From a virus: 45,727 bases of DNA. The stretch spans positions 1 to 45,727 of IMG/VR virus record IMGVR_UViG_3300025117_000110; one strand, 5' to 3'. The translations under genes and the position numbers were made by a program. The notes under the pieces are model-generated. The model saw only the letters and a program-made list of their open reading frames with translations, was not told the origin of the DNA and made no database searches. This document shows positions 1-45,727 of the stretch, in pieces (position 1 is the stretch's first letter; the number at the start of each line of letters is the position of its first letter).

Positions 1-7
1 GTTAATT

Positions 8-133
8 AGAATATCTATTGATAGCAGATTTGTTAATTAAACAATGAAACAATTTATTGGTGCAAAGAAAATTAAATTAATAAAAGAAACAGAGGAAAAA
101 ACTACTGGAGGTTATCCTATAACAAAAATAATT
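8..133. repeat. Terminal direct repeat, left copy
   Basis: This 126-base stretch is identical to 45602-45727 at the other end of the window. Positions 1-7 do not match the bases before the right copy. Read together this indicates a circular or circularly permuted genome with an assembly overlap; a true short terminal repeat is less likely because the repeat runs through coding sequence. Confidence 0.9.
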
Positions 134-472
134 TTTGAAGATAATAATGTTCAGTATGTTTCAGATGTAATGTTTAAGAGAGTAGTTTCAGATAAACCTT
201 GCGATGAATCAGAATTAAGAGATAAAAGAGTTGGCCCTGTAGTTGAAATAGTTTTAGCAGTATTTAGAGATTGGGGAATTAAAGTAGGAGAGCTTCCATA
301 TTTTTCTGCATTATTAAATAAATCTCTTGAATATAACAGCAATTCAGCTCTTATTGGTTTGGTAAGTGGATATATGCCAAAACCAAATAGTTTAGATGAT
401 GTAGATTATTGTACTATTGACCGTATCTTACGAAATCAACAAATTACTGTAAATAATGTTATTAAAAAATAA
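44..472 (+). CDS. Conserved-looking phage protein of the head module
   Basis: The product is 142 residues with mixed charge, no membrane segment and no motif I recognise. Its ATG lies four bases after the stop of the preceding gene on the circle (45053-45634), and its stop overlaps the next ATG by one base (TAATG), so it is co-translated with head genes between the scaffold-like protein and the capsid protein. A role in head assembly or completion is inferred from position only. Confidence 0.7.
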   Translation: MKQFIGAKKIKLIKETEEKTTGGYPITKIIFEDNNVQYVSDVMFKRVVSDKPCDESELRDKRVGPVVEIVLAVFRDWGIKVGELPYFSALLNKSLEYNSNSALIGLVSGYMPKPNSLDDVDYCTIDRILRNQQITVNNVIKK

Positions 473-678
473 TGAAAGAAGATTTTCCATCAACAACAAA
501 TAAATATAATGACACAACAATAATTATTGAGTTACATCCCTGTGAAATTCAATTAATAAGATCGTTAAGAAATAATTGGAGATATGGAGAAGTAACAATA
601 ATTATAAGAGATGGAATACCTATAAGACTTAAAAGGATTGAGGAGTTTCTTGACTTGGATACTTCAAAAAAAATGTAG
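472..678 (+). CDS. Small DUF2292/YezD-like protein
   Basis: A 68-residue protein. Residues 20-62 read as a short helix followed by two strands (..IRSLRNN.RYGEVTIIIRDG.PIRLKRIEE..), which resembles the DUF2292 (YezD) family of small bacterial proteins with a 'YG.V.I.I.DG' core. The function of that family is unknown to me. It starts on the last base of the upstream stop, and the promoter at 682-709 lies immediately downstream, so this is probably the last gene of the portal-to-head transcript. Confidence 0.6.
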   Translation: MKEDFPSTTNKYNDTTIIIELHPCEIQLIRSLRNNWRYGEVTIIIRDGIPIRLKRIEEFLDLDTSKKM

Positions 679-681
679 GGC

Positions 682-709
682 TTGACAACACTTTATAAAA
701 GCATATAAT
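682..709 (+). promoter_or_regulatory. Strong sigma70-type promoter before the capsid genes
   Basis: A perfect TTGACA (682-687) and a perfect TATAAT (704-709) are separated by 16 bases. The spacer contains TAAAAGC and the -10 is followed by TAA, both shared with the promoter at 30257-30284. It lies in a 199-base gap and reads towards the decoration and capsid genes. Confidence 0.85.
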
Positions 710-809
710 TAAAATAGAAAAATAAATATATAAAACGGTTAACCTCGTTATAGGTTGAAAGTGTACTGAAGAACAGCAGCTCCCACAGAAATGTGGTGGC
801 TGTTTTTTT
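710..809 (+). ncRNA. Candidate short leader RNA
   Basis: The stretch from the promoter's likely start site (about 716) to the T-run at 809 would be a roughly 95-nt RNA with no convincing ORF. It contains the palindrome GGTTAACC (738-745) and ends in the GC-rich terminator. It could be a stable small RNA or an attenuated leader; the sequence alone cannot decide. Confidence 0.4.
777..809 (+). terminator. Intrinsic terminator/attenuator in the capsid leader
   Basis: A stem of CAGC plus CCCAC pairing with GTGG plus GGCTG (777-786 with 793-802, one unpaired T per side, AGAAAT loop) is followed by seven Ts (803-809). It lies about 70-100 nt after the promoter at 682-709 and before the first large gene, so it would terminate most transcripts unless overridden. 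A second hairpin, CGAAGAG/CTCTTCG, follows at 811-831. Confidence 0.8.
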
Positions 810-877
810 GCGAAGAGAATAAAACTCTTCGTTAACAAAAAATAAAAGTAGTTATTATTATTAAATAAATAAAAAAT

Positions 878-1333
878 ATGGCTTTCAGAAGATTAAAAGG
901 AAAAACCAAAATCATGTATTTTCAAAAAGACACAACTGAGCAAATTCGCGCTGGTGGTCTTTTGACTATGAATGATTCTGGTCAAGTTACTAGAGCTGGC
1001 AACGACTCTGATGATGATATTATTGGAGTTGCAGTCAGAAATGATACTCTTGCAGATTCTGCATTAGTACCAGTAGAAGTGCCTGTAGAAAGTGCAGTGG
1101 AATGGGAAATTGATTTAGATTCAGACGGTGGTGCTGCTGATTCTGATGTAGGAAGATATTGTGCTGTTGATACAGTGGGCGGTACATCAGTATCAGCTGG
1201 TGACTCTTGCGGTATGAGATTAGACATCTCTGATAGTGCAACACCACATGTGTTTGTCACAGGAATTATCAGTACAAGTAAAGTTAAAGGTGTAATTGCA
1301 ATGTCAGCATTTCACACAACATTAGACACATAA
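878..1333 (+). CDS. Putative capsid decoration/head protein
   Basis: A 151-residue acidic, beta-rich protein directly before the major capsid gene. It has no signal peptide or membrane segment, many Asp-Ser/Asp-Thr pairs, and glycine turns near the start (..AGGLLTMNDSGQVTRAG..) like small head-decoration proteins. The order scaffold, small protein, capsid protein is the usual place for decoration or stabilisation proteins, which trimerise on the capsid surface. The role is inferred from position and composition. No SD is visible before the ATG (AAATAAAAAATATG). Confidence 0.55.
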   Translation: MAFRRLKGKTKIMYFQKDTTEQIRAGGLLTMNDSGQVTRAGNDSDDDIIGVAVRNDTLADSALVPVEVPVESAVEWEIDLDSDGGAADSDVGRYCAVDTVGGTSVSAGDSCGMRLDISDSATPHVFVTGIISTSKVKGVIAMSAFHTTLDT

Positions 1334-1437
1334 TAATTAACAAAAAGTTCTTAAATAATTTTATTCTGAACAGTGGTTCCGCTCCGTAACCAATCGGGGA
1401 GGTTGGGAAGAATATATTAAATAAAGAATAAAATAAA
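1334..1437 (+). promoter_or_regulatory. Intergenic leader with competing hairpins before the capsid gene
   Basis: A 104-base gap. The hairpin CCAATC/GGTTGG (1390-1395 with 1401-1406, loop GGGGA) competes for the same bases with a TGGTT/AACCA pairing just upstream. No promoter of the -35/-10 type is visible. It may set processing or translation of the capsid mRNA. Confidence 0.4.
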
Positions 1438-2445
1438 ATGGAACTTAATACATTAAGTTTATCAGTCTTTACTCGCTTGGCAGATGTTATATTTGAAAAA
1501 GCAAAAGAAATGGTAGCTTCAAATGCTAAAAATTCTGGTATTTTCGTAGTAGAAAGCGTACCAGATAATTCTGGTGAAACAAGAGATTATACTGAAATTG
1601 ATCTTGAACAATATGCTGATAATAAAGCACAAGGCGATCAAGCAGGAAGAGCAAGAGTTCAATTGGGGTATAACAAAACAGTTACAGTAAAAAGAGTTGC
1701 AAAAGATATTGGAATTACTTATGAAATGAGACGATTTAATAAGTATCCAGATGTTGTAAGGAGATTGACAAATTTAGCTCAATTGCCAAGTAATAGACAA
1801 GAGTTAGATTTAAGTCATAGATTAGGTTTTGGAACAGCCACTTCTTATACAGATAAGAATGGAACAGTTGTTGACATTTCATTGGGTGATACTTTAGCTC
1901 TATGGAGTACAGTTCACACATTAACAGGTACAGCTACAACTTATAGAAATAGATTAGCTGGTAATCCAATTTTATCTAAAGGTGCTTTAGAGGGAATGGA
2001 GAGATTAGTTACTGAAGAAACATTAAATAACTTCGGTGAAAAAATTACAGCAACCTTTGATATTCTTTGGACAACAGATGATCCAAACACAGTCAATACA
2101 GCTCTTGAGTATTTAAACTCAGTTGCTGCTCCTGACTTTTCAAACAGTGGAGTTACAAATGTCTACAAGGCAAAATACAAACATGTCAAATTGCCATTAG
2201 TAGCTACTACTGCAACAGGTGCTGTGGACAACACAAAGAGAAAATATTGGGGAATTTCTTCTTCAATGATTACAGATGCTCATTTAGCAGAATGGGAAAC
2301 TCCACATATGAAAGCTCCATCAGATTTAAATGCTGGTGAAGAGTTTTCAACAGATGATTGGAATTTTGGTGTGAGGGCAGGATATGGAATTGGAATTGTT
2401 ACAGGTCGTGCACACAAATTTTCTAGCGGAGATGCTTCATCATAG
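1438..2445 (+). CDS. Major capsid protein
   Basis: A 335-residue protein following scaffold-like and decoration-like genes and preceding tail genes. Residues about 30-100 form a long charged beta-rich arm (..SGETRDYTEIDLEQYADNK..) consistent with an HK97-type E-loop. A helical region with many conserved-looking Arg and Leu residues follows (about 95-135), then a large alpha/beta C-terminal half ending in a glycine-rich strand (..VRAGYGIGIVTGRAHKF). Length and position fit an HK97-fold capsid protein. It would assemble the icosahedral shell around the 211-aa scaffold. I do not recognise a specific family. Confidence 0.75.
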   Translation: MELNTLSLSVFTRLADVIFEKAKEMVASNAKNSGIFVVESVPDNSGETRDYTEIDLEQYADNKAQGDQAGRARVQLGYNKTVTVKRVAKDIGITYEMRRFNKYPDVVRRLTNLAQLPSNRQELDLSHRLGFGTATSYTDKNGTVVDISLGDTLALWSTVHTLTGTATTYRNRLAGNPILSKGALEGMERLVTEETLNNFGEKITATFDILWTTDDPNTVNTALEYLNSVAAPDFSNSGVTNVYKAKYKHVKLPLVATTATGAVDNTKRKYWGISSSMITDAHLAEWETPHMKAPSDLNAGEEFSTDDWNFGVRAGYGIGIVTGRAHKFSSGDASS

Positions 2446-2461
2446 AATTACGATTTTATCA

Positions 2462-2513
2462 AGTGGTCTTAGCGGTCAAATGGGGAGTAGGTAAAGTCTG
2501 CTCCCCAGCCACT
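2462..2513 (+). terminator. Strong stem-loop after the capsid gene
   Basis: TGGGGAGTAG (2481-2490) pairs with CTGCTCCCCA (2498-2507) around a 7-base loop (one G-T pair), enclosed by AGTGG/CCACT (2462-2466 with 2509-2513). It is followed by CAAAAAT rather than a T-run, so it may protect the capsid mRNA 3' end or partly terminate. Confidence 0.6.
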
Positions 2514-2537
2514 CAAAAATAATTAACTTTACTAATT

Positions 2538-3110
2538 ATGAGAGATTTAAAGGGTAGATTTATCAAGGGAAATACAGAAGGTTTTCAAAAAGGACATCCT
2601 TGTTATAGTTATAACCTTAGGGAATGGAGTAAAAATCATACAGTTTGGAATAAAGGTGTTAAAGGTTATAAATTGTTATGTAAAAATCCAATAGAGAGAG
2701 CTTTAAAAATTTCTGAAAAATTAAAAGGCAATAAAAATTCCCTTGGTTATCATCATTCAGAAGAAGCAAAAATAAAAATAGGAGATAGCCATCGTGGAGA
2801 AAAATCTGTTCGTTGGAATCCAGATAGAGAATCTTTAAAAAGAAATAAAAGAAACGATGCAGAATATTTACGATGGGTAAAATTAGTCAAAAGAAGAGAT
2901 AAAAACTCTTGTAGGCTAAAGAATCAAGAGTGTTCTGGATATAATATAGTTCACCATATTTTAGGATGGGCTGAATATCCTGAAGAACGATATAATATTA
3001 ATAATGGCATCACATTATGCCAAGCTCATCATCCTCGCAAGAGAAATGATGAGCAAAGACTTATACCAATTCTAAAGCAATTGGTGGAGGTCAGTGAACT
3101 AATTTGTTAG
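2538..3110 (+). CDS. HNH homing endonuclease with NUMOD3-like repeats
   Basis: A 190-residue protein. The N-terminal half carries NUMOD-type DNA-binding segments (GRFIKGNTEGFQKGHPC near the start; HHSEEAKIKIGDSHRGE around 75-90). The C-terminal half is an HNH nuclease: a Cys before the H-H pair (..CSGYNIVHHILGW..), then NNGITLCQAHHPRKR. Such genes cut a cognate site in rival phages and spread by repair. It is a close paralogue of 6113-6697 and sits between the capsid gene and the next structural gene, whose start it overlaps by 7 bases. Confidence 0.85.
   Translation: MRDLKGRFIKGNTEGFQKGHPCYSYNLREWSKNHTVWNKGVKGYKLLCKNPIERALKISEKLKGNKNSLGYHHSEEAKIKIGDSHRGEKSVRWNPDRESLKRNKRNDAEYLRWVKLVKRRDKNSCRLKNQECSGYNIVHHILGWAEYPEERYNINNGITLCQAHHPRKRNDEQRLIPILKQLVEVSELIC
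2997..3021 (+). repeat. 25-base exact repeat inside the HNH paralogue (copy 1)
   Basis: Identical to 6584-6608 in the second HNH gene of this type. It encodes the NNGITLC segment around the nuclease centre. It shows recent common ancestry of the two genes. Confidence 0.8.
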
Positions 3111-4105
3111 AAAATCAATTAAGTCGTTATGGAGCAATTTCAAGGGTAGTTTCTGAATTGGCTCCAGGAGCAAAAATGTTTTTGGTATCAGATAGTGATG
3201 ATACAACTGTAGGGCCATTAAACATTGGAGCAGAATTTCCAGTTGATAAAGATGGTGTAGCAAGAGTTTACACTACTATTCAAGCCGCAGTAAATGCTGC
3301 TTCTGCAAATAGGGGTGATGTGGTATTAGTTATGCCAGGGTATGATCATACCTTAGCAAGAACTGATTCTTGGGCAACAGCTGGAGTATCAGTTATTGGA
3401 TTAGGAGAAGGGAATGGAAGACCAATCGTTCGTTATGGAGCAACTACTGATGAAGTAGGTATTAAAGCTAATAATGTAACAGTTAAAAATTTAAGATTTT
3501 TAGCAGATGCAGATTCAGTTGCAAGAGGTTTAGACTTAGATTCAGGCTTTTCTGGTGCAGTTGTTAAAAATTGTGTGTTTGATTTTGATTCAAATGCTAG
3601 CAATTTTGTGACAATGCTTCGTGTAGGACAGTCAGATGTTTTGATTGAAGACAATAGATTCATTGCAGAAGATACAGCGGGTTGTGGAAAAGGTATTGAA
3701 TTGCTTGGAGGTTATGCAGATAACCTTATAATTCGTAAAAATTATTTTTACGGACAGTTTGATACTGTAGGAGATACTACAAATAATGCAGCAGCAATAG
3801 CTTGTGCATTAGTACATGATTCTGGAGATACAGTGTTATCAAATATTGAAATTTCAGAAAATACTATCGTAAGCACAGACACAGCATCAGCAGTTTTAAT
3901 AAATCTTGTACCTACAGCAGTTTCACCTATTAGAGGTATTGTAAGAGACAATATTTTGACTTCTTATGACACAGCTACAGCAGATACAGCACAGGTTGCA
4001 TTTGGAACAGTGCTTCCAATAAACAATAATTTTATATCAGCTGATTCAGATGATATTGAAGGAATTGTTGGATGGAGTTCAAAATACGGAGTTAAAGATT
4101 CATAA
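3104..4105 (+). CDS. Beta-helix virion protein
   Basis: A 333-residue protein. After a short N-terminal segment (LSRYGAISRVVSELAPGAK) it shows ..YTTIQAAVNAA.. and then repeated short strands (..IGLGEGNGRPIVRYGATTDEV.., ..VTVKNLRFLAD.., ..AVVKNCVFDF.., ..LIIRKNYFYG.., ..IEISENTIVS..) typical of right-handed parallel beta-helix (pectate-lyase-like) folds in tail spikes and appendages. The start is TTG at 3104, overlapping the end of the HNH gene; no ATG fits, suggesting the HNH insertion displaced the original start. Cell-surface binding or polysaccharide degradation is likely but no catalytic residues can be named. Confidence 0.7.
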   Translation: MLENQLSRYGAISRVVSELAPGAKMFLVSDSDDTTVGPLNIGAEFPVDKDGVARVYTTIQAAVNAASANRGDVVLVMPGYDHTLARTDSWATAGVSVIGLGEGNGRPIVRYGATTDEVGIKANNVTVKNLRFLADADSVARGLDLDSGFSGAVVKNCVFDFDSNASNFVTMLRVGQSDVLIEDNRFIAEDTAGCGKGIELLGGYADNLIIRKNYFYGQFDTVGDTTNNAAAIACALVHDSGDTVLSNIEISENTIVSTDTASAVLINLVPTAVSPIRGIVRDNILTSYDTATADTAQVAFGTVLPINNNFISADSDDIEGIVGWSSKYGVKDS

Positions 4106-4158
4106 TTCTTGTGGAATTACTTTACTCATCTTTTTAAAGGTGAGTAATGATAATTTCA

Positions 4159-4177
4159 AAAGGTCTTATTATTAAAA
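4159..4177 (+). repeat. 19-base direct repeat, copy 1
   Basis: A 19-base sequence beginning AAAGGTCT and ending in TTATTAAAA recurs with one mismatch at 4305-4323. The pair brackets the small ORF at 4193-4306. Confidence 0.6.
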
Positions 4178-4192
4178 CAAATTAAAAATACT

Positions 4193-4306
4193 ATGGAAGA
4201 AGAAATTAAAACAGAAACAGCACCAGTAGAAGAAACTCCTGTTGCTACTCCAGAAGTTGCTCCTGAAGCGACTCCTGAAACACCAGCTGAAACTCCAGCT
4301 GTATAA
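4193..4306 (+). CDS. Small Pro/Glu/Thr-rich peptide
   Basis: A 37-residue ORF whose product is almost entirely Glu, Thr, Pro, Ala and Val in a degenerate ATPE repeat. It has no fold or family I recognise. It lies between two copies of a 19-base direct repeat. Such stretches appear as linkers in virion proteins, so it could be a tail-protein linker fragment or a free small protein. Confidence 0.45.
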   Translation: MEEEIKTETAPVEETPVATPEVAPEATPETPAETPAV

Positions 4307-4386
4307 AGGTCTCATTATTAAAATTATTAAATAATTTCTTAAAAATACATAATTAAGAAATCACTACAATTTTAAATTCAGAAGAG

Positions 4387-5007
4387 TTGGACCTCCGGGA
4401 AGGTCTTGTGTATGACCCAGCAGTTAAAGGTTTTGACTCAAACTTTTGGAAAGGAGATACAGCTAATTTAACAGTGGACACGGTAAGAAGCATCGTAAGG
4501 ATTGGAGATACAGGACTTGTTGGTTCTGCATCATCCTACTCTCAATATCTTTATGGTGACTTTGAATTTACTATGGCTATTGATTCATTATCTCCTGATT
4601 CAAATGACTCAGAGAAATACTTTGGGTTAAAGAATATTGGCGACACTTCAAGAAGAGGTGCTGTCTATTTTGATTTAAGTTACGATACTACCGCTGGTGA
4701 TTCAAGTCCAAATGCAAGGCCATTTTCAGTTGTTGCTTATGATGAAGAAGGCAACAGGCAAAGAACACATCTTACTTGGGATACAAATTATGGTGGAGGA
4801 TCAAGATTAAGAAGGTTTAGAATTTTATGGAAAGAAGATGGTTATACATTCTTAATAAACGATACAGTTGTAGCTACATTTGGAAATCAAGTAAACACTA
4901 GCGTTCCACAAGCACTTAGATTATCTAACAGAAGTTTAGATACAACAGATTCAGCTCCAACAGGGTTAAAATTATTAGCCGTAAGACATACTAGGAAACT
5001 TATTTAA
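4387..5007 (+). CDS. LamG/concanavalin-like virion protein
   Basis: About 206 residues, predicted all-beta, with the pattern of a jelly-roll carbohydrate-binding domain: ..YSQYLYGDFEFTMAIDSL.., ..GAVYFDLSYD.., ..RRFRILWKEDGYTFLINDT... The 'F.I.W....Y.F.INDTVVA' segment is typical of LamG-type domains. The start is uncertain: TTG at 4387 is used here, but the frame is open upstream to about 4333 without ATG. It sits among appendage genes, so a receptor- or glycan-binding role is likely. Confidence 0.6.
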   Translation: MDLREGLVYDPAVKGFDSNFWKGDTANLTVDTVRSIVRIGDTGLVGSASSYSQYLYGDFEFTMAIDSLSPDSNDSEKYFGLKNIGDTSRRGAVYFDLSYDTTAGDSSPNARPFSVVAYDEEGNRQRTHLTWDTNYGGGSRLRRFRILWKEDGYTFLINDTVVATFGNQVNTSVPQALRLSNRSLDTTDSAPTGLKLLAVRHTRKLI

Positions 5008-5012
5008 AATTT

Positions 5013-5249
5013 ATGATAGATAAATTAGATAAAGATTATATTTCATATTTAAAAGATAAAGGTAAAATTCAAGAAGTTATTTGTTTATATCTAGAATATA
5101 TTACTGAAAAACTTGAAGACATGGGAGAAATGAAAGAAGAAAATAAAGATGACTTAATGGCTCAATTTAGAATACATACTCCTAATAATGGTGGGCCTCA
5201 TAATAGAGGAGGACTTCATAAAGGGCCACCTCCATCAGTTATAAGTTAA
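5013..5249 (+). CDS. Small virion-module protein
   Basis: A 78-residue protein with a helical N-terminal half and a Gly/Pro/His-rich tail (NNGGPHNRGGLHKGPPP). Its stop overlaps the next ATG by one base (TAATG), so it is translationally coupled to the coiled-coil protein downstream. No family recognised. Confidence 0.6.
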   Translation: MIDKLDKDYISYLKDKGKIQEVICLYLEYITEKLEDMGEMKEENKDDLMAQFRIHTPNNGGPHNRGGLHKGPPPSVIS

Positions 5250-5944
5250 TGTCTAAACTTTCAATAAAACTTGAATATGAAAAGAAAGCAAAAGAGCTAA
5301 GAGATTTAATTGAGATAGAGGCAAAAAAGCTTCAAAAAACAATTGAAGCAAAAGACTCATCTATTTTAGACATAGAGAAAATAAAAGAAAAAAAACAAAA
5401 GATATTAGAAGTCATAGTTGGTTTAGATAAAGAAATAAAAGAAAAACAAGAGCATCTAAACCAACTTATGGAAAAAGAAAATAATTTTCTTGCTTCAATA
5501 AAACAAGAGACAAATAAAGAAAAGTTGATTCTTGAAGAAACAAAAGATAATTTAGAAAAAATAAATGCTGACCTTGAGCCATTAATAAAATTATCTTTAG
5601 AGATGCACAGATTAATCAAAAGAGAGGGAGAGATAAAAATTCAATATTTAAGTCATAAAGAAAGTCTTATCAATTCAGAAAAGGAGTATAAAGATATTAA
5701 AGATAAATTACAATCAGAAAGAGAATATTTAGATAACAAGAATAAAGAATTAGATTTTTACAAGGAATATGTTAAAGCTATTTATGGAAAGTTAGCCAGT
5801 TATGTAAATGTAGCTAAAGGAACAATAGAAGATATAAATAAAGTTATTCAAGAAACAGGAACTCCTATACAGTTTGATTTACCACCAGGAGAAATAATAA
5901 AAATAGATTTTAATAATTTTGATAAAAAAAGAATAGATTCATGA
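5249..5944 (+). CDS. Long coiled-coil protein
   Basis: A 231-residue protein. Residues 1-180 are nearly continuous Lys/Glu-rich heptads, predicting a long parallel coiled coil; the last 50 residues are less regular. No enzyme motif is present. It lies in the tail/appendage cluster and overlaps the next small gene by four bases (ATGA). It could be a fibre shaft, chaperone or scaffold; its length is too small for a siphovirus tape measure. Confidence 0.65.
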   Translation: MSKLSIKLEYEKKAKELRDLIEIEAKKLQKTIEAKDSSILDIEKIKEKKQKILEVIVGLDKEIKEKQEHLNQLMEKENNFLASIKQETNKEKLILEETKDNLEKINADLEPLIKLSLEMHRLIKREGEIKIQYLSHKESLINSEKEYKDIKDKLQSEREYLDNKNKELDFYKEYVKAIYGKLASYVNVAKGTIEDINKVIQETGTPIQFDLPPGEIIKIDFNNFDKKRIDS

Positions 5945-6108
5945 ACAAACAAATAAAATTAAATCCTTCTTCAGGATTTAAGTTATCTCCAAAAAATTTA
6001 TCACAAGAAACTATTGATGAACAAACCAAAGAATATTTGGCAAGTTTGACTGAAGAAGAATTACAGAAACTTTTAAACGAGGTTAATGAATTAAAAATTA
6101 ATAAATAA
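5941..6108 (+). CDS. Small helical protein
   Basis: A 55-residue ORF starting on the ATGA overlap with the coiled-coil gene. The product begins NKQIKLNPSSGFKLSPKNLS and ends in a Glu/Leu-rich helix. The 'GFKLSP' motif resembles the start of the fibre at 17270 (GFRLSPPG), possibly a shared virion-attachment peptide. Function unknown. Confidence 0.6.
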   Translation: MNKQIKLNPSSGFKLSPKNLSQETIDEQTKEYLASLTEEELQKLLNEVNELKINK

Positions 6109-6112
6109 AATT

Positions 6113-6697
6113 ATGAGACTAAGAGACTCTAAAACGGGAAAATTCTTAAAAACAGAAAAGGTAAAAGTGATTTGTTTGTTATGTAATAAAGAATTTTTTG
6201 TTAAAGAATCTTATAGCAAAAGAGCCAAATTTTGTTCAAAAAAATGTGCTGGATGTGCAATTGGATTAAAAGGTGTTTGGATTGGTAGAAAACATACAGA
6301 AGAAAGTAAAAAGAAAATTAGTCAAAATAATGTAAGATTTTGGCTTAATAAAAAAAGACCAAATACTGCTAAAAAAGGTATAAACAGCCCTAATTGGATA
6401 AAAGATAGAAATTTATTAAAAGATGATCATAGAGATAGAAATGGTCAATTACATAGATATTGGAGTAATAGAGTAAAAATTAGAGATAATTATAGATGTA
6501 AAATAGATAATAAAAGTTGTAGTGGAAAACTAGAAGCACACCATATTCTGGGATGGTCGTTATACCCAGAATTAAGATACGAAATTAATAATGGCATCAC
6601 ATTATGCCTTGCCCATCATCCAAGAAAGAGGGCAGAAGAGAAACGACTAATTCCTTTTTTTCAGGGATTAGTGTCAGTATCAAATTCAAAAATTTGA
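6113..6697 (+). CDS. HNH homing endonuclease with N-terminal zinc ribbon
   Basis: A 194-residue protein. Residues about 20-45 form a CxxC...CxxxC zinc ribbon (CLLCNKEF ... FCSKKC), residues 50-75 a NUMOD3-like segment (GRKHTEESKKKISQNN), and the C-terminus an HNH nuclease (..CSGKLEAHHILGW.., NNGITLCLAHHPRKR). It is paralogous to 2538-3110, particularly over the last 60 residues. Its TGA overlaps the TTG start of the next structural gene (TTGA), the same arrangement as in the first copy. Confidence 0.85.
   Translation: MRLRDSKTGKFLKTEKVKVICLLCNKEFFVKESYSKRAKFCSKKCAGCAIGLKGVWIGRKHTEESKKKISQNNVRFWLNKKRPNTAKKGINSPNWIKDRNLLKDDHRDRNGQLHRYWSNRVKIRDNYRCKIDNKSCSGKLEAHHILGWSLYPELRYEINNGITLCLAHHPRKRAEEKRLIPFFQGLVSVSNSKI
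6584..6608 (+). repeat. 25-base exact repeat inside the HNH paralogue (copy 2)
   Basis: Identical to 2997-3021. The decayed HNH copy at 38571 carries a diverged version of the same segment. Confidence 0.8.
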
Positions 6698-7386
6698 GCA
6701 GATTGAGACCAAGCATACCATGGATAAGATTAGCTCCATTGCCAAGTTATACAGCAGTTGTTGCAGATTGTGGTGTTACGACTGATAAAATAGCCAATAG
6801 TGCAGTGGATAGCACAAAATTAGCAGACTCAGCTGTGACAACTGACGGTATTGCAGATTATGCAGTAACTTCAAATAAAATAGCAGACTCAAGCGTAACA
6901 GCTAATGAATTAGCAGATAGTGCCGTTTCAACTATAAAGATGCTTGATAATTCAGTAACAGATCAAAAAATAAATGATGGTGCAGTAACAGCTTCTAAGT
7001 TTTATGATACTTCAATTCCAGTTAGAGTAATGGAAATACACGCCACAGACACGGCATTAGCAGTTGGAGATACGCTTGCTTCATTCTTTATACCTGCAGA
7101 ATTAAATGGATATGATTTGATTAGTGCTTATGGAGCTATAAAGGTTGTTTCTACGACAGGCAGACCAACTATTCAAATTAGAAATGTTACAGATGGAGCT
7201 GATATGTTAGTAAATAAAATTACACTTGATTCGGGAGAGAAAACTTCTTATACATCAGACACAGCATTCTCTATTGATACAGCAAATGATTGTGTAGCAA
7301 CTGGAAATGAAATAGCAATTGATGTAGATAGTGCAGGAACAGGAACAGAGGATTTATATGTAATACTTTCGTTTCGTAAACCTTAA
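6694..7386 (+). CDS. Tail fibre protein with ADSAVT-type repeats
   Basis: The product, about 230 residues from TTG 6694, starts SRLRPSIPWIRLAP, then has at least seven short repeats of the form (T)TDKIANSAV.. / ..KLADSAVT.. (residues about 30-100). These are classic trimeric fibre-shaft repeats. A beta-rich head domain follows. An upstream ATG at 6604 is in frame but lies inside the HNH coding region, so TTG on the TTGA overlap is the better start. Expected role: host receptor recognition at the tail. Confidence 0.75.
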   Translation: MSRLRPSIPWIRLAPLPSYTAVVADCGVTTDKIANSAVDSTKLADSAVTTDGIADYAVTSNKIADSSVTANELADSAVSTIKMLDNSVTDQKINDGAVTASKFYDTSIPVRVMEIHATDTALAVGDTLASFFIPAELNGYDLISAYGAIKVVSTTGRPTIQIRNVTDGADMLVNKITLDSGEKTSYTSDTAFSIDTANDCVATGNEIAIDVDSAGTGTEDLYVILSFRKP

Positions 7387-7398
7387 AAAGAAAATTAT

Positions 7399-7929
7399 AT
7401 GCCAAGTTTATTTGAAAATCACGATTCATCTACAGAGATTGATATTGGAGAAATATATGGTGCTTTATGGGAGTCAGAAATTTTTACAATAGGTGGAACA
7501 GCACATTCTGCAACAAGCGTAAAAGTAAAATTTAAAAGAGTAGGAAGTCTTGCAGGAAAAACACTAACGGTTTCTATAAGAGCAGTAGATGGAAGCTTTC
7601 ATCCAACAGGAGCAGATTTATGTTCTGTTGCAGTTGACCCAAGTGGATATTCTACTTCTTATACTTTAATTGAATATACTTTTAGCTCACCAGCAAATTT
7701 ATCTGCAAATACTGCCTATGCGATAGTTGTAAAATTAGACTCAGGAGATGCAAGCAATAATCTCACTACGGCAGGAACAGGAAGCCCAGGTTCTGAAGTG
7801 GCAAATGAAAAAAGAACAGATAGTGCCGATAGTGGTGCTACTTGGACAACAAGAGCTTCTACTTATGAGTTTTTTGTATATGGGGTGGCAGTAGAAAATC
7901 CTTTTATTTCTAAAATAATAATAATGTAA
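7399..7929 (+). CDS. Beta-sandwich virion protein
   Basis: A 176-residue all-beta protein (..ALWESEIFTIGGTAHSATSVKVKFKRVG.., ..TLTVSIRAVDGSFHPTGADL.., ..NLSANTAYAIVVKLD..) with the look of bacterial surface/virion beta-sandwich domains that report temperature- or ligand-independent adhesion. The function is inferred from the fold pattern and its place between fibre genes. Confidence 0.6.
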   Translation: MPSLFENHDSSTEIDIGEIYGALWESEIFTIGGTAHSATSVKVKFKRVGSLAGKTLTVSIRAVDGSFHPTGADLCSVAVDPSGYSTSYTLIEYTFSSPANLSANTAYAIVVKLDSGDASNNLTTAGTGSPGSEVANEKRTDSADSGATWTTRASTYEFFVYGVAVENPFISKIIIM

Positions 7930-7930
7930 T

Positions 7931-8311
7931 ATGGAAAATCAATTTAATATAACTCCACAAATAGACGGATTATTAAGAGAATGGTTAAGGATATTTTTTC
8001 CTTCATATTTGTATAGATCAAGAAAAGATCAGCTAACAATACAGGCAGGAGCAACTTCTTTCAACATTACTTCAAATTATATGGTTCTGACAGCTGGTGC
8101 AGGAGTTACAATTGCTACATTAGTTGGAGGATATGAAGGACAGATTATAACATTAGAGTTTAAAGATGTAAATGTAACTATCACAGATGATGCTACAAGT
8201 GCATTAAATACAGTAAATTTAAGTGGAGCATTTACAAGTAGTGCAGAAGACACGATGCAATTAATATATAATGGCACGAGTTGGCGAGAAATTTGTCGGT
8301 CAGTTAATTAA
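7931..8311 (+). CDS. Small beta-rich tail protein
   Basis: A 126-residue protein. The C-terminal part (..VTLTAGAGVTIATLVGG-like strands, ..EGQIITLEFKDVNVTITDD.., ..DTMQLIYNGTSWREI..) is the short-strand pattern seen at the ends of many phage fibres, where 'LIYNGTSWREI' style endings are common. It probably works with the neighbouring fibre proteins. Confidence 0.6.
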   Translation: MENQFNITPQIDGLLREWLRIFFPSYLYRSRKDQLTIQAGATSFNITSNYMVLTAGAGVTIATLVGGYEGQIITLEFKDVNVTITDDATSALNTVNLSGAFTSSAEDTMQLIYNGTSWREICRSVN

Positions 8312-8319
8312 TAAAAATT

Positions 8320-10164
8320 ATGGATATAGAAATACCAAATAAACAAACAAGAAGATGGTCTGGAATATATCAAGGAAATTACTATGGTGATTTGTGGAAA
8401 ACTTTTAATGTGGATTTGGAAAGTGATGTTGGACATATTGCATTGTCAAGAAATTTTTCTATTGTTGCAGATACTTCTGATACTGATGATACTGGAACAC
8501 AAGCCCTTGGAACTGTTGTTGCATTTTTAAGAACAAATGCAAGTAATATAGATAGATGGTATGCTATATCAGGAGGAAGTATGTTTACAACAGATTCTTC
8601 TTCAGTATCAATTGATAGAGACAATCCATATCACGGATGGAGAAATGATACAGTTGCCAACTCTCCTGTAGGAGCACAAGATATGACAGTACACGAAAAT
8701 GATCCTGATAGTGCTGGTGGTGAAAATGTTTTATTGGTCACAAGAGATACGGCAGTTGCCTCATTAAATGATACAGGAGCAAATACTTGGAATAGTAATG
8801 CATATTTTCACACATCTCCAACTGCACTAAGAGGAGGAATATCAGGACTAAGACATCCTATTGAGTATTTTTCAATGAGAAGAATTTCCATAGTTGGTGA
8901 TGGAAATTTAATACATACTATTGATAAAAATAAAGCATCTGCATATGCAAGACTAACACTTCCAGTTGATCTTCTAGTTAATCATATATTTGTTACAGCA
9001 TATAGGGTATGGATATTATGTTATGGATTGAAAGGAAAAAATGGAGCGATAGTGGAATGGGATGGAAGTTCTGAAACATACAATCAAATTTATGATGCTA
9101 AATCAGTTTATCCTTTATCTGGTGTCAATTACAATGAAATACCAATTGTGATTAATGATAGGGGGGTGATTCTTGAATATAATGGTAATGGGTTTTCTCC
9201 TATGGTTCGCAATGGACAAATAATCGCTCTTCCTATTTCTGAAGAGATCGGCAATTCATTATCAACAGGAATATCAGCAAGAGGAATGACAGTGTCAGAT
9301 GATGGATTGATTTACATAAATGTTTCTGCTCCTACAGTAAACTCAATAAAACAACTTGGTGGAATATGGTGTTTAAATCCTAATACTGGAACTTTATATT
9401 CTAAATATTCATTGGGTCACGGTGGAGACAGCGATTTTGGACAGCAAAGAGGAATTGGAACAGGAGCGATTAAAGCTGTAAATTATATGTCAGGCAATGA
9501 TCCTGCATTTCTCGTTGTAGGTGGATATATTTCTAATAGTGTTGGAAGTACCAAAAACTTTATATGGGCTATTTCAAGAACATATTCTACTTCTGCAGGA
9601 TTAACAAGAGGATATTTTATAACACAATTTATACCAGCAGATGATGTTCAAGAATACTGGGAAACAATATGGTTAAGATTAAGTTCTTTTAGATCATCAA
9701 CTTATGATTCAATAGTGGTAAAGGCAAGAGGAGTAAGACCTATGCTGTCATCAACTGGTTTACCCTTAGAAAAAACTATCACCTGGACTTCTACGACAAC
9801 ATTTACCGTAACATTGGGAGCCACTGATGATGCACTTGCAGTTGGAGACGAAGTAGAAGTTGTAGGAGGAAAGAATGCAGGATATTTAGCTCATATAACT
9901 ACAATTACAGGTAATCACGGTGCACTTCAAACGATAACAATAGATGATGCAGTTAAAGATGGAACAAGCACTTCTTACGCTAGATTTGATAGATGGAAAA
10001 AATTAGGAGTTATAAATGATGTAAGTAAATATTTTGTTCCATTAAATTTAGGAATTTCATCCTCTTTTATTAAATTTAAAGTTGAAATGAGAGGAAAAGC
10101 AGGAGATTTTGGTATTAAAAATTTAGGAATTAATTTTAAAAAACAAACAAGTAAATTAAAATAA
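8320..10164 (+). CDS. Large tail/nozzle-like structural protein
   Basis: A 614-residue beta-rich protein with many aromatic residues and Asp-Ser/Thr pairs. Residues about 180-400 show repeated four-strand-like units (..RISIVGDGNLIHTI.., ..VWILCYGLKGKNGAIVEWDG.., ..GLIYINVSAP..) suggestive of a beta-propeller, as in podovirus tail nozzle or hub proteins. It precedes the neck-like 419-aa gene. The assignment rests on size, order and fold pattern. Confidence 0.55.
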   Translation: MDIEIPNKQTRRWSGIYQGNYYGDLWKTFNVDLESDVGHIALSRNFSIVADTSDTDDTGTQALGTVVAFLRTNASNIDRWYAISGGSMFTTDSSSVSIDRDNPYHGWRNDTVANSPVGAQDMTVHENDPDSAGGENVLLVTRDTAVASLNDTGANTWNSNAYFHTSPTALRGGISGLRHPIEYFSMRRISIVGDGNLIHTIDKNKASAYARLTLPVDLLVNHIFVTAYRVWILCYGLKGKNGAIVEWDGSSETYNQIYDAKSVYPLSGVNYNEIPIVINDRGVILEYNGNGFSPMVRNGQIIALPISEEIGNSLSTGISARGMTVSDDGLIYINVSAPTVNSIKQLGGIWCLNPNTGTLYSKYSLGHGGDSDFGQQRGIGTGAIKAVNYMSGNDPAFLVVGGYISNSVGSTKNFIWAISRTYSTSAGLTRGYFITQFIPADDVQEYWETIWLRLSSFRSSTYDSIVVKARGVRPMLSSTGLPLEKTITWTSTTTFTVTLGATDDALAVGDEVEVVGGKNAGYLAHITTITGNHGALQTITIDDAVKDGTSTSYARFDRWKKLGVINDVSKYFVPLNLGISSSFIKFKVEMRGKAGDFGIKNLGINFKKQTSKLK

Positions 10165-10168
10165 TTTT

Positions 10169-11428
10169 ATGCCACAAAGAGCAATTTATACATTTGGTCA
10201 AATACAAAGAGATCTTAACACAAAAATTCATGGAAAATTAAACAATCTTGTATCTGGAGAATCTTCGGATACTAATATAACTAGAGATTTAATAAATTCT
10301 GCTGTTAGAATAGCTTTATCAGATATTGATTTTAGAGGAAATATTAGAGAGTCGGTTTTAACTCCAAACTTAATGGACAATCAATTTGATTATGCTTTGC
10401 CTAATGATGTAAAGGCAGATAAAATTATTGATTTAAGACCACAAATTACAGACTCAAGGGGAGAACACGAAACTTATGATATAGTTCCAAATGCTGAATT
10501 TGATAGAAGAAAAAATTCAGAAAAAGGAATAGCAACTATTACAAATGATGAGCTAACAAGAGTGTTGAGAGTATCAGCTGATATTGAAGACCAAACAACA
10601 CAATTAAGTAATTTAGAAGATACCAACTGGAGAACTTTTGACTCGGATGGCGTGAATGATAGTGATGTAAAAGTTGATAATGATGATTATATTGAGGGGG
10701 CTGGTTCTATAAGATTTCAAACAGATAGTCTTGATACAACAGATTCTGTAGTTGGAATACAAAATACAGCATTAAATGCTACTGATATTTCAGATTATTT
10801 AGCAAGAGGTTATGCTTTTGTAGATGCTAAACTCACAGTAGCAGATACAGGAATACATCAAATATCTTTAAGATTAGGTTCTGATTCAGATAATTATTAT
10901 CAGATAAGTGATTCAACACAAAATGATTGTTCTGCTTTTATGGCAGGCTGGAATAAAGTTAGATTTGATATGCAAAATAAAACAACTGTAGGAACTCCCA
11001 CAGACACAGCTATTGATTATGCAGCAATCTTTTGGTCAAGAGATACAACTACATCAGCACTTTTACACTTAACTGATACTGATTGGGGTTTTGATAATCT
11101 TATTTTAAAAAGAGGCAAATATTACTTATTATCATATTATTCAAGATATGTTTGGCAGGATACAGCTTATGCTTTAGTAGAAAACTCTTCACACGATTCT
11201 TATGCTTTAATGGTACAGAATGATGAACTTGAAGTTATTATGGCAAAGACAGCTGAATTAGCTTCAGGATACTTAAGAGATTATGAAGACCAGAAATATT
11301 ATGCAGGAGAATATCAAAGATTAAAACAAGAATATTTAATGAACAACCCAAGTCAAGCATCAGTGCTTACTTCAAGTTATTATAATTTTGAATCACTTGA
11401 AGGAAACCCTGTTGATAATGATAGTTAA
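10169..11428 (+). CDS. Head-tail adaptor-like protein with inserted jelly-roll domain
   Basis: A 419-residue protein. Residues 1-150 (..RDLNTKIHGKLNNLV.., ..LINSAVRIALSDIDFRG.., ..FDYALPNDV..) and 320-419 (..DELEVIMAKTAELASGYLRDYED..) resemble the two halves of a phage head-completion/adaptor protein. Between them, residues about 155-315 form a carbohydrate-binding-type jelly roll (..EGAGSIRFQTDS.., ..GWNKVRFDMQN.., ..WGFDNLILKRG). The domain boundaries are read by eye. Expected role: connecting portal and tail, with an exposed domain. Confidence 0.55.
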   Translation: MPQRAIYTFGQIQRDLNTKIHGKLNNLVSGESSDTNITRDLINSAVRIALSDIDFRGNIRESVLTPNLMDNQFDYALPNDVKADKIIDLRPQITDSRGEHETYDIVPNAEFDRRKNSEKGIATITNDELTRVLRVSADIEDQTTQLSNLEDTNWRTFDSDGVNDSDVKVDNDDYIEGAGSIRFQTDSLDTTDSVVGIQNTALNATDISDYLARGYAFVDAKLTVADTGIHQISLRLGSDSDNYYQISDSTQNDCSAFMAGWNKVRFDMQNKTTVGTPTDTAIDYAAIFWSRDTTTSALLHLTDTDWGFDNLILKRGKYYLLSYYSRYVWQDTAYALVENSSHDSYALMVQNDELEVIMAKTAELASGYLRDYEDQKYYAGEYQRLKQEYLMNNPSQASVLTSSYYNFESLEGNPVDNDS

Positions 11429-11433
11429 TTTTT

Positions 11434-12801
11434 ATGGCAAAAATTTTGTCAGGTCAAACATTATCTGGAATAGTAAAACAACTGGGAACAACTCCTGAAG
11501 AGTTCTTGAAGTCTAACCCAGGTTTTGCAGGAAAGGGCGGTAAAAACGATTATATGGGCCTTACAGGTGATATACAGATAGGTCAAGAGTATAATTTACC
11601 TGGAGCTACTCCTGCATCACCTATAACACCCGTGCAAGGATCTGGCACTTATATTGAAGATTTAACTAAACAATTACAACAAAAAAAAGATTTATTAAAT
11701 CAAGCTACACAAGCAGGTTTTACTGGTAGTGAAAATATACCCGTAAATCAAGCAGGACAGATTGCAGGAACTTCTAATGCAGAAAGAGCAAAAATAAGAA
11801 AAGAAGAGTTAGATAAAATAAAAACTGAAATGGGTGATGGATTGACAGCACCGACTCCTTATAAGTCAATGGAGGAGTTTGATAAATTAAGAAAAGAACA
11901 AGGAGTAGTAAAAGACGAAGAAGAATTATCTTCTTTAAGAAACGAAGCATCTCTTGCTAAACAAGAATTAAGACAGTTTGGAGCAACGGCAGGAGAGGGC
12001 GTATCAGAAGCAGGAAGAACTGGAATGATGTCAGAAGCTGAAAGAAATATAAATTTTAAACTTGAAGGACTTGCTATTCGGGAGGGAGCAATAATAGACC
12101 GATTAAATAACAAAAATACTTATATCAAAACTGTTCTTGATTTGGGCAAAGATGATTATACAACTGCTTTAAACGAGTATAATAATGCTTATACTAAAAA
12201 TTATCAAGCAGTTACTTTATTAAATAGTCAAGCAAGTGACGAGCAAAAAGATGCAATAACTGGACTCACAACTATGAGTAATTTATTAAAAGATAAGAAC
12301 ATTGATTTTTCAAATCTTGATCCTGCGATAAAAACACAAATTGAAACATTATCATTAAAGGCTGGATTACCAAGTGGACTAATAGAACAAGCAATGATGT
12401 CTGCTCCAAACGATGAAGTAAAAACAGTTAATGCAAGAACTGATAATAGCGGAAATGAGTTTTTTGATATTTTAAGAGTAAAACCTGATGGAAGTATGTA
12501 TGTGCAATCGGTTTCAAGAGGAAAAGGTAAGGCACCAGAACAAACAACGCAAAATAAAGTTAGTGATATTAACAACTATATTGATAGTGTAAAAGGAAGC
12601 GATAAAAAGATAGCTTATGAGTCTTATGTAGAAGCATATAATAGATGGCAAAAAAATGGTGGAACATTATCAGATTTTAAAAATAAATTTCCTGCTCAAT
12701 TTTTATTAGATGAGGGTAACTTAGAAATGTTACCAGATTATTTAAAACCAGCAGATAATAATGCTTATGGATTTTTAAATATATCTGCACCAGTTCAATG
12801 A
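11434..12801 (+). CDS. LysM-containing internal or tail protein
   Basis: A 455-residue protein. Residues 1-57 read as a LysM domain (..SGQTLSGIVKQLGTTPEEFLK..NP.., ..GDIQIGQEYNLPG), a peptidoglycan-binding fold. Most of the remainder is helical and coiled-coil-like. It overlaps the start of the 1427-aa gene by four bases (ATGA). A LysM at the tip of an injected or tail protein would help engagement with the cell wall during DNA entry. Confidence 0.6.
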   Translation: MAKILSGQTLSGIVKQLGTTPEEFLKSNPGFAGKGGKNDYMGLTGDIQIGQEYNLPGATPASPITPVQGSGTYIEDLTKQLQQKKDLLNQATQAGFTGSENIPVNQAGQIAGTSNAERAKIRKEELDKIKTEMGDGLTAPTPYKSMEEFDKLRKEQGVVKDEEELSSLRNEASLAKQELRQFGATAGEGVSEAGRTGMMSEAERNINFKLEGLAIREGAIIDRLNNKNTYIKTVLDLGKDDYTTALNEYNNAYTKNYQAVTLLNSQASDEQKDAITGLTTMSNLLKDKNIDFSNLDPAIKTQIETLSLKAGLPSGLIEQAMMSAPNDEVKTVNARTDNSGNEFFDILRVKPDGSMYVQSVSRGKGKAPEQTTQNKVSDINNYIDSVKGSDKKIAYESYVEAYNRWQKNGGTLSDFKNKFPAQFLLDEGNLEMLPDYLKPADNNAYGFLNISAPVQ

Positions 12802-15800
12802 ACTTTATAGAAATAGTATCAAATTATTTGTCTGATATACTTTTTAAGAAACAAGAAAAAAGTGGGTTTGTACCAACTACTGATTTGGATAAAAAAATAA
12901 TACCAGACTTATCAGGATTGCCAGAAAAATATCAGCAAGCAATTAAAAACTCTGGCACTATATCTGCTCCTACAGGAAAGAGTATTGATTTAAAAACTGC
13001 AAATCCTATTCAGTATGCAAACATAAAGGCACAAGAAAGCAAGGAAGCACAAAAAAAAGTTACAGAATTTGGTAAAACTATTTTAAGAGCTCCAGGAAGG
13101 GCTTTAGCTTCGTTTGTTATTGAAGGAGAGAACAAGGCACCAGAAACAATAACTCGTCAGATATTGTTTGGCGATCAACCAATAGACAGAGGATTTACTC
13201 CACAAACAGCATTGCAAAAATTTATCTTTGGAGAAGAGGAAGTTTTAAAATCAAGTGTTGCTTATCAAGAAACTAAAAAACAAATAGAACCAACATTTGG
13301 TAAAGCATCTATGCCAATTGCAGGAACTGCTGTGTTTGGTGGGCTTTTATTAGACTTAACGCCATTTGGAGGTAGTGAAAAAAAACTTGCAGAAACATTA
13401 GCTAAAGAAGGTTCTGAAAGTGTTGTAAGGAACTTAATGAAAGAAGCCAAATTTACTGATGATTTAATAGAAAAATATGCACCTTTGTTTGCTAAAGAGA
13501 AAGATATAATGAAAATAAACCAGACGATAAAGGCTATTAAAGCATCGCCAGGAATTGATAATGTAACAAAAAAAATACAAGACAATGTCAAGGGTTATCA
13601 AACTTTTGGTGGAGCTGGAGTAGGAACTGAAGCTCCTAATGCTTATTTAAGAGATTTAAATGTATTAACAAAAACAGACGAAGGAAAAGTAATAGCAAAG
13701 AAAAGTATTGATGATGCAATATCAAGAGGAGAAATTGTGCCAGATGCTAATGGCAAAATTACACTTTACAGAGTAGGCGAAGTTTCTGATAAAAATGATT
13801 TAATAAGTGCAACTTATGATAAAAGTTTTGCACAAGGTTTTGATAGAACAGGAAAAGCTAAAATTACTAAAATTAAAGTAAACCCAGATGACATAAGATA
13901 TAACATAGGTGGAGTTGAAAAGGAAGTATTGGTTGATAAGAGTGTATTTAAAGGGGAAGTGTTGCCGAAAACAAATGATTTAACTTGGGCAAAAGGCACA
14001 AGAGCAGGCGGAATACAAAATGCTGGATTAAAAAATTATAATCAAGCAACAAAAGTTTTAGAAAATGCAGGCGAACTTCCAAAAGAAATAAAAGCAGAAA
14101 AAATAACAGAAGATTTTGTTAAAAATTATTATCAAACAAAAAAGCCACCAGTAATCGGTGATGTATTTATAAATGCCAAAGGCGAAAGAATTGAAATTAC
14201 AAAAATAGATGACAATTCTGTTCGTTATTTTTTAAAAGGAAAAAATAAAGGAATTGAAGGTAAAATTTACGCAGGAGAAAATAAGTTTATGTCTGCATTA
14301 ACCCCCCTCCCACAGCCCCAAAAAGCCCCCTCTGTTGGGTTAGAAAGTAAAATAGCACCTGAATTAGCTAAAGATACTTATGGAACAGTAAAAGAATGGG
14401 GAACAAGAAACCAATATGTAGCAAATAATCCGTATAGAAAACAGCTTGATGCTATGAAAAAAACAAAGAATTTTGATATGGAAGTTTTGAAAGATGCCGA
14501 AAGATGGGAAATGCAACAAGTTTTGAAAGATAAACCAGCATTTTTATCTAATAATTTATCCAAAGAAGAAATTACGGCTTTTGCAAAAAAGAATAAATTA
14601 TGGTTTAGAAGTAATGGTAATGATATGGTCGTTGCTAAAGACATTGATTCTCTTAATAGAACCCTTAATGCAATGGACAGTGGAAATCAAAGAGAATTAG
14701 GGTTAGCTCTCGGTTATGAAGATTTAGGAATTCCTTCAAAAGTAGCCACAAAAAAAGCCCTGCCAGAGGAAGGGCGGGGATTAAAAGAAAGACAATTTGT
14801 AAAAACAGTAAAAGAAGCACCAGCTACAAAAGAAGAAGTAAAAAAAGGTTTAGATGAGCTAGATAATTATTATACTCCACAAGGCAACAAAGAATTAGTA
14901 CAAGAAGCAGACGACTTAATTAAAAATAATATAGATGAAGCAGTAAGAATAGTTAAGTCGCCAACTGTGTCTGCTAAATCAAATATAATAGCTCAAAAAT
15001 TAGTTATTGAATATCAAAATGCTAAAAGATATGAAGACGCTATTGATATAGTAGAAAACATTTCTAAAAAAGCAACCAATCAAGGACAAGCAATACAAGC
15101 ATTGTCAATTTTTAATAAACTAACACCAGAAGGAGTTTTAAGATATACTCAAAAGATTTTAGATAAAGCAAATGTTGGTAGAAAAACACCATTAAAACTA
15201 AATCCTAAGAAAGCAGAAGAAATAATAGAACAAGCCACAAAAGTAAGCAAACTCCCAGAAGGTAGAAAAAAAGTTGTAGAAACAGCAAGATTAGTAGAAA
15301 AAGTTTTAGAACAAGTACCACCATCATTGGGGACTAAAATAGCAACATTACAAACAATGGCTCAATTATTAAACCCTAAAACATTTATAAGAAACATTGT
15401 TGGAAACTTGGGATTTGGAATTGCAGAAAATATAAAAGATATTATTGCTACTCCACTAGATAGTGCAATGTCTTTAATAACCAAAAAAAGAACAACAACA
15501 TTACCAAGCATTAGAACTCAACTTGGAGGATTTAAAAAAGGATTAGCAGAAGGAGTAGAAGATGCTTTGCAAAGAGTTAATACTTCAATGGTAAATACTC
15601 AATTTGATTTACCAAAGACAAGAGTTTTTCAAGGTAGAGTAGGACAATCTTTAGAGAAATTACTTAATCTTGAATTAAGAGCTACTGATAGAGCTTTTTA
15701 TCAGTCTGCTTATGATGGTTCACTATATCAACAATTAAAAGCAACAGGACTTGATAATCCAACAGAAGAAATGAAAGAGGTGGCACATTTTGATGCTTTA

Positions 15801-17081
15801 TATAAAACATTTCAAGATGATAATGTTGTAAGTAAAATGTTCGTTGGAATTAAAAAAGCTTTTAATAATATAGGAATAAAAGATTTTGGTATGGGTGATT
15901 TTGTTTTGAAATATCCTAAAACGCCAGCTAACTTATTAGCAAGAGGCATAGAATATTCCCCTGGTGGTTTTGTAAATACTTTATATGAAGCCATAAGACC
16001 ATTATTAGGTAAACCATTTAATCAAAAGAAATTTGTTGAAAGTTTTTCAAGAGCTATGTTAGGATCTGGTGCTTTAGTTGGTGCTGGAGCTTTGTTACAC
16101 AGATTAGGAATAATATCAGGTAAACCAGAAAAAGATACCGACATTAAAGGAATACAAAGAATATCAGGATTAGGACAATACAGGATAAACTATTCTGCTT
16201 TAAAAAGATTTTTATTTTCAGGATTAAACCCAGAAACAGCAAAATTACAACCCAATGATATGTTAATTTCTTATGACTGGTTTCAACCAATGGCAATACC
16301 ATTATCAATGGGAGCTAACATAGATGAAGGTGGTGGGGCAAAAGGACAAGTAATATCTGCTATTCAATCTATGACAGAGGGTATAAATACTTTAGGAGAA
16401 CAACCACTTGTATCAGGATTTAGAAGAATTATGTTAACTAAAGACATTGCTTCATCTGTAGAAGAGTCTTTGAAAGGAATACCATCAAGTTTTATACCAA
16501 TATTTTTAAGCCAAATAAATCAATTAATAGATAACACACAAAGAAATAGTTACGATCCTTCAACATATCAATATGCTTTAAATTTAGCTAAAGCTAAAAT
16601 ACCTGGACTTGCTCAAACACTTCCTGCTTCAATAGATGTTTTTGGAGAAGATTTAGAAAGATACCAAGGAGATACTAACAATTTATTTAATGTATTTTTT
16701 AATCCATCTTTTACTTCTTGGTATAAACCGACACCAGAAGCTAAAATGGTTTTAGATATAATGGATACAACAGGAGAAACAAAACACTCTCCAAGGGTAG
16801 TTGGAAAAACATATACTATAAATGGTGAAAGTAAAAAATTAAATCCTAAACAAATTACAGCAATGCAAAGATATGTAGGAACTATTACAAAAGAATTATT
16901 TTCAAGTTTTGCTTCTGATAATAAATTTCAAGCACTGCCACCAGATGAAAAAATAAAGTATTTATCTAATGTTTTATCAGATATAGGTTCTGCTGGTAAG
17001 ATAGTTATTTTAGGAGACAGACCAAAAAAACCAAGTAAAGATGTATTAAATATTATTAAAATTTTTAATGGACAAAGATGA
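12798..17081 (+). CDS. 1427-aa internal virion protein with ADP-ribosyltransferase-like motifs
   Basis: The largest gene. The N-terminal 270 residues are helical. Residues about 318-400 contain an ordered R-S-E set: Arg325 in LYRVG, Ser337-x-Thr339 in SATYD, and Glu374-x-Glu376 in VEKEVLV, as in arginine-type ADP-ribosyltransferases. A Pro-rich linker (about 500-515) and a long helical C-terminal half follow, with a short hydrophobic Gly/Ala/Leu segment near 1090-1110. Size, location after the LysM protein and lack of a tape measure suggest an injected internal protein. Its N-terminus overlaps 11434-12801 and its stop overlaps a small membrane gene. Enzyme activity is unproven. Confidence 0.6.
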   Translation: MNFIEIVSNYLSDILFKKQEKSGFVPTTDLDKKIIPDLSGLPEKYQQAIKNSGTISAPTGKSIDLKTANPIQYANIKAQESKEAQKKVTEFGKTILRAPGRALASFVIEGENKAPETITRQILFGDQPIDRGFTPQTALQKFIFGEEEVLKSSVAYQETKKQIEPTFGKASMPIAGTAVFGGLLLDLTPFGGSEKKLAETLAKEGSESVVRNLMKEAKFTDDLIEKYAPLFAKEKDIMKINQTIKAIKASPGIDNVTKKIQDNVKGYQTFGGAGVGTEAPNAYLRDLNVLTKTDEGKVIAKKSIDDAISRGEIVPDANGKITLYRVGEVSDKNDLISATYDKSFAQGFDRTGKAKITKIKVNPDDIRYNIGGVEKEVLVDKSVFKGEVLPKTNDLTWAKGTRAGGIQNAGLKNYNQATKVLENAGELPKEIKAEKITEDFVKNYYQTKKPPVIGDVFINAKGERIEITKIDDNSVRYFLKGKNKGIEGKIYAGENKFMSALTPLPQPQKAPSVGLESKIAPELAKDTYGTVKEWGTRNQYVANNPYRKQLDAMKKTKNFDMEVLKDAERWEMQQVLKDKPAFLSNNLSKEEITAFAKKNKLWFRSNGNDMVVAKDIDSLNRTLNAMDSGNQRELGLALGYEDLGIPSKVATKKALPEEGRGLKERQFVKTVKEAPATKEEVKKGLDELDNYYTPQGNKELVQEADDLIKNNIDEAVRIVKSPTVSAKSNIIAQKLVIEYQNAKRYEDAIDIVENISKKATNQGQAIQALSIFNKLTPEGVLRYTQKILDKANVGRKTPLKLNPKKAEEIIEQATKVSKLPEGRKKVVETARLVEKVLEQVPPSLGTKIATLQTMAQLLNPKTFIRNIVGNLGFGIAENIKDIIATPLDSAMSLITKKRTTTLPSIRTQLGGFKKGLAEGVEDALQRVNTSMVNTQFDLPKTRVFQGRVGQSLEKLLNLELRATDRAFYQSAYDGSLYQQLKATGLDNPTEEMKEVAHFDALYKTFQDDNVVSKMFVGIKKAFNNIGIKDFGMGDFVLKYPKTPANLLARGIEYSPGGFVNTLYEAIRPLLGKPFNQKKFVESFSRAMLGSGALVGAGALLHRLGIISGKPEKDTDIKGIQRISGLGQYRINYSALKRFLFSGLNPETAKLQPNDMLISYDWFQPMAIPLSMGANIDEGGGAKGQVISAIQSMTEGINTLGEQPLVSGFRRIMLTKDIASSVEESLKGIPSSFIPIFLSQINQLIDNTQRNSYDPSTYQYALNLAKAKIPGLAQTLPASIDVFGEDLERYQGDTNNLFNVFFNPSFTSWYKPTPEAKMVLDIMDTTGETKHSPRVVGKTYTINGESKKLNPKQITAMQRYVGTITKELFSSFASDNKFQALPPDEKIKYLSNVLSDIGSAGKIVILGDRPKKPSKDVLNIIKIFNGQR
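14302..14330 (-). other. G-quadruplex-type motif on the minus strand, inside the 1427-aa gene
   Basis: The plus strand has C6, C3, C4 and C5 runs separated by 1, 4 and 6 bases (302-307, 309-311, 316-319, 326-330 within 14300), so the minus strand fits the G3+N1-7 pattern. It encodes the Pro-rich linker. Such GC-rich runs are out of character for this AT-rich genome. Confidence 0.6.
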
Positions 17082-17254
17082 ACTTACAACAATTTTCAGA
17101 TAAACACGAATTATTATCTCCAACAATTGCTATTATATTGATATGTTTATCAAGTTTAGTTTTACTTTATATATTTGATAATGGAACATCTAATAAACAA
17201 TTTAATGATCCATCTTTATATCCATATATTTTAGAATTAGAAGATTATAATTAA
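17078..17254 (+). CDS. Small single-span membrane protein
   Basis: A 58-residue ORF starting on an ATGA overlap with the 1427-aa gene. Residues about 15-35 (PTIAIILICLSSLVLLYIF) form one transmembrane helix, followed by a short acidic, Tyr-rich tail. It could act in entry with the internal protein or in lysis. No family recognised. Confidence 0.6.
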   Translation: MNLQQFSDKHELLSPTIAIILICLSSLVLLYIFDNGTSNKQFNDPSLYPYILELEDYN

Positions 17255-17269
17255 AATCAAAATAAATTT

Positions 17270-18535
17270 ATGTCCCCAGCAAAAGGATTTCGTCTATCTC
17301 CACCAGGATCAGCGACCGCAGGCTTAGTGCCATATACAGGAGCAATCTCTGATGTTGATTTAGGTGTGAATGATATTACAGCAAGATACTTTATACCTAC
17401 AACTGGATATAAATCAGTAGATGGAACAGTGGGTGCTTCAGCGACAACAGGAGGACTTACATTCAAAAATGGACTTTATACAGCAGGATCTGCTTCATCT
17501 GTATCCTTCGGCACCACCACCCAAATCCCCTATATGAACGCAGGGGGGACGGATTTTCTGTATGGGGCAGGACTAACTTTTAATGGGAATAAGCTAACGC
17601 TTGGCTCGGTAGATGCATTTCGTGCGTTAGATTTAACAAGGTCATTTACTGGTTCAGCTCTTAATGTGGAAAAAGTAATAAATCTTTTTACCGATTTGAG
17701 ATGGACAGGGGCATCCAATATCTTGGGTGTTAATTTTTACAATTACTTAAATGACTATCGTTCAATAACATCAGGAACCACAGATACGATTGCTGCATCA
17801 TATTATTCCGTTACTCGGCAGGGTTCGTGGACTTGTGGAGTTCTTACAACCAGCACAATGGTAGGAATGAATAATGTTATGGGAGATTCAGGTACATATA
17901 CGAAAACAACAGGAAATACGACTGTTAATCAAAGTGCAATGAAACCCTCGGTTTCTAACTTATACGCCGTTGATATGGCGGGTAGAGTTATGACATATAA
18001 TTCATTCGGAATCAACTTCTCTATTGCAGGAACCCCGACATTGACAAATGGAACACTCAATGCAAATTCTTATGGGTATTCCATCACGGGAGCAGGGCAT
18101 ACCGTGGGGACTCATACAATCTATGACTTTTATACTTCCGTTACTGGCGGCGGAACTCACTGGGGATATTTCAATATTGGGACGGGGAATAATCTTCTCG
18201 GAAATGACAATGTAGTTTCTTATGTCGGCACAGGCGTTGATTCAGGATATTACTACAATGGGACAAATACTATTTGGAAAAACTATGTCGGTACGGGATA
18301 TTTTGATTTACAGATGAACCTGCAACTCTCGGCAAAGAACATCATCACCGACACAACGACAGGGATGCAGATAGGGACAGGAGCAACACAGAAGTTATCT
18401 TTTTACGGGAAAACTCCAATCGTACAAGCAACAGCTTTAACTGTAGTAGATGCATCAGCAGTAAATTCTGGCGATGCTACAACAGATACAGTAATAAATA
18501 ATATGAGGACAAGAATTAATGAGCTTGAGAGCTAA
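17270..18535 (+). CDS. Tail fibre protein, mosaic composition
   Basis: A 421-residue fibre. The N-terminus (SPAKGFRLSPPGSATAGLVPYTGAISDVDLGVND) is the 'VPYTGA..DVDLG.N.' form common to phage fibres; Gly/Thr/Asn-rich strands follow, and the end (..ATTDTVINNMRTRINELES) is a short trimerisation coil. Parts (about 17510-17600 and 18000-18400) are visibly richer in G and C and use codons unlike the neighbours, as expected for a module exchanged between phages. Role: receptor binding. Confidence 0.7.
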   Translation: MSPAKGFRLSPPGSATAGLVPYTGAISDVDLGVNDITARYFIPTTGYKSVDGTVGASATTGGLTFKNGLYTAGSASSVSFGTTTQIPYMNAGGTDFLYGAGLTFNGNKLTLGSVDAFRALDLTRSFTGSALNVEKVINLFTDLRWTGASNILGVNFYNYLNDYRSITSGTTDTIAASYYSVTRQGSWTCGVLTTSTMVGMNNVMGDSGTYTKTTGNTTVNQSAMKPSVSNLYAVDMAGRVMTYNSFGINFSIAGTPTLTNGTLNANSYGYSITGAGHTVGTHTIYDFYTSVTGGGTHWGYFNIGTGNNLLGNDNVVSYVGTGVDSGYYYNGTNTIWKNYVGTGYFDLQMNLQLSAKNIITDTTTGMQIGTGATQKLSFYGKTPIVQATALTVVDASAVNSGDATTDTVINNMRTRINELES

Positions 18536-18591
18536 CTTTCTGCTTATGGCTTGCTTCCGTAGTTATTAAATTATTATTAAATAAAAAATAT

Positions 18592-18852
18592 ATGCCAATA
18601 TTTCAATTTACAATATCAACAGAAAATTCCACAAAATTATTAAATGCATTTTGTGAACTTAATAATTATCAAGTAAAAATACCAAACCCAACTTCAACAA
18701 GAGAAAATCCTTTGCCAGATATTGATAACCCAGAGAACAAAACAAATTTTATAAAACGAATGATTAGCCAATGGCTTAAACAACAAACAAGACGCTGGGA
18801 GGAAAAATTATTAAAAGATGCAGTTATCACAACTGATATAGAAATAACATAA
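18592..18852 (+). CDS. Small protein following the fibre
   Basis: An 86-residue protein (..STKLLNAFCELNNYQV.., ..NKTNFIKRMISQWLKQQTRRWEEKLLKDA..) of a type often found just after phage fibre genes, with a basic amphipathic helix and a short beta-like end. Its stop overlaps the next start by one base (TAATG). Function unknown; a fibre-assembly or tail role is inferred. Confidence 0.6.
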   Translation: MPIFQFTISTENSTKLLNAFCELNNYQVKIPNPTSTRENPLPDIDNPENKTNFIKRMISQWLKQQTRRWEEKLLKDAVITTDIEIT

Positions 18853-19160
18853 TGAAAACCTACACAGAAGAGCAAGTTTTAAAAGAAAAGAATTTATCAT
18901 TTAATGAAGGGATGACACACACAAATTCAAGTCCTAATACTCTTAAATTAATTGAAAAATTTGAAAATAAATTTAATGAATATACTGAAACACACCAAAA
19001 ACAACACGATGAATTAAAAACAATGCTTATGCCAGTAGTCAATACTTATGAGGGAGTTGCTTTTATGTCAGAAACTTTAGGAAAAGTTTTAGTTATTATT
19101 TCTATTATTTCAGGATTGATTTGGGGCTGGTTTGCTTTTGGTAAAGATTTGTTTAAGTGA
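18852..19160 (+). CDS. XhlA-like membrane protein, possible holin partner
   Basis: A 102-residue protein with an N-terminal charged coiled-coil region and one C-terminal transmembrane helix (about residues 76-97, LGKVLVIISIISGLIWGWFAF). This layout matches XhlA-type holin-associated proteins. It lies directly before the lysis region. Identity is by topology only. Confidence 0.55.
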   Translation: MKTYTEEQVLKEKNLSFNEGMTHTNSSPNTLKLIEKFENKFNEYTETHQKQHDELKTMLMPVVNTYEGVAFMSETLGKVLVIISIISGLIWGWFAFGKDLFK

Positions 19161-19161
19161 T

Positions 19162-19189
19162 TTGACATAATTTATTGAAGTTGTAAAAT
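19162..19189 (+). promoter_or_regulatory. Sigma70-type promoter of the small two-gene cassette
   Basis: TTGACA (19162-19167), 16-base spacer, TAAAAT (19184-19189). It lies just after the stop of 18852-19160 and reads into a structured leader and two genes with clear SD sequences. Confidence 0.75.
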
Positions 19190-19208
19190 TAAGATGTTCA
19201 GGTCTTTT

Positions 19209-19297
19209 GGTGGTTTATAGCGAAACTTTTTGATGTTTTCGCATCTCTCGTATTGGCAGAACAACTCTCTATAGGAGGAGTTCCGCTATAAGCTACC
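19209..19297 (+). promoter_or_regulatory. Structured leader RNA, riboswitch-like
   Basis: A 14-pair stem (19209-19222 with 19284-19297, two G-T pairs) closes a junction holding a GATG/CATC hairpin (19232-19235 with 19242-19245) and an AACTC/GAGTT hairpin (19263-19267 with 19278-19282). GCGAAAC at 19220-19226 can alternatively pair with GTTTTCGC at 19235-19242, which would break the closing stem. The SD of the first gene follows at 19309. Confidence 0.55.
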
Positions 19298-19308
19298 GAT
19301 GTTCTTTC

Positions 19309-19316
19309 AAAGGAGG
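19309..19316 (+). promoter_or_regulatory. Strong Shine-Dalgarno deciding the start at 19323
   Basis: The run CAAAGGAGG lies six bases before ATG 19323. An in-frame ATG at 19299 has no such site. Together with an AAGGAG before 19576 it is one of very few clear SD sites in the window. Confidence 0.75.
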
Positions 19317-19322
19317 TTACAA

Positions 19323-19574
19323 ATGCGTAAGCGACACAGACAGCGTAAGACACCGTGCAATATGTCAAACCATCATATTTTTCCTGTTAGTAGGACTAAT
19401 GGGAAAAACACAGACACTGTCCGTATCCACATCAAGATACACCAGAAGTATCATTCATTATTTGGAAATATGATACCTGACGAGATACTGGAATATCTCA
19501 TAGATGTGTTTTGGAACGGCTACTTACCAAAGCGTTGCAGGCAAAGTTGCTTCTACGACTTTAAGGAGAAGTAA
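19323..19574 (+). CDS. Short HNH-like protein of the cassette
   Basis: An 83-residue basic protein. The centre reads SNHHIFPVSR ... HIKIHQKYHSLFGN ... ILEYLIDVFWNG, a His-rich pattern like the short 'HHI.P.SR...H..YH.LFGN' proteins common in bacterial genomes and related in look to HNH nucleases, but without Cys pairs. Arg codons include CGT and CGA, unlike the AGA used in most neighbours, and it has its own promoter, leader and SD. An independently expressed accessory gene, function unknown. Confidence 0.6.
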   Translation: MRKRHRQRKTPCNMSNHHIFPVSRTNGKNTDTVRIHIKIHQKYHSLFGNMIPDEILEYLIDVFWNGYLPKRCRQSCFYDFKEK

Positions 19575-19575
19575 G

Positions 19576-19791
19576 ATGCAAGTTCTAATGGACTGCGAAA
19601 AGGTAGGACAGGACACTCGCTGTAGAGTGTCAAAAATGTCGTGTAAACGAATGTTCTGGGAGTTTGACATAAACTCTGCAGATGATTTTGAGAATTTTAT
19701 TAAAGTAATTGCACGAGCTTGGGCAGATGCAGAAACCGACAAGCAAGGGCTTCACTTGCATTGCAATCAGGTTGACAAAAGTGACCTCTAA
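19576..19791 (+). CDS. Small accessory protein of the cassette
   Basis: A 71-residue protein (MQVLMDCEKVGQDTRCRVSKM..., ..INSADDFENFIKVIARAWADAE..) starting one base after the stop of the previous gene and preceded by AAGGAG. An upstream in-frame start (19504) would lie inside the previous gene and is not needed. No family recognised. Codon use and GC content resemble its partner, so the two probably moved together. Confidence 0.6.
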   Translation: MQVLMDCEKVGQDTRCRVSKMSCKRMFWEFDINSADDFENFIKVIARAWADAETDKQGLHLHCNQVDKSDL

Positions 19792-19882
19792 TCGCCTATA
19801 CAGGCAGAAATGCCTTCTTACAGGCGATATTAGTCCTCAGGGACTATCACAAAAGGTGGCTGTGATCCGCTCCAGCCACCTT
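19791..19882 (+). terminator. Three consecutive hairpins ending the cassette
   Basis: ATCGCCT/AGGCGAT (19791-19797 with 19822-19828) encloses AGGCA-GAAA-TGCCT (19802-19815). Next is TAGTCC-TCAG-GGACTA (19831-19846). Last is a perfect 10-bp stem AAGGTGGCTG/CAGCCACCTT (19853-19862 with 19873-19882). No T-run follows, so it may be a processed structured RNA as well as a transcript end. Confidence 0.6.
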
Positions 19883-20136
19883 CTATTACCTAATGAAATA
19901 AGTATAATTATACTCAAACTATACTCATATTATACCTATGCAAATCTACTCAAAACACTTATTAATCTATACAAGATAAAAATAATAAATATAATAAATA
20001 ATATGGTTTTTTTACAAGAATGTAAAATTAAATGTTCTAAATGTAAAAAAGAAATATCAGCTATTTAACATTACCTAAAACCATTATTTAACATTTTAGT
20101 CTTAAAATCAGTAAAATTATTTAACAATATAAACTT
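19883..20136 (+). other. AT-rich gap between cassette and endolysin
   Basis: Apart from a 21-codon ORF at 20003-20068, I see only A/T-rich low-complexity sequence with several ATACTC/TATAC-like runs. No TTGACA-type promoter is visible. Confidence 0.5.
20003..20068 (+). CDS. Tiny Cys-rich ORF, possibly a fragment
   Basis: A 21-residue ORF containing KCSKCKKE, half of a zinc ribbon. It could be a remnant of a longer zinc-binding protein or fortuitous. Confidence 0.25.
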   Translation: MVFLQECKIKCSKCKKEISAI

Positions 20137-21123
20137 ATGGAAAATTCAATCAATGGAGTTTTAGAAGATAAAAGAAGTCCTTTGGATATTGAAAAGGACT
20201 ATAACCACGAAGAAGTAATACCTATGGCTATTCCGCTTAATTGGAAGCGAGATATGTCGGGTTGTCCTCAATACTCCGTTCGTGATCAAGACGGCAGTTT
20301 TTCTTGCGTAGGACAAGCACTTGCAAAATCACTTGAAATAATCACAGGAGTTGTGCAATCAGCCCACCCTATATATAGAAGACGAGGCAATTTTCCAAAT
20401 CGTGGAATGTGGCTTCAGAATGCTTTTGATATTGTTAAAAGACTTGGGACTACAACTGAAAGTGCTGATGTTTCACAAAAAATTGACGAAAGTCAAATGA
20501 ATAGAGATGTTGTTGTAGAAACTCCATTAAAACAGCCTGCTTATATTAGAATTGATCCCATTGATATTGATAAAATTGCTATGGCTATTGAAACACAAAA
20601 ACATTGTGTACTAACTGTTGTTAGTAATTATGAAGAATGGAATACTGTAAAACCAGTAGTCTTAAATAGTAATATAACTTTCGGACACGCTATTTGTGGG
20701 ATTTATTATTTTACTGACGAGAACGGAGTAAAATGTATTGTTGTTGATGAAAGCTGGGGCGAAAATAATATAAGGCGAAGAGTTTTGACAGAAGATTTTA
20801 TTAGGGCAAGAGGAACAGGTGCTATGTATTTTATTCCAGCAATAGAACCCGAGCCATTACCAAAACCAAAATTTACTTTTCAAAATGTTTTACTTTATGG
20901 GCAAAGCAATTATTCAATTAAGATTTTGCAAGACATATTAAAGTATGAGAATTTATTTCCTTTGAATATTACCTCTACAGGTAACTATTTACAAATTACA
21001 GCAAAGGCAGTCTTGGCTTGGCAAAGAAAACACAAAGTTGCTTCGGAAAGTGAGTTATCTTCTCTTATGGGTAAAAGGGTCGGGGAGAAAACAATTAAAG
21101 CATTAAATAGTATTTATTCTTAA
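20137..21123 (+). CDS. Endolysin: papain-like cysteine peptidase plus peptidoglycan-binding domain
   Basis: A 328-residue protein. Residues about 35-235 form a C1-type peptidase: Gln51 in RDQDG, Cys57 in FSCVGQA, His184 in FGHAICG, then DESWG at 204-208 where papains have NSWG. Residues about 240-328 (..YGQSNYSIKILQDILKYENLF.., ..ITAKAVLAWQRKHKV..) are a PG_binding_1 domain. It should cleave peptide bonds in the cell wall at lysis. No signal peptide is present, so release needs the holins encoded next. It shares a 27-base repeat (residues about 113-121) with the gene at 21418. Confidence 0.8.
   Translation: MENSINGVLEDKRSPLDIEKDYNHEEVIPMAIPLNWKRDMSGCPQYSVRDQDGSFSCVGQALAKSLEIITGVVQSAHPIYRRRGNFPNRGMWLQNAFDIVKRLGTTTESADVSQKIDESQMNRDVVVETPLKQPAYIRIDPIDIDKIAMAIETQKHCVLTVVSNYEEWNTVKPVVLNSNITFGHAICGIYYFTDENGVKCIVVDESWGENNIRRRVLTEDFIRARGTGAMYFIPAIEPEPLPKPKFTFQNVLLYGQSNYSIKILQDILKYENLFPLNITSTGNYLQITAKAVLAWQRKHKVASESELSSLMGKRVGEKTIKALNSIYS
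20474..20500 (+). repeat. 27-base exact repeat, copy 1
   Basis: Identical to 21461-21487. In both places it is read in the same frame and encodes QKIDESQM, preceded by D-V-S here and D-A-P in the other gene. Confidence 0.85.
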
Positions 21124-21189
21124 TTAGTAAAAAGTTCTCTTAACGCTAAACATCTGTTTATTGTAAAGTGGACTTAACACTAAAATAAA

Positions 21190-21381
21190 ATGTTAAACAT
21201 ATTAGAGAGTGCCAGCAAAGTGGTATTTATTATGATAGCATTATCAGCCTGTATTGGGTTATTCGTAGGCGTGATAACTTCAGAAAACTTTATGGTTTTA
21301 GCTTCAGGTTGCTTTGCATTTTTCTTTGCTTATAAAGGAAGCGATGCAACAACATCTGGGCAACCATACGCAGGAAAATAA
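21190..21381 (+). CDS. Holin-like protein with two membrane helices
   Basis: A 63-residue protein with helices at about 8-29 (SKVVFIMIALSACIGLFVGV) and 33-48 (MVLASGCFAFFFAY) and a short polar tail. Size, topology and position after the endolysin fit a class II holin. Confidence 0.65.
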   Translation: MLNILESASKVVFIMIALSACIGLFVGVITSENFMVLASGCFAFFFAYKGSDATTSGQPYAGK

Positions 21382-21382
21382 A

Positions 21383-21397
21383 ATGTCAAAAAAATAG
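21383..21397 (+). other. A7 run that breaks the start of the next gene
   Basis: ATG at 21383 is followed by TCA and a run of seven As (21388-21394) and then TAG. One extra A would join this ATG to the frame of 21418-21663 and give a signal-like N-terminus beginning MSKKIVWLCLCLVLIG. Either a homopolymer indel in the assembly or slippage could restore it. Confidence 0.6.
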
Positions 21398-21417
21398 TTT
21401 GGCTATGCTTATGCCTT

Positions 21418-21663
21418 GTGTTGATTGGAACAACAGCGATCATTGGATATGCAGATGCCCCACAAAAAATTGACGAAAGTCAAATGATAGGTTTATTATT
21501 AGCTTGTTCTTTTGGTTTGGCAGGTATTGGAATTGGTTTTGATTATTTACCAGATAATGTAGTTCAGACAATTTATCAGATATTTATTGGAGGAATTGCA
21601 CTTTATCAGGTATTTTATAAAGCCATTTATCAGCAGACCATTATGAATAAAAAAGATGTGTAA
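21418..21663 (+). CDS. Small membrane protein, start probably lost to a frameshift
   Basis: As read, an 81-residue protein from GTG 21418, but the frame is open upstream through VKKIVWLCLCLVLIGTTAII, which looks like a signal peptide or first membrane helix and would join ATG 21383 with one extra A. Two further hydrophobic helices follow (MIGLLLACSFGLAGIGIGF; IYQIFIGGIALYQVFY). It lies between lysis genes and contains the QKIDESQM peptide also found in the endolysin. Likely a holin or holin modulator. Confidence 0.55.
   Translation: MLIGTTAIIGYADAPQKIDESQMIGLLLACSFGLAGIGIGFDYLPDNVVQTIYQIFIGGIALYQVFYKAIYQQTIMNKKDV
21461..21487 (+). repeat. 27-base exact repeat, copy 2
   Basis: Identical to 20474-20500 in the endolysin gene, 987 bases upstream. 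Confidence 0.85.
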
Positions 21664-21772
21664 TAATCCAAAAACTAAAGTTTGGAGAGATAAACAAAAA
21701 ATCTATAACTTAATCGCAATTATAATTCCGATAATAATAGTCGGACTTATATTTTGGAGTAGTGTAAAGTAA
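21656..21772 (+). CDS. 38-aa single-span membrane peptide
   Basis: The ATG overlaps the end of the previous gene by 8 bases. A basic N-terminus (KVWRDKQK) is followed by one helix (NLIAIIIPIIIVGLIFW). It could be a spanin-like or antiholin peptide; topology only. Confidence 0.5.
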   Translation: MCNNPKTKVWRDKQKIYNLIAIIIPIIIVGLIFWSSVK

Positions 21773-21787
21773 AAATATATTGAAGTC

Positions 21788-21845
21788 TCACTAACTCAAT
21801 AATTCCAAAGTGGAATGTGGACAGGAGCAATCCGCACGATAGTGA
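21788..21845 (+). promoter_or_regulatory. Three-way-junction RNA element
   Basis: TCACTA/TAGTGA (21788-21793 with 21840-21845) encloses two hairpins: ATTCCA-AAG-TGGAAT (21802-21816) and GTGGA/TCCGC (21817-21821 with 21831-21835). The second loop (CAGGAGCAA) exposes AGGAG. It sits four bases before the ATG at 21849. Confidence 0.5.
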
Positions 21846-21848
21846 AAT

Positions 21849-21971
21849 ATGAAACATAAATTTAAATATTTTAGAAAAAGAAAAAAAATAAGAAAATATC
21901 TTTTATCTCAATGGTCAAGAAAAAACCATAAGAGAAATTTGTTATATGAAATTAAAAAGAAAGAAATATGA
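21849..21971 (+). CDS. Small, very basic peptide
   Basis: A 40-residue ORF made mostly of Lys, Arg, Tyr and Leu (MKHKFKYFRKRKKIRKYLLS...). It overlaps the next tiny ORF by four bases (ATGA). Nucleic-acid or membrane binding is possible. Function unknown. Confidence 0.45.
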   Translation: MKHKFKYFRKRKKIRKYLLSQWSRKNHKRNLLYEIKKKEI

Positions 21972-22036
21972 TTGAAATTTTCTCAATTATCAATGTAATT
22001 TTTATCTTATTTTTGATTGTTTGGATGAGTTTTTAG
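21968..22036 (+). CDS. 22-aa membrane peptide
   Basis: Almost wholly hydrophobic (MIEIFSIINVIFILFLIVWMSF), coupled by ATGA to the preceding ORF. Very short; kept because of the coupling and the surrounding small membrane genes. Confidence 0.35.
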   Translation: MIEIFSIINVIFILFLIVWMSF

Positions 22037-22055
22037 GGTGTGGATAACTTTTGAT

Positions 22056-22083
22056 TTGACATAAGTTTTGGTTGTGATAAAAT
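22056..22083 (+). promoter_or_regulatory. Sigma70-type promoter after the lysis genes
   Basis: TTGACA (22056-22061), 16-base spacer, TAAAAT (22078-22083). It starts a 400-base region with no large ORF. Confidence 0.75.
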
Positions 22084-22112
22084 AGATAATGTAATATTAA
22101 AAATAATAGAAA

Positions 22113-22220
22113 ATGTCTAAACTCAATAAAAATTTAGTATGTATAATTTCACAAAAGGGAGCTTGCGTTCACCAAGTTTTCTTTTGCGAGATTAGACATT
22201 TCGGCAAAACCATTTCTTAA
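22113..22220 (+). other. Short leader ORF or non-coding leader
   Basis: A 35-codon ORF begins 30 bases after the -10 box and ends inside the terminator hairpin at 22205-22234. Its product has no recognisable fold. It may be a leader peptide whose translation affects the terminator, or the transcript may be non-coding. Confidence 0.35.
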
Positions 22221-22240
22221 CTGAAGTGGTTTTGTTTTGT
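22205..22240 (+). terminator. Intrinsic terminator in the 22.1-kb leader
   Basis: A 12-pair stem (22205-22216 with 22223-22234, one G-T pair) with a TTAACT loop is followed by TTTTGT. It would end a transcript of about 140-150 nt from the promoter at 22056. Confidence 0.7.
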
Positions 22241-22443
22241 TTGGAACTTGCGAAAGGGGGTAATTCATCAAGCAAGTATAAATAATAGATGACGATGGCA
22301 GTGCATTGCCGAAACTTGCACCTGAACTCAAAAACATTTTAATAAGTTCAGATCCCTTCCTACCTATTTAAAAAAAGAATGGGGGGAGGGGGGGCAATAC
22401 CCTAAATCTAAAAACATTATAAATAAGTTAAAAAATAAAAAAA
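22241..22443 (+). other. Non-coding region with small hairpins and a G-run
   Basis: No gene-like ORF. ACTTGC/GCAAGT, GGCA-GTGCAT-TGCC and CTGAACT/AGTTCAG pairings are present between about 22250 and 22352, and a G6-A-G7 run at 22381-22394. It may hold a structured RNA or an origin-type element; I cannot tell which. Confidence 0.4.
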
Positions 22444-22494
22444 GTCTTGGCAACAGTAATGAGTAGGTGCCTGCCAAGACGCCTACTCATTTTT
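22444..22494 (+). promoter_or_regulatory. Interleaved-stem (pseudoknot-like) element before an HNH gene
   Basis: GTCTTGGCA (22444-22452) is exactly complementary to TGCCAAGAC (22472-22480), which forms most of the loop of the hairpin ATGAGTAGGTG/CGCCTACTCAT (22459-22469 with 22480-22490). TTTT follows. The two pairings interleave as in an H-type pseudoknot, or compete. The hairpin plus T-run could act as a terminator just before the gene at 22512. Confidence 0.65.
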
Positions 22495-22511
22495 GTTAAA
22501 GACAATATAAT

Positions 22512-23057
22512 ATGCAAAGTAGTATAAGGTTTAAAGTTTTTCAAAGAGATGGATTTATATGTCAATATTGTGGGGAAAAACCACCAAAAGCAATATTGGA
22601 GGTTGATCATATAATTCCAAAATCAAAAAATGGAAAAGATAATTTTGACAATTTAATAACTGCTTGTTTTGAATGCAATAGTGGAAAGAGTAATAAAGAC
22701 TTAAAAGATATTCCAAAAACAATAGAAAAAAATATTGAAGAAATAAAAGAGAGAAAAAAACAATTAAAAGAATTTTATAAATATCAAGAAGAAATTGAAA
22801 ATAGAAATAGTAAAATATTATTTGAAATATCTTGTTATTGGGAAGAATTGTGGGACGGAAAATATAGTTTAAATATTCGTGGCGAAGCAAATGTAAAAAT
22901 GTTTTTGAAAAATTTTGATAAAGAAGAGATTAAAGAGGGAATGGCTATTGCAAGGGGTAAAAATTTAAATGATATTGAGAGGAGTTGGAAATATTTTTGT
23001 GGAGTAATGTGGAATAAATTAAGAAATAAAAATGAAGATTATGAGAATAAAAAATAA
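22512..23057 (+). CDS. HNH endonuclease with C-terminal helical domain
   Basis: A 181-residue protein. The N-terminal 65 residues are a canonical HNH fold: CQYCGE, then VDHIIPKSKNG and DNLITACFECNSGKSN. A Lys/Glu-rich linker and a helical C-terminal domain (..GEANVKMFLKNFDKEEIKEGMAIARGK..) follow. This architecture is found in phage early regions and need not be a homing enzyme. It overlaps the next gene by 26 bases. A TATAAT abuts the ATG. Confidence 0.75.
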   Translation: MQSSIRFKVFQRDGFICQYCGEKPPKAILEVDHIIPKSKNGKDNFDNLITACFECNSGKSNKDLKDIPKTIEKNIEEIKERKKQLKEFYKYQEEIENRNSKILFEISCYWEELWDGKYSLNIRGEANVKMFLKNFDKEEIKEGMAIARGKNLNDIERSWKYFCGVMWNKLRNKNEDYENKK

Positions 23058-23304
23058 CAATGACATTTTAGTAGACCACTTTTTTACTCTTAAAGGGTGG
23101 GCAAATAAACCGAGAGAATTTTATATTGAGCGAAAAATAAATTATGGGCGATTTTGTAAAGAGGCAAAAGGCCTATTGGAACTATGCGATAATAATTTAG
23201 AAGTAGCAAAAAATAAAATTTCAAGAATTAAATTGTGGGCAGATGACAATAAACTTGATTGGATAATATCAACTGCTACAAAAAGATTTTTGGAAATAAA
23301 ATAA
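23032..23304 (+). CDS. Small early protein
   Basis: A 90-residue protein overlapping the HNH gene; ATG 23041 is an alternative start. It has a conserved-looking core (..DILVDHFFTLKGW.., ..FCKEAKGLLELC.., ..LDWIISTATKRFLEI) of a type seen beside HNH/replication genes in phages. Helical, no known catalytic motif. Replication-related by position only. Confidence 0.5.
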   Translation: MKIMRIKNNNDILVDHFFTLKGWANKPREFYIERKINYGRFCKEAKGLLELCDNNLEVAKNKISRIKLWADDNKLDWIISTATKRFLEIK

Positions 23305-23305
23305 A

Positions 23306-23656
23306 ATGGAATTAACAAAAATATTTAATGAGCCAATAAATTGTGATTGTAAAAAGTGTAAATGTTATCATTGCGGAATTGAAAAAATAGAAGTGGAAGA
23401 AAGAGATAATGAAGGTAAAATGAAAAAAAGATTTGTAAAAGCAGTACAACTTTATAGGACAACAAAAAGAACAGGACTTGGCAAATACAGATTAGTAGAT
23501 GTTTATATTTGTACTGAATGCAGATCAAGATGGGAAGAGATTGTTGCTGATAAAAAATATAAGATAGAAAAAATACAAGAAGAGCCAAAGAAAAAGCCGA
23601 GATTATTAAAAGATTATAATAGCGAACAAATAATTGTATCAGAAATTAAATTTTAA
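23306..23656 (+). CDS. Zinc-ribbon protein
   Basis: A 116-residue basic protein with Cys pairs near the N-terminus (CDCKKCKCYHCG) and a later CTEC pair, likely binding one or two zinc ions. It follows the previous stop by one base. Nucleic-acid binding is likely; no named family. Confidence 0.55.
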   Translation: MELTKIFNEPINCDCKKCKCYHCGIEKIEVEERDNEGKMKKRFVKAVQLYRTTKRTGLGKYRLVDVYICTECRSRWEEIVADKKYKIEKIQEEPKKKPRLLKDYNSEQIIVSEIKF

Positions 23657-23665
23657 ATTATTATT

Positions 23666-23836
23666 ATGAAAACAAAAGAATTAAAAGAATGTCAATGTTG
23701 CGGAAATACAATTTATAAAAGTTCTGGGATTTCAGCATTTTGGTTATTAGGAAAAAAGTTTGTATATTGGGTTTGTTTTGAGTGTTATAATAACAAAAGT
23801 CGTCAAAAAATATTTTTAAGAATGCAAAATGATTAA
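23666..23836 (+). CDS. Small CxxC zinc-ribbon protein
   Basis: A 56-residue ORF with CQCCG near the start and CFEC near residue 40, i.e. one four-Cys zinc site. It sits in a tight run of small Cys-rich genes. Function unknown. Confidence 0.5.
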   Translation: MKTKELKECQCCGNTIYKSSGISAFWLLGKKFVYWVCFECYNNKSRQKIFLRMQND

Positions 23837-23848
23837 ATTTTAAAGATT

Positions 23849-24100
23849 ATGAAGTTGTTGAGTTTAGCTAAAAAATATAATTACATTTGTTTTTGGTGTA
23901 ATGATAGATTTCTTTTAGAGGATTTAAGCCGAGATCATAAAGTTCCTCAAAATTGCAGATATAAAAATAGTGATGCTGGAAGTTGTGTTTTATCTTGCAG
24001 AGTTTGTAATAACAAAAGAGGTAATATGGATTTTGAGTATTGCAGGCAAAACAAAAAATTATTATTTAAAAAATATTCACATAAATTAAATAGATTATGA
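23849..24100 (+). CDS. Small HNH nuclease
   Basis: An 83-residue stand-alone HNH fold: CFWCND, then LSRDHKVP, then CRVCNNKRGN. It lacks extra DNA-binding domains. Its TGA overlaps the ATG of the methyltransferase remnant at 24097 (ATGA), so it was originally coupled to that methyltransferase gene. Confidence 0.65.
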   Translation: MKLLSLAKKYNYICFWCNDRFLLEDLSRDHKVPQNCRYKNSDAGSCVLSCRVCNNKRGNMDFEYCRQNKKLLFKKYSHKLNRL

Positions 24101-24174
24101 AAATATTAAACTTATATGCAGGAATAGGAGGTAATAGAAAAAGTGGTGGTAATCGTAATACAGATATGATATAA
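24097..24174 (+). pseudogene. Remnant 5' end of the C5 methyltransferase gene
   Basis: The 25-codon ORF begins MKILNLYAGIGGNRK and then leaves the homologous sequence and stops. The same peptide with one change (YCGIGG) begins the intact gene at 24640, but most codons differ in sequence (for example AGA here, CGT there). It appears to be the original start of the gene, cut off by insertion of the HNH gene at 24182. Confidence 0.75.
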
Positions 24175-24175
24175 T
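24167..24175 (+). promoter_or_regulatory. Extended -10 promoter next to an HNH start
   Basis: TGATATAAT lies six bases before the ATG of the HNH gene. The same arrangement with the same spacing occurs at 38556-38564. No -35 is visible. Transcription from it would give a leaderless or nearly leaderless mRNA. Confidence 0.6.
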
Positions 24176-24181
24176 AGAAGT

Positions 24182-24643
24182 ATGAAACAATGGTCAAGAA
24201 AATATAAAGAATGTAAGTTTTGTGGTTGCAATGCACGACCCCATAAGGGTAACGGGTTGTGTGTTAGATGTTGGGAAAGATTAGTTCGCAATAAAACTGT
24301 TAAAAGAAAAGAATGGCAAAAGGAATATAGGGTTAAAAGCATAGGGAAAATTAGAAAAAACAACGACAAATATAATCATAGTTTGAGACAAAAAGTAGTT
24401 GATTGTCTTGGTGGTAAGTGTATAAAGTGCGGATTTAACGATATAAGAGCATTACAGATAGACCATATAAATGGCGGTGGGTATCAAGAAATGAAAAATC
24501 TTTCTGCTAAACAACGCTATAAATTGGTTTTACAATCTACGCAAAACAAAGAGAAAAAATATCAACTTTTGTGTGCTAATTGTAATTGGATTAAAAGGTT
24601 TGAAGATAAAGAAGTTAAAGGGTCTCCAAGAAAATATTTATGA
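24182..24643 (+). CDS. HNH homing endonuclease inserted at the methyltransferase start
   Basis: A 153-residue protein. An N-terminal zinc ribbon (CKFCGC ... GLCVRCWERL) is followed by a basic linker and an HNH nuclease: CIKCGF, LQIDHINGGG and LLCANCNWIKR. CGN arginine codons occur here and in the gene downstream but are scarce in the region upstream. It lies between a truncated and an intact start of the same methyltransferase gene and overlaps the intact one by four bases (ATGA). Most likely it entered by homing with the downstream allele. Confidence 0.8.
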   Translation: MKQWSRKYKECKFCGCNARPHKGNGLCVRCWERLVRNKTVKRKEWQKEYRVKSIGKIRKNNDKYNHSLRQKVVDCLGGKCIKCGFNDIRALQIDHINGGGYQEMKNLSAKQRYKLVLQSTQNKEKKYQLLCANCNWIKRFEDKEVKGSPRKYL

Positions 24644-25260
24644 AAATTTTGAATTTATATTGTGGTATAGGGGGAAATCGTAAAAATTGGGGAGATGACC
24701 ACGAAATAACAGCAGTTGAAAATGTGCCAGAAATAGCAAAGATTTACCAAGACTTCTTTCCAAGGGACAAAGTTATTATTGCAGATGCACACCAATACTT
24801 ATTAGACCATTACAAGGATTTTGACTTTATATGGAGTAGTCCGCCCTGCCCGACACATAGCCGATTTAATCATTTATCAAATGTGCAAGAAGGTAAAAAG
24901 ATAAAATATCCTGATATGGAGTTATGGCAAGAGATTATATTTCTAAAACATTGGTTTAAGGGAAAATATGTTGTTGAAAATGTTATTAGTTATTACGAAC
25001 CGTTTCTACAACCGACAGAAAGTGGAAGTCATTATTTTTGGACTAACTTTGTATTTACTCCTACACCAAATATAAAAAGGGGAATAAAAAGGAAAGATGA
25101 AGAAGATTTCTTACGAGAACAACAAATGGGAATAAGTTTAGATGGATATAAATTCAAAATAAAACGGGATAGAAGAAAACTAATAAATAATTGCGTAGAA
25201 CCACAAACAGGACTCCATATTTTTCAAGAAGCATTTAGAGAATATAAAACATTATTATAA
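24640..25260 (+). CDS. C5 cytosine DNA methyltransferase-like protein
   Basis: A 206-residue protein with C5-methyltransferase motifs: motif I LYCGIGGN (residues 5-12), an acidic VENV after strand 2, motif IV SSPPCPTHSR with the catalytic Cys in PC (about 70), and motif VI VVENV (about 110). It is shorter than typical 300-400-aa enzymes and has little room for a target-recognition domain. It would methylate phage DNA against host restriction; no restriction enzyme partner is seen. Start ATG overlaps the HNH stop. Confidence 0.7.
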   Translation: MKILNLYCGIGGNRKNWGDDHEITAVENVPEIAKIYQDFFPRDKVIIADAHQYLLDHYKDFDFIWSSPPCPTHSRFNHLSNVQEGKKIKYPDMELWQEIIFLKHWFKGKYVVENVISYYEPFLQPTESGSHYFWTNFVFTPTPNIKRGIKRKDEEDFLREQQMGISLDGYKFKIKRDRRKLINNCVEPQTGLHIFQEAFREYKTLL

Positions 25261-25265
25261 AATAT

Positions 25266-25448
25266 ATGCCCTACTCATACCTAAAAGAAAACGAGTCAGT
25301 AATTCTCAATAAGGGATTAATAAAAAGATATCGCAAGAACTTTTACAGTTGGGAACGCAAGGAAAAAGAAAGGCAGGAGGATTTGGAGAGGTGGCATAAA
25401 AAAGTTATCCACATAGCAACCACTAAACAGGACTTGACAAGGTTTTAA
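25266..25448 (+). CDS. Small basic early protein
   Basis: A 60-residue protein rich in Lys, Arg and Glu (..KRYRKNFYSWERKEKERQEDLERWHKK..), predicted helical. It ends within the promoter at 25434-25462. Function unknown. Confidence 0.5.
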   Translation: MPYSYLKENESVILNKGLIKRYRKNFYSWERKEKERQEDLERWHKKVIHIATTKQDLTRF

Positions 25449-25462
25449 AAATAGAATAAGAT
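25434..25462 (+). promoter_or_regulatory. Sigma70-type promoter before the recombination genes
   Basis: TTGACA (25434-25439), 17-base spacer, TAAGAT (25457-25462). The first ORF follows at 25509. Confidence 0.6.
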
Positions 25463-25508
25463 TAAATTAGCCTAAGCTGTTCACCCATAATAATTAAAAT
25501 AAAATACA

Positions 25509-25727
25509 ATGCAAAATATAGCACAACAAGAAAATAGAAAAAGAAGAGATTTAGAGATTAGTTCAAAATATCCTATTAGAACAATGAGAGAACTTGCAAA
25601 AGAATATAATTTATCAATAGGTAGAATAAAACAAATAGTAGATAAAATTAAAATGAAAGAAAAATATGAGAAAATTACCAACAAACAAAACAGACAAACA
25701 AAAGATAATAATAAATGCTACTTATGA
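25509..25727 (+). CDS. Small helix-turn-helix protein
   Basis: A 72-residue protein whose centre (about 26-45, RTMRELAKEYNLSIGRIKQIV) matches the sigma-70 region 4 / HTH pattern 'R.(L/M)..(L/I)A..(Y/F)..S..R(I/V)..I'. It is the first gene after the promoter at 25434 and the best candidate for a transcription regulator in the window. The C-terminus overlaps the next ORF by 62 bases. Confidence 0.6.
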   Translation: MQNIAQQENRKRRDLEISSKYPIRTMRELAKEYNLSIGRIKQIVDKIKMKEKYEKITNKQNRQTKDNNKCYL

Positions 25728-25911
25728 TTATTTTGGAATAATGACACCAAAAGAGAAAGCAAGAGCCAATCAAATAGCATTATGGATTATGGGAAGAAAG
25801 GCAAGAAATGAAATATTACCAGAAGAACAAAAAGCAGTTAGACAAATACAAGAAAACATAAAAGACGAAGTTTATACCAAAGGACTACTTCTAAACCCAG
25901 TTTCGTTATAG
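25666..25911 (+). CDS. Small helical protein overlapping the HTH gene
   Basis: An 81-residue protein (..TPKEKARANQIALWIMGRKARNE.., ..AVRQIQENIKDEVYTKG..). It overlaps the previous ORF by 62 bases, unusually long here; the true start could be a later codon. No family recognised. Confidence 0.45.
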   Translation: MRKLPTNKTDKQKIIINATYDYFGIMTPKEKARANQIALWIMGRKARNEILPEEQKAVRQIQENIKDEVYTKGLLLNPVSL

Positions 25912-26045
25912 GTTTTCTCTCAATAACTTAATAGTTAGCAGTATAAGGGAAAATATAACATAGCAAAAAGGTACAAAACCCACTCCCTATAAATTTTAAA
26001 AGGTCGTTATAGGGGCAAAACACAATTGACCAATTAAATAAAAGT
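25912..26045 (+). other. Gap with an 8-bp hairpin
   Basis: CCCTATAA/TTATAGGG (25985-25992 with 26007-26014) is the main structure. CGTTATAGG occurs at 25904-25912 and 26005-26013 and again in the leader at 746-754. No promoter seen. Confidence 0.4.
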
Positions 26046-26186
26046 ATGAAAACAAAACACGCTTTTAAATATCATAATCCCTATTTAGAACAACTTAAAG
26101 ATTTCTTGTGGGCTACACTGATAACAATTTTATTCTTTGTATCACAAGCAATGGTTATGGATTTCTATTTGGGAAAACCAATATGA
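26046..26186 (+). CDS. 46-aa single-span membrane protein
   Basis: One helix at about residues 21-41 (FLWATLITILFFVSQAMVM) with a short soluble N-terminus. It is coupled by ATGA to the next gene. Function unknown. Confidence 0.5.
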   Translation: MKTKHAFKYHNPYLEQLKDFLWATLITILFFVSQAMVMDFYLGKPI

Positions 26187-26383
26187 CAGAAAAAGACATT
26201 GAAAGCTGGTTAAATAAAGGTTTATTAACAGATGATGAAGCAGATAGATTAAGACTTAAAATGATTGATAAAGACCGAGAAGCCGAGATAACAGAAGACC
26301 AAGAATTTAGGTGGGGAGAAGTTAGAGGTGATACTGATGATGACTGGTATTATGCCCAGCAATTAAAAAACAATGAGTGGTAA
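26183..26383 (+). CDS. Small acidic protein
   Basis: A 66-residue protein (MTEKDIESWLNKGLLTDDEADRLRLKMID...) rich in Asp and Glu. The ATG on the ATGA overlap is preferred over an upstream GTG at 26108, which would overlap the membrane gene widely. Function unknown. Confidence 0.55.
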   Translation: MTEKDIESWLNKGLLTDDEADRLRLKMIDKDREAEITEDQEFRWGEVRGDTDDDWYYAQQLKNNEW

Positions 26384-26402
26384 AAATTACAATAGCTTAT
26401 TT

Positions 26403-26462
26403 CCAATTTAATCAGCCTGCTCTATCATTTTTAATAAGCGATGATCGGGCTGGCTAAATTGG
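26403..26462 (+). promoter_or_regulatory. 60-nt hairpin before recT
   Basis: CCAATTTA/TAAATTGG (26403-26410 with 26455-26462), CAGCC/GGCTG (26413-26417 with 26448-26452) and ATCAT/ATGAT (26424-26428 with 26441-26445) stack into one long hairpin ending ten bases before the recT ATG. It may control translation or processing. Confidence 0.55.
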
Positions 26463-26471
26463 ACAAAACAA

Positions 26472-27206
26472 ATGTCAGAAAAACAAAGTCAATTACAATT
26501 AGTAGAACAAGAATTTAAAAGAGAACTCAAAGGAAACGAAACAGCATTAAAAGCTCTTTTGCAAACAACATTTAAAGGATTTACTCCTGAACTTATGCAG
26601 AAAGCAGTATTTGAGGGAATGATGAGGGGTTTTACTTTTAAAGACTTCTTGCAAAAAGATGTCTATGCCATACCTTATGGTCAAAGTTATTCTTTAGTAA
26701 CTTCAATAGACTTCTCAAGAAAAATTGCAATGCGTTCTGGTCTTGCTGGAAAGTCAGAGCCAAAATTTGTAGAAAATGAAAAAGGCGAATTAGTGTCTTG
26801 CTCAATTACAGTCAAAAGAAATGTTGATGGAGTGATTGGCGATTATACAGCAATGGTAAGGTTTGATGAATACAATACAAAGAGAAATTTGTGGCAGACA
26901 AAACCATATACAATGATTGCAAAAGTTGCCGAGATGCACGCATTGAGGTCAGCTTTTCCTGAAGAAATGGCTAAACAATTTATTCAAGAGGAATTACAAA
27001 GAGAGATAGTTGTTGCAAAAGAAGTTGTAAATGTAGATGAGTATAAAAAACAACTTGAAGCATCAATTTGTTTAGAGGAACTACAATCTGTTTATGCTAA
27101 TATGCCAGTAAAAGCAAAAACAGAACTTAAAGGTCTTGCACAGAAAATGAGTAAAGACTTCCAAAAAGAAGTCAAAGAAAATGAAAACCCAAAAATTTCA
27201 AAATAG
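26472..27206 (+). CDS. recT: RecT-family single-strand annealing protein
   Basis: A 244-residue protein. The core (..LKALLQTTFKGFTPELMQKAVFEGMMRGF.., ..DVYAIPYGQSYSLVTSIDFSRKIAMRSGLAG.., ..YTMIAKVAEMHALRSAFPEEM..) is the RecT family signature, including the Y.L.TSIDG-like strand and the 'K.AE..ALR.AFP' helix. It anneals complementary strands during recombination-dependent replication or repair. It overlaps the exonuclease gene by 26 bases, the usual annealase-nuclease pair. Confidence 0.85.
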   Translation: MSEKQSQLQLVEQEFKRELKGNETALKALLQTTFKGFTPELMQKAVFEGMMRGFTFKDFLQKDVYAIPYGQSYSLVTSIDFSRKIAMRSGLAGKSEPKFVENEKGELVSCSITVKRNVDGVIGDYTAMVRFDEYNTKRNLWQTKPYTMIAKVAEMHALRSAFPEEMAKQFIQEELQREIVVAKEVVNVDEYKKQLEASICLEELQSVYANMPVKAKTELKGLAQKMSKDFQKEVKENENPKISK

Positions 27207-27783
27207 AGAAGAGTGGCTACAAGCCAGAACTGGCAAAATCACAGGAACTATACTCAAGGATATCATTACACTTCGCGGTACAGCCCCAAAAAAGGGCTTC
27301 TACCAGCTTATTGCAGACCGAGTGGCACTTCCAGCCGATGGCGAGAATGCAATGGACAGGGGCGTAAGATTAGAGCCTGAAGCTATAGAAAGATTTATGA
27401 AGCAAGAAAAGAAAAAAGTTGATACAAGTTTGATGATGTGGATTTCAGAAGAAAACGAAAGCATGGCAATTAGTCCTGATGGTGTAATTGGCGAAACAGG
27501 AGCAGTGGAAGTCAAATGTTTAAATTCTGCAAGCCATATTGAAGCTTGGCTAACTCAAAAAATACCAACAGAGCATTATTTTCAATCATTGCAATACTTC
27601 ATAATCAATCCGAAGTTAAAATGGTTATACTTCGTATTCTATGACCCACGAGTACCAGCAAAAGATTTTTTCTTTATTACTCTTGAAAGAAAAGATTTAG
27701 AGGTGGAAATTGAAAAGTATTTAATTCAAGAGTTAGCAATACTTAAAGAAATAGAAAAAATAGTATTAGAATTAACTTTTTAA
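27181..27783 (+). CDS. YqaJ/lambda-exonuclease family nuclease
   Basis: A 200-residue protein. EEWLQARTGKITGT near residue 9, GENAMDRGVRLEPEAIERF (about 54-72), then SPDGVIG..GAVEVKC (Asp and E-x-K) and HYFQSLQYF give the lambda-exonuclease-type active site. It resects 5' strands to supply 3' tails for RecT. Overlap with recT implies coupled translation. No other recombinase is seen. Confidence 0.85.
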   Translation: MKTQKFQNREEWLQARTGKITGTILKDIITLRGTAPKKGFYQLIADRVALPADGENAMDRGVRLEPEAIERFMKQEKKKVDTSLMMWISEENESMAISPDGVIGETGAVEVKCLNSASHIEAWLTQKIPTEHYFQSLQYFIINPKLKWLYFVFYDPRVPAKDFFFITLERKDLEVEIEKYLIQELAILKEIEKIVLELTF

Positions 27784-27790
27784 AAAAAAT

Positions 27791-28615
27791 ATGGAAAACT
27801 TAAATATAGAAAAATTTAATCCGACAATAATTGAATTAAACAGTCTTGTTGTAAAAAGCAAGGATGTAGATATATCAAATTTAGTAGAAGTAAAAGAAGT
27901 TAGAATTGAATTAAGAAATGCAAGAGTAGCAATTACAAAACAAGGCAAAGAATATAGACAGCAAGCTTTAGATTTTCAGAAGGCAGTAATTGCTAAAGAA
28001 AAAGAATTAGTGGCAATTATTGAACCTGAAGAAATAAGATTAGAGCAAATTGAGGAAAATGCAAAATTAGAAGAAGCCAAAGCAAAAAGAATTGCAGTTT
28101 TGCCAAGAAGAAAAGAAATGCTTGCAGAAATAAAAGATAATGTTGAAATAATAGATGACGAGATTTTGGAAATGGATGAGGTTGCATTTTCTGCATATCT
28201 TAACCAAAGAATATTTATTAAAAACGAGGCTGATAAATTGGCTCTTGAAGAAAGAGAAAGAAAACTCAAGGAAGAAGAGAATAAAATAATTAGAGAGAAA
28301 GAAATTAAAGAAGCTCAGGAAAAAGCGAGAATTGAAGAAAGGGAAAGAATGGAGAAACAAGAAATTGAAAGAAAAGTTAGAGAAGAATTTAATGCAAAGG
28401 CAGAACAGGCAAGAATACAAAAAGAGCAGGAAATAGAAAAAAAGAGGATTGAAAAAGAAAAAGTTGCCGAGCAAGAAAGGTTAGAGAAAGATAAAAAATA
28501 TCAGAAATTTTTAAAAGATAATGGTTATTTGGAAAGCGAAAAAGAAAACTTTATTATTCAAAAATCTTCTTCTAAAATAATTCTTTTTAAGAAGGTTGGA
28601 GAAATAAACATTTAA
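27791..28615 (+). CDS. DUF1351-like coiled-coil protein
   Basis: A 274-residue protein. Residues 1-80 (..VVKSKDVDISNLVEVKEVRIELRNARVAITKQGKEYRQ..) resemble phage DUF1351-type proteins, which often lie beside RecT/exonuclease genes. Residues 140-235 are a very long Glu/Lys/Arg coiled coil. Its role in recombination or replication is inferred from position. Confidence 0.6.
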   Translation: MENLNIEKFNPTIIELNSLVVKSKDVDISNLVEVKEVRIELRNARVAITKQGKEYRQQALDFQKAVIAKEKELVAIIEPEEIRLEQIEENAKLEEAKAKRIAVLPRRKEMLAEIKDNVEIIDDEILEMDEVAFSAYLNQRIFIKNEADKLALEERERKLKEEENKIIREKEIKEAQEKARIEERERMEKQEIERKVREEFNAKAEQARIQKEQEIEKKRIEKEKVAEQERLEKDKKYQKFLKDNGYLESEKENFIIQKSSSKIILFKKVGEINI

Positions 28616-28619
28616 TTTT

Positions 28620-28955
28620 ATGGCAGAAAAAATATTTGTGGAAGGATTATTTTATAAGCTACCCAGTGATAAAGCTCCAAAGTTTATCAAAGCGAATTTA
28701 TCATTTAATGTTGTAAAATTTGTAGAATTTTTACAAGCACAACAGAATGAGAGGGGATGGGTAAATATTGATGTCAAAGAAAGCCGAGAAGGTAAAATTT
28801 ACGCAGAAGTAAATACTTGGCAAGCAGAAAAAAAAGATGTGCCAGTAATTCAAGAGGGGCAATCATTTGAAGAGCAAATGAGCGCTCCAGCACAAGAGCC
28901 GACAAAGAGTGATGATAATAATTCAATAGACATAAAGGATATTCCTTTTGCCTAA
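28620..28955 (+). CDS. SSB-like protein
   Basis: A 111-residue protein. The N-terminal 75 residues (..FVEGLFYKLPSDKAPKFIKANLSFNVVKFVEFLQ.., ..WVNIDVKES..) are a short beta-rich domain common in phage recombination modules. The C-terminus is acidic and ends IDIKDIPFA, like the DIPF tip of single-stranded DNA-binding proteins. It likely coats single strands and recruits partners. Confidence 0.6.
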   Translation: MAEKIFVEGLFYKLPSDKAPKFIKANLSFNVVKFVEFLQAQQNERGWVNIDVKESREGKIYAEVNTWQAEKKDVPVIQEGQSFEEQMSAPAQEPTKSDDNNSIDIKDIPFA

Positions 28956-28960
28956 AAATT

Positions 28961-29302
28961 ATGGAAAATCAAAAAGAATATAAACAACGAACAGATTTAC
29001 AAAACCGATCATTGCATAAATATTGCACTATGTTATCAGACACTCTTGTTGAAGGAGGTATAACTTATAAAAAGTTTTTAGAAATAATGGACGAAGTAGA
29101 TATGTCTCCTGAAATAGTAAAATCAGTTTTTAGAGAATATGGCAGATTAAAATATGGTAAAAAAAGTACAGCAGACTTAACAACAAAAGAGATGATGGAA
29201 ATATTTGATGAATTTACATCAAATATTTCTAAAATAGGAGTTTATGTTCCTTGGCCATCTCAAGATGAATTATACTATAAAAACAATTATAAAAACATAT
29301 GA
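28961..29302 (+). CDS. Conserved phage recombination-module protein
   Basis: A 113-residue protein with RTDLQNRSLHKYCTMLSD, ..YGKKSTADLTTKEMMEIFDEF.. and ..GVYVPWPSQ.., a pattern found in a family of small phage proteins near SSB and RecT. I do not recall its formal name; NinB-like in context. It overlaps the HNH gene by four bases (ATGA). Confidence 0.6.
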   Translation: MENQKEYKQRTDLQNRSLHKYCTMLSDTLVEGGITYKKFLEIMDEVDMSPEIVKSVFREYGRLKYGKKSTADLTTKEMMEIFDEFTSNISKIGVYVPWPSQDELYYKNNYKNI

Positions 29303-29838
29303 AATTTGAAAAAGGAAATTGTCATAATCCATATGGAAGACCAAAAGGAATTCCAATGAAACAAGAGTGGAAAGATAGAATGAGTAAAGTAAAAACTGGT
29401 ATGAAGTATAAACCTATGTCTGAAATTGGAAAACAAAATTTAAGTAAAGCACATATGGGGCAAAAAGGTTATTGGACTGGCAAAAAAAGATTACATATGA
29501 CAGGAGAAAAACATTTTGCTTGGAAAGGTGGGATAAGTAAAGATGATAGACATTATTTAAGAATTAGAAGAAATAGAAAATATAATGCAGACGGCTCACA
29601 TACTTTTGGCGAATGGGAATTATTAAAAAAACAATATGGATTTATTTGTCCATATTGTAAAAGGCAAGAACCAGAAATAAAACTTACCGAAGACCATATT
29701 ATTCCATTAAGCAAAGGTGGTTCAGATTATATTGAAAATATACAGCCATTGTGTAAAAGTTGTAATTGTAAGAAATATAATAAAATCATAGACTGGCCAT
29801 CAAACGATCAAAACAATTTTCTAGAAACCTATAAATAA
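29299..29838 (+). CDS. HNH homing endonuclease (NUMOD3-HNH)
   Basis: A 179-residue protein. An N-terminal GNCHNPYGRPKG segment and NUMOD3-like helices (..MSEIGKQNLSKAHMGQKG..) precede a canonical HNH: CPYCKR, EDHIIPLSKGG and IQPLCKSCNCKK. It is a close relative of 37484-38035 (shared ..LKK.Y.F.C..C...EPEIKLT.DHIIP.SKGG). It starts on the ATGA of the upstream gene and is followed by a strongly structured 229-base gap. Confidence 0.85.
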   Translation: MKFEKGNCHNPYGRPKGIPMKQEWKDRMSKVKTGMKYKPMSEIGKQNLSKAHMGQKGYWTGKKRLHMTGEKHFAWKGGISKDDRHYLRIRRNRKYNADGSHTFGEWELLKKQYGFICPYCKRQEPEIKLTEDHIIPLSKGGSDYIENIQPLCKSCNCKKYNKIIDWPSNDQNNFLETYK

Positions 29839-29937
29839 CAAAAAATCTGGTGCTATTGGGGGTACGAAGTAATGGCGTATATAGTCTATGATTATATATA
29901 AAATTACACAACCATAGTCTGGATTTAATAATAATCA

Positions 29938-30057
29938 AAACCGATGAACCGCAAGAACAATAAAGCAAAATCTTGCGTAGAGTAGTGGATTAACTACTTA
30001 CCTGAAGCCACGCGAAAGCGAAGGTATGGTAAAAAAGCCTGACTGATATGTCGGTTT
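29938..30057 (+). ncRNA. Multi-branched structured RNA candidate
   Basis: A perfect 7-bp closing stem AAACCGA/TCGGTTT (29938-29944 with 30051-30057) encloses CGCAAGA/TCTTGCG (29950-29956 with 29971-29977), AGTAGT/ACTACT (29981-29986 with 29993-29998), CGC-GAAA-GCG (30011-30020) within ACCT/AGGT (30000-30003 with 30022-30025), and GAC-TGATAT-GTC near 30041. It lies 11 bases before an ATG, so it could be a cis-regulatory leader or an intron-type RNA remnant. Confidence 0.5.
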
Positions 30058-30067
30058 ACTAAAATTT

Positions 30068-30256
30068 ATGAAACAATTAGACCTCAACACAATTAAACTT
30101 CCAGTTATAATCAGAGAACCTATAAGCCTTAAAGCTATAATCAGAAAGTTTATGGTAAGTTCGAATTTCGAGCAGGGACAGGTTTGGTATAAAAAACAGT
30201 TAGTAAGAGATTCTGGCAGATTTAGCCTGACATTACGGTTTAATAAAAGTAAGTAG
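30068..30256 (+). CDS. Small basic protein
   Basis: A 62-residue protein (..IKLPVIIREPISLKAIIRKFMVSSNFEQGQVWYKK..). No recognised family. It lies between the structured RNA candidate and the promoter at 30257. Confidence 0.5.
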   Translation: MKQLDLNTIKLPVIIREPISLKAIIRKFMVSSNFEQGQVWYKKQLVRDSGRFSLTLRFNKSK

Positions 30257-30284
30257 TTGACAATCATTTTTAAAAGCGTATAAT
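30257..30284 (+). promoter_or_regulatory. Strong sigma70-type promoter with shared spacer
   Basis: TTGACA (30257-30262), 16-base spacer ending in TAAAAGCG, TATAAT (30279-30284). The spacer and the TAA after the -10 closely match the promoter at 682-709. Confidence 0.85.
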
Positions 30285-30300
30285 TAAGCTATAATAATTA

Positions 30301-30351
30301 GCTTGGAAACTAAAAGGGGTATCTTCTTCCAAGCGGGTATCCCTTTTAGTT
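30301..30351 (+). promoter_or_regulatory. Pseudoknot-like leader before an HNH gene
   Basis: A 16-bp stem (30308-30323 with 30336-30351, two G-T pairs) has a 12-base loop whose TTCCAAGC (30327-30334) is exactly complementary to GCTTGGAA (30301-30308) directly upstream of the stem. The start site would be near 30291, so this is at the very 5' end of the mRNA. The architecture and CTTGG/CCAAG core match 22444-22494. Confidence 0.7.
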
Positions 30352-30360
30352 GAAAAATAT

Positions 30361-30909
30361 ATGTTAGATAAAAGAAAATATAATGGTTCATTTAAAAAAG
30401 GTAATAAAATAAACTTAGGAAGAAAAACATCCGAAGAAACAAAAAGAAAACAAAGTCTTAGTATGATTGGTAAAAATTTGGGAAAAAAACGCACAAAGAA
30501 AACATTGGAAAAGATGTCTATTGCACAAAGATTGGAAAAGGGACACAACTGGAAAGGAGAAAATGCTTCAGTCGCTTCGAAACACAGATGGATTATAACA
30601 TATTATGGGAATCCGCCTAAATGTGAAGATTGTGGAATGATTGGGAAAAAAACTGGTAAAATTATAAAACAATGGAATATTCAATGGTCTAATTGCGACC
30701 ATAAATATCGTAGAGTTAGAGAAGATTATAGGGGCAGATGTCAGAAATGCCATTGGAAATATGATGGTCACGCTGAAAAATTAAGTAAAATGATGAAGGG
30801 TAAAAGACCAAAGCAGTTCATAGAATATTTGACTGGTATAAATCAAACAAAGGTTAAAAATAACGGAGTGCTCAAAGCTCCCCAGTCGCCAGCTATTAGT
30901 GCGACTTAA
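30361..30909 (+). CDS. HNH homing endonuclease (NUMOD3-HNH)
   Basis: A 182-residue protein. NUMOD3-like repeats (..GRKTSEETKRKQSLSMIGKN.., ..KKTLEKMSIAQR..) are followed by an HNH variant: CEDCGMIG, WNIQWSNCDHKYRRVREDYRGRCQKCHWKYD. The final 30 residues (..NNGVLKAPQSPAISAT) are unlike the rest; their DNA forms AGTCGC/GCGACT just before the stop. It is driven by the promoter at 30257 and the interleaved leader. Confidence 0.8.
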   Translation: MLDKRKYNGSFKKGNKINLGRKTSEETKRKQSLSMIGKNLGKKRTKKTLEKMSIAQRLEKGHNWKGENASVASKHRWIITYYGNPPKCEDCGMIGKKTGKIIKQWNIQWSNCDHKYRRVREDYRGRCQKCHWKYDGHAEKLSKMMKGKRPKQFIEYLTGINQTKVKNNGVLKAPQSPAISAT

Positions 30910-30919
30910 ATAAAAAGAT

Positions 30920-31105
30920 ATGTATAAAAGAAAAAAAATAAATCCTAATCCACAAAACATAGATAAGTTCAATTGGTTTTATGATAGAGGGAATTACCTA
31001 GAGTTTATTCACGAAGTTAGAGATAAAAATGGTAATTTTATCCAGACGGATATTTTTAAAGTAAAAATAAACAAATTAAGTAATTTTTTAGTAAATTTAC
31101 AATAA
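30920..31105 (+). CDS. Small early protein
   Basis: A 61-residue protein with a Lys-rich start and a beta-like core (..FNWFYDRGNYLEFIHEVRDKNGNFIQTDIFKV..). No family recognised. Confidence 0.5.
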   Translation: MYKRKKINPNPQNIDKFNWFYDRGNYLEFIHEVRDKNGNFIQTDIFKVKINKLSNFLVNLQ

Positions 31106-31138
31106 CCTAATCTCCTCCCAGCCAGAGGATAAAATAAA

Positions 31139-31330
31139 ATGAGAATACCAGATATATCTATTTTGGTAATGCCACCATTTGAAGTAAATGGACAGTGGTA
31201 TGAAGTTTTTCACGGTGTGGTTAGAAAAATATTTTATGGTAAAATTGATGTTATAAGAACCATAGAATATAATTGGGAAGAAAATAAAGATTTAGTAAAT
31301 GAAATTTTATATTATAAAATTAATAAATAA
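31139..31330 (+). CDS. Small early protein
   Basis: A 63-residue protein with several aromatic residues (..PPFEVNGQWYEVFHGVVRKIFYGKID..). No family recognised. It lies in a run of small genes between two HNH-containing blocks. Confidence 0.5.
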   Translation: MRIPDISILVMPPFEVNGQWYEVFHGVVRKIFYGKIDVIRTIEYNWEENKDLVNEILYYKINK

Positions 31331-31334
31331 CCCT

Positions 31335-31454
31335 ATGCTAAACTTAATTAAAAAATTTATAAATAAAATAGTGGACTTCTTTAGCTGGGATTTCGGCAAC
31401 TGGTGGGGAAGTGATAAAGATATAAAAGCAATGTGGCGTAATTTATGGAATTAA
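31335..31454 (+). CDS. 39-aa Trp-rich peptide
   Basis: A short ORF (MLNLIKKFINKIVDFFSWDFGNWWGSD...) with an amphipathic N-terminal helix and five Trp residues. It starts four bases after the previous stop. Possible membrane-associated peptide. Confidence 0.4.
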   Translation: MLNLIKKFINKIVDFFSWDFGNWWGSDKDIKAMWRNLWN

Positions 31455-31466
31455 AAAATAAAACTT

Positions 31467-31838
31467 ATGATACAAAATATTCATTATTTTAAAGATTTTA
31501 ATTGTGTGAATTGTGAAAAAATAACAAGACAATCTACAACATCAGGAACTCCTGAAAGTGAGAGGTTGAGTACATTATGCACAAATAATTGTCCTGATTA
31601 TAATGGAATGGAAATTTTACACAAAGAAAATTGTACTTGTGAATGCCACCAACTAAAAAATATAACATCACATCTTTGTTTTTGTTATAGAAAATGTAAA
31701 TGTCAAGATGAACGAGAAAAATTAATTACAGAAATTGAAAACTTAATAACAGAAGAAATGCTAATCTGTCATCACGAGAATACCCCAACAAGTCGCTTAA
31801 CAAGTTTAGTAATGGCAATTAAAAACCTAAAATCTTAA
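31467..31838 (+). CDS. Cys-rich protein
   Basis: A 123-residue protein with at least ten Cys (FNCVNCEK, CTNNCPD, CTCECHQ, CFCYRKCKCQ), implying several zinc sites, then a helical C-terminus. No recognised family. Confidence 0.55.
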   Translation: MIQNIHYFKDFNCVNCEKITRQSTTSGTPESERLSTLCTNNCPDYNGMEILHKENCTCECHQLKNITSHLCFCYRKCKCQDEREKLITEIENLITEEMLICHHENTPTSRLTSLVMAIKNLKS

Positions 31839-31842
31839 AATT

Positions 31843-32031
31843 ATGAATATATTTTGTAAAATATTTGGGCATAAATATGTGCAATGGAATTGGTGGGATA
31901 AAGAAACAGAACAATATACATACAAAAAATTTGATTATTGTTTGAAATGTGGAAGATATAAATTACAAAGGGAAAAATTTAATTCAGTAAATTTAAATGA
32001 CACCAAATCAAACACAACAACAATTCTATAA
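31843..32031 (+). CDS. DUF1660-like zinc-binding protein
   Basis: A 62-residue protein beginning MNIFCKIFGHKYVQWNWWD and containing CLKCGR. The 'C.(I/L)(F/L)GH(K/R)......C.(K/R)CG' pattern matches DUF1660-type phage proteins. The end overlaps the next ORF by 35 bases. Confidence 0.55.
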   Translation: MNIFCKIFGHKYVQWNWWDKETEQYTYKKFDYCLKCGRYKLQREKFNSVNLNDTKSNTTTIL

Positions 32032-32179
32032 TTATTTACAAACCAATTTGCATAGTTTAGGAGATAAGTTGCATAGTTTACAGAATATCAAAGGAACTTA
32101 TCTTGTACATTGTGTGGTGGGATTGGTGGTAATAATTATAATCTGCATTTTAATAGCAAATAAAATAAGTAAAAAATAG
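31997..32179 (+). CDS. Small single-span membrane protein
   Basis: A 60-residue protein with a polar Gln/Asn-rich N-terminus and a C-terminal membrane helix (LVHCVVGLVVIIIICILIA). Topology only. Confidence 0.5.
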   Translation: MTPNQTQQQFYNYLQTNLHSLGDKLHSLQNIKGTYLVHCVVGLVVIIIICILIANKISKK

Positions 32180-32587
32180 ATGAGAAAATCTAAAAACAAT
32201 TCTGCCTATAAGAAACGCTTATGGCGATTAGTCAGCGAGTATGTCAGGCGTAAAGATGCTGATAGTAATGGCTATGTAAAATGTATCTCTTGTGGAGTTA
32301 AGAAACATTATACTGAACTTGATGCGGGGCATTATTTACCCAAGAGTAAAGGAAACTGTATTATGTGGGAAATTAAGAATATTCATCCTCAGTGCACCTA
32401 TTGTAATCGCTATATGCACGGCAATCAAAATCCTTATGCTTTAGCACTTATAGATATATATGGTCAAGAGATTTTAAAAGAGCTTGAATGGAAATCTCAC
32501 CAAACTTGCCCTATGAACGAGTTAGATTATTTAAAACTAATAGAGTTTTACCAAAACAAATTAAAACAATTAAATGAAACTTTGTAA
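32180..32587 (+). CDS. NinG/Rap-like recombination protein
   Basis: A 135-residue protein. It contains ..KKRLWRLVSEYVRRKDADSNGYVKCISCGVKK.., ELDAGHYLPKSKG and NIHPQCTYCNRYMHGN, the pattern of lambda NinG (Rap), an HNH-type structure-specific nuclease acting on recombination intermediates. Arginine codons include CGC, CGA and CGT, unlike neighbouring small genes. With RecT and the exonuclease it completes a recombination set. Confidence 0.8.
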   Translation: MRKSKNNSAYKKRLWRLVSEYVRRKDADSNGYVKCISCGVKKHYTELDAGHYLPKSKGNCIMWEIKNIHPQCTYCNRYMHGNQNPYALALIDIYGQEILKELEWKSHQTCPMNELDYLKLIEFYQNKLKQLNETL

Positions 32588-32732
32588 ATATTGTAAAAAA
32601 GAATTGTTACTAACTAAAAGCACTGAAATCATTAAACTATATTGCAATGATCGTTGTAAAAGATTATTCAATGCTAAAAGAGTTAGTTTGTTAAGGAAGA
32701 TTAGAAATTTGAAAAGAATTATTAACCCTTGA
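32574..32732 (+). CDS. Small zinc-ribbon protein
   Basis: A 52-residue ORF with CKYCKK and CNDRC (four-Cys zinc site) and a very basic C-terminus. It overlaps NinG by 14 bases, and its stop falls inside the -35 of the next promoter. Confidence 0.55.
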   Translation: MKLCKYCKKELLLTKSTEIIKLYCNDRCKRLFNAKRVSLLRKIRNLKRIINP

Positions 32733-32757
32733 CACTAGTTTATTAAAAAAGTATTAT
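32729..32757 (+). promoter_or_regulatory. Sigma70-type promoter of the sugar cassette
   Basis: TTGACA (32729-32734), 17-base spacer, TATTAT (32752-32757). It is the only clear promoter seen before the 7-kb sugar and terminase block. Confidence 0.75.
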
Positions 32758-32779
32758 TAAATATAAATAATAAAAAAAT

Positions 32780-32836
32780 ATGGCAACAATAAAACAAAAT
32801 TTATTGAAAGATAAAAACCAAACTCCAGAAGCATAG
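32780..32836 (+). CDS. 18-aa leader peptide
   Basis: ATG 32780 follows the -10 box by 22 bases; the peptide is MATIKQNLLKDKNQTPEA. Its last codons overlap the 5' arm and loop of the terminator-like hairpin at 32813-32849, the layout of a translation-coupled attenuator. Confidence 0.5.
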   Translation: MATIKQNLLKDKNQTPEA

Positions 32837-32850
32837 CCTTTTGGTTTTTT
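32813..32850 (+). terminator. Terminator-like hairpin before the sugar genes
   Basis: AAAAACCAAA (32813-32822) pairs with TTTGGTTTTT (32840-32849) across a 17-base loop, and the 3' arm runs into Ts. Only two G-C pairs, so termination may be partial. Confidence 0.5.
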
Positions 32851-32853
32851 TAT

Positions 32854-33591
32854 ATGAAAATTTATTTAAGAAACAAAGAAAATTTTAATAAAGAAACAAT
32901 AGAATTTTACGAAAATAATTTTGATATTGTAGAAGAAAAAGATGCAGATATAATTATGATAAATGATTTTGAGTCAATTGAGACAGATAAGATTGTGGCT
33001 TGTAACAGCACAGGAAAAGATCATATAAAAGCAAAAGAAATAATAAGTTTAAGAGGAGAGGATCTATCTGACTTAACTGCAGTAGCTGAACTTACACTAG
33101 GAATGGCTATTTATTGCACTAGGATTTTTAAAAAAGAAGAGGTAAGAGGCAAGACTTTAGGAATAATTGGATATGGAAGAATTGGAAAACAATTTGCATA
33201 TTATGCAAACGAACTTGGAATGAAGTTTGATTATTATGAAAAAGAAGATTTAGATAAAAAATTAGAATATGTTTTACAAAATTCAGACATTATTTCTCTG
33301 CATATCACATCAGACGAATCAAACAGAAACTTTTTTAAAAGAGAGCATTTTGAAAAAATGAAAGATGGAGCAATATTTTTGAACTCGGCAAGGCCATGGC
33401 TAGTAAATCAAGAAGACTTTTATTGGGCATTAGAAAACAAATTATCTGGCGCTTGGGTAGATTTTAATATGCCATTTGTAGAAAATTTAGTTACGACTCC
33501 ACATATAGGGGGAGGAACTTTTGAGAGCAAGAAAAAGAGTGAGTTAATTTTAGCTAATAAGTTAAAAAAACTTTATGGAACAACAAGATAA
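32854..33591 (+). CDS. D-isomer 2-hydroxyacid dehydrogenase-like protein
   Basis: A 245-residue protein, shorter than the usual 310-330. The NAD-binding half is clear: TLGIIGYGRIGKQ (GxGxxG, about 104-116), ..DIISLHITSDESNRNFFKREHFEKMKDGAIFLNSARPWLVNQ.., and ..LVTTPHIGGGTFES... Part of the N-terminal substrate domain is shortened. It is the first gene of the sugar block; it may reduce or oxidise a hydroxy-acid intermediate, but its substrate cannot be read. It overlaps the next gene by 17 bases. Confidence 0.7.
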   Translation: MKIYLRNKENFNKETIEFYENNFDIVEEKDADIIMINDFESIETDKIVACNSTGKDHIKAKEIISLRGEDLSDLTAVAELTLGMAIYCTRIFKKEEVRGKTLGIIGYGRIGKQFAYYANELGMKFDYYEKEDLDKKLEYVLQNSDIISLHITSDESNRNFFKREHFEKMKDGAIFLNSARPWLVNQEDFYWALENKLSGAWVDFNMPFVENLVTTPHIGGGTFESKKKSELILANKLKKLYGTTR

Positions 33592-33778
33592 AAAAGTTAG
33601 AATATTCTTTTTACAAAAATACCAAAAAGAAGATAAAAGATTACAGGAAGAGCAAAATAATATTTTAAGATGGAATACCAGATTGACTATTTGGGCTACT
33701 ATTTTTGGAGGATTGGCTATGTTGTTTCAATTTATTCAGATTATAGTAGATATAATATTAGTAAAGTTTTCAAGATGA
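33575..33778 (+). CDS. 67-aa membrane protein
   Basis: A charged N-terminal coil (..KVRIFFLQKYQKEDKRLQEEQNN..) and a C-terminal hydrophobic segment (LTIWATIFGGLAMLFQFIQIIVDIIL), one or two helices. It overlaps both neighbours; ATGA at its end starts the HNH gene. Confidence 0.5.
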   Translation: MEQQDKKVRIFFLQKYQKEDKRLQEEQNNILRWNTRLTIWATIFGGLAMLFQFIQIIVDIILVKFSR

Positions 33779-34179
33779 TAAAAAAGGATTGTAAATTCTG
33801 TAAAAAAGTATTTAGTGTTTATCCTTATAGAAGGGAAAAGGCAATTTTTTGTTCTTATAAGTGTTTAGGACAATGGAGTAAGGAAAACTTATCTGGTGGA
33901 AAAAGTCTATTATGGCAGGGCGAAAAAACAAATTATTATAATCTTCATAAAAGGTTAGTAAAATATTTTGGTCATCCCAAACAATGCGAGCATTGCGGAA
34001 AAATAGGAATAAAAGAAGGTAGAAGGTGGAATATAGAATGGGCATTAAAAAGGGGCGAAGAGTATGAATATAAGATAGAAAATTTTTTACATCTTTGTAG
34101 GTTTTGTCATAAAAAATATGATTGGGTAGATTTGGGTAATAGAAATAAACTTGGTGAATTTGTTGTTATATATGAATAA
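33775..34179 (+). CDS. HNH homing endonuclease before the CMP-nonulosonate synthetase
   Basis: A 134-residue protein from ATG 33775 (an upstream in-frame start inside the membrane gene is less likely). N-terminal zinc ribbon CKFCKK ... FCSYKC, then an HNH variant: CEHCGKIG, WNIEWALKRGEEYEYKIENFLHLCRFCHKKYD. Same type as 30361-30909. Its end overlaps the next start by 8 bases, i.e. it sits exactly at the 5' end of a metabolic gene. Confidence 0.75.
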   Translation: MIKKDCKFCKKVFSVYPYRREKAIFCSYKCLGQWSKENLSGGKSLLWQGEKTNYYNLHKRLVKYFGHPKQCEHCGKIGIKEGRRWNIEWALKRGEEYEYKIENFLHLCRFCHKKYDWVDLGNRNKLGEFVVIYE

Positions 34180-34852
34180 TATAATTTGTTTTATTCCTGC
34201 CAGGGAAGGAAGTAAGAGTGTCCCCCACAAGAACATAAGATTGCTTAATGGAAGACCACTCATAAGTTACACTATTGAGCAGGCTTTTAGGGCAGGAATA
34301 ACAAGGGTAATTGTAAATTCTGATAGTGAAAAGTATTTAGAAATTGCAAAAGAATATGGAGCAGATGTTATGTTAAGACCATCAGAATTGGCAGGAGATA
34401 AAACATCAATGTTTGAGGTTTTGAAAAATGAAATTACAAAGATTGACCCAGTGCCTGACATAGTTATGCTATTATCAGCAACAGTTCCTTTTAGGGAAAA
34501 CATAATTGTAAAATCGGCAATTTCATTTTTTATAAATAATTTAGATAAATTTGATTCTTTAATTTCAGTACAGAAAGTGCCGAATGAATATAACCCAGCA
34601 CAAGTTATTGTGAGTAGTCAATTTGGACTAATAATGGCAGATGGTAAGCAGATTAAAGATAGGATTACTTCAAGACAACAATATCCAGATGCTTATGTTA
34701 CTAGCCAAGGAATTTATATTTTTAAAACAAGCAATTTAGAAAAAGGGAGTATGTATGGGGAAAGGACAATGTTACTGGAATGCAATAAAAGTATTGATAT
34801 AAATACTTCAGAAGATTGGCAAAAATGTGAAGATTATTTAAAATCAAAATAA
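34172..34852 (+). CDS. neuA: CMP-nonulosonic acid synthetase (NeuA-like)
   Basis: A 226-residue protein with the cytidylyltransferase signature: FIPAREGSKSVPHKNIRLLNGRPLI (written in part; residues 7-30), VNSDSEKYLEIAKEYGADV, LLSATVPFR (usually LLQPTSPLR), and SIDINTSEDW near the C-terminus. It activates a sialic-acid-type sugar with CTP. An ATG at 34172 is used rather than an upstream TTG in the HNH gene. It abuts the synthase gene with no gap. Confidence 0.85.
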   Translation: MNNIICFIPAREGSKSVPHKNIRLLNGRPLISYTIEQAFRAGITRVIVNSDSEKYLEIAKEYGADVMLRPSELAGDKTSMFEVLKNEITKIDPVPDIVMLLSATVPFRENIIVKSAISFFINNLDKFDSLISVQKVPNEYNPAQVIVSSQFGLIMADGKQIKDRITSRQQYPDAYVTSQGIYIFKTSNLEKGSMYGERTMLLECNKSIDINTSEDWQKCEDYLKSK

Positions 34853-35665
34853 ATGCAAATATTAGCCGACATCGGAAAAAATTTTATAGATCACGATTGG
34901 AAAAATGGAGCAATGACGGTTCCATATTATGCAGAAAGAGCTGTAAAACTTATAAAAGAAGTAAAACCTGCAGGAGCAGATGTGGCCAAGTTTCAAACCC
35001 ATGTATTTGATGATGAAAGATATTGTAGAGATAAATCAAGACATGAATGGATTAAATTTAATGAGAGTATAACACCTATTACTTTTTGGGAAGAATTGAA
35101 AAGAGAATGTGATAGGCAAGATATTGAATTTATGACAACGCCTATGAGCAAAATGGCGGCTCAAAAAGTAAACCATTTAGTAAAACGATGGAAAGTAAGT
35201 AGTGCTGATATTACAAACTTTGACTTATTGGAATATTTAAAAAGCACAGATAAGCCAATTATACTATCAACTGGAATGAGTACCGAGCAGGAGGTGAACA
35301 TGGCAGTTAAATTTTTAGGAGAACAAATTGAACTAATAAACTATTGTGTGAGTATTTATCCTTGTCCTATTTATAAAATAAACTTAATGAATTTATTAAA
35401 ATTAGGTTCAAAATATAATTTGCCTGTAGGATTATCAGACCATAGTCTTTCAACTGAAGTTCCTGCATTGGCAGTTAAAATGGGTGCAGTTGCAATTGAG
35501 AAACATTTTACACTTGATAGGAATGCTTTTGGCCCTGATCATAAAGTATCACTTCTACCAGAAGAATTTAAACAAATGGTCGGCCTCTGCCGTTTGGCAG
35601 AAGAACAAGGTGAAAGCCTTGAAGAAGAAAAATTAAATTGGCAAAAATTTAGAATTAATAATTAA
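34853..35665 (+). CDS. neuB: Nonulosonic acid synthase (NeuB-like), no SAF domain
   Basis: A 270-residue TIM-barrel protein with NeuB motifs: GADVAKFQTH (41-50), WKVSSADITN (113-122), IILSTGMST (136-144), SIYPCP (167-172), and VGLSDHSLSTEVPALAVKMGA.. with IEKHFTLDR..GPDHKVSL (192-234). It condenses PEP with a ManNAc-type sugar. The usual C-terminal SAF (antifreeze-like) domain of about 60 residues is absent. It begins on the base after the NeuA stop. Confidence 0.85.
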   Translation: MQILADIGKNFIDHDWKNGAMTVPYYAERAVKLIKEVKPAGADVAKFQTHVFDDERYCRDKSRHEWIKFNESITPITFWEELKRECDRQDIEFMTTPMSKMAAQKVNHLVKRWKVSSADITNFDLLEYLKSTDKPIILSTGMSTEQEVNMAVKFLGEQIELINYCVSIYPCPIYKINLMNLLKLGSKYNLPVGLSDHSLSTEVPALAVKMGAVAIEKHFTLDRNAFGPDHKVSLLPEEFKQMVGLCRLAEEQGESLEEEKLNWQKFRINN

Positions 35666-35671
35666 AATATT

Positions 35672-36079
35672 ATGCTAAAAAAAACTTTTGAATAATTAAG
35701 TGAATTAGATAAAATTGTTGGTGATTTATTTAAAGAATATCCAAAATTATTAAATGGTAAATTTGGTTATACTTATACAAAATTTGCTAAAAAGAATTAT
35801 TATCCATTATTAAAAGAGCTTCAAGAAAAAATATCTGATATTAATCTGGAAAATGCAATGGTAGATGGCAAAACTAAAGAATTGCTTTATGAAGGAGAAG
35901 GTCAAGAAAAGACATATAAATATGACAAAGAGGGGGCAAAAAAAAGAAATAAAGAAAACAGAGAATTAGTTGATGAGTTTAATGAAAAAGAAGTAGAAGT
36001 TGAGCCATTTATTACAACTGATATTCCAGAAGAGTTAAGCGAATATCAAAAAGAATTATTAACAGGTTTAATTATTTAA
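35672..36079 (+). pseudogene. DUF1617-like gene broken by an in-frame stop
   Basis: From ATG 35672 the frame reads MLKKTFE, then TAA at 35693-35695, then continues without stop to 36079 (LSELDKIVGDLFKEYPKLLNGKFGYTY...; total 136 codons). The long open stretch after the stop is gene-like and reminiscent of DUF1617-type phage proteins (..NAMVDGKTKELLYEGEGQ.., ..EFNEKEVEVEPF..). Without read-through the only ATG left is 35858, giving 73 residues. Nonsense mutation, sequencing error, or a non-ATG start. Confidence 0.6.
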
Positions 36080-36083
36080 AAAT

Positions 36084-36767
36084 ATGAGTTTTGAAATTAA
36101 AAAAAATAAAGAATCGGTAATTATTTGTGCCACAGGATCGGGCTGGGAGCTTACTCCACAACAAAGTGAAAAGATTATTTATGCATTAAATGATTATGTA
36201 AATATAGAAAAATACGGTCTAAAACCAGATGTGTTATTTATAATGGATGTTTTAGACGAAAAGCCACAAATAGTTAGTAGTATAACCAATTTAGGAGAAA
36301 TTGTAATGAGGATAAATAAAATGAAAGTTCCATTAATTGCTCCATTTAAATACGAAGAGATTCCATTATCAGAAGCATTTCCAATTGAAGAGTGTGTAAA
36401 AGTATTTGGAATGCCATATTTTACAAATACAATTTGTTATATGATTGCTTATGCTTTATTAAAAGGAGCAAAAGAGATTGAATTATATGGAGTAAATCAA
36501 GCAGGATCACATGAATACACAGAAGAAAGAGGTGGTGTTGAATATTGGCTTGGTGTTGCTAATGGTTTAGGAGTAAAAATAACTATTCACGGCAAAGATA
36601 GTCAATTAATTAAATACAAAGGGAGATATGGAAACAACATTCTTTATGGTTATCTTCAAAGTTTTGAAGATATTATGATAGCAAAACAAAAATTTGGAGG
36701 AATGGTTATTAGAAAATTATTAGCACCTCAACCACCAATGTCTCGTGTGGTTAGGAAAATAAATTAA
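36084..36767 (+). CDS. DUF115-like Rossmann protein, candidate glycosyltransferase
   Basis: A 227-residue protein. Segments ..SVIICATGSGWELTP.., ..YGLKPDVLFIMDVL.., ..CYMIAYALLKGAKEIELYGVNQAGSHEYTEERGGVEYWLGVANGLGVKI.. (quoted in pieces) resemble the DUF115-type fold found in Maf flagellin nonulosonate transferases and in stand-alone phage proteins. With NeuA, NeuB and NeuC beside it, it could transfer the sugar, but it lacks the extra domains of Maf and could bind another ligand. It follows the broken gene by four bases. Confidence 0.5.
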   Translation: MSFEIKKNKESVIICATGSGWELTPQQSEKIIYALNDYVNIEKYGLKPDVLFIMDVLDEKPQIVSSITNLGEIVMRINKMKVPLIAPFKYEEIPLSEAFPIEECVKVFGMPYFTNTICYMIAYALLKGAKEIELYGVNQAGSHEYTEERGGVEYWLGVANGLGVKITIHGKDSQLIKYKGRYGNNILYGYLQSFEDIMIAKQKFGGMVIRKLLAPQPPMSRVVRKIN

Positions 36768-36768
36768 T

Positions 36769-37482
36769 ATGACACTATTACAATTATATTTACATTTTAA
36801 AAACTCTCCTGAGTCAACTTGGATTATGCAATGGCCAAATGCTCAAAGATTATATGACTTTATATTAAAAAATCCAATTGAAAGAGTTTTAGGATTAGGA
36901 ACTGGCATTGGTTTATCAGATGCGGTAATTGCTTTAGCTTGGGAGCACAAAGGAATAAAAGGACACATAGATAGTATTGAGCAATATGATAAGTGTATAA
37001 AATTAGCCAATGAATTAATTCCTGTAGAATTAAAAGAATATATTGAAATACACAAGTCAGAACCTGAAGTCTGGAGTACTCCCGAAATTCCCTATCAATT
37101 CTTTTCAGTGTATAAAACATTACCAGAACCGCCAGAGGGCGGATGGGAGCTTATCTGCAACGATGGGCCATCTCCCTTTATGGAAGGAGAAAACTATTTA
37201 GATCTTCCAAACGGAACTATTCAAAAAATGATACTTGAAGACAAAATAAAAGTCGGCATCAAAATTATTTATGACGGAAGAGTTGTTTCATTAAAAATTC
37301 TTGAAAGATATCTTGGAGACAATTTGTCATTATTATTTATTCCACCAAGAGGAGAAGATTTTGTGGTATTAGAAAGAAATGATAAACCATTAATAGTTAG
37401 AGATGATAAATTAGATGCCATGAGAAATCAAACAACATATTTTTCTCCAGCAAAGAGTATAAAAAATGAAATTATAAAATAA
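36769..37482 (+). CDS. Class I methyltransferase-like protein
   Basis: A 237-residue protein with a motif-I-like loop ([19 protein letters not shown], about 40-58), an acidic residue after strand 2 ([20 protein letters not shown]) and a later ..[12 protein letters not shown].. segment where O-methyltransferases have D-G. It starts one base after the previous stop and lies within the sugar block, so a sugar or surface-molecule methylation role is possible. Confidence 0.5.
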
Positions 37483-37483
37483 A

Positions 37484-38035
37484 ATGCCTACTGGAGTTTA
37501 TTTAAGAAACAAAAAAGATGTAAAGTATGGGATGACTGGAAAGAAAAATCCTAACGCTCATTTTAAAAAAGGACACAAACATACATTAGAAGTAATAGAA
37601 AAAATGAGTATAGCTAAAATAGGCAGTGTTTGTTCTAAAAAAACGAGAAAGAAGTTAAGTATAGCTCATAAGGGTAAAAAATTTACACAAGAACATTGTA
37701 AAAATCTAAGTGGTGCAAGATGTTATTTTTGGAAAGGTGGAATTTATAATTATGAACGAAAATTATGGCTTAATAGACAAAGGAGAATAAAAAAAGCGGG
37801 CAATGGTGGTTCTCATACTCAAGAAGAGTGGCAAAATTTAAAGAAAGAATATAATTTTATGTGTCTATGTTGTAAAAAATTTGAACCAGAAATAAAACTA
37901 ACATTAGATCATATAATTCCTATTTCAAAAGGGGGAACTGATAATATAGAAAATATTCAACCACTTTGTAGGAGTTGTAATAGTAAAAAATATAATAAGA
38001 TTTATGAAAAAGATTTTATTTCCAGCGACAAATAG
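37484..38035 (+). CDS. HNH homing endonuclease at the 5' end of the epimerase
   Basis: A 183-residue protein: NUMOD3-like repeats (..[19 protein letters not shown].., ..[13 protein letters not shown]..) and an [20 protein letters not shown] and [12 protein letters not shown]. Close paralogue of 29299-29838. It overlaps the start of the NeuC-like gene by 32 bases. Confidence 0.85.
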
Positions 38036-38558
38036 GGTTCACATAGCAAGACAGCAGATACTGTTGAGAGAGTTAAAAAATAAATTTGATGTTGATATTC
38101 AAGAATATAAGTCAGAACACAAAGACACTTTAAATGTTGTTGCAGACATTGCTAATCATTTTAGAAAAGTTTTAGATAATAAATATGATTTAGCAATTAT
38201 AAGAGGAGATAGATTTGAGATGTTGCCAATTGCAATGTTATATGCTTACAAAGGAATACCAATAGCCCACATAGAAGGAGGCGACCAAAGTGGTGCAATT
38301 GATAATAAGGTTAGATATGCTATAACAAGTTTATCAGATATACACTTTTCTACAAATAAAGAGAGCTTTAAGAGATTAATATCAATGGGAACAGATCCAG
38401 ATTTGACATTTAATTTTGGAAGCTTGGATGTTTCTTACGCAAAAACTGTATTGCCTAAAAGGTTAATTGAAGAACCTTATATTATTGTCTGTCACCATCC
38501 AATGCTTAACGAGGATGTAAAAGTATTAGAAAAGGTTTTAAAGGAATTTGAAAAGTGA
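38004..38558 (+). CDS. neuC: UDP-GlcNAc 2-epimerase (NeuC-like), N-terminal part
   Basis: 184 residues matching the N-terminal Rossmann domain of hydrolysing UDP-GlcNAc 2-epimerases: [12 protein letters not shown] (4-15), [54 protein letters not shown]. It continues into the start of the second domain (PYIIVCHHP) and stops at TGA 38556-38558. The rest of the enzyme is at 38723-39082. NeuC makes ManNAc for NeuB. The two parts might assemble. Confidence 0.75.
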
Positions 38559-38564
38559 TATAAT
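38556..38564 (+). promoter_or_regulatory. Extended -10 promoter before the HNH remnant
   Basis: TGATATAAT, six bases before ATG 38571, identical in motif and spacing to 24167-24175. Its TGA is also the premature stop of the NeuC-like gene. Confidence 0.6.
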
Positions 38565-38570
38565 AATAGT

Positions 38571-38726
38571 ATGGGATTTAAAAAAGGACACAAAATGTTT
38601 TCAGTTATATTTATAGAGAGTAAGGTTAAAACACTAGAAGATGCTGAAAACTATCAAGAGTTTTGGAATATAAATAATGGCAGAACATTATGTAAAAATT
38701 GTCATAGAAACACCCTTAAATTATGA
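38571..38726 (+). pseudogene. Decayed mini-HNH gene inside the epimerase
   Basis: A 51-residue ORF that joins an HNH-gene start (MGFKKGHK) to an HNH-gene end (WNINNGRTLCKNCHRNT) without the nuclease body, as expected after an internal deletion. The end resembles the genes at 2538 and 6113 (NINNGITLC..). Its stop overlaps the ATG of the second epimerase fragment (ATGA). Confidence 0.7.
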
Positions 38727-39082
38727 AGTATAAAATTATCAGAATAAAATCTAATTCAGACAACGGAACACCTTACGGAAGTGAGGAATACTCTTCAGAG
38801 GATTATATTAATCTTTTAAGATACGCCTCTTGTCTTATCGGTAATAGTTCTTCATTTTTAAAAGAATCATCAATTTTTGGAACACCCGTAGTGAATATCG
38901 GGAAAAGGCAACAAAATAGATTAACTTCAGAAAATGTAGTAAGCGTGCCATTTGATAAAAATAAAATAAGAACTGCAATAAGAATGCAATTAGATTCAGA
39001 AAGAAAACCATCAAAGATATATTATAAACCAGCAACAAGCTATAATATTGTGCAAGAAATAAGTAAATTTTTAAAAGTATGA
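38723..39082 (+). CDS. neuC: UDP-GlcNAc 2-epimerase (NeuC-like), C-terminal part
   Basis: 119 residues corresponding to the end of the family: YASCLIGNSSSFLKESSIFGTPVVNIGKRQQNR (in part; about 30-62) is the typical 'GNSSS...E....G.P.VNIG.RQ..R' motif of the UDP-binding second domain. The ATG lies on the ATGA overlap with the remnant, so it could be translated by coupling. The next gene starts on an ATGA overlap. Confidence 0.75.
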   Translation: MKYKIIRIKSNSDNGTPYGSEEYSSEDYINLLRYASCLIGNSSSFLKESSIFGTPVVNIGKRQQNRLTSENVVSVPFDKNKIRTAIRMQLDSERKPSKIYYKPATSYNIVQEISKFLKV

Positions 39083-39825
39083 AACATTTAGTTATTGGTA
39101 CAGGTGAAGTAGGAACAGCAATAAGTAAGATATTTCAATGTGATATTGTTGGTAAAGTTGAATCATTCAATAGTAATTTTAGTTTTGACATTATCCATAT
39201 TTGTTTTCCTTATTCAGAAGACTTTATTGACGAAGTAAAACGATACCAAGAGTTATATAAAGTAAAATATACGATTATACATAGTACAGTTCCAGTCGGT
39301 ACATCAAGAAAGTTAAATGCAATTCACAGTCCTATATTAGGAATACATCCGTATTTAGAAGAAAGTATTAAAACATTTACTAAATATTTAGGTGGAGAAA
39401 ATGCAAGCGAGGTAGCTGATGAATTTAGAAGAGCAGGAATGAAGGTTTATATTACAGATAAATCAGAAACAACAGAACTAATGAAAATATTATGCACTAC
39501 TAAATATGGATTAGATATTGAATGGGTAAAAGATGTTAAAGATCAATGCAATAAATACAAAGTTCCATTTGAATTTTATTCACTATGGACAGATAATTAC
39601 AATATGGGTTATAATAAATTAGGGCAATCACAATTTACAAGACCAAACTTGATTCCTATTAAAGGAAAAATAAAAGGTCATTGTGTAAGGCCAAATTTAG
39701 AATTATTAGAAACAAAATTTACTAAATTATTAAAAGAATTTATTATGGATACAGAAACAAAACAAGAAGAACCAAAAGAAATTATTGATCCAGCAGAAGC
39801 AAATGTTTGCGATGCTTGTGCTTAG
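39079..39825 (+). CDS. Nucleotide-sugar dehydrogenase-like protein
   Basis: A 248-residue protein with an N-terminal Rossmann motif (KHLVIGTGEVGTAISK) and ..DIIHICFPYSEDFIDEVKRY.., ..YTIIHSTVPVGTSRKL.. as in UDP-glucose/GDP-mannose dehydrogenases ('ST(V)PVGT'). It is shorter than a full enzyme (about 400+) and lacks the catalytic Cys region I would expect, but ends in a separate acidic tail with CDACA. Last gene of the sugar block. Confidence 0.6.
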   Translation: MKHLVIGTGEVGTAISKIFQCDIVGKVESFNSNFSFDIIHICFPYSEDFIDEVKRYQELYKVKYTIIHSTVPVGTSRKLNAIHSPILGIHPYLEESIKTFTKYLGGENASEVADEFRRAGMKVYITDKSETTELMKILCTTKYGLDIEWVKDVKDQCNKYKVPFEFYSLWTDNYNMGYNKLGQSQFTRPNLIPIKGKIKGHCVRPNLELLETKFTKLLKEFIMDTETKQEEPKEIIDPAEANVCDACA

Positions 39826-39829
39826 AAAT

Positions 39830-39922
39830 ATGAAAAATACAGGATATAAATTTATTAAAGGTAATATTGCATGGAAAAAGAAACTTGATAATTTTTATGC
39901 TAAAAGTTTACCAAATAATTGA
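39830..39922 (+). pseudogene. Possible HNH N-terminal remnant
   Basis: A 30-residue ORF (GYKFIKGNIAWKKKLDN...) like the 'F.KG..AW.K' start of NUMOD-type HNH genes, ending just before the terminase small subunit. No nuclease part follows. Confidence 0.4.
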
Positions 39923-40339
39923 ATGTCAGAAGTAAAGCAAAAAAAAGCATTAAAGAATATAGGGAAATATAGAACTGAACAACAAGCTTTAGAATCTGTC
40001 AAATACAGTCCATCTTACGCTAAGTCTGGTTTAATCAAAAGAACAAAGAGTTGGCAGAATTTAATTCAAAAATATTTACCAGATAACAAATTATTGAAAG
40101 TTCATCAAGAAGGATTGGAGGCAACTAAACAACAAGGAGTCGGCGGAATGGCAATAGGATTAAAAAATGGTGAGGTAGAATCTATGGGACACACAGACAT
40201 TAACATACCCGATTATCCAACACGGCATAAATATCTTGAAACCGCTTATAAGATAAAGGGTAAATTTCCAAAAGAGAATAGTGTAGGGGTAGCAGTACAA
40301 TTTAACTTTAAAGAAGACAAAGAAAAATATGCGATTTAA
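39923..40339 (+). CDS. terS: Terminase small subunit
   Basis: A 138-residue protein. The N-terminal half (..TEQQALESVKYSPSYAKSGLIKRTKSWQNLIQKYLPD..) is the helix-turn-helix DNA-binding region common to small terminases, and ..PDYPTRHKYLETAYKIKGKF.. is a typical C-terminal signature. It recognises the packaging site and loads the large subunit. It overlaps the large subunit gene by 11 bases. Confidence 0.75.
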   Translation: MSEVKQKKALKNIGKYRTEQQALESVKYSPSYAKSGLIKRTKSWQNLIQKYLPDNKLLKVHQEGLEATKQQGVGGMAIGLKNGEVESMGHTDINIPDYPTRHKYLETAYKIKGKFPKENSVGVAVQFNFKEDKEKYAI

Positions 40340-41870
40340 AGACTTCATAGAAGAAAATTTCCTTATTGATGAGCCAAAGAGTGGCCAACTGGTTGAATTT
40401 AAATTAAGACCAGTGCAATTGAAATATTATGAAGAACTTGTAAGAGATTATGACATTGAAAAGCAAGGACTAACAAATCCGGTCAGAGAAATAATATTAA
40501 AAGCCAGAAAAGAAGGATTTACAAGTTTGATTTTAGCCTTATTTGCAGTAGATGACTTAATGAGTGACAACCCAACAGAAACTCTTGTAATAAGCTATAA
40601 AGACGATGCAACACAGACTTTTAGAAAGAGGTATAAAAACTACATTACATCTTATGGAGCAAAGAAATTAGGCTACACAGTAGAGCAGATACAGAAAGAA
40701 CCACAGATTCTTGATAAAGTAGCAAAACAAATGTTATCAGTTGATAGCACAGAGTTTGAATTAAAACATAATAAAGCACACTTTTATTGTGGAACAGCTT
40801 CGGCCCGAGTAGGAGGTAGAGGAGGAACAGTTCAGAAGTTATTATTTTCAGAAGCAGCATTTTATCCTGACAAGAAGGAGATGAGGGCCAAAGAAGTTAT
40901 TGAAGGAACAGCAAACCAAATGGATAAACAAGCAGGTTTCATTTTCGTAGAAAGTACAGCGAATGGTGATATGAATCATTATGCAAAGATGTGGCAGTTA
41001 GCAGAATCAAAGCAAAGTAGATACAAAGGTAGATTTTATGGTTGGAGAGAGTTTTACACAGAAGAACAATTTGAGATTATAAAATCAGAGTTTACTGATA
41101 AGAGAATGATACCTCAAGAATATCCTGAAACACCGCAAGAGGCATTTTTAGCCTCTGGCGATAGATTCTTTGATCCAACTATATCTAGTAACTTAAAGAT
41201 AGAAACTCCTTTAGTAATGGGTAAATGGTGCTATTATGGTGATTTTAAACCAGGGCATAGATATGTATTGGGAGCAGATGTGAGTGAAGGAGTAAAAAGA
41301 CACAATTCAACAATAGTTGTGCTGGATATGGATGCAAATTTTATAGTCAATGGTATGAGTATTCAGAAACCAAAAGTTGTAGCTGTATATGCAAATAATG
41401 AGATAGCACCTGATTTACTAGCTTATGAGATTAAAAATGGTGGATTAAGATATGGAAACTGTATGGCAGGAGTAGAAAGAAACAATCACGGATTTGCTAC
41501 ATTAACAATTTTAAAAGAAATATATTTTAATATTTATAAAGACGAACATAACAAATTGGGTTGGCATACTAATTTAGCTAGTAAACCAAAGATGCTACAC
41601 GACTTGAGGACAGCAATACACGAGGGGCTAATAGAAGTTTCAGATCAAAGTTTAAGACAAGAGATTATTTCATTTCCGTCATTAGAATTAAATACAGCTA
41701 ATGTTGATGAAGAAGATGAAACAGTCGGTCATTATGACAGGACAATAGCTTTAGCTATTGCTTGGCAGTTGAGAGCTATGGCAATGCCTGGAACTATTGG
41801 ACAATTAAAAGATCCAGATTTTAAAGATAAAAGTTTTGATAGATTTGCATCTTTTAATGAATTATTTTAA
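40329..41870 (+). CDS. terL: Terminase large subunit
   Basis: A 513-residue packaging ATPase-nuclease. A degenerate Walker A (LKARKEGFTS, 58-66), a Walker B-like LLFSEAAFY (171-179; S-E instead of D-E) and VESTANGD (208-214) make up the ATPase. The nuclease has GADVSEG (Asp317) and GVERNNHG (Glu383). Length is typical. It pumps DNA into the prohead and cuts it. Confidence 0.9.
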   Translation: MRFKDFIEENFLIDEPKSGQLVEFKLRPVQLKYYEELVRDYDIEKQGLTNPVREIILKARKEGFTSLILALFAVDDLMSDNPTETLVISYKDDATQTFRKRYKNYITSYGAKKLGYTVEQIQKEPQILDKVAKQMLSVDSTEFELKHNKAHFYCGTASARVGGRGGTVQKLLFSEAAFYPDKKEMRAKEVIEGTANQMDKQAGFIFVESTANGDMNHYAKMWQLAESKQSRYKGRFYGWREFYTEEQFEIIKSEFTDKRMIPQEYPETPQEAFLASGDRFFDPTISSNLKIETPLVMGKWCYYGDFKPGHRYVLGADVSEGVKRHNSTIVVLDMDANFIVNGMSIQKPKVVAVYANNEIAPDLLAYEIKNGGLRYGNCMAGVERNNHGFATLTILKEIYFNIYKDEHNKLGWHTNLASKPKMLHDLRTAIHEGLIEVSDQSLRQEIISFPSLELNTANVDEEDETVGHYDRTIALAIAWQLRAMAMPGTIGQLKDPDFKDKSFDRFASFNELF

Positions 41871-41893
41871 TAAAATTAAATAAATAAAAACTT

Positions 41894-43852
41894 ATGGAAG
41901 AAAAAAGCGAATTGTTAAAAACAAATGAAGAAGCTATAGATAAGCCAAATTATTCTCCTGATGAAGAGATATACAGGAGTAATTTAATTAAGCGAATGGA
42001 TGCAGCTAAAATTAATCGTGATGTAGGACACGAAGAGTTTGACGGTATGGATTATATAACCCATTACGAATCAAACGAAAGATTAGCTAATACAAGTCTT
42101 CAGCCAAAAAAGAATAAAGAAGACACTAATTTCCAATCAGGAGTAATCAGGCAGAAGTTATTTGCATTGTTATCAGCAGTAACTAATCTTGATTTAAGAG
42201 GAGATATTTCTGCATTTGATGTTGATGGATTAAAGATTCAAGCATTAGGAGATGGAATGGAAGATATAATTTTAAAGACAAATGAGTTAGATACAGACGA
42301 TGAGAAGAAAATGTTGAGACATTATGAGTTGTTAAAACACGGAACAGTATTTGTGGAAGAGCAGTGGGATGAGAAATTTAAAAAGATTAAAAAAGCTAAT
42401 AAAAAATTTAATGGAACTATAAAAGGATTTAATTATACAGAAAATTTAAAGAAAGCATTCGCAAGACCAACGAGAAATATTATCCCTGGTATTAATGTTT
42501 ATTTAGGAGATATAACAAAATATGATATTCAAGATCAACCTTATGTATTTACGGTTGATGTTAAGCCATATAGCGAAGCTAAAGCTATATTTGGTAAATG
42601 GGAAAGATGGGAAAATGTGCCTAGAAAGATTGAAAGAGTTGCAAGTGATAGCCAATCAGAATTAATTAATAAGGATTGGACATTGTTGCAAAATAGTGAG
42701 GGTAGTGTGGAAATAATAAGATATCAAGATAAGTGGAATAATGAGTTTGCATTACTTCTTAATGGAGTTTTAATGACACCTGTTGGTATGCCGTTTTCAT
42801 GGGAATACGATGATTATAATATTAGCCAGCAAAATCTTGAGCCAATACACGCTAAGTTTGCTTATGGAAAATCATTAGTAGCAAGAACAAAAAACAAAGT
42901 TGCATTACTTGATGAGATGTTAAGGTTAGCAGTTCTTAAAACACAAAAGTCTTTTATGCCACCATATTTGAATATATCAGGTAGAGTTGTATCTAATAGA
43001 GTATTTATGCCAGGAAAGATTAGTTATGGCATTCCACCAAATAGTTTAGTACCAATAAATGAAAAAGACTCTCAAGGAGTAACACAAGCAGAATTAGCAA
43101 TGATTAAAGAAATTCAAGAGAGTATAAACAATGAAACGACATCTCCAACATTTTCAGGACAACAAGCATCTGGTAATCCTACAGCTACAGAGATTGTAGA
43201 ATTGCAAAGACAAGCTAAAATGATGCTTGGTCAAACTATATTTGCAATATCAATGCTCGAATGGAAACTTGAATGGTTAAGATTAAAGAATTTATTAGTA
43301 CATTGGTTTCAAGAAGAAGACTCAGTTGTTGATGAAGCAAGAGGAGTATTAAAATCAAAATATAGAAAGGTTACAACAGACACAACAATTGATGGAGAGG
43401 GAGTTGGTAAAAGAATAGTTATACCATCAAAAGAAATCCCATCTAGTGAAACTATAATGCAAACTGAAGATATGTTGAGCGAAGAGCAAGGAATGCCAAT
43501 AAGATTGATATTTTTAAATCCTGAAGAAGTATGTAGTGCTAAACTTATTTGGCAAATTGTAATTAGACCAAAAGAAAGGAAAACAAGTGAAACAAGTAAA
43601 TTATTATTTAGGGCATTTGTTGCTGATGCATTGCCTTTAGGTGCTAATATTCAAGAATTACAACAAGAACTTGCATCAGTATGGGAAAAAGACCCGACAA
43701 AACTATTTGCTCCAAATCCAGCTCCAGCAGGTATGAACCCAGATGGAACGCCAATAGTTCCAGAAGCAGGAGAAAATACAGTTTCTCCAAGAGTTAAAAT
43801 GCCAAATGAAATAGGAAATCAATTAAAAACAGAATTAAAAGCTAGGATATAA
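41894..43852 (+). CDS. Portal protein
   Basis: A 652-residue protein directly after the large terminase. It is mixed alpha/beta with ..FQSGVIRQKLFALLSAVTNLD.., ..KHGTVFVEEQWDEKF.. and a long C-terminal helix region (..TATEIVELQRQAKMMLGQTIFAISMLEWKLEWLRLKNLL..) typical of portal stems, then a Pro-rich tail. Size and order fit a podovirus-like portal. It is the DNA channel and docking site for terminase. Confidence 0.8.
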   Translation: MEEKSELLKTNEEAIDKPNYSPDEEIYRSNLIKRMDAAKINRDVGHEEFDGMDYITHYESNERLANTSLQPKKNKEDTNFQSGVIRQKLFALLSAVTNLDLRGDISAFDVDGLKIQALGDGMEDIILKTNELDTDDEKKMLRHYELLKHGTVFVEEQWDEKFKKIKKANKKFNGTIKGFNYTENLKKAFARPTRNIIPGINVYLGDITKYDIQDQPYVFTVDVKPYSEAKAIFGKWERWENVPRKIERVASDSQSELINKDWTLLQNSEGSVEIIRYQDKWNNEFALLLNGVLMTPVGMPFSWEYDDYNISQQNLEPIHAKFAYGKSLVARTKNKVALLDEMLRLAVLKTQKSFMPPYLNISGRVVSNRVFMPGKISYGIPPNSLVPINEKDSQGVTQAELAMIKEIQESINNETTSPTFSGQQASGNPTATEIVELQRQAKMMLGQTIFAISMLEWKLEWLRLKNLLVHWFQEEDSVVDEARGVLKSKYRKVTTDTTIDGEGVGKRIVIPSKEIPSSETIMQTEDMLSEEQGMPIRLIFLNPEEVCSAKLIWQIVIRPKERKTSETSKLLFRAFVADALPLGANIQELQQELASVWEKDPTKLFAPNPAPAGMNPDGTPIVPEAGENTVSPRVKMPNEIGNQLKTELKARI

Positions 43853-43853
43853 T

Positions 43854-44213
43854 ATGCCAAAAGAAATAAAAGACAACAGTTTAAAATTGATAAGACATCT
43901 TCTTGGGTCTATTGATTTATCAGACATTGAAGCTAAACAAGATAGAAAGGATATGTCAGAAGCAGATAGGAAAGCATACTGTGCTGCTATATTTGCTGTA
44001 TGGCCAAGATTAGAAAAAGACATTAAAGAATTTCTTTACGATCAATTAATGTTTTCATCTAATGAAGCAGAAACTTGGGAAAGAGTAATATTTGGTAGAG
44101 GTAGTTTTAATGGTATGGATTTATTATTTGAACACTGGAAAAAAGCAGTAAGTGAACATCAAGTACCAGAAGAAGGAGAATTCAATAAAAATAATCCTAT
44201 AAGTGAAATATGA
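43854..44213 (+). CDS. Small head-module protein
   Basis: A 119-residue helical protein (..RKAYCAAIFAVWPRLEKDIKEFLYDQLMF.., ..AETWERVIFGRGSFNG..). It begins one base after the portal stop and overlaps the next ORF by four bases. Function unknown; possibly head assembly. Confidence 0.65.
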   Translation: MPKEIKDNSLKLIRHLLGSIDLSDIEAKQDRKDMSEADRKAYCAAIFAVWPRLEKDIKEFLYDQLMFSSNEAETWERVIFGRGSFNGMDLLFEHWKKAVSEHQVPEEGEFNKNNPISEI

Positions 44214-44332
44214 ACACAAAATCAGAATTTTTATTAATAATAGCATTTTATATAATATGCCCAATTCTAATGTTTGTTATGGCTTGTGCTGGAATTAGTT
44301 TTGGTAATTGGATAGACAGTTTTATTAAATAA
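44210..44332 (+). CDS. 40-aa membrane peptide
   Basis: One hydrophobic helix (FLLIIAFYIICPILMFVMACAGI) with short polar ends. ATGA overlap with the previous gene. Function unknown. Confidence 0.5.
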   Translation: MNTKSEFLLIIAFYIICPILMFVMACAGISFGNWIDSFIK

Positions 44333-44412
44333 ATGGTCGGCTAATAATAGCTTAATTATCGGCTCACATTTCCGTTAAAATGTGTAAATTAAATTATTAA
44401 AAGCTAAAAATT
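44333..44412 (+). promoter_or_regulatory. Intergenic hairpin before the scaffold gene
   Basis: CACATTT/AAATGTG (about 44366-44372 with 44378-44384) forms a short stem. No -35/-10 pair is seen in this 80-base gap. Confidence 0.4.
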
Positions 44413-45048
44413 ATGAGTCAAAAAATAATCAATGATATGGGAGAGGAAATTGAAGTTTTTACCAATGAGGAATTGGAAGCTCAAAAAGAATCAGCAATTG
44501 AAGATTATAAAACAAATAATCCAGATAAGACTGATGAACTAACAAAACTTCAAGAAGATTTACAAACTAAAGAAGAAGAGTTATCAAAGTTTAAAAATAA
44601 AGATTTAAATTTTACTAACTTAAGAATTGCTAAAGAAAAAGCAGAATCAGAGATTGACAAACTTAAAACTTCAATTGATGATAAAATTGGTATAGCTAAA
44701 AAAGAAATATTGGAAGGCGTAATGAAAGAGCATTACAATGATACTATAAAGAACTTAGTAGGAGATGACAAAGACTTATTAGCAAAGGTTGAATTACAAT
44801 ATAAAAGATTAGCTGATACAGCTTCTACAAAAGAAGAAATAAGCAAAAAAATAAATGATGCTTATATCTTAGCAACAGGAGATGTAAGGTCTAATGTTGA
44901 TATGGGAGCATTTTCCTCTGGTGGAGTTGGGAGAATTAAAGTTGACACAAAGTCTCCATTATCTCAAGAAGAAAAAGACTTTACTAAAAAGTTAGCAGCA
45001 GCTGGAGGTTTAAAGTTAGAAGATAAAGATTTTATAAGTAAAAAATAA
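44413..45048 (+). CDS. Scaffolding-like protein
   Basis: A 211-residue Lys/Glu-rich coiled-coil protein (residues 15-100 continuous heptads), with a C-terminal region containing ..GAFSSGGVGRIK.. and ..SQEEKDFTKKLAAAGG... Length, composition and position between portal and capsid genes fit an internal scaffold. Lacks protease motifs. Confidence 0.65.
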   Translation: MSQKIINDMGEEIEVFTNEELEAQKESAIEDYKTNNPDKTDELTKLQEDLQTKEEELSKFKNKDLNFTNLRIAKEKAESEIDKLKTSIDDKIGIAKKEILEGVMKEHYNDTIKNLVGDDKDLLAKVELQYKRLADTASTKEEISKKINDAYILATGDVRSNVDMGAFSSGGVGRIKVDTKSPLSQEEKDFTKKLAAAGGLKLEDKDFISKK

Positions 45049-45052
45049 ATCT

Positions 45053-45634
45053 ATGACAATACAAAAATGTGAAATTTGTGGTGAAGAAAGTAAGGCTCTT
45101 CACTTGCATATGAGAAAACATAAAAATAATAATACTACCGAAACAAAAGAAGTTAAAGTAGAGCAGGATGTTCCAGTTGTAACTCCTCCAGTAGAAACAG
45201 TTTCTATTAGTAAGAAAGAATGGGAAGATGTACAGAACCAATTAAAAATGCTTTATAATGTTGCAGATAAAGGTAGAATATATAATTATGAAAGTAAGGG
45301 AGCAGAAAAAAAACCATTTAGAGTTAAGTTATCAGTATATAGCAATAGTATAGTAATTGGTTGGAGGACTATGAAAGATGAATTAATCAAACATCCTCAG
45401 ACAGGTAGAACTGTTGGAGAAGTGCAAGAGTATGAATTATTATTACTTGATAATAGTGGAGTAGAAAGTAAAGTTATAATTAATGGGTACTCAGCATTTT
45501 CAGATGCAAGATATAGCGAAAGAGTTGAAGTAGAAGTAGTAAGTAAAAAAGAAGATTGGCAAGGCAACTATACATTTGATGTTATTCTGCCAGACAACAG
45601 AAGAATATCTATTGATAGCAGATTTGTTAATTAA
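45053..45634 (+). CDS. C2H2-zinc-finger-containing head-module protein
   Basis: A 193-residue protein. The first 25 residues hold CEICG...HLHMRKH, a C-x2-C-x7-H-x5-H-like zinc finger, unusual in phage head genes. The rest is beta-rich (..RVKLSVYSNSIVIGWRTMKDE.., ..YELLLLDNSGVESKVIINGY..). It follows the scaffold gene by four bases, with the next gene on the circle four bases further. Role unknown. Confidence 0.6.
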   Translation: MTIQKCEICGEESKALHLHMRKHKNNNTTETKEVKVEQDVPVVTPPVETVSISKKEWEDVQNQLKMLYNVADKGRIYNYESKGAEKKPFRVKLSVYSNSIVIGWRTMKDELIKHPQTGRTVGEVQEYELLLLDNSGVESKVIINGYSAFSDARYSERVEVEVVSKKEDWQGNYTFDVILPDNRRISIDSRFVN

Positions 45635-45727
45635 ACAATGAAACAATTTATTGGTGCAAAGAAAATTAAATTAATAAAAGAAACAGAGGAAAAAACTACT
45701 GGAGGTTATCCTATAACAAAAATAATT
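45602..45727. repeat. Terminal direct repeat, right copy
   Basis: Identical to positions 8-133. It contains the end of the 45053 gene and the first 30 codons of the 44-472 gene (from 45638), i.e. the same genes seen at the left end. Confidence 0.9.

What the first reader, a model, noticed from the sequence alone, without database searches (positions are those of the whole stretch)
24097..25260. HNH gene between a truncated and a recoded start of one methyltransferase gene
The first 15 residues of the methyltransferase occur twice with one amino-acid change but many silent codon changes (AGA versus CGT and others). The HNH gene lies between the copies. This fits homing in which the incoming element brought a diverged downstream allele and left a stub of the resident gene, making the site resistant to cleavage.
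Basis: partly seen in the sequence, partly recalled or inferred. Interest (0 to 1): 0.8.

Follow-up and report, generated by a model that had tools for sequence, protein, structure and literature searches.

The report
Endonuclease gene carrying recoded gene end
A DNA-cutting gene in this phage sits between a leftover stub of a methyltransferase gene and a differently spelled working copy, and close relatives of the cutter elsewhere show how this arises: it copies itself into the end of a gene and brings a respelled version of that end, a natural parallel to engineered 'home-and-rescue' gene drives.

Summary
Stub 24097-24174 (MKILNLYAGIGGNRK then 10 unrelated codons and a stop), HNH gene 24182-24643, full C5-methyltransferase 24640-25260. 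The 15-codon repeat has 14/15 identical residues, 11/45 nt changes and 7 silent codon changes.

No empty-site allele of this locus was found. HNH relatives of the same family show the same anatomy at other genes, and two have near-identical empty alleles. L166 versus L289: 667-bp insert; flanks 99.5% and 99.9%. L107 versus L336: 410-bp insert; right flank 2536/2536 bp and left flank 170/172 bp identical. In both, the empty allele has one gene, the displaced end in the occupied allele is the resident sequence exactly, and the working end arrived with the HNH, recoded (TerL: 8 of 13 codons, one residue) or foreign. More cases hit the 5' ends of L381, L170 and L211 genes, the 3' ends of L111 and L169 genes, and other HNH types (L242, L363, L380).

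Best reading: homing with co-conversion that replaces a gene end and leaves a stub, so the target is split on both sides. Known in fungal mitochondria; I found no phage report in the library searched. Cleavage is untested.

The parts
23849..24100 (+). small HNH-like ORF just upstream; its TGA overlaps the stub's ATG (resident neighbour of the interrupted gene)
   Evidence: Pfam HNH E=0.0014, below the curated cut-off
24097..24174 (+). displaced 5' stub of a resident methyltransferase gene: 15 homologous codons, then 10 unrelated codons and a stop
   Evidence: codons 1-15 only 3 nt from the intact L060 gene start
24142..24181 (+). left junction and leader between stub homology and HNH start; stub stop lies 7 nt before the HNH ATG
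   Evidence: reinitiation is an inference
24182..24643 (+). free-standing HNH endonuclease, 153 aa, family motif CxxCGFxDxRALQIDHI..YQLLCANCNWIK
   Evidence: PHROG HNH endonuclease E=1e-9; catalytic DH and Cys residues invariant in 28 relatives; model mean pLDDT 89
24640..24684 (+). recoded copy of the first 15 codons (7 silent changes, Ala8 to Cys8)
24640..25260 (+). intact C5 cytosine methyltransferase gene (PPCPTHS, ENV motifs), start overlaps HNH stop
   Evidence: Pfam PF00145 E=4e-7; 77 further viral loci with relatives

Best explanation
The HNH gene is a free-standing homing endonuclease that entered the 5' end of a resident methyltransferase gene by cleavage and recombination, together with a diverged copy of that gene's start (or the whole gene). 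The resident first 15 codons were left as a stub. The working gene now starts with the recoded copy, translationally coupled to the HNH stop. Because the uninterrupted target spans the insertion point, it is destroyed on both sides: the stub keeps only its left part, and the working copy has that part rewritten. The occupied genome is therefore immune to its own enzyme while the gene stays functional. Shown here: anatomy in the window; insertion of gene end plus HNH, with empty alleles, at two sister loci. Inferred: cleavage, immunity, and that the window arose the same way.
For: Window anatomy. Two empty/occupied pairs of the same HNH family. L166 versus L289: 667-bp insert between 12-bp CAACTATAAAAT repeats; the stub equals the empty allele's first 35 residues; the gene body equals the empty allele. 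L107 versus L336: 410-bp insert; right flank 2536/2536, left 170/172; displaced TerL end identical to the empty allele; in-use end changed in 8 of 13 codons (stop included) with one residue changed. Occupied alleles are in more than one contig (L092/L093/L260, L107/L108). Further cases: L381, L111, L169, L170, L211, L242, L363, L380. Over 12 cases, 56 of 95 conserved degenerate codons differ silently. Excess over mismatched-locus nulls: 10 loci at p<=0.02 versus 2.5 expected; gene-terminus scores >=46 5 versus 0.83 expected; 4.3% of HNH-like genes versus 0.8% of 2134 other ORFs. No intron RNA found.
Against: No empty-site relative of this phage was found. The first 15 codons of the working gene are only mildly more diverged from relatives than the rest predicts (residual -0.039, second lowest of 18), so local recoding is not proven. 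The remainder of the resident gene (codon 16 on) is not visible, so hybrid gene versus whole-gene replacement is open. Only a minority of the family's ~130 loci show a detectable displaced end. Several short matches (9 residues in L170, L211) are individually weak.
Confidence: 0.8

Rival explanations
1. Deletion relic: the ancestor had two tandem methyltransferase genes; the first was deleted down to 15 codons and an HNH gene happened to land in the gap.
For: Tandem full methyltransferases of two subtypes exist in L026 and L004.
Against: Those loci are distant and lack the HNH. The empty alleles of two sister HNH loci have one gene each and differ only by the insert. The same stub-HNH-gene order recurs at unrelated genes (TerL, scaffold-like, terS-like), which independent deletions would not give.
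Confidence: 0.1
2. Group I intron with an HNH ORF: exon 1 (codons 1-15) is spliced to codon 16 and the second start is fortuitous.
For: The offset of the two copies, 543 nt, is a multiple of three.
Against: No Rfam intron match here or in sister loci; an intron would not need an in-frame recoded second start with its own ATG; in L169 the HNH is on the opposite strand and in L111, L170 and L211 it is fused to the displaced end.
Confidence: 0.03
3. The HNH nuclease and the methyltransferase form a restriction-modification pair, and the stub is accidental.
For: Overlapping genes, nuclease next to a C5 methyltransferase.
Against: A motif scan found no HNH gene next to the methyltransferase in any of the other 77 loci; the nuclease's relatives lie beside TerL, scaffold-like, terS-like and other genes.
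Confidence: 0.04
4. Whole-gene replacement (a variant of the main reading, overlapping with it): a complete foreign methyltransferase came with the HNH and the resident body was lost.
For: 4 of 10 methyltransferase Arg codons are CGN against 15 of 205 in ten other window genes.
Against: In both resolved sister cases the gene body is resident and only the end is foreign.
Confidence: 0.35

Closest known systems
Mobile-ORF gene hybrids in fungal mitochondria (Glomus atp6, atp9, cox2, nad3; Allomyces atp6; PMC3630166)
   Same: Endonuclease ORF inserted near a gene end, foreign gene end in use, native end displaced behind it; many differences silent; native end matches the uninterrupted relative.
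   Different: Fungal elements encode LAGLIDADG or GIY-YIG enzymes and replace 3' ends. Here HNH enzymes in phages, at both 5' and 3' ends, with empty/occupied pairs at about 99% or higher flank identity.
Free-standing homing endonucleases of T4-like phages, including split genes by mobE and mobA (PMC2988022)
   Same: Intron-less phage endonuclease genes spread by cleavage and repair with co-conversion of flanks.
   Different: There the gene is split into two used pieces or the endonuclease is intergenic; here the end is duplicated and the displaced piece is left as a stub. The passages read do not describe recoded ends.
Lactococcal Skunavirus HNH endonucleases (PMC12724721)
   Same: Free-standing phage HNH genes at many insertion sites, site linked to phylogeny, marker exclusion shown.
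   Different: No displaced gene ends in the passages read.
Synthetic home-and-rescue gene drive (HomeR, PMC7968924)
   Same: Nuclease inserted in a needed gene together with a recoded copy of the target that restores function and resists cutting (from the abstract and own knowledge).
   Different: Engineered Cas9 in insects; an analogy of logic only.
Integrative elements that replace gene 3' ends (e14/phage 21 in icd; from own knowledge)
   Same: Element supplies a new gene end and displaces the old one.
   Different: Integrase-driven; the 410- and 667-bp inserts here hold only an HNH gene and a gene end.

Membership tests
Free-standing HNH homing endonuclease | HNH nuclease motif and catalytic residues | tested here: met
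   model folds confidently but best PDB matches, HNH enzymes among them, are not significant
Free-standing HNH homing endonuclease | Not inside an intron or intein | tested here: met
   methyltransferase ORF complete without splicing
Free-standing HNH homing endonuclease | Allele without the nuclease gene exists at the same site | tested here: inconclusive
   met for sister loci L166/L289 and L107/L336; none found for the window
Free-standing HNH homing endonuclease | Cuts the empty allele, spares the occupied one | not testable with these tools
   needs enzyme assay
Fungal mitochondrial mORF gene-hybrid element | Gene end duplicated around an endonuclease ORF, displaced copy resident | tested here: met
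   duplication in window; resident identity shown in sister loci only
Fungal mitochondrial mORF gene-hybrid element | LAGLIDADG or GIY-YIG endonuclease in mitochondrial DNA | tested here: not met
   HNH enzyme in a virus record
Group I intron homing | Self-splicing intron around the ORF | tested here: not met
   no Rfam match
Restriction-modification system | Conserved nuclease-methyltransferase pairing | tested here: not met

The most novel reading that the evidence does not exclude
Phage free-standing HNH endonucleases of several types commonly spread as natural 'home-and-rescue' units: they target the first or last codons of phage genes (terminase, scaffold-like, methyltransferase) and carry a synonymously recoded gene end that keeps the gene working and makes the occupied site uncuttable.
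Probability: 0.55. Interest if true: 0.78.

Novelty: new variant of a known kind. Interest (0 to 1): 0.62.

Why it matters
It explains how an intron-less selfish nuclease can live inside the end of a needed gene without harming its host and without cutting itself. It makes the question directly testable, because natural empty and occupied alleles that differ by only 410 or 667 bp are now in hand. It is also a natural counterpart of the recoded-rescue trick used in engineered gene drives, and a simple signature (displaced gene end, HNH gene, recoded end) for finding active homing nucleases and their target sites in phage genomes. Synonymous recoding seen next to such genes need not mean ordinary divergence.

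Tried and rejected
Near DNA search in GenBank phages gave no match and RecT as a synteny anchor found only the same phage, so no empty site for the window. L136 looked like a case but its flanks are two intact tRNA-Ile genes. High scores in GC-rich loci (L206, L214, L163, L232) are Arg-rich frame artefacts or tandem paralogues. L185/L124 is suggestive only. No relatives for the L169 gene or the L381 gene in phages. GenBank hits of the HNH (L402-L405) added no further case. HNH-flank tests on other HNH genes of the window gave nothing by one method; one search flagged a weak second case at 29299-29838. The idea that the methyltransferase 5' end is uniquely recoded relative to its body was tested and is only mildly supported. 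Foldseek gave no significant PDB match.

Full report
OBSERVATION. The window is a single virus record of 45,727 bp, 31% G+C. The described structure is present at the stated coordinates. A 25-codon ORF (24097-24174) begins MKILNLYAGIGGNRK and then leaves homology. It is followed after 7 nt by a 153-aa HNH ORF (24182-24643), whose stop overlaps the ATG of a 206-aa C5 methyltransferase (24640-25260; PF00145) that begins MKILNLYCGIGGNRK. The two starts share 14/15 residues and 34/45 nt; 7 of the 8 changed codons are silent. The in-gene AGA to CGT change is notable because CGT is rare in this phage. The similarity (score 80) exceeds every GC-matched mismatched pair of flanks (maximum 54). The stub is nearer in sequence to intact methyltransferase starts of other phages (3 nt from L060, 5 from L021 and L002) than to the phage's own gene (11). 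A second contig, L001, supports the HNH-methyltransferase junction.

WHAT IT IS. I could not find an uninterrupted allele of this locus, so I asked whether the HNH family does this elsewhere. The family is defined by CxxCGFxDxRALQIDHI...YQLLCANCNWIK. It was collected from IMG/VR and GTDB genomes: about 130 distinct genes, 125 of them with usable flanks. Several members have the same anatomy at unrelated genes. At 5' ends: L166/L092, a gene between portal and capsid, scaffold-like by position; L381; and L170 and L211, terS-like by position (the L170 gene lies just before a terminase-like gene), where the displaced start is fused to the HNH and provides its first codons. At 3' ends: L107/L108 and L111, terminase large subunit (PHROG match for L111); and L169, where a deoxyribosyltransferase-like gene (Pfam PF15891) lies on the strand opposite to the HNH. 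HNH genes of other types do the same: L363 and L380 (Pfam HNH_3) and L242 (Pfam, where L242 had no match; it is called HNH from its motif).

EMPTY SITES. Two sister loci have near-identical alleles without the HNH. (a) L289 versus L166: flanks 99.5% and 99.9% identical; L166 has an extra 667 bp between two copies of CAACTATAAAAT. The stub MAEKIDDQNILKSEVDGEKYPKLFKATELAGNYKI is exactly the start of the single gene in L289, and the body of the working gene in L166 is the L289 body. The first 46 residues of the working gene are foreign and came with the HNH, together with its leader; they resemble the gene of L315. (b) L336 versus L107: a 410-bp insert; right flank 2536/2536 nt, left 170/172. The displaced end AAG GCG TTC AAG GGC GGC GTA GTC TCA GTC GAG ATT TGA is the L336 terL end. 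The end now in use reads AAG GCG TTC CGT GGA GGA GTA GTT TCT GTC GAA ATC TAA: one residue changed, seven silent changes including the stop. Occupied alleles are in independent contigs (L092/L093/L260; L107/L108), so assembly errors are unlikely. In neither case was there a tandem duplicate before the insertion.

IS IT MORE THAN CHANCE ACROSS THE FAMILY? Own flanks versus GC-matched flanks of other loci: 10 of 125 loci at p<=0.02 against 2.5 expected. Gene-terminus test: five matches scoring >=46 against 0.83 expected and three >=50 against none. HNH-like genes 6/139 (4.3%) against 18/2134 (0.8%) other ORFs of similar size. At least two of those 18 'control' hits are themselves HNH genes that the motif filter missed (L242; window 29299), and several others are tandem paralogues, so the contrast is understated. 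Some high scores in GC-rich loci are artefacts and were set aside.

MECHANISM. Most likely the HNH cleaves the uninterrupted gene near the insertion point, and repair from an HNH-bearing genome copies the HNH plus an altered gene end. The altered end restores the protein. The target is split: one half stays in the stub, and the corresponding half in the working gene is rewritten. The stub also keeps the resident start region (ATG overlapping the upstream stop) in front of the HNH, which may help its translation; in L170 and L211 the stub is in frame with the HNH. Shown: anatomy, insertion, identity of the displaced end to the resident allele, foreign or recoded ends (sister loci). Inferred: cutting, immunity, and the same history for the window. 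Not resolved: whether the window's methyltransferase is a hybrid or wholly foreign. Its first 15 codons are only slightly more diverged than expected, while 4/10 of its Arg codons are CGN against 15/205 in ten other genes.

RIVALS. Deletion of a tandem duplicate: tandem methyltransferases do exist in distant phages (L026, L004), but the sister empty alleles and the recurrence at unrelated genes speak against it. Group I intron: no match in Rfam. Restriction-modification pair: no HNH partner found by motif scan in 77 other methyltransferase loci.

KNOWN OR NEW. Gene hybrids with duplicated 3' ends around LAGLIDADG or GIY-YIG mobile ORFs are known in fungal mitochondria (PMC3630166). T4-type free-standing endonucleases can split genes (PMC2988022). 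In the full-text searches made I found no description of phage HNH genes that carry recoded gene ends; most subscription papers are not in that library, so this is not proof of absence. I file it as a new variant of a known kind: it works like the fungal elements but is not a member of that enzyme class.

Noticed in passing
window 28961-29838: Possible second case in the same phage: a NinB-like gene (28961-29302; PHROG 72) ends ..VPWPSQDELYYKNNYKNI*, and the overlapping HNH gene (29299-29838) ends ..IDWPSNDQNNFLETYK*, a tail that its sister HNH at 37484-38035 lacks.
   Followed up: partly
window 2538-3110, 6113-6697, 22512-23057, 23849-24100, 29299-29838, 30361-30909, 33670-34179, 37484-38035: The phage carries many HNH or HNH-like genes scattered through most of its modules, several with NUMOD-like or zinc-finger-like N-termini.
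   Followed up: partly
window 38004-39082: A gene resembling UDP-GlcNAc 2-epimerase appears split into two ORFs (38004-38558 and 38723-39082) directly after an HNH gene whose end overlaps its start.
   Followed up: no
window 34151-39825: Cluster resembling sialic-acid-type sugar genes (CMP-sugar synthetase-like, NeuB-like synthase, epimerase-like) in a phage, just before terminase and portal-like genes.
   Followed up: no
L026:2385-3651; L004:2337-3624: Tandem full-length methyltransferases of two subtypes (YSGIGGNR or YAGIGGNR type and YACLGGNRY type) with no HNH gene between them.
   Followed up: partly
L242:8776-9234 (minus strand), L363:8858-9451, L380:9914-10450: HNH genes outside the CANCNWIK family that also lie between a working gene end and a displaced, respelled copy, suggesting that the habit is not limited to one HNH family.
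   Followed up: partly
L136:2946-3363: HNH of the same family sits between two intact tRNA-Ile genes (GAT and TAT anticodons) in a tRNA-rich phage.
   Followed up: yes
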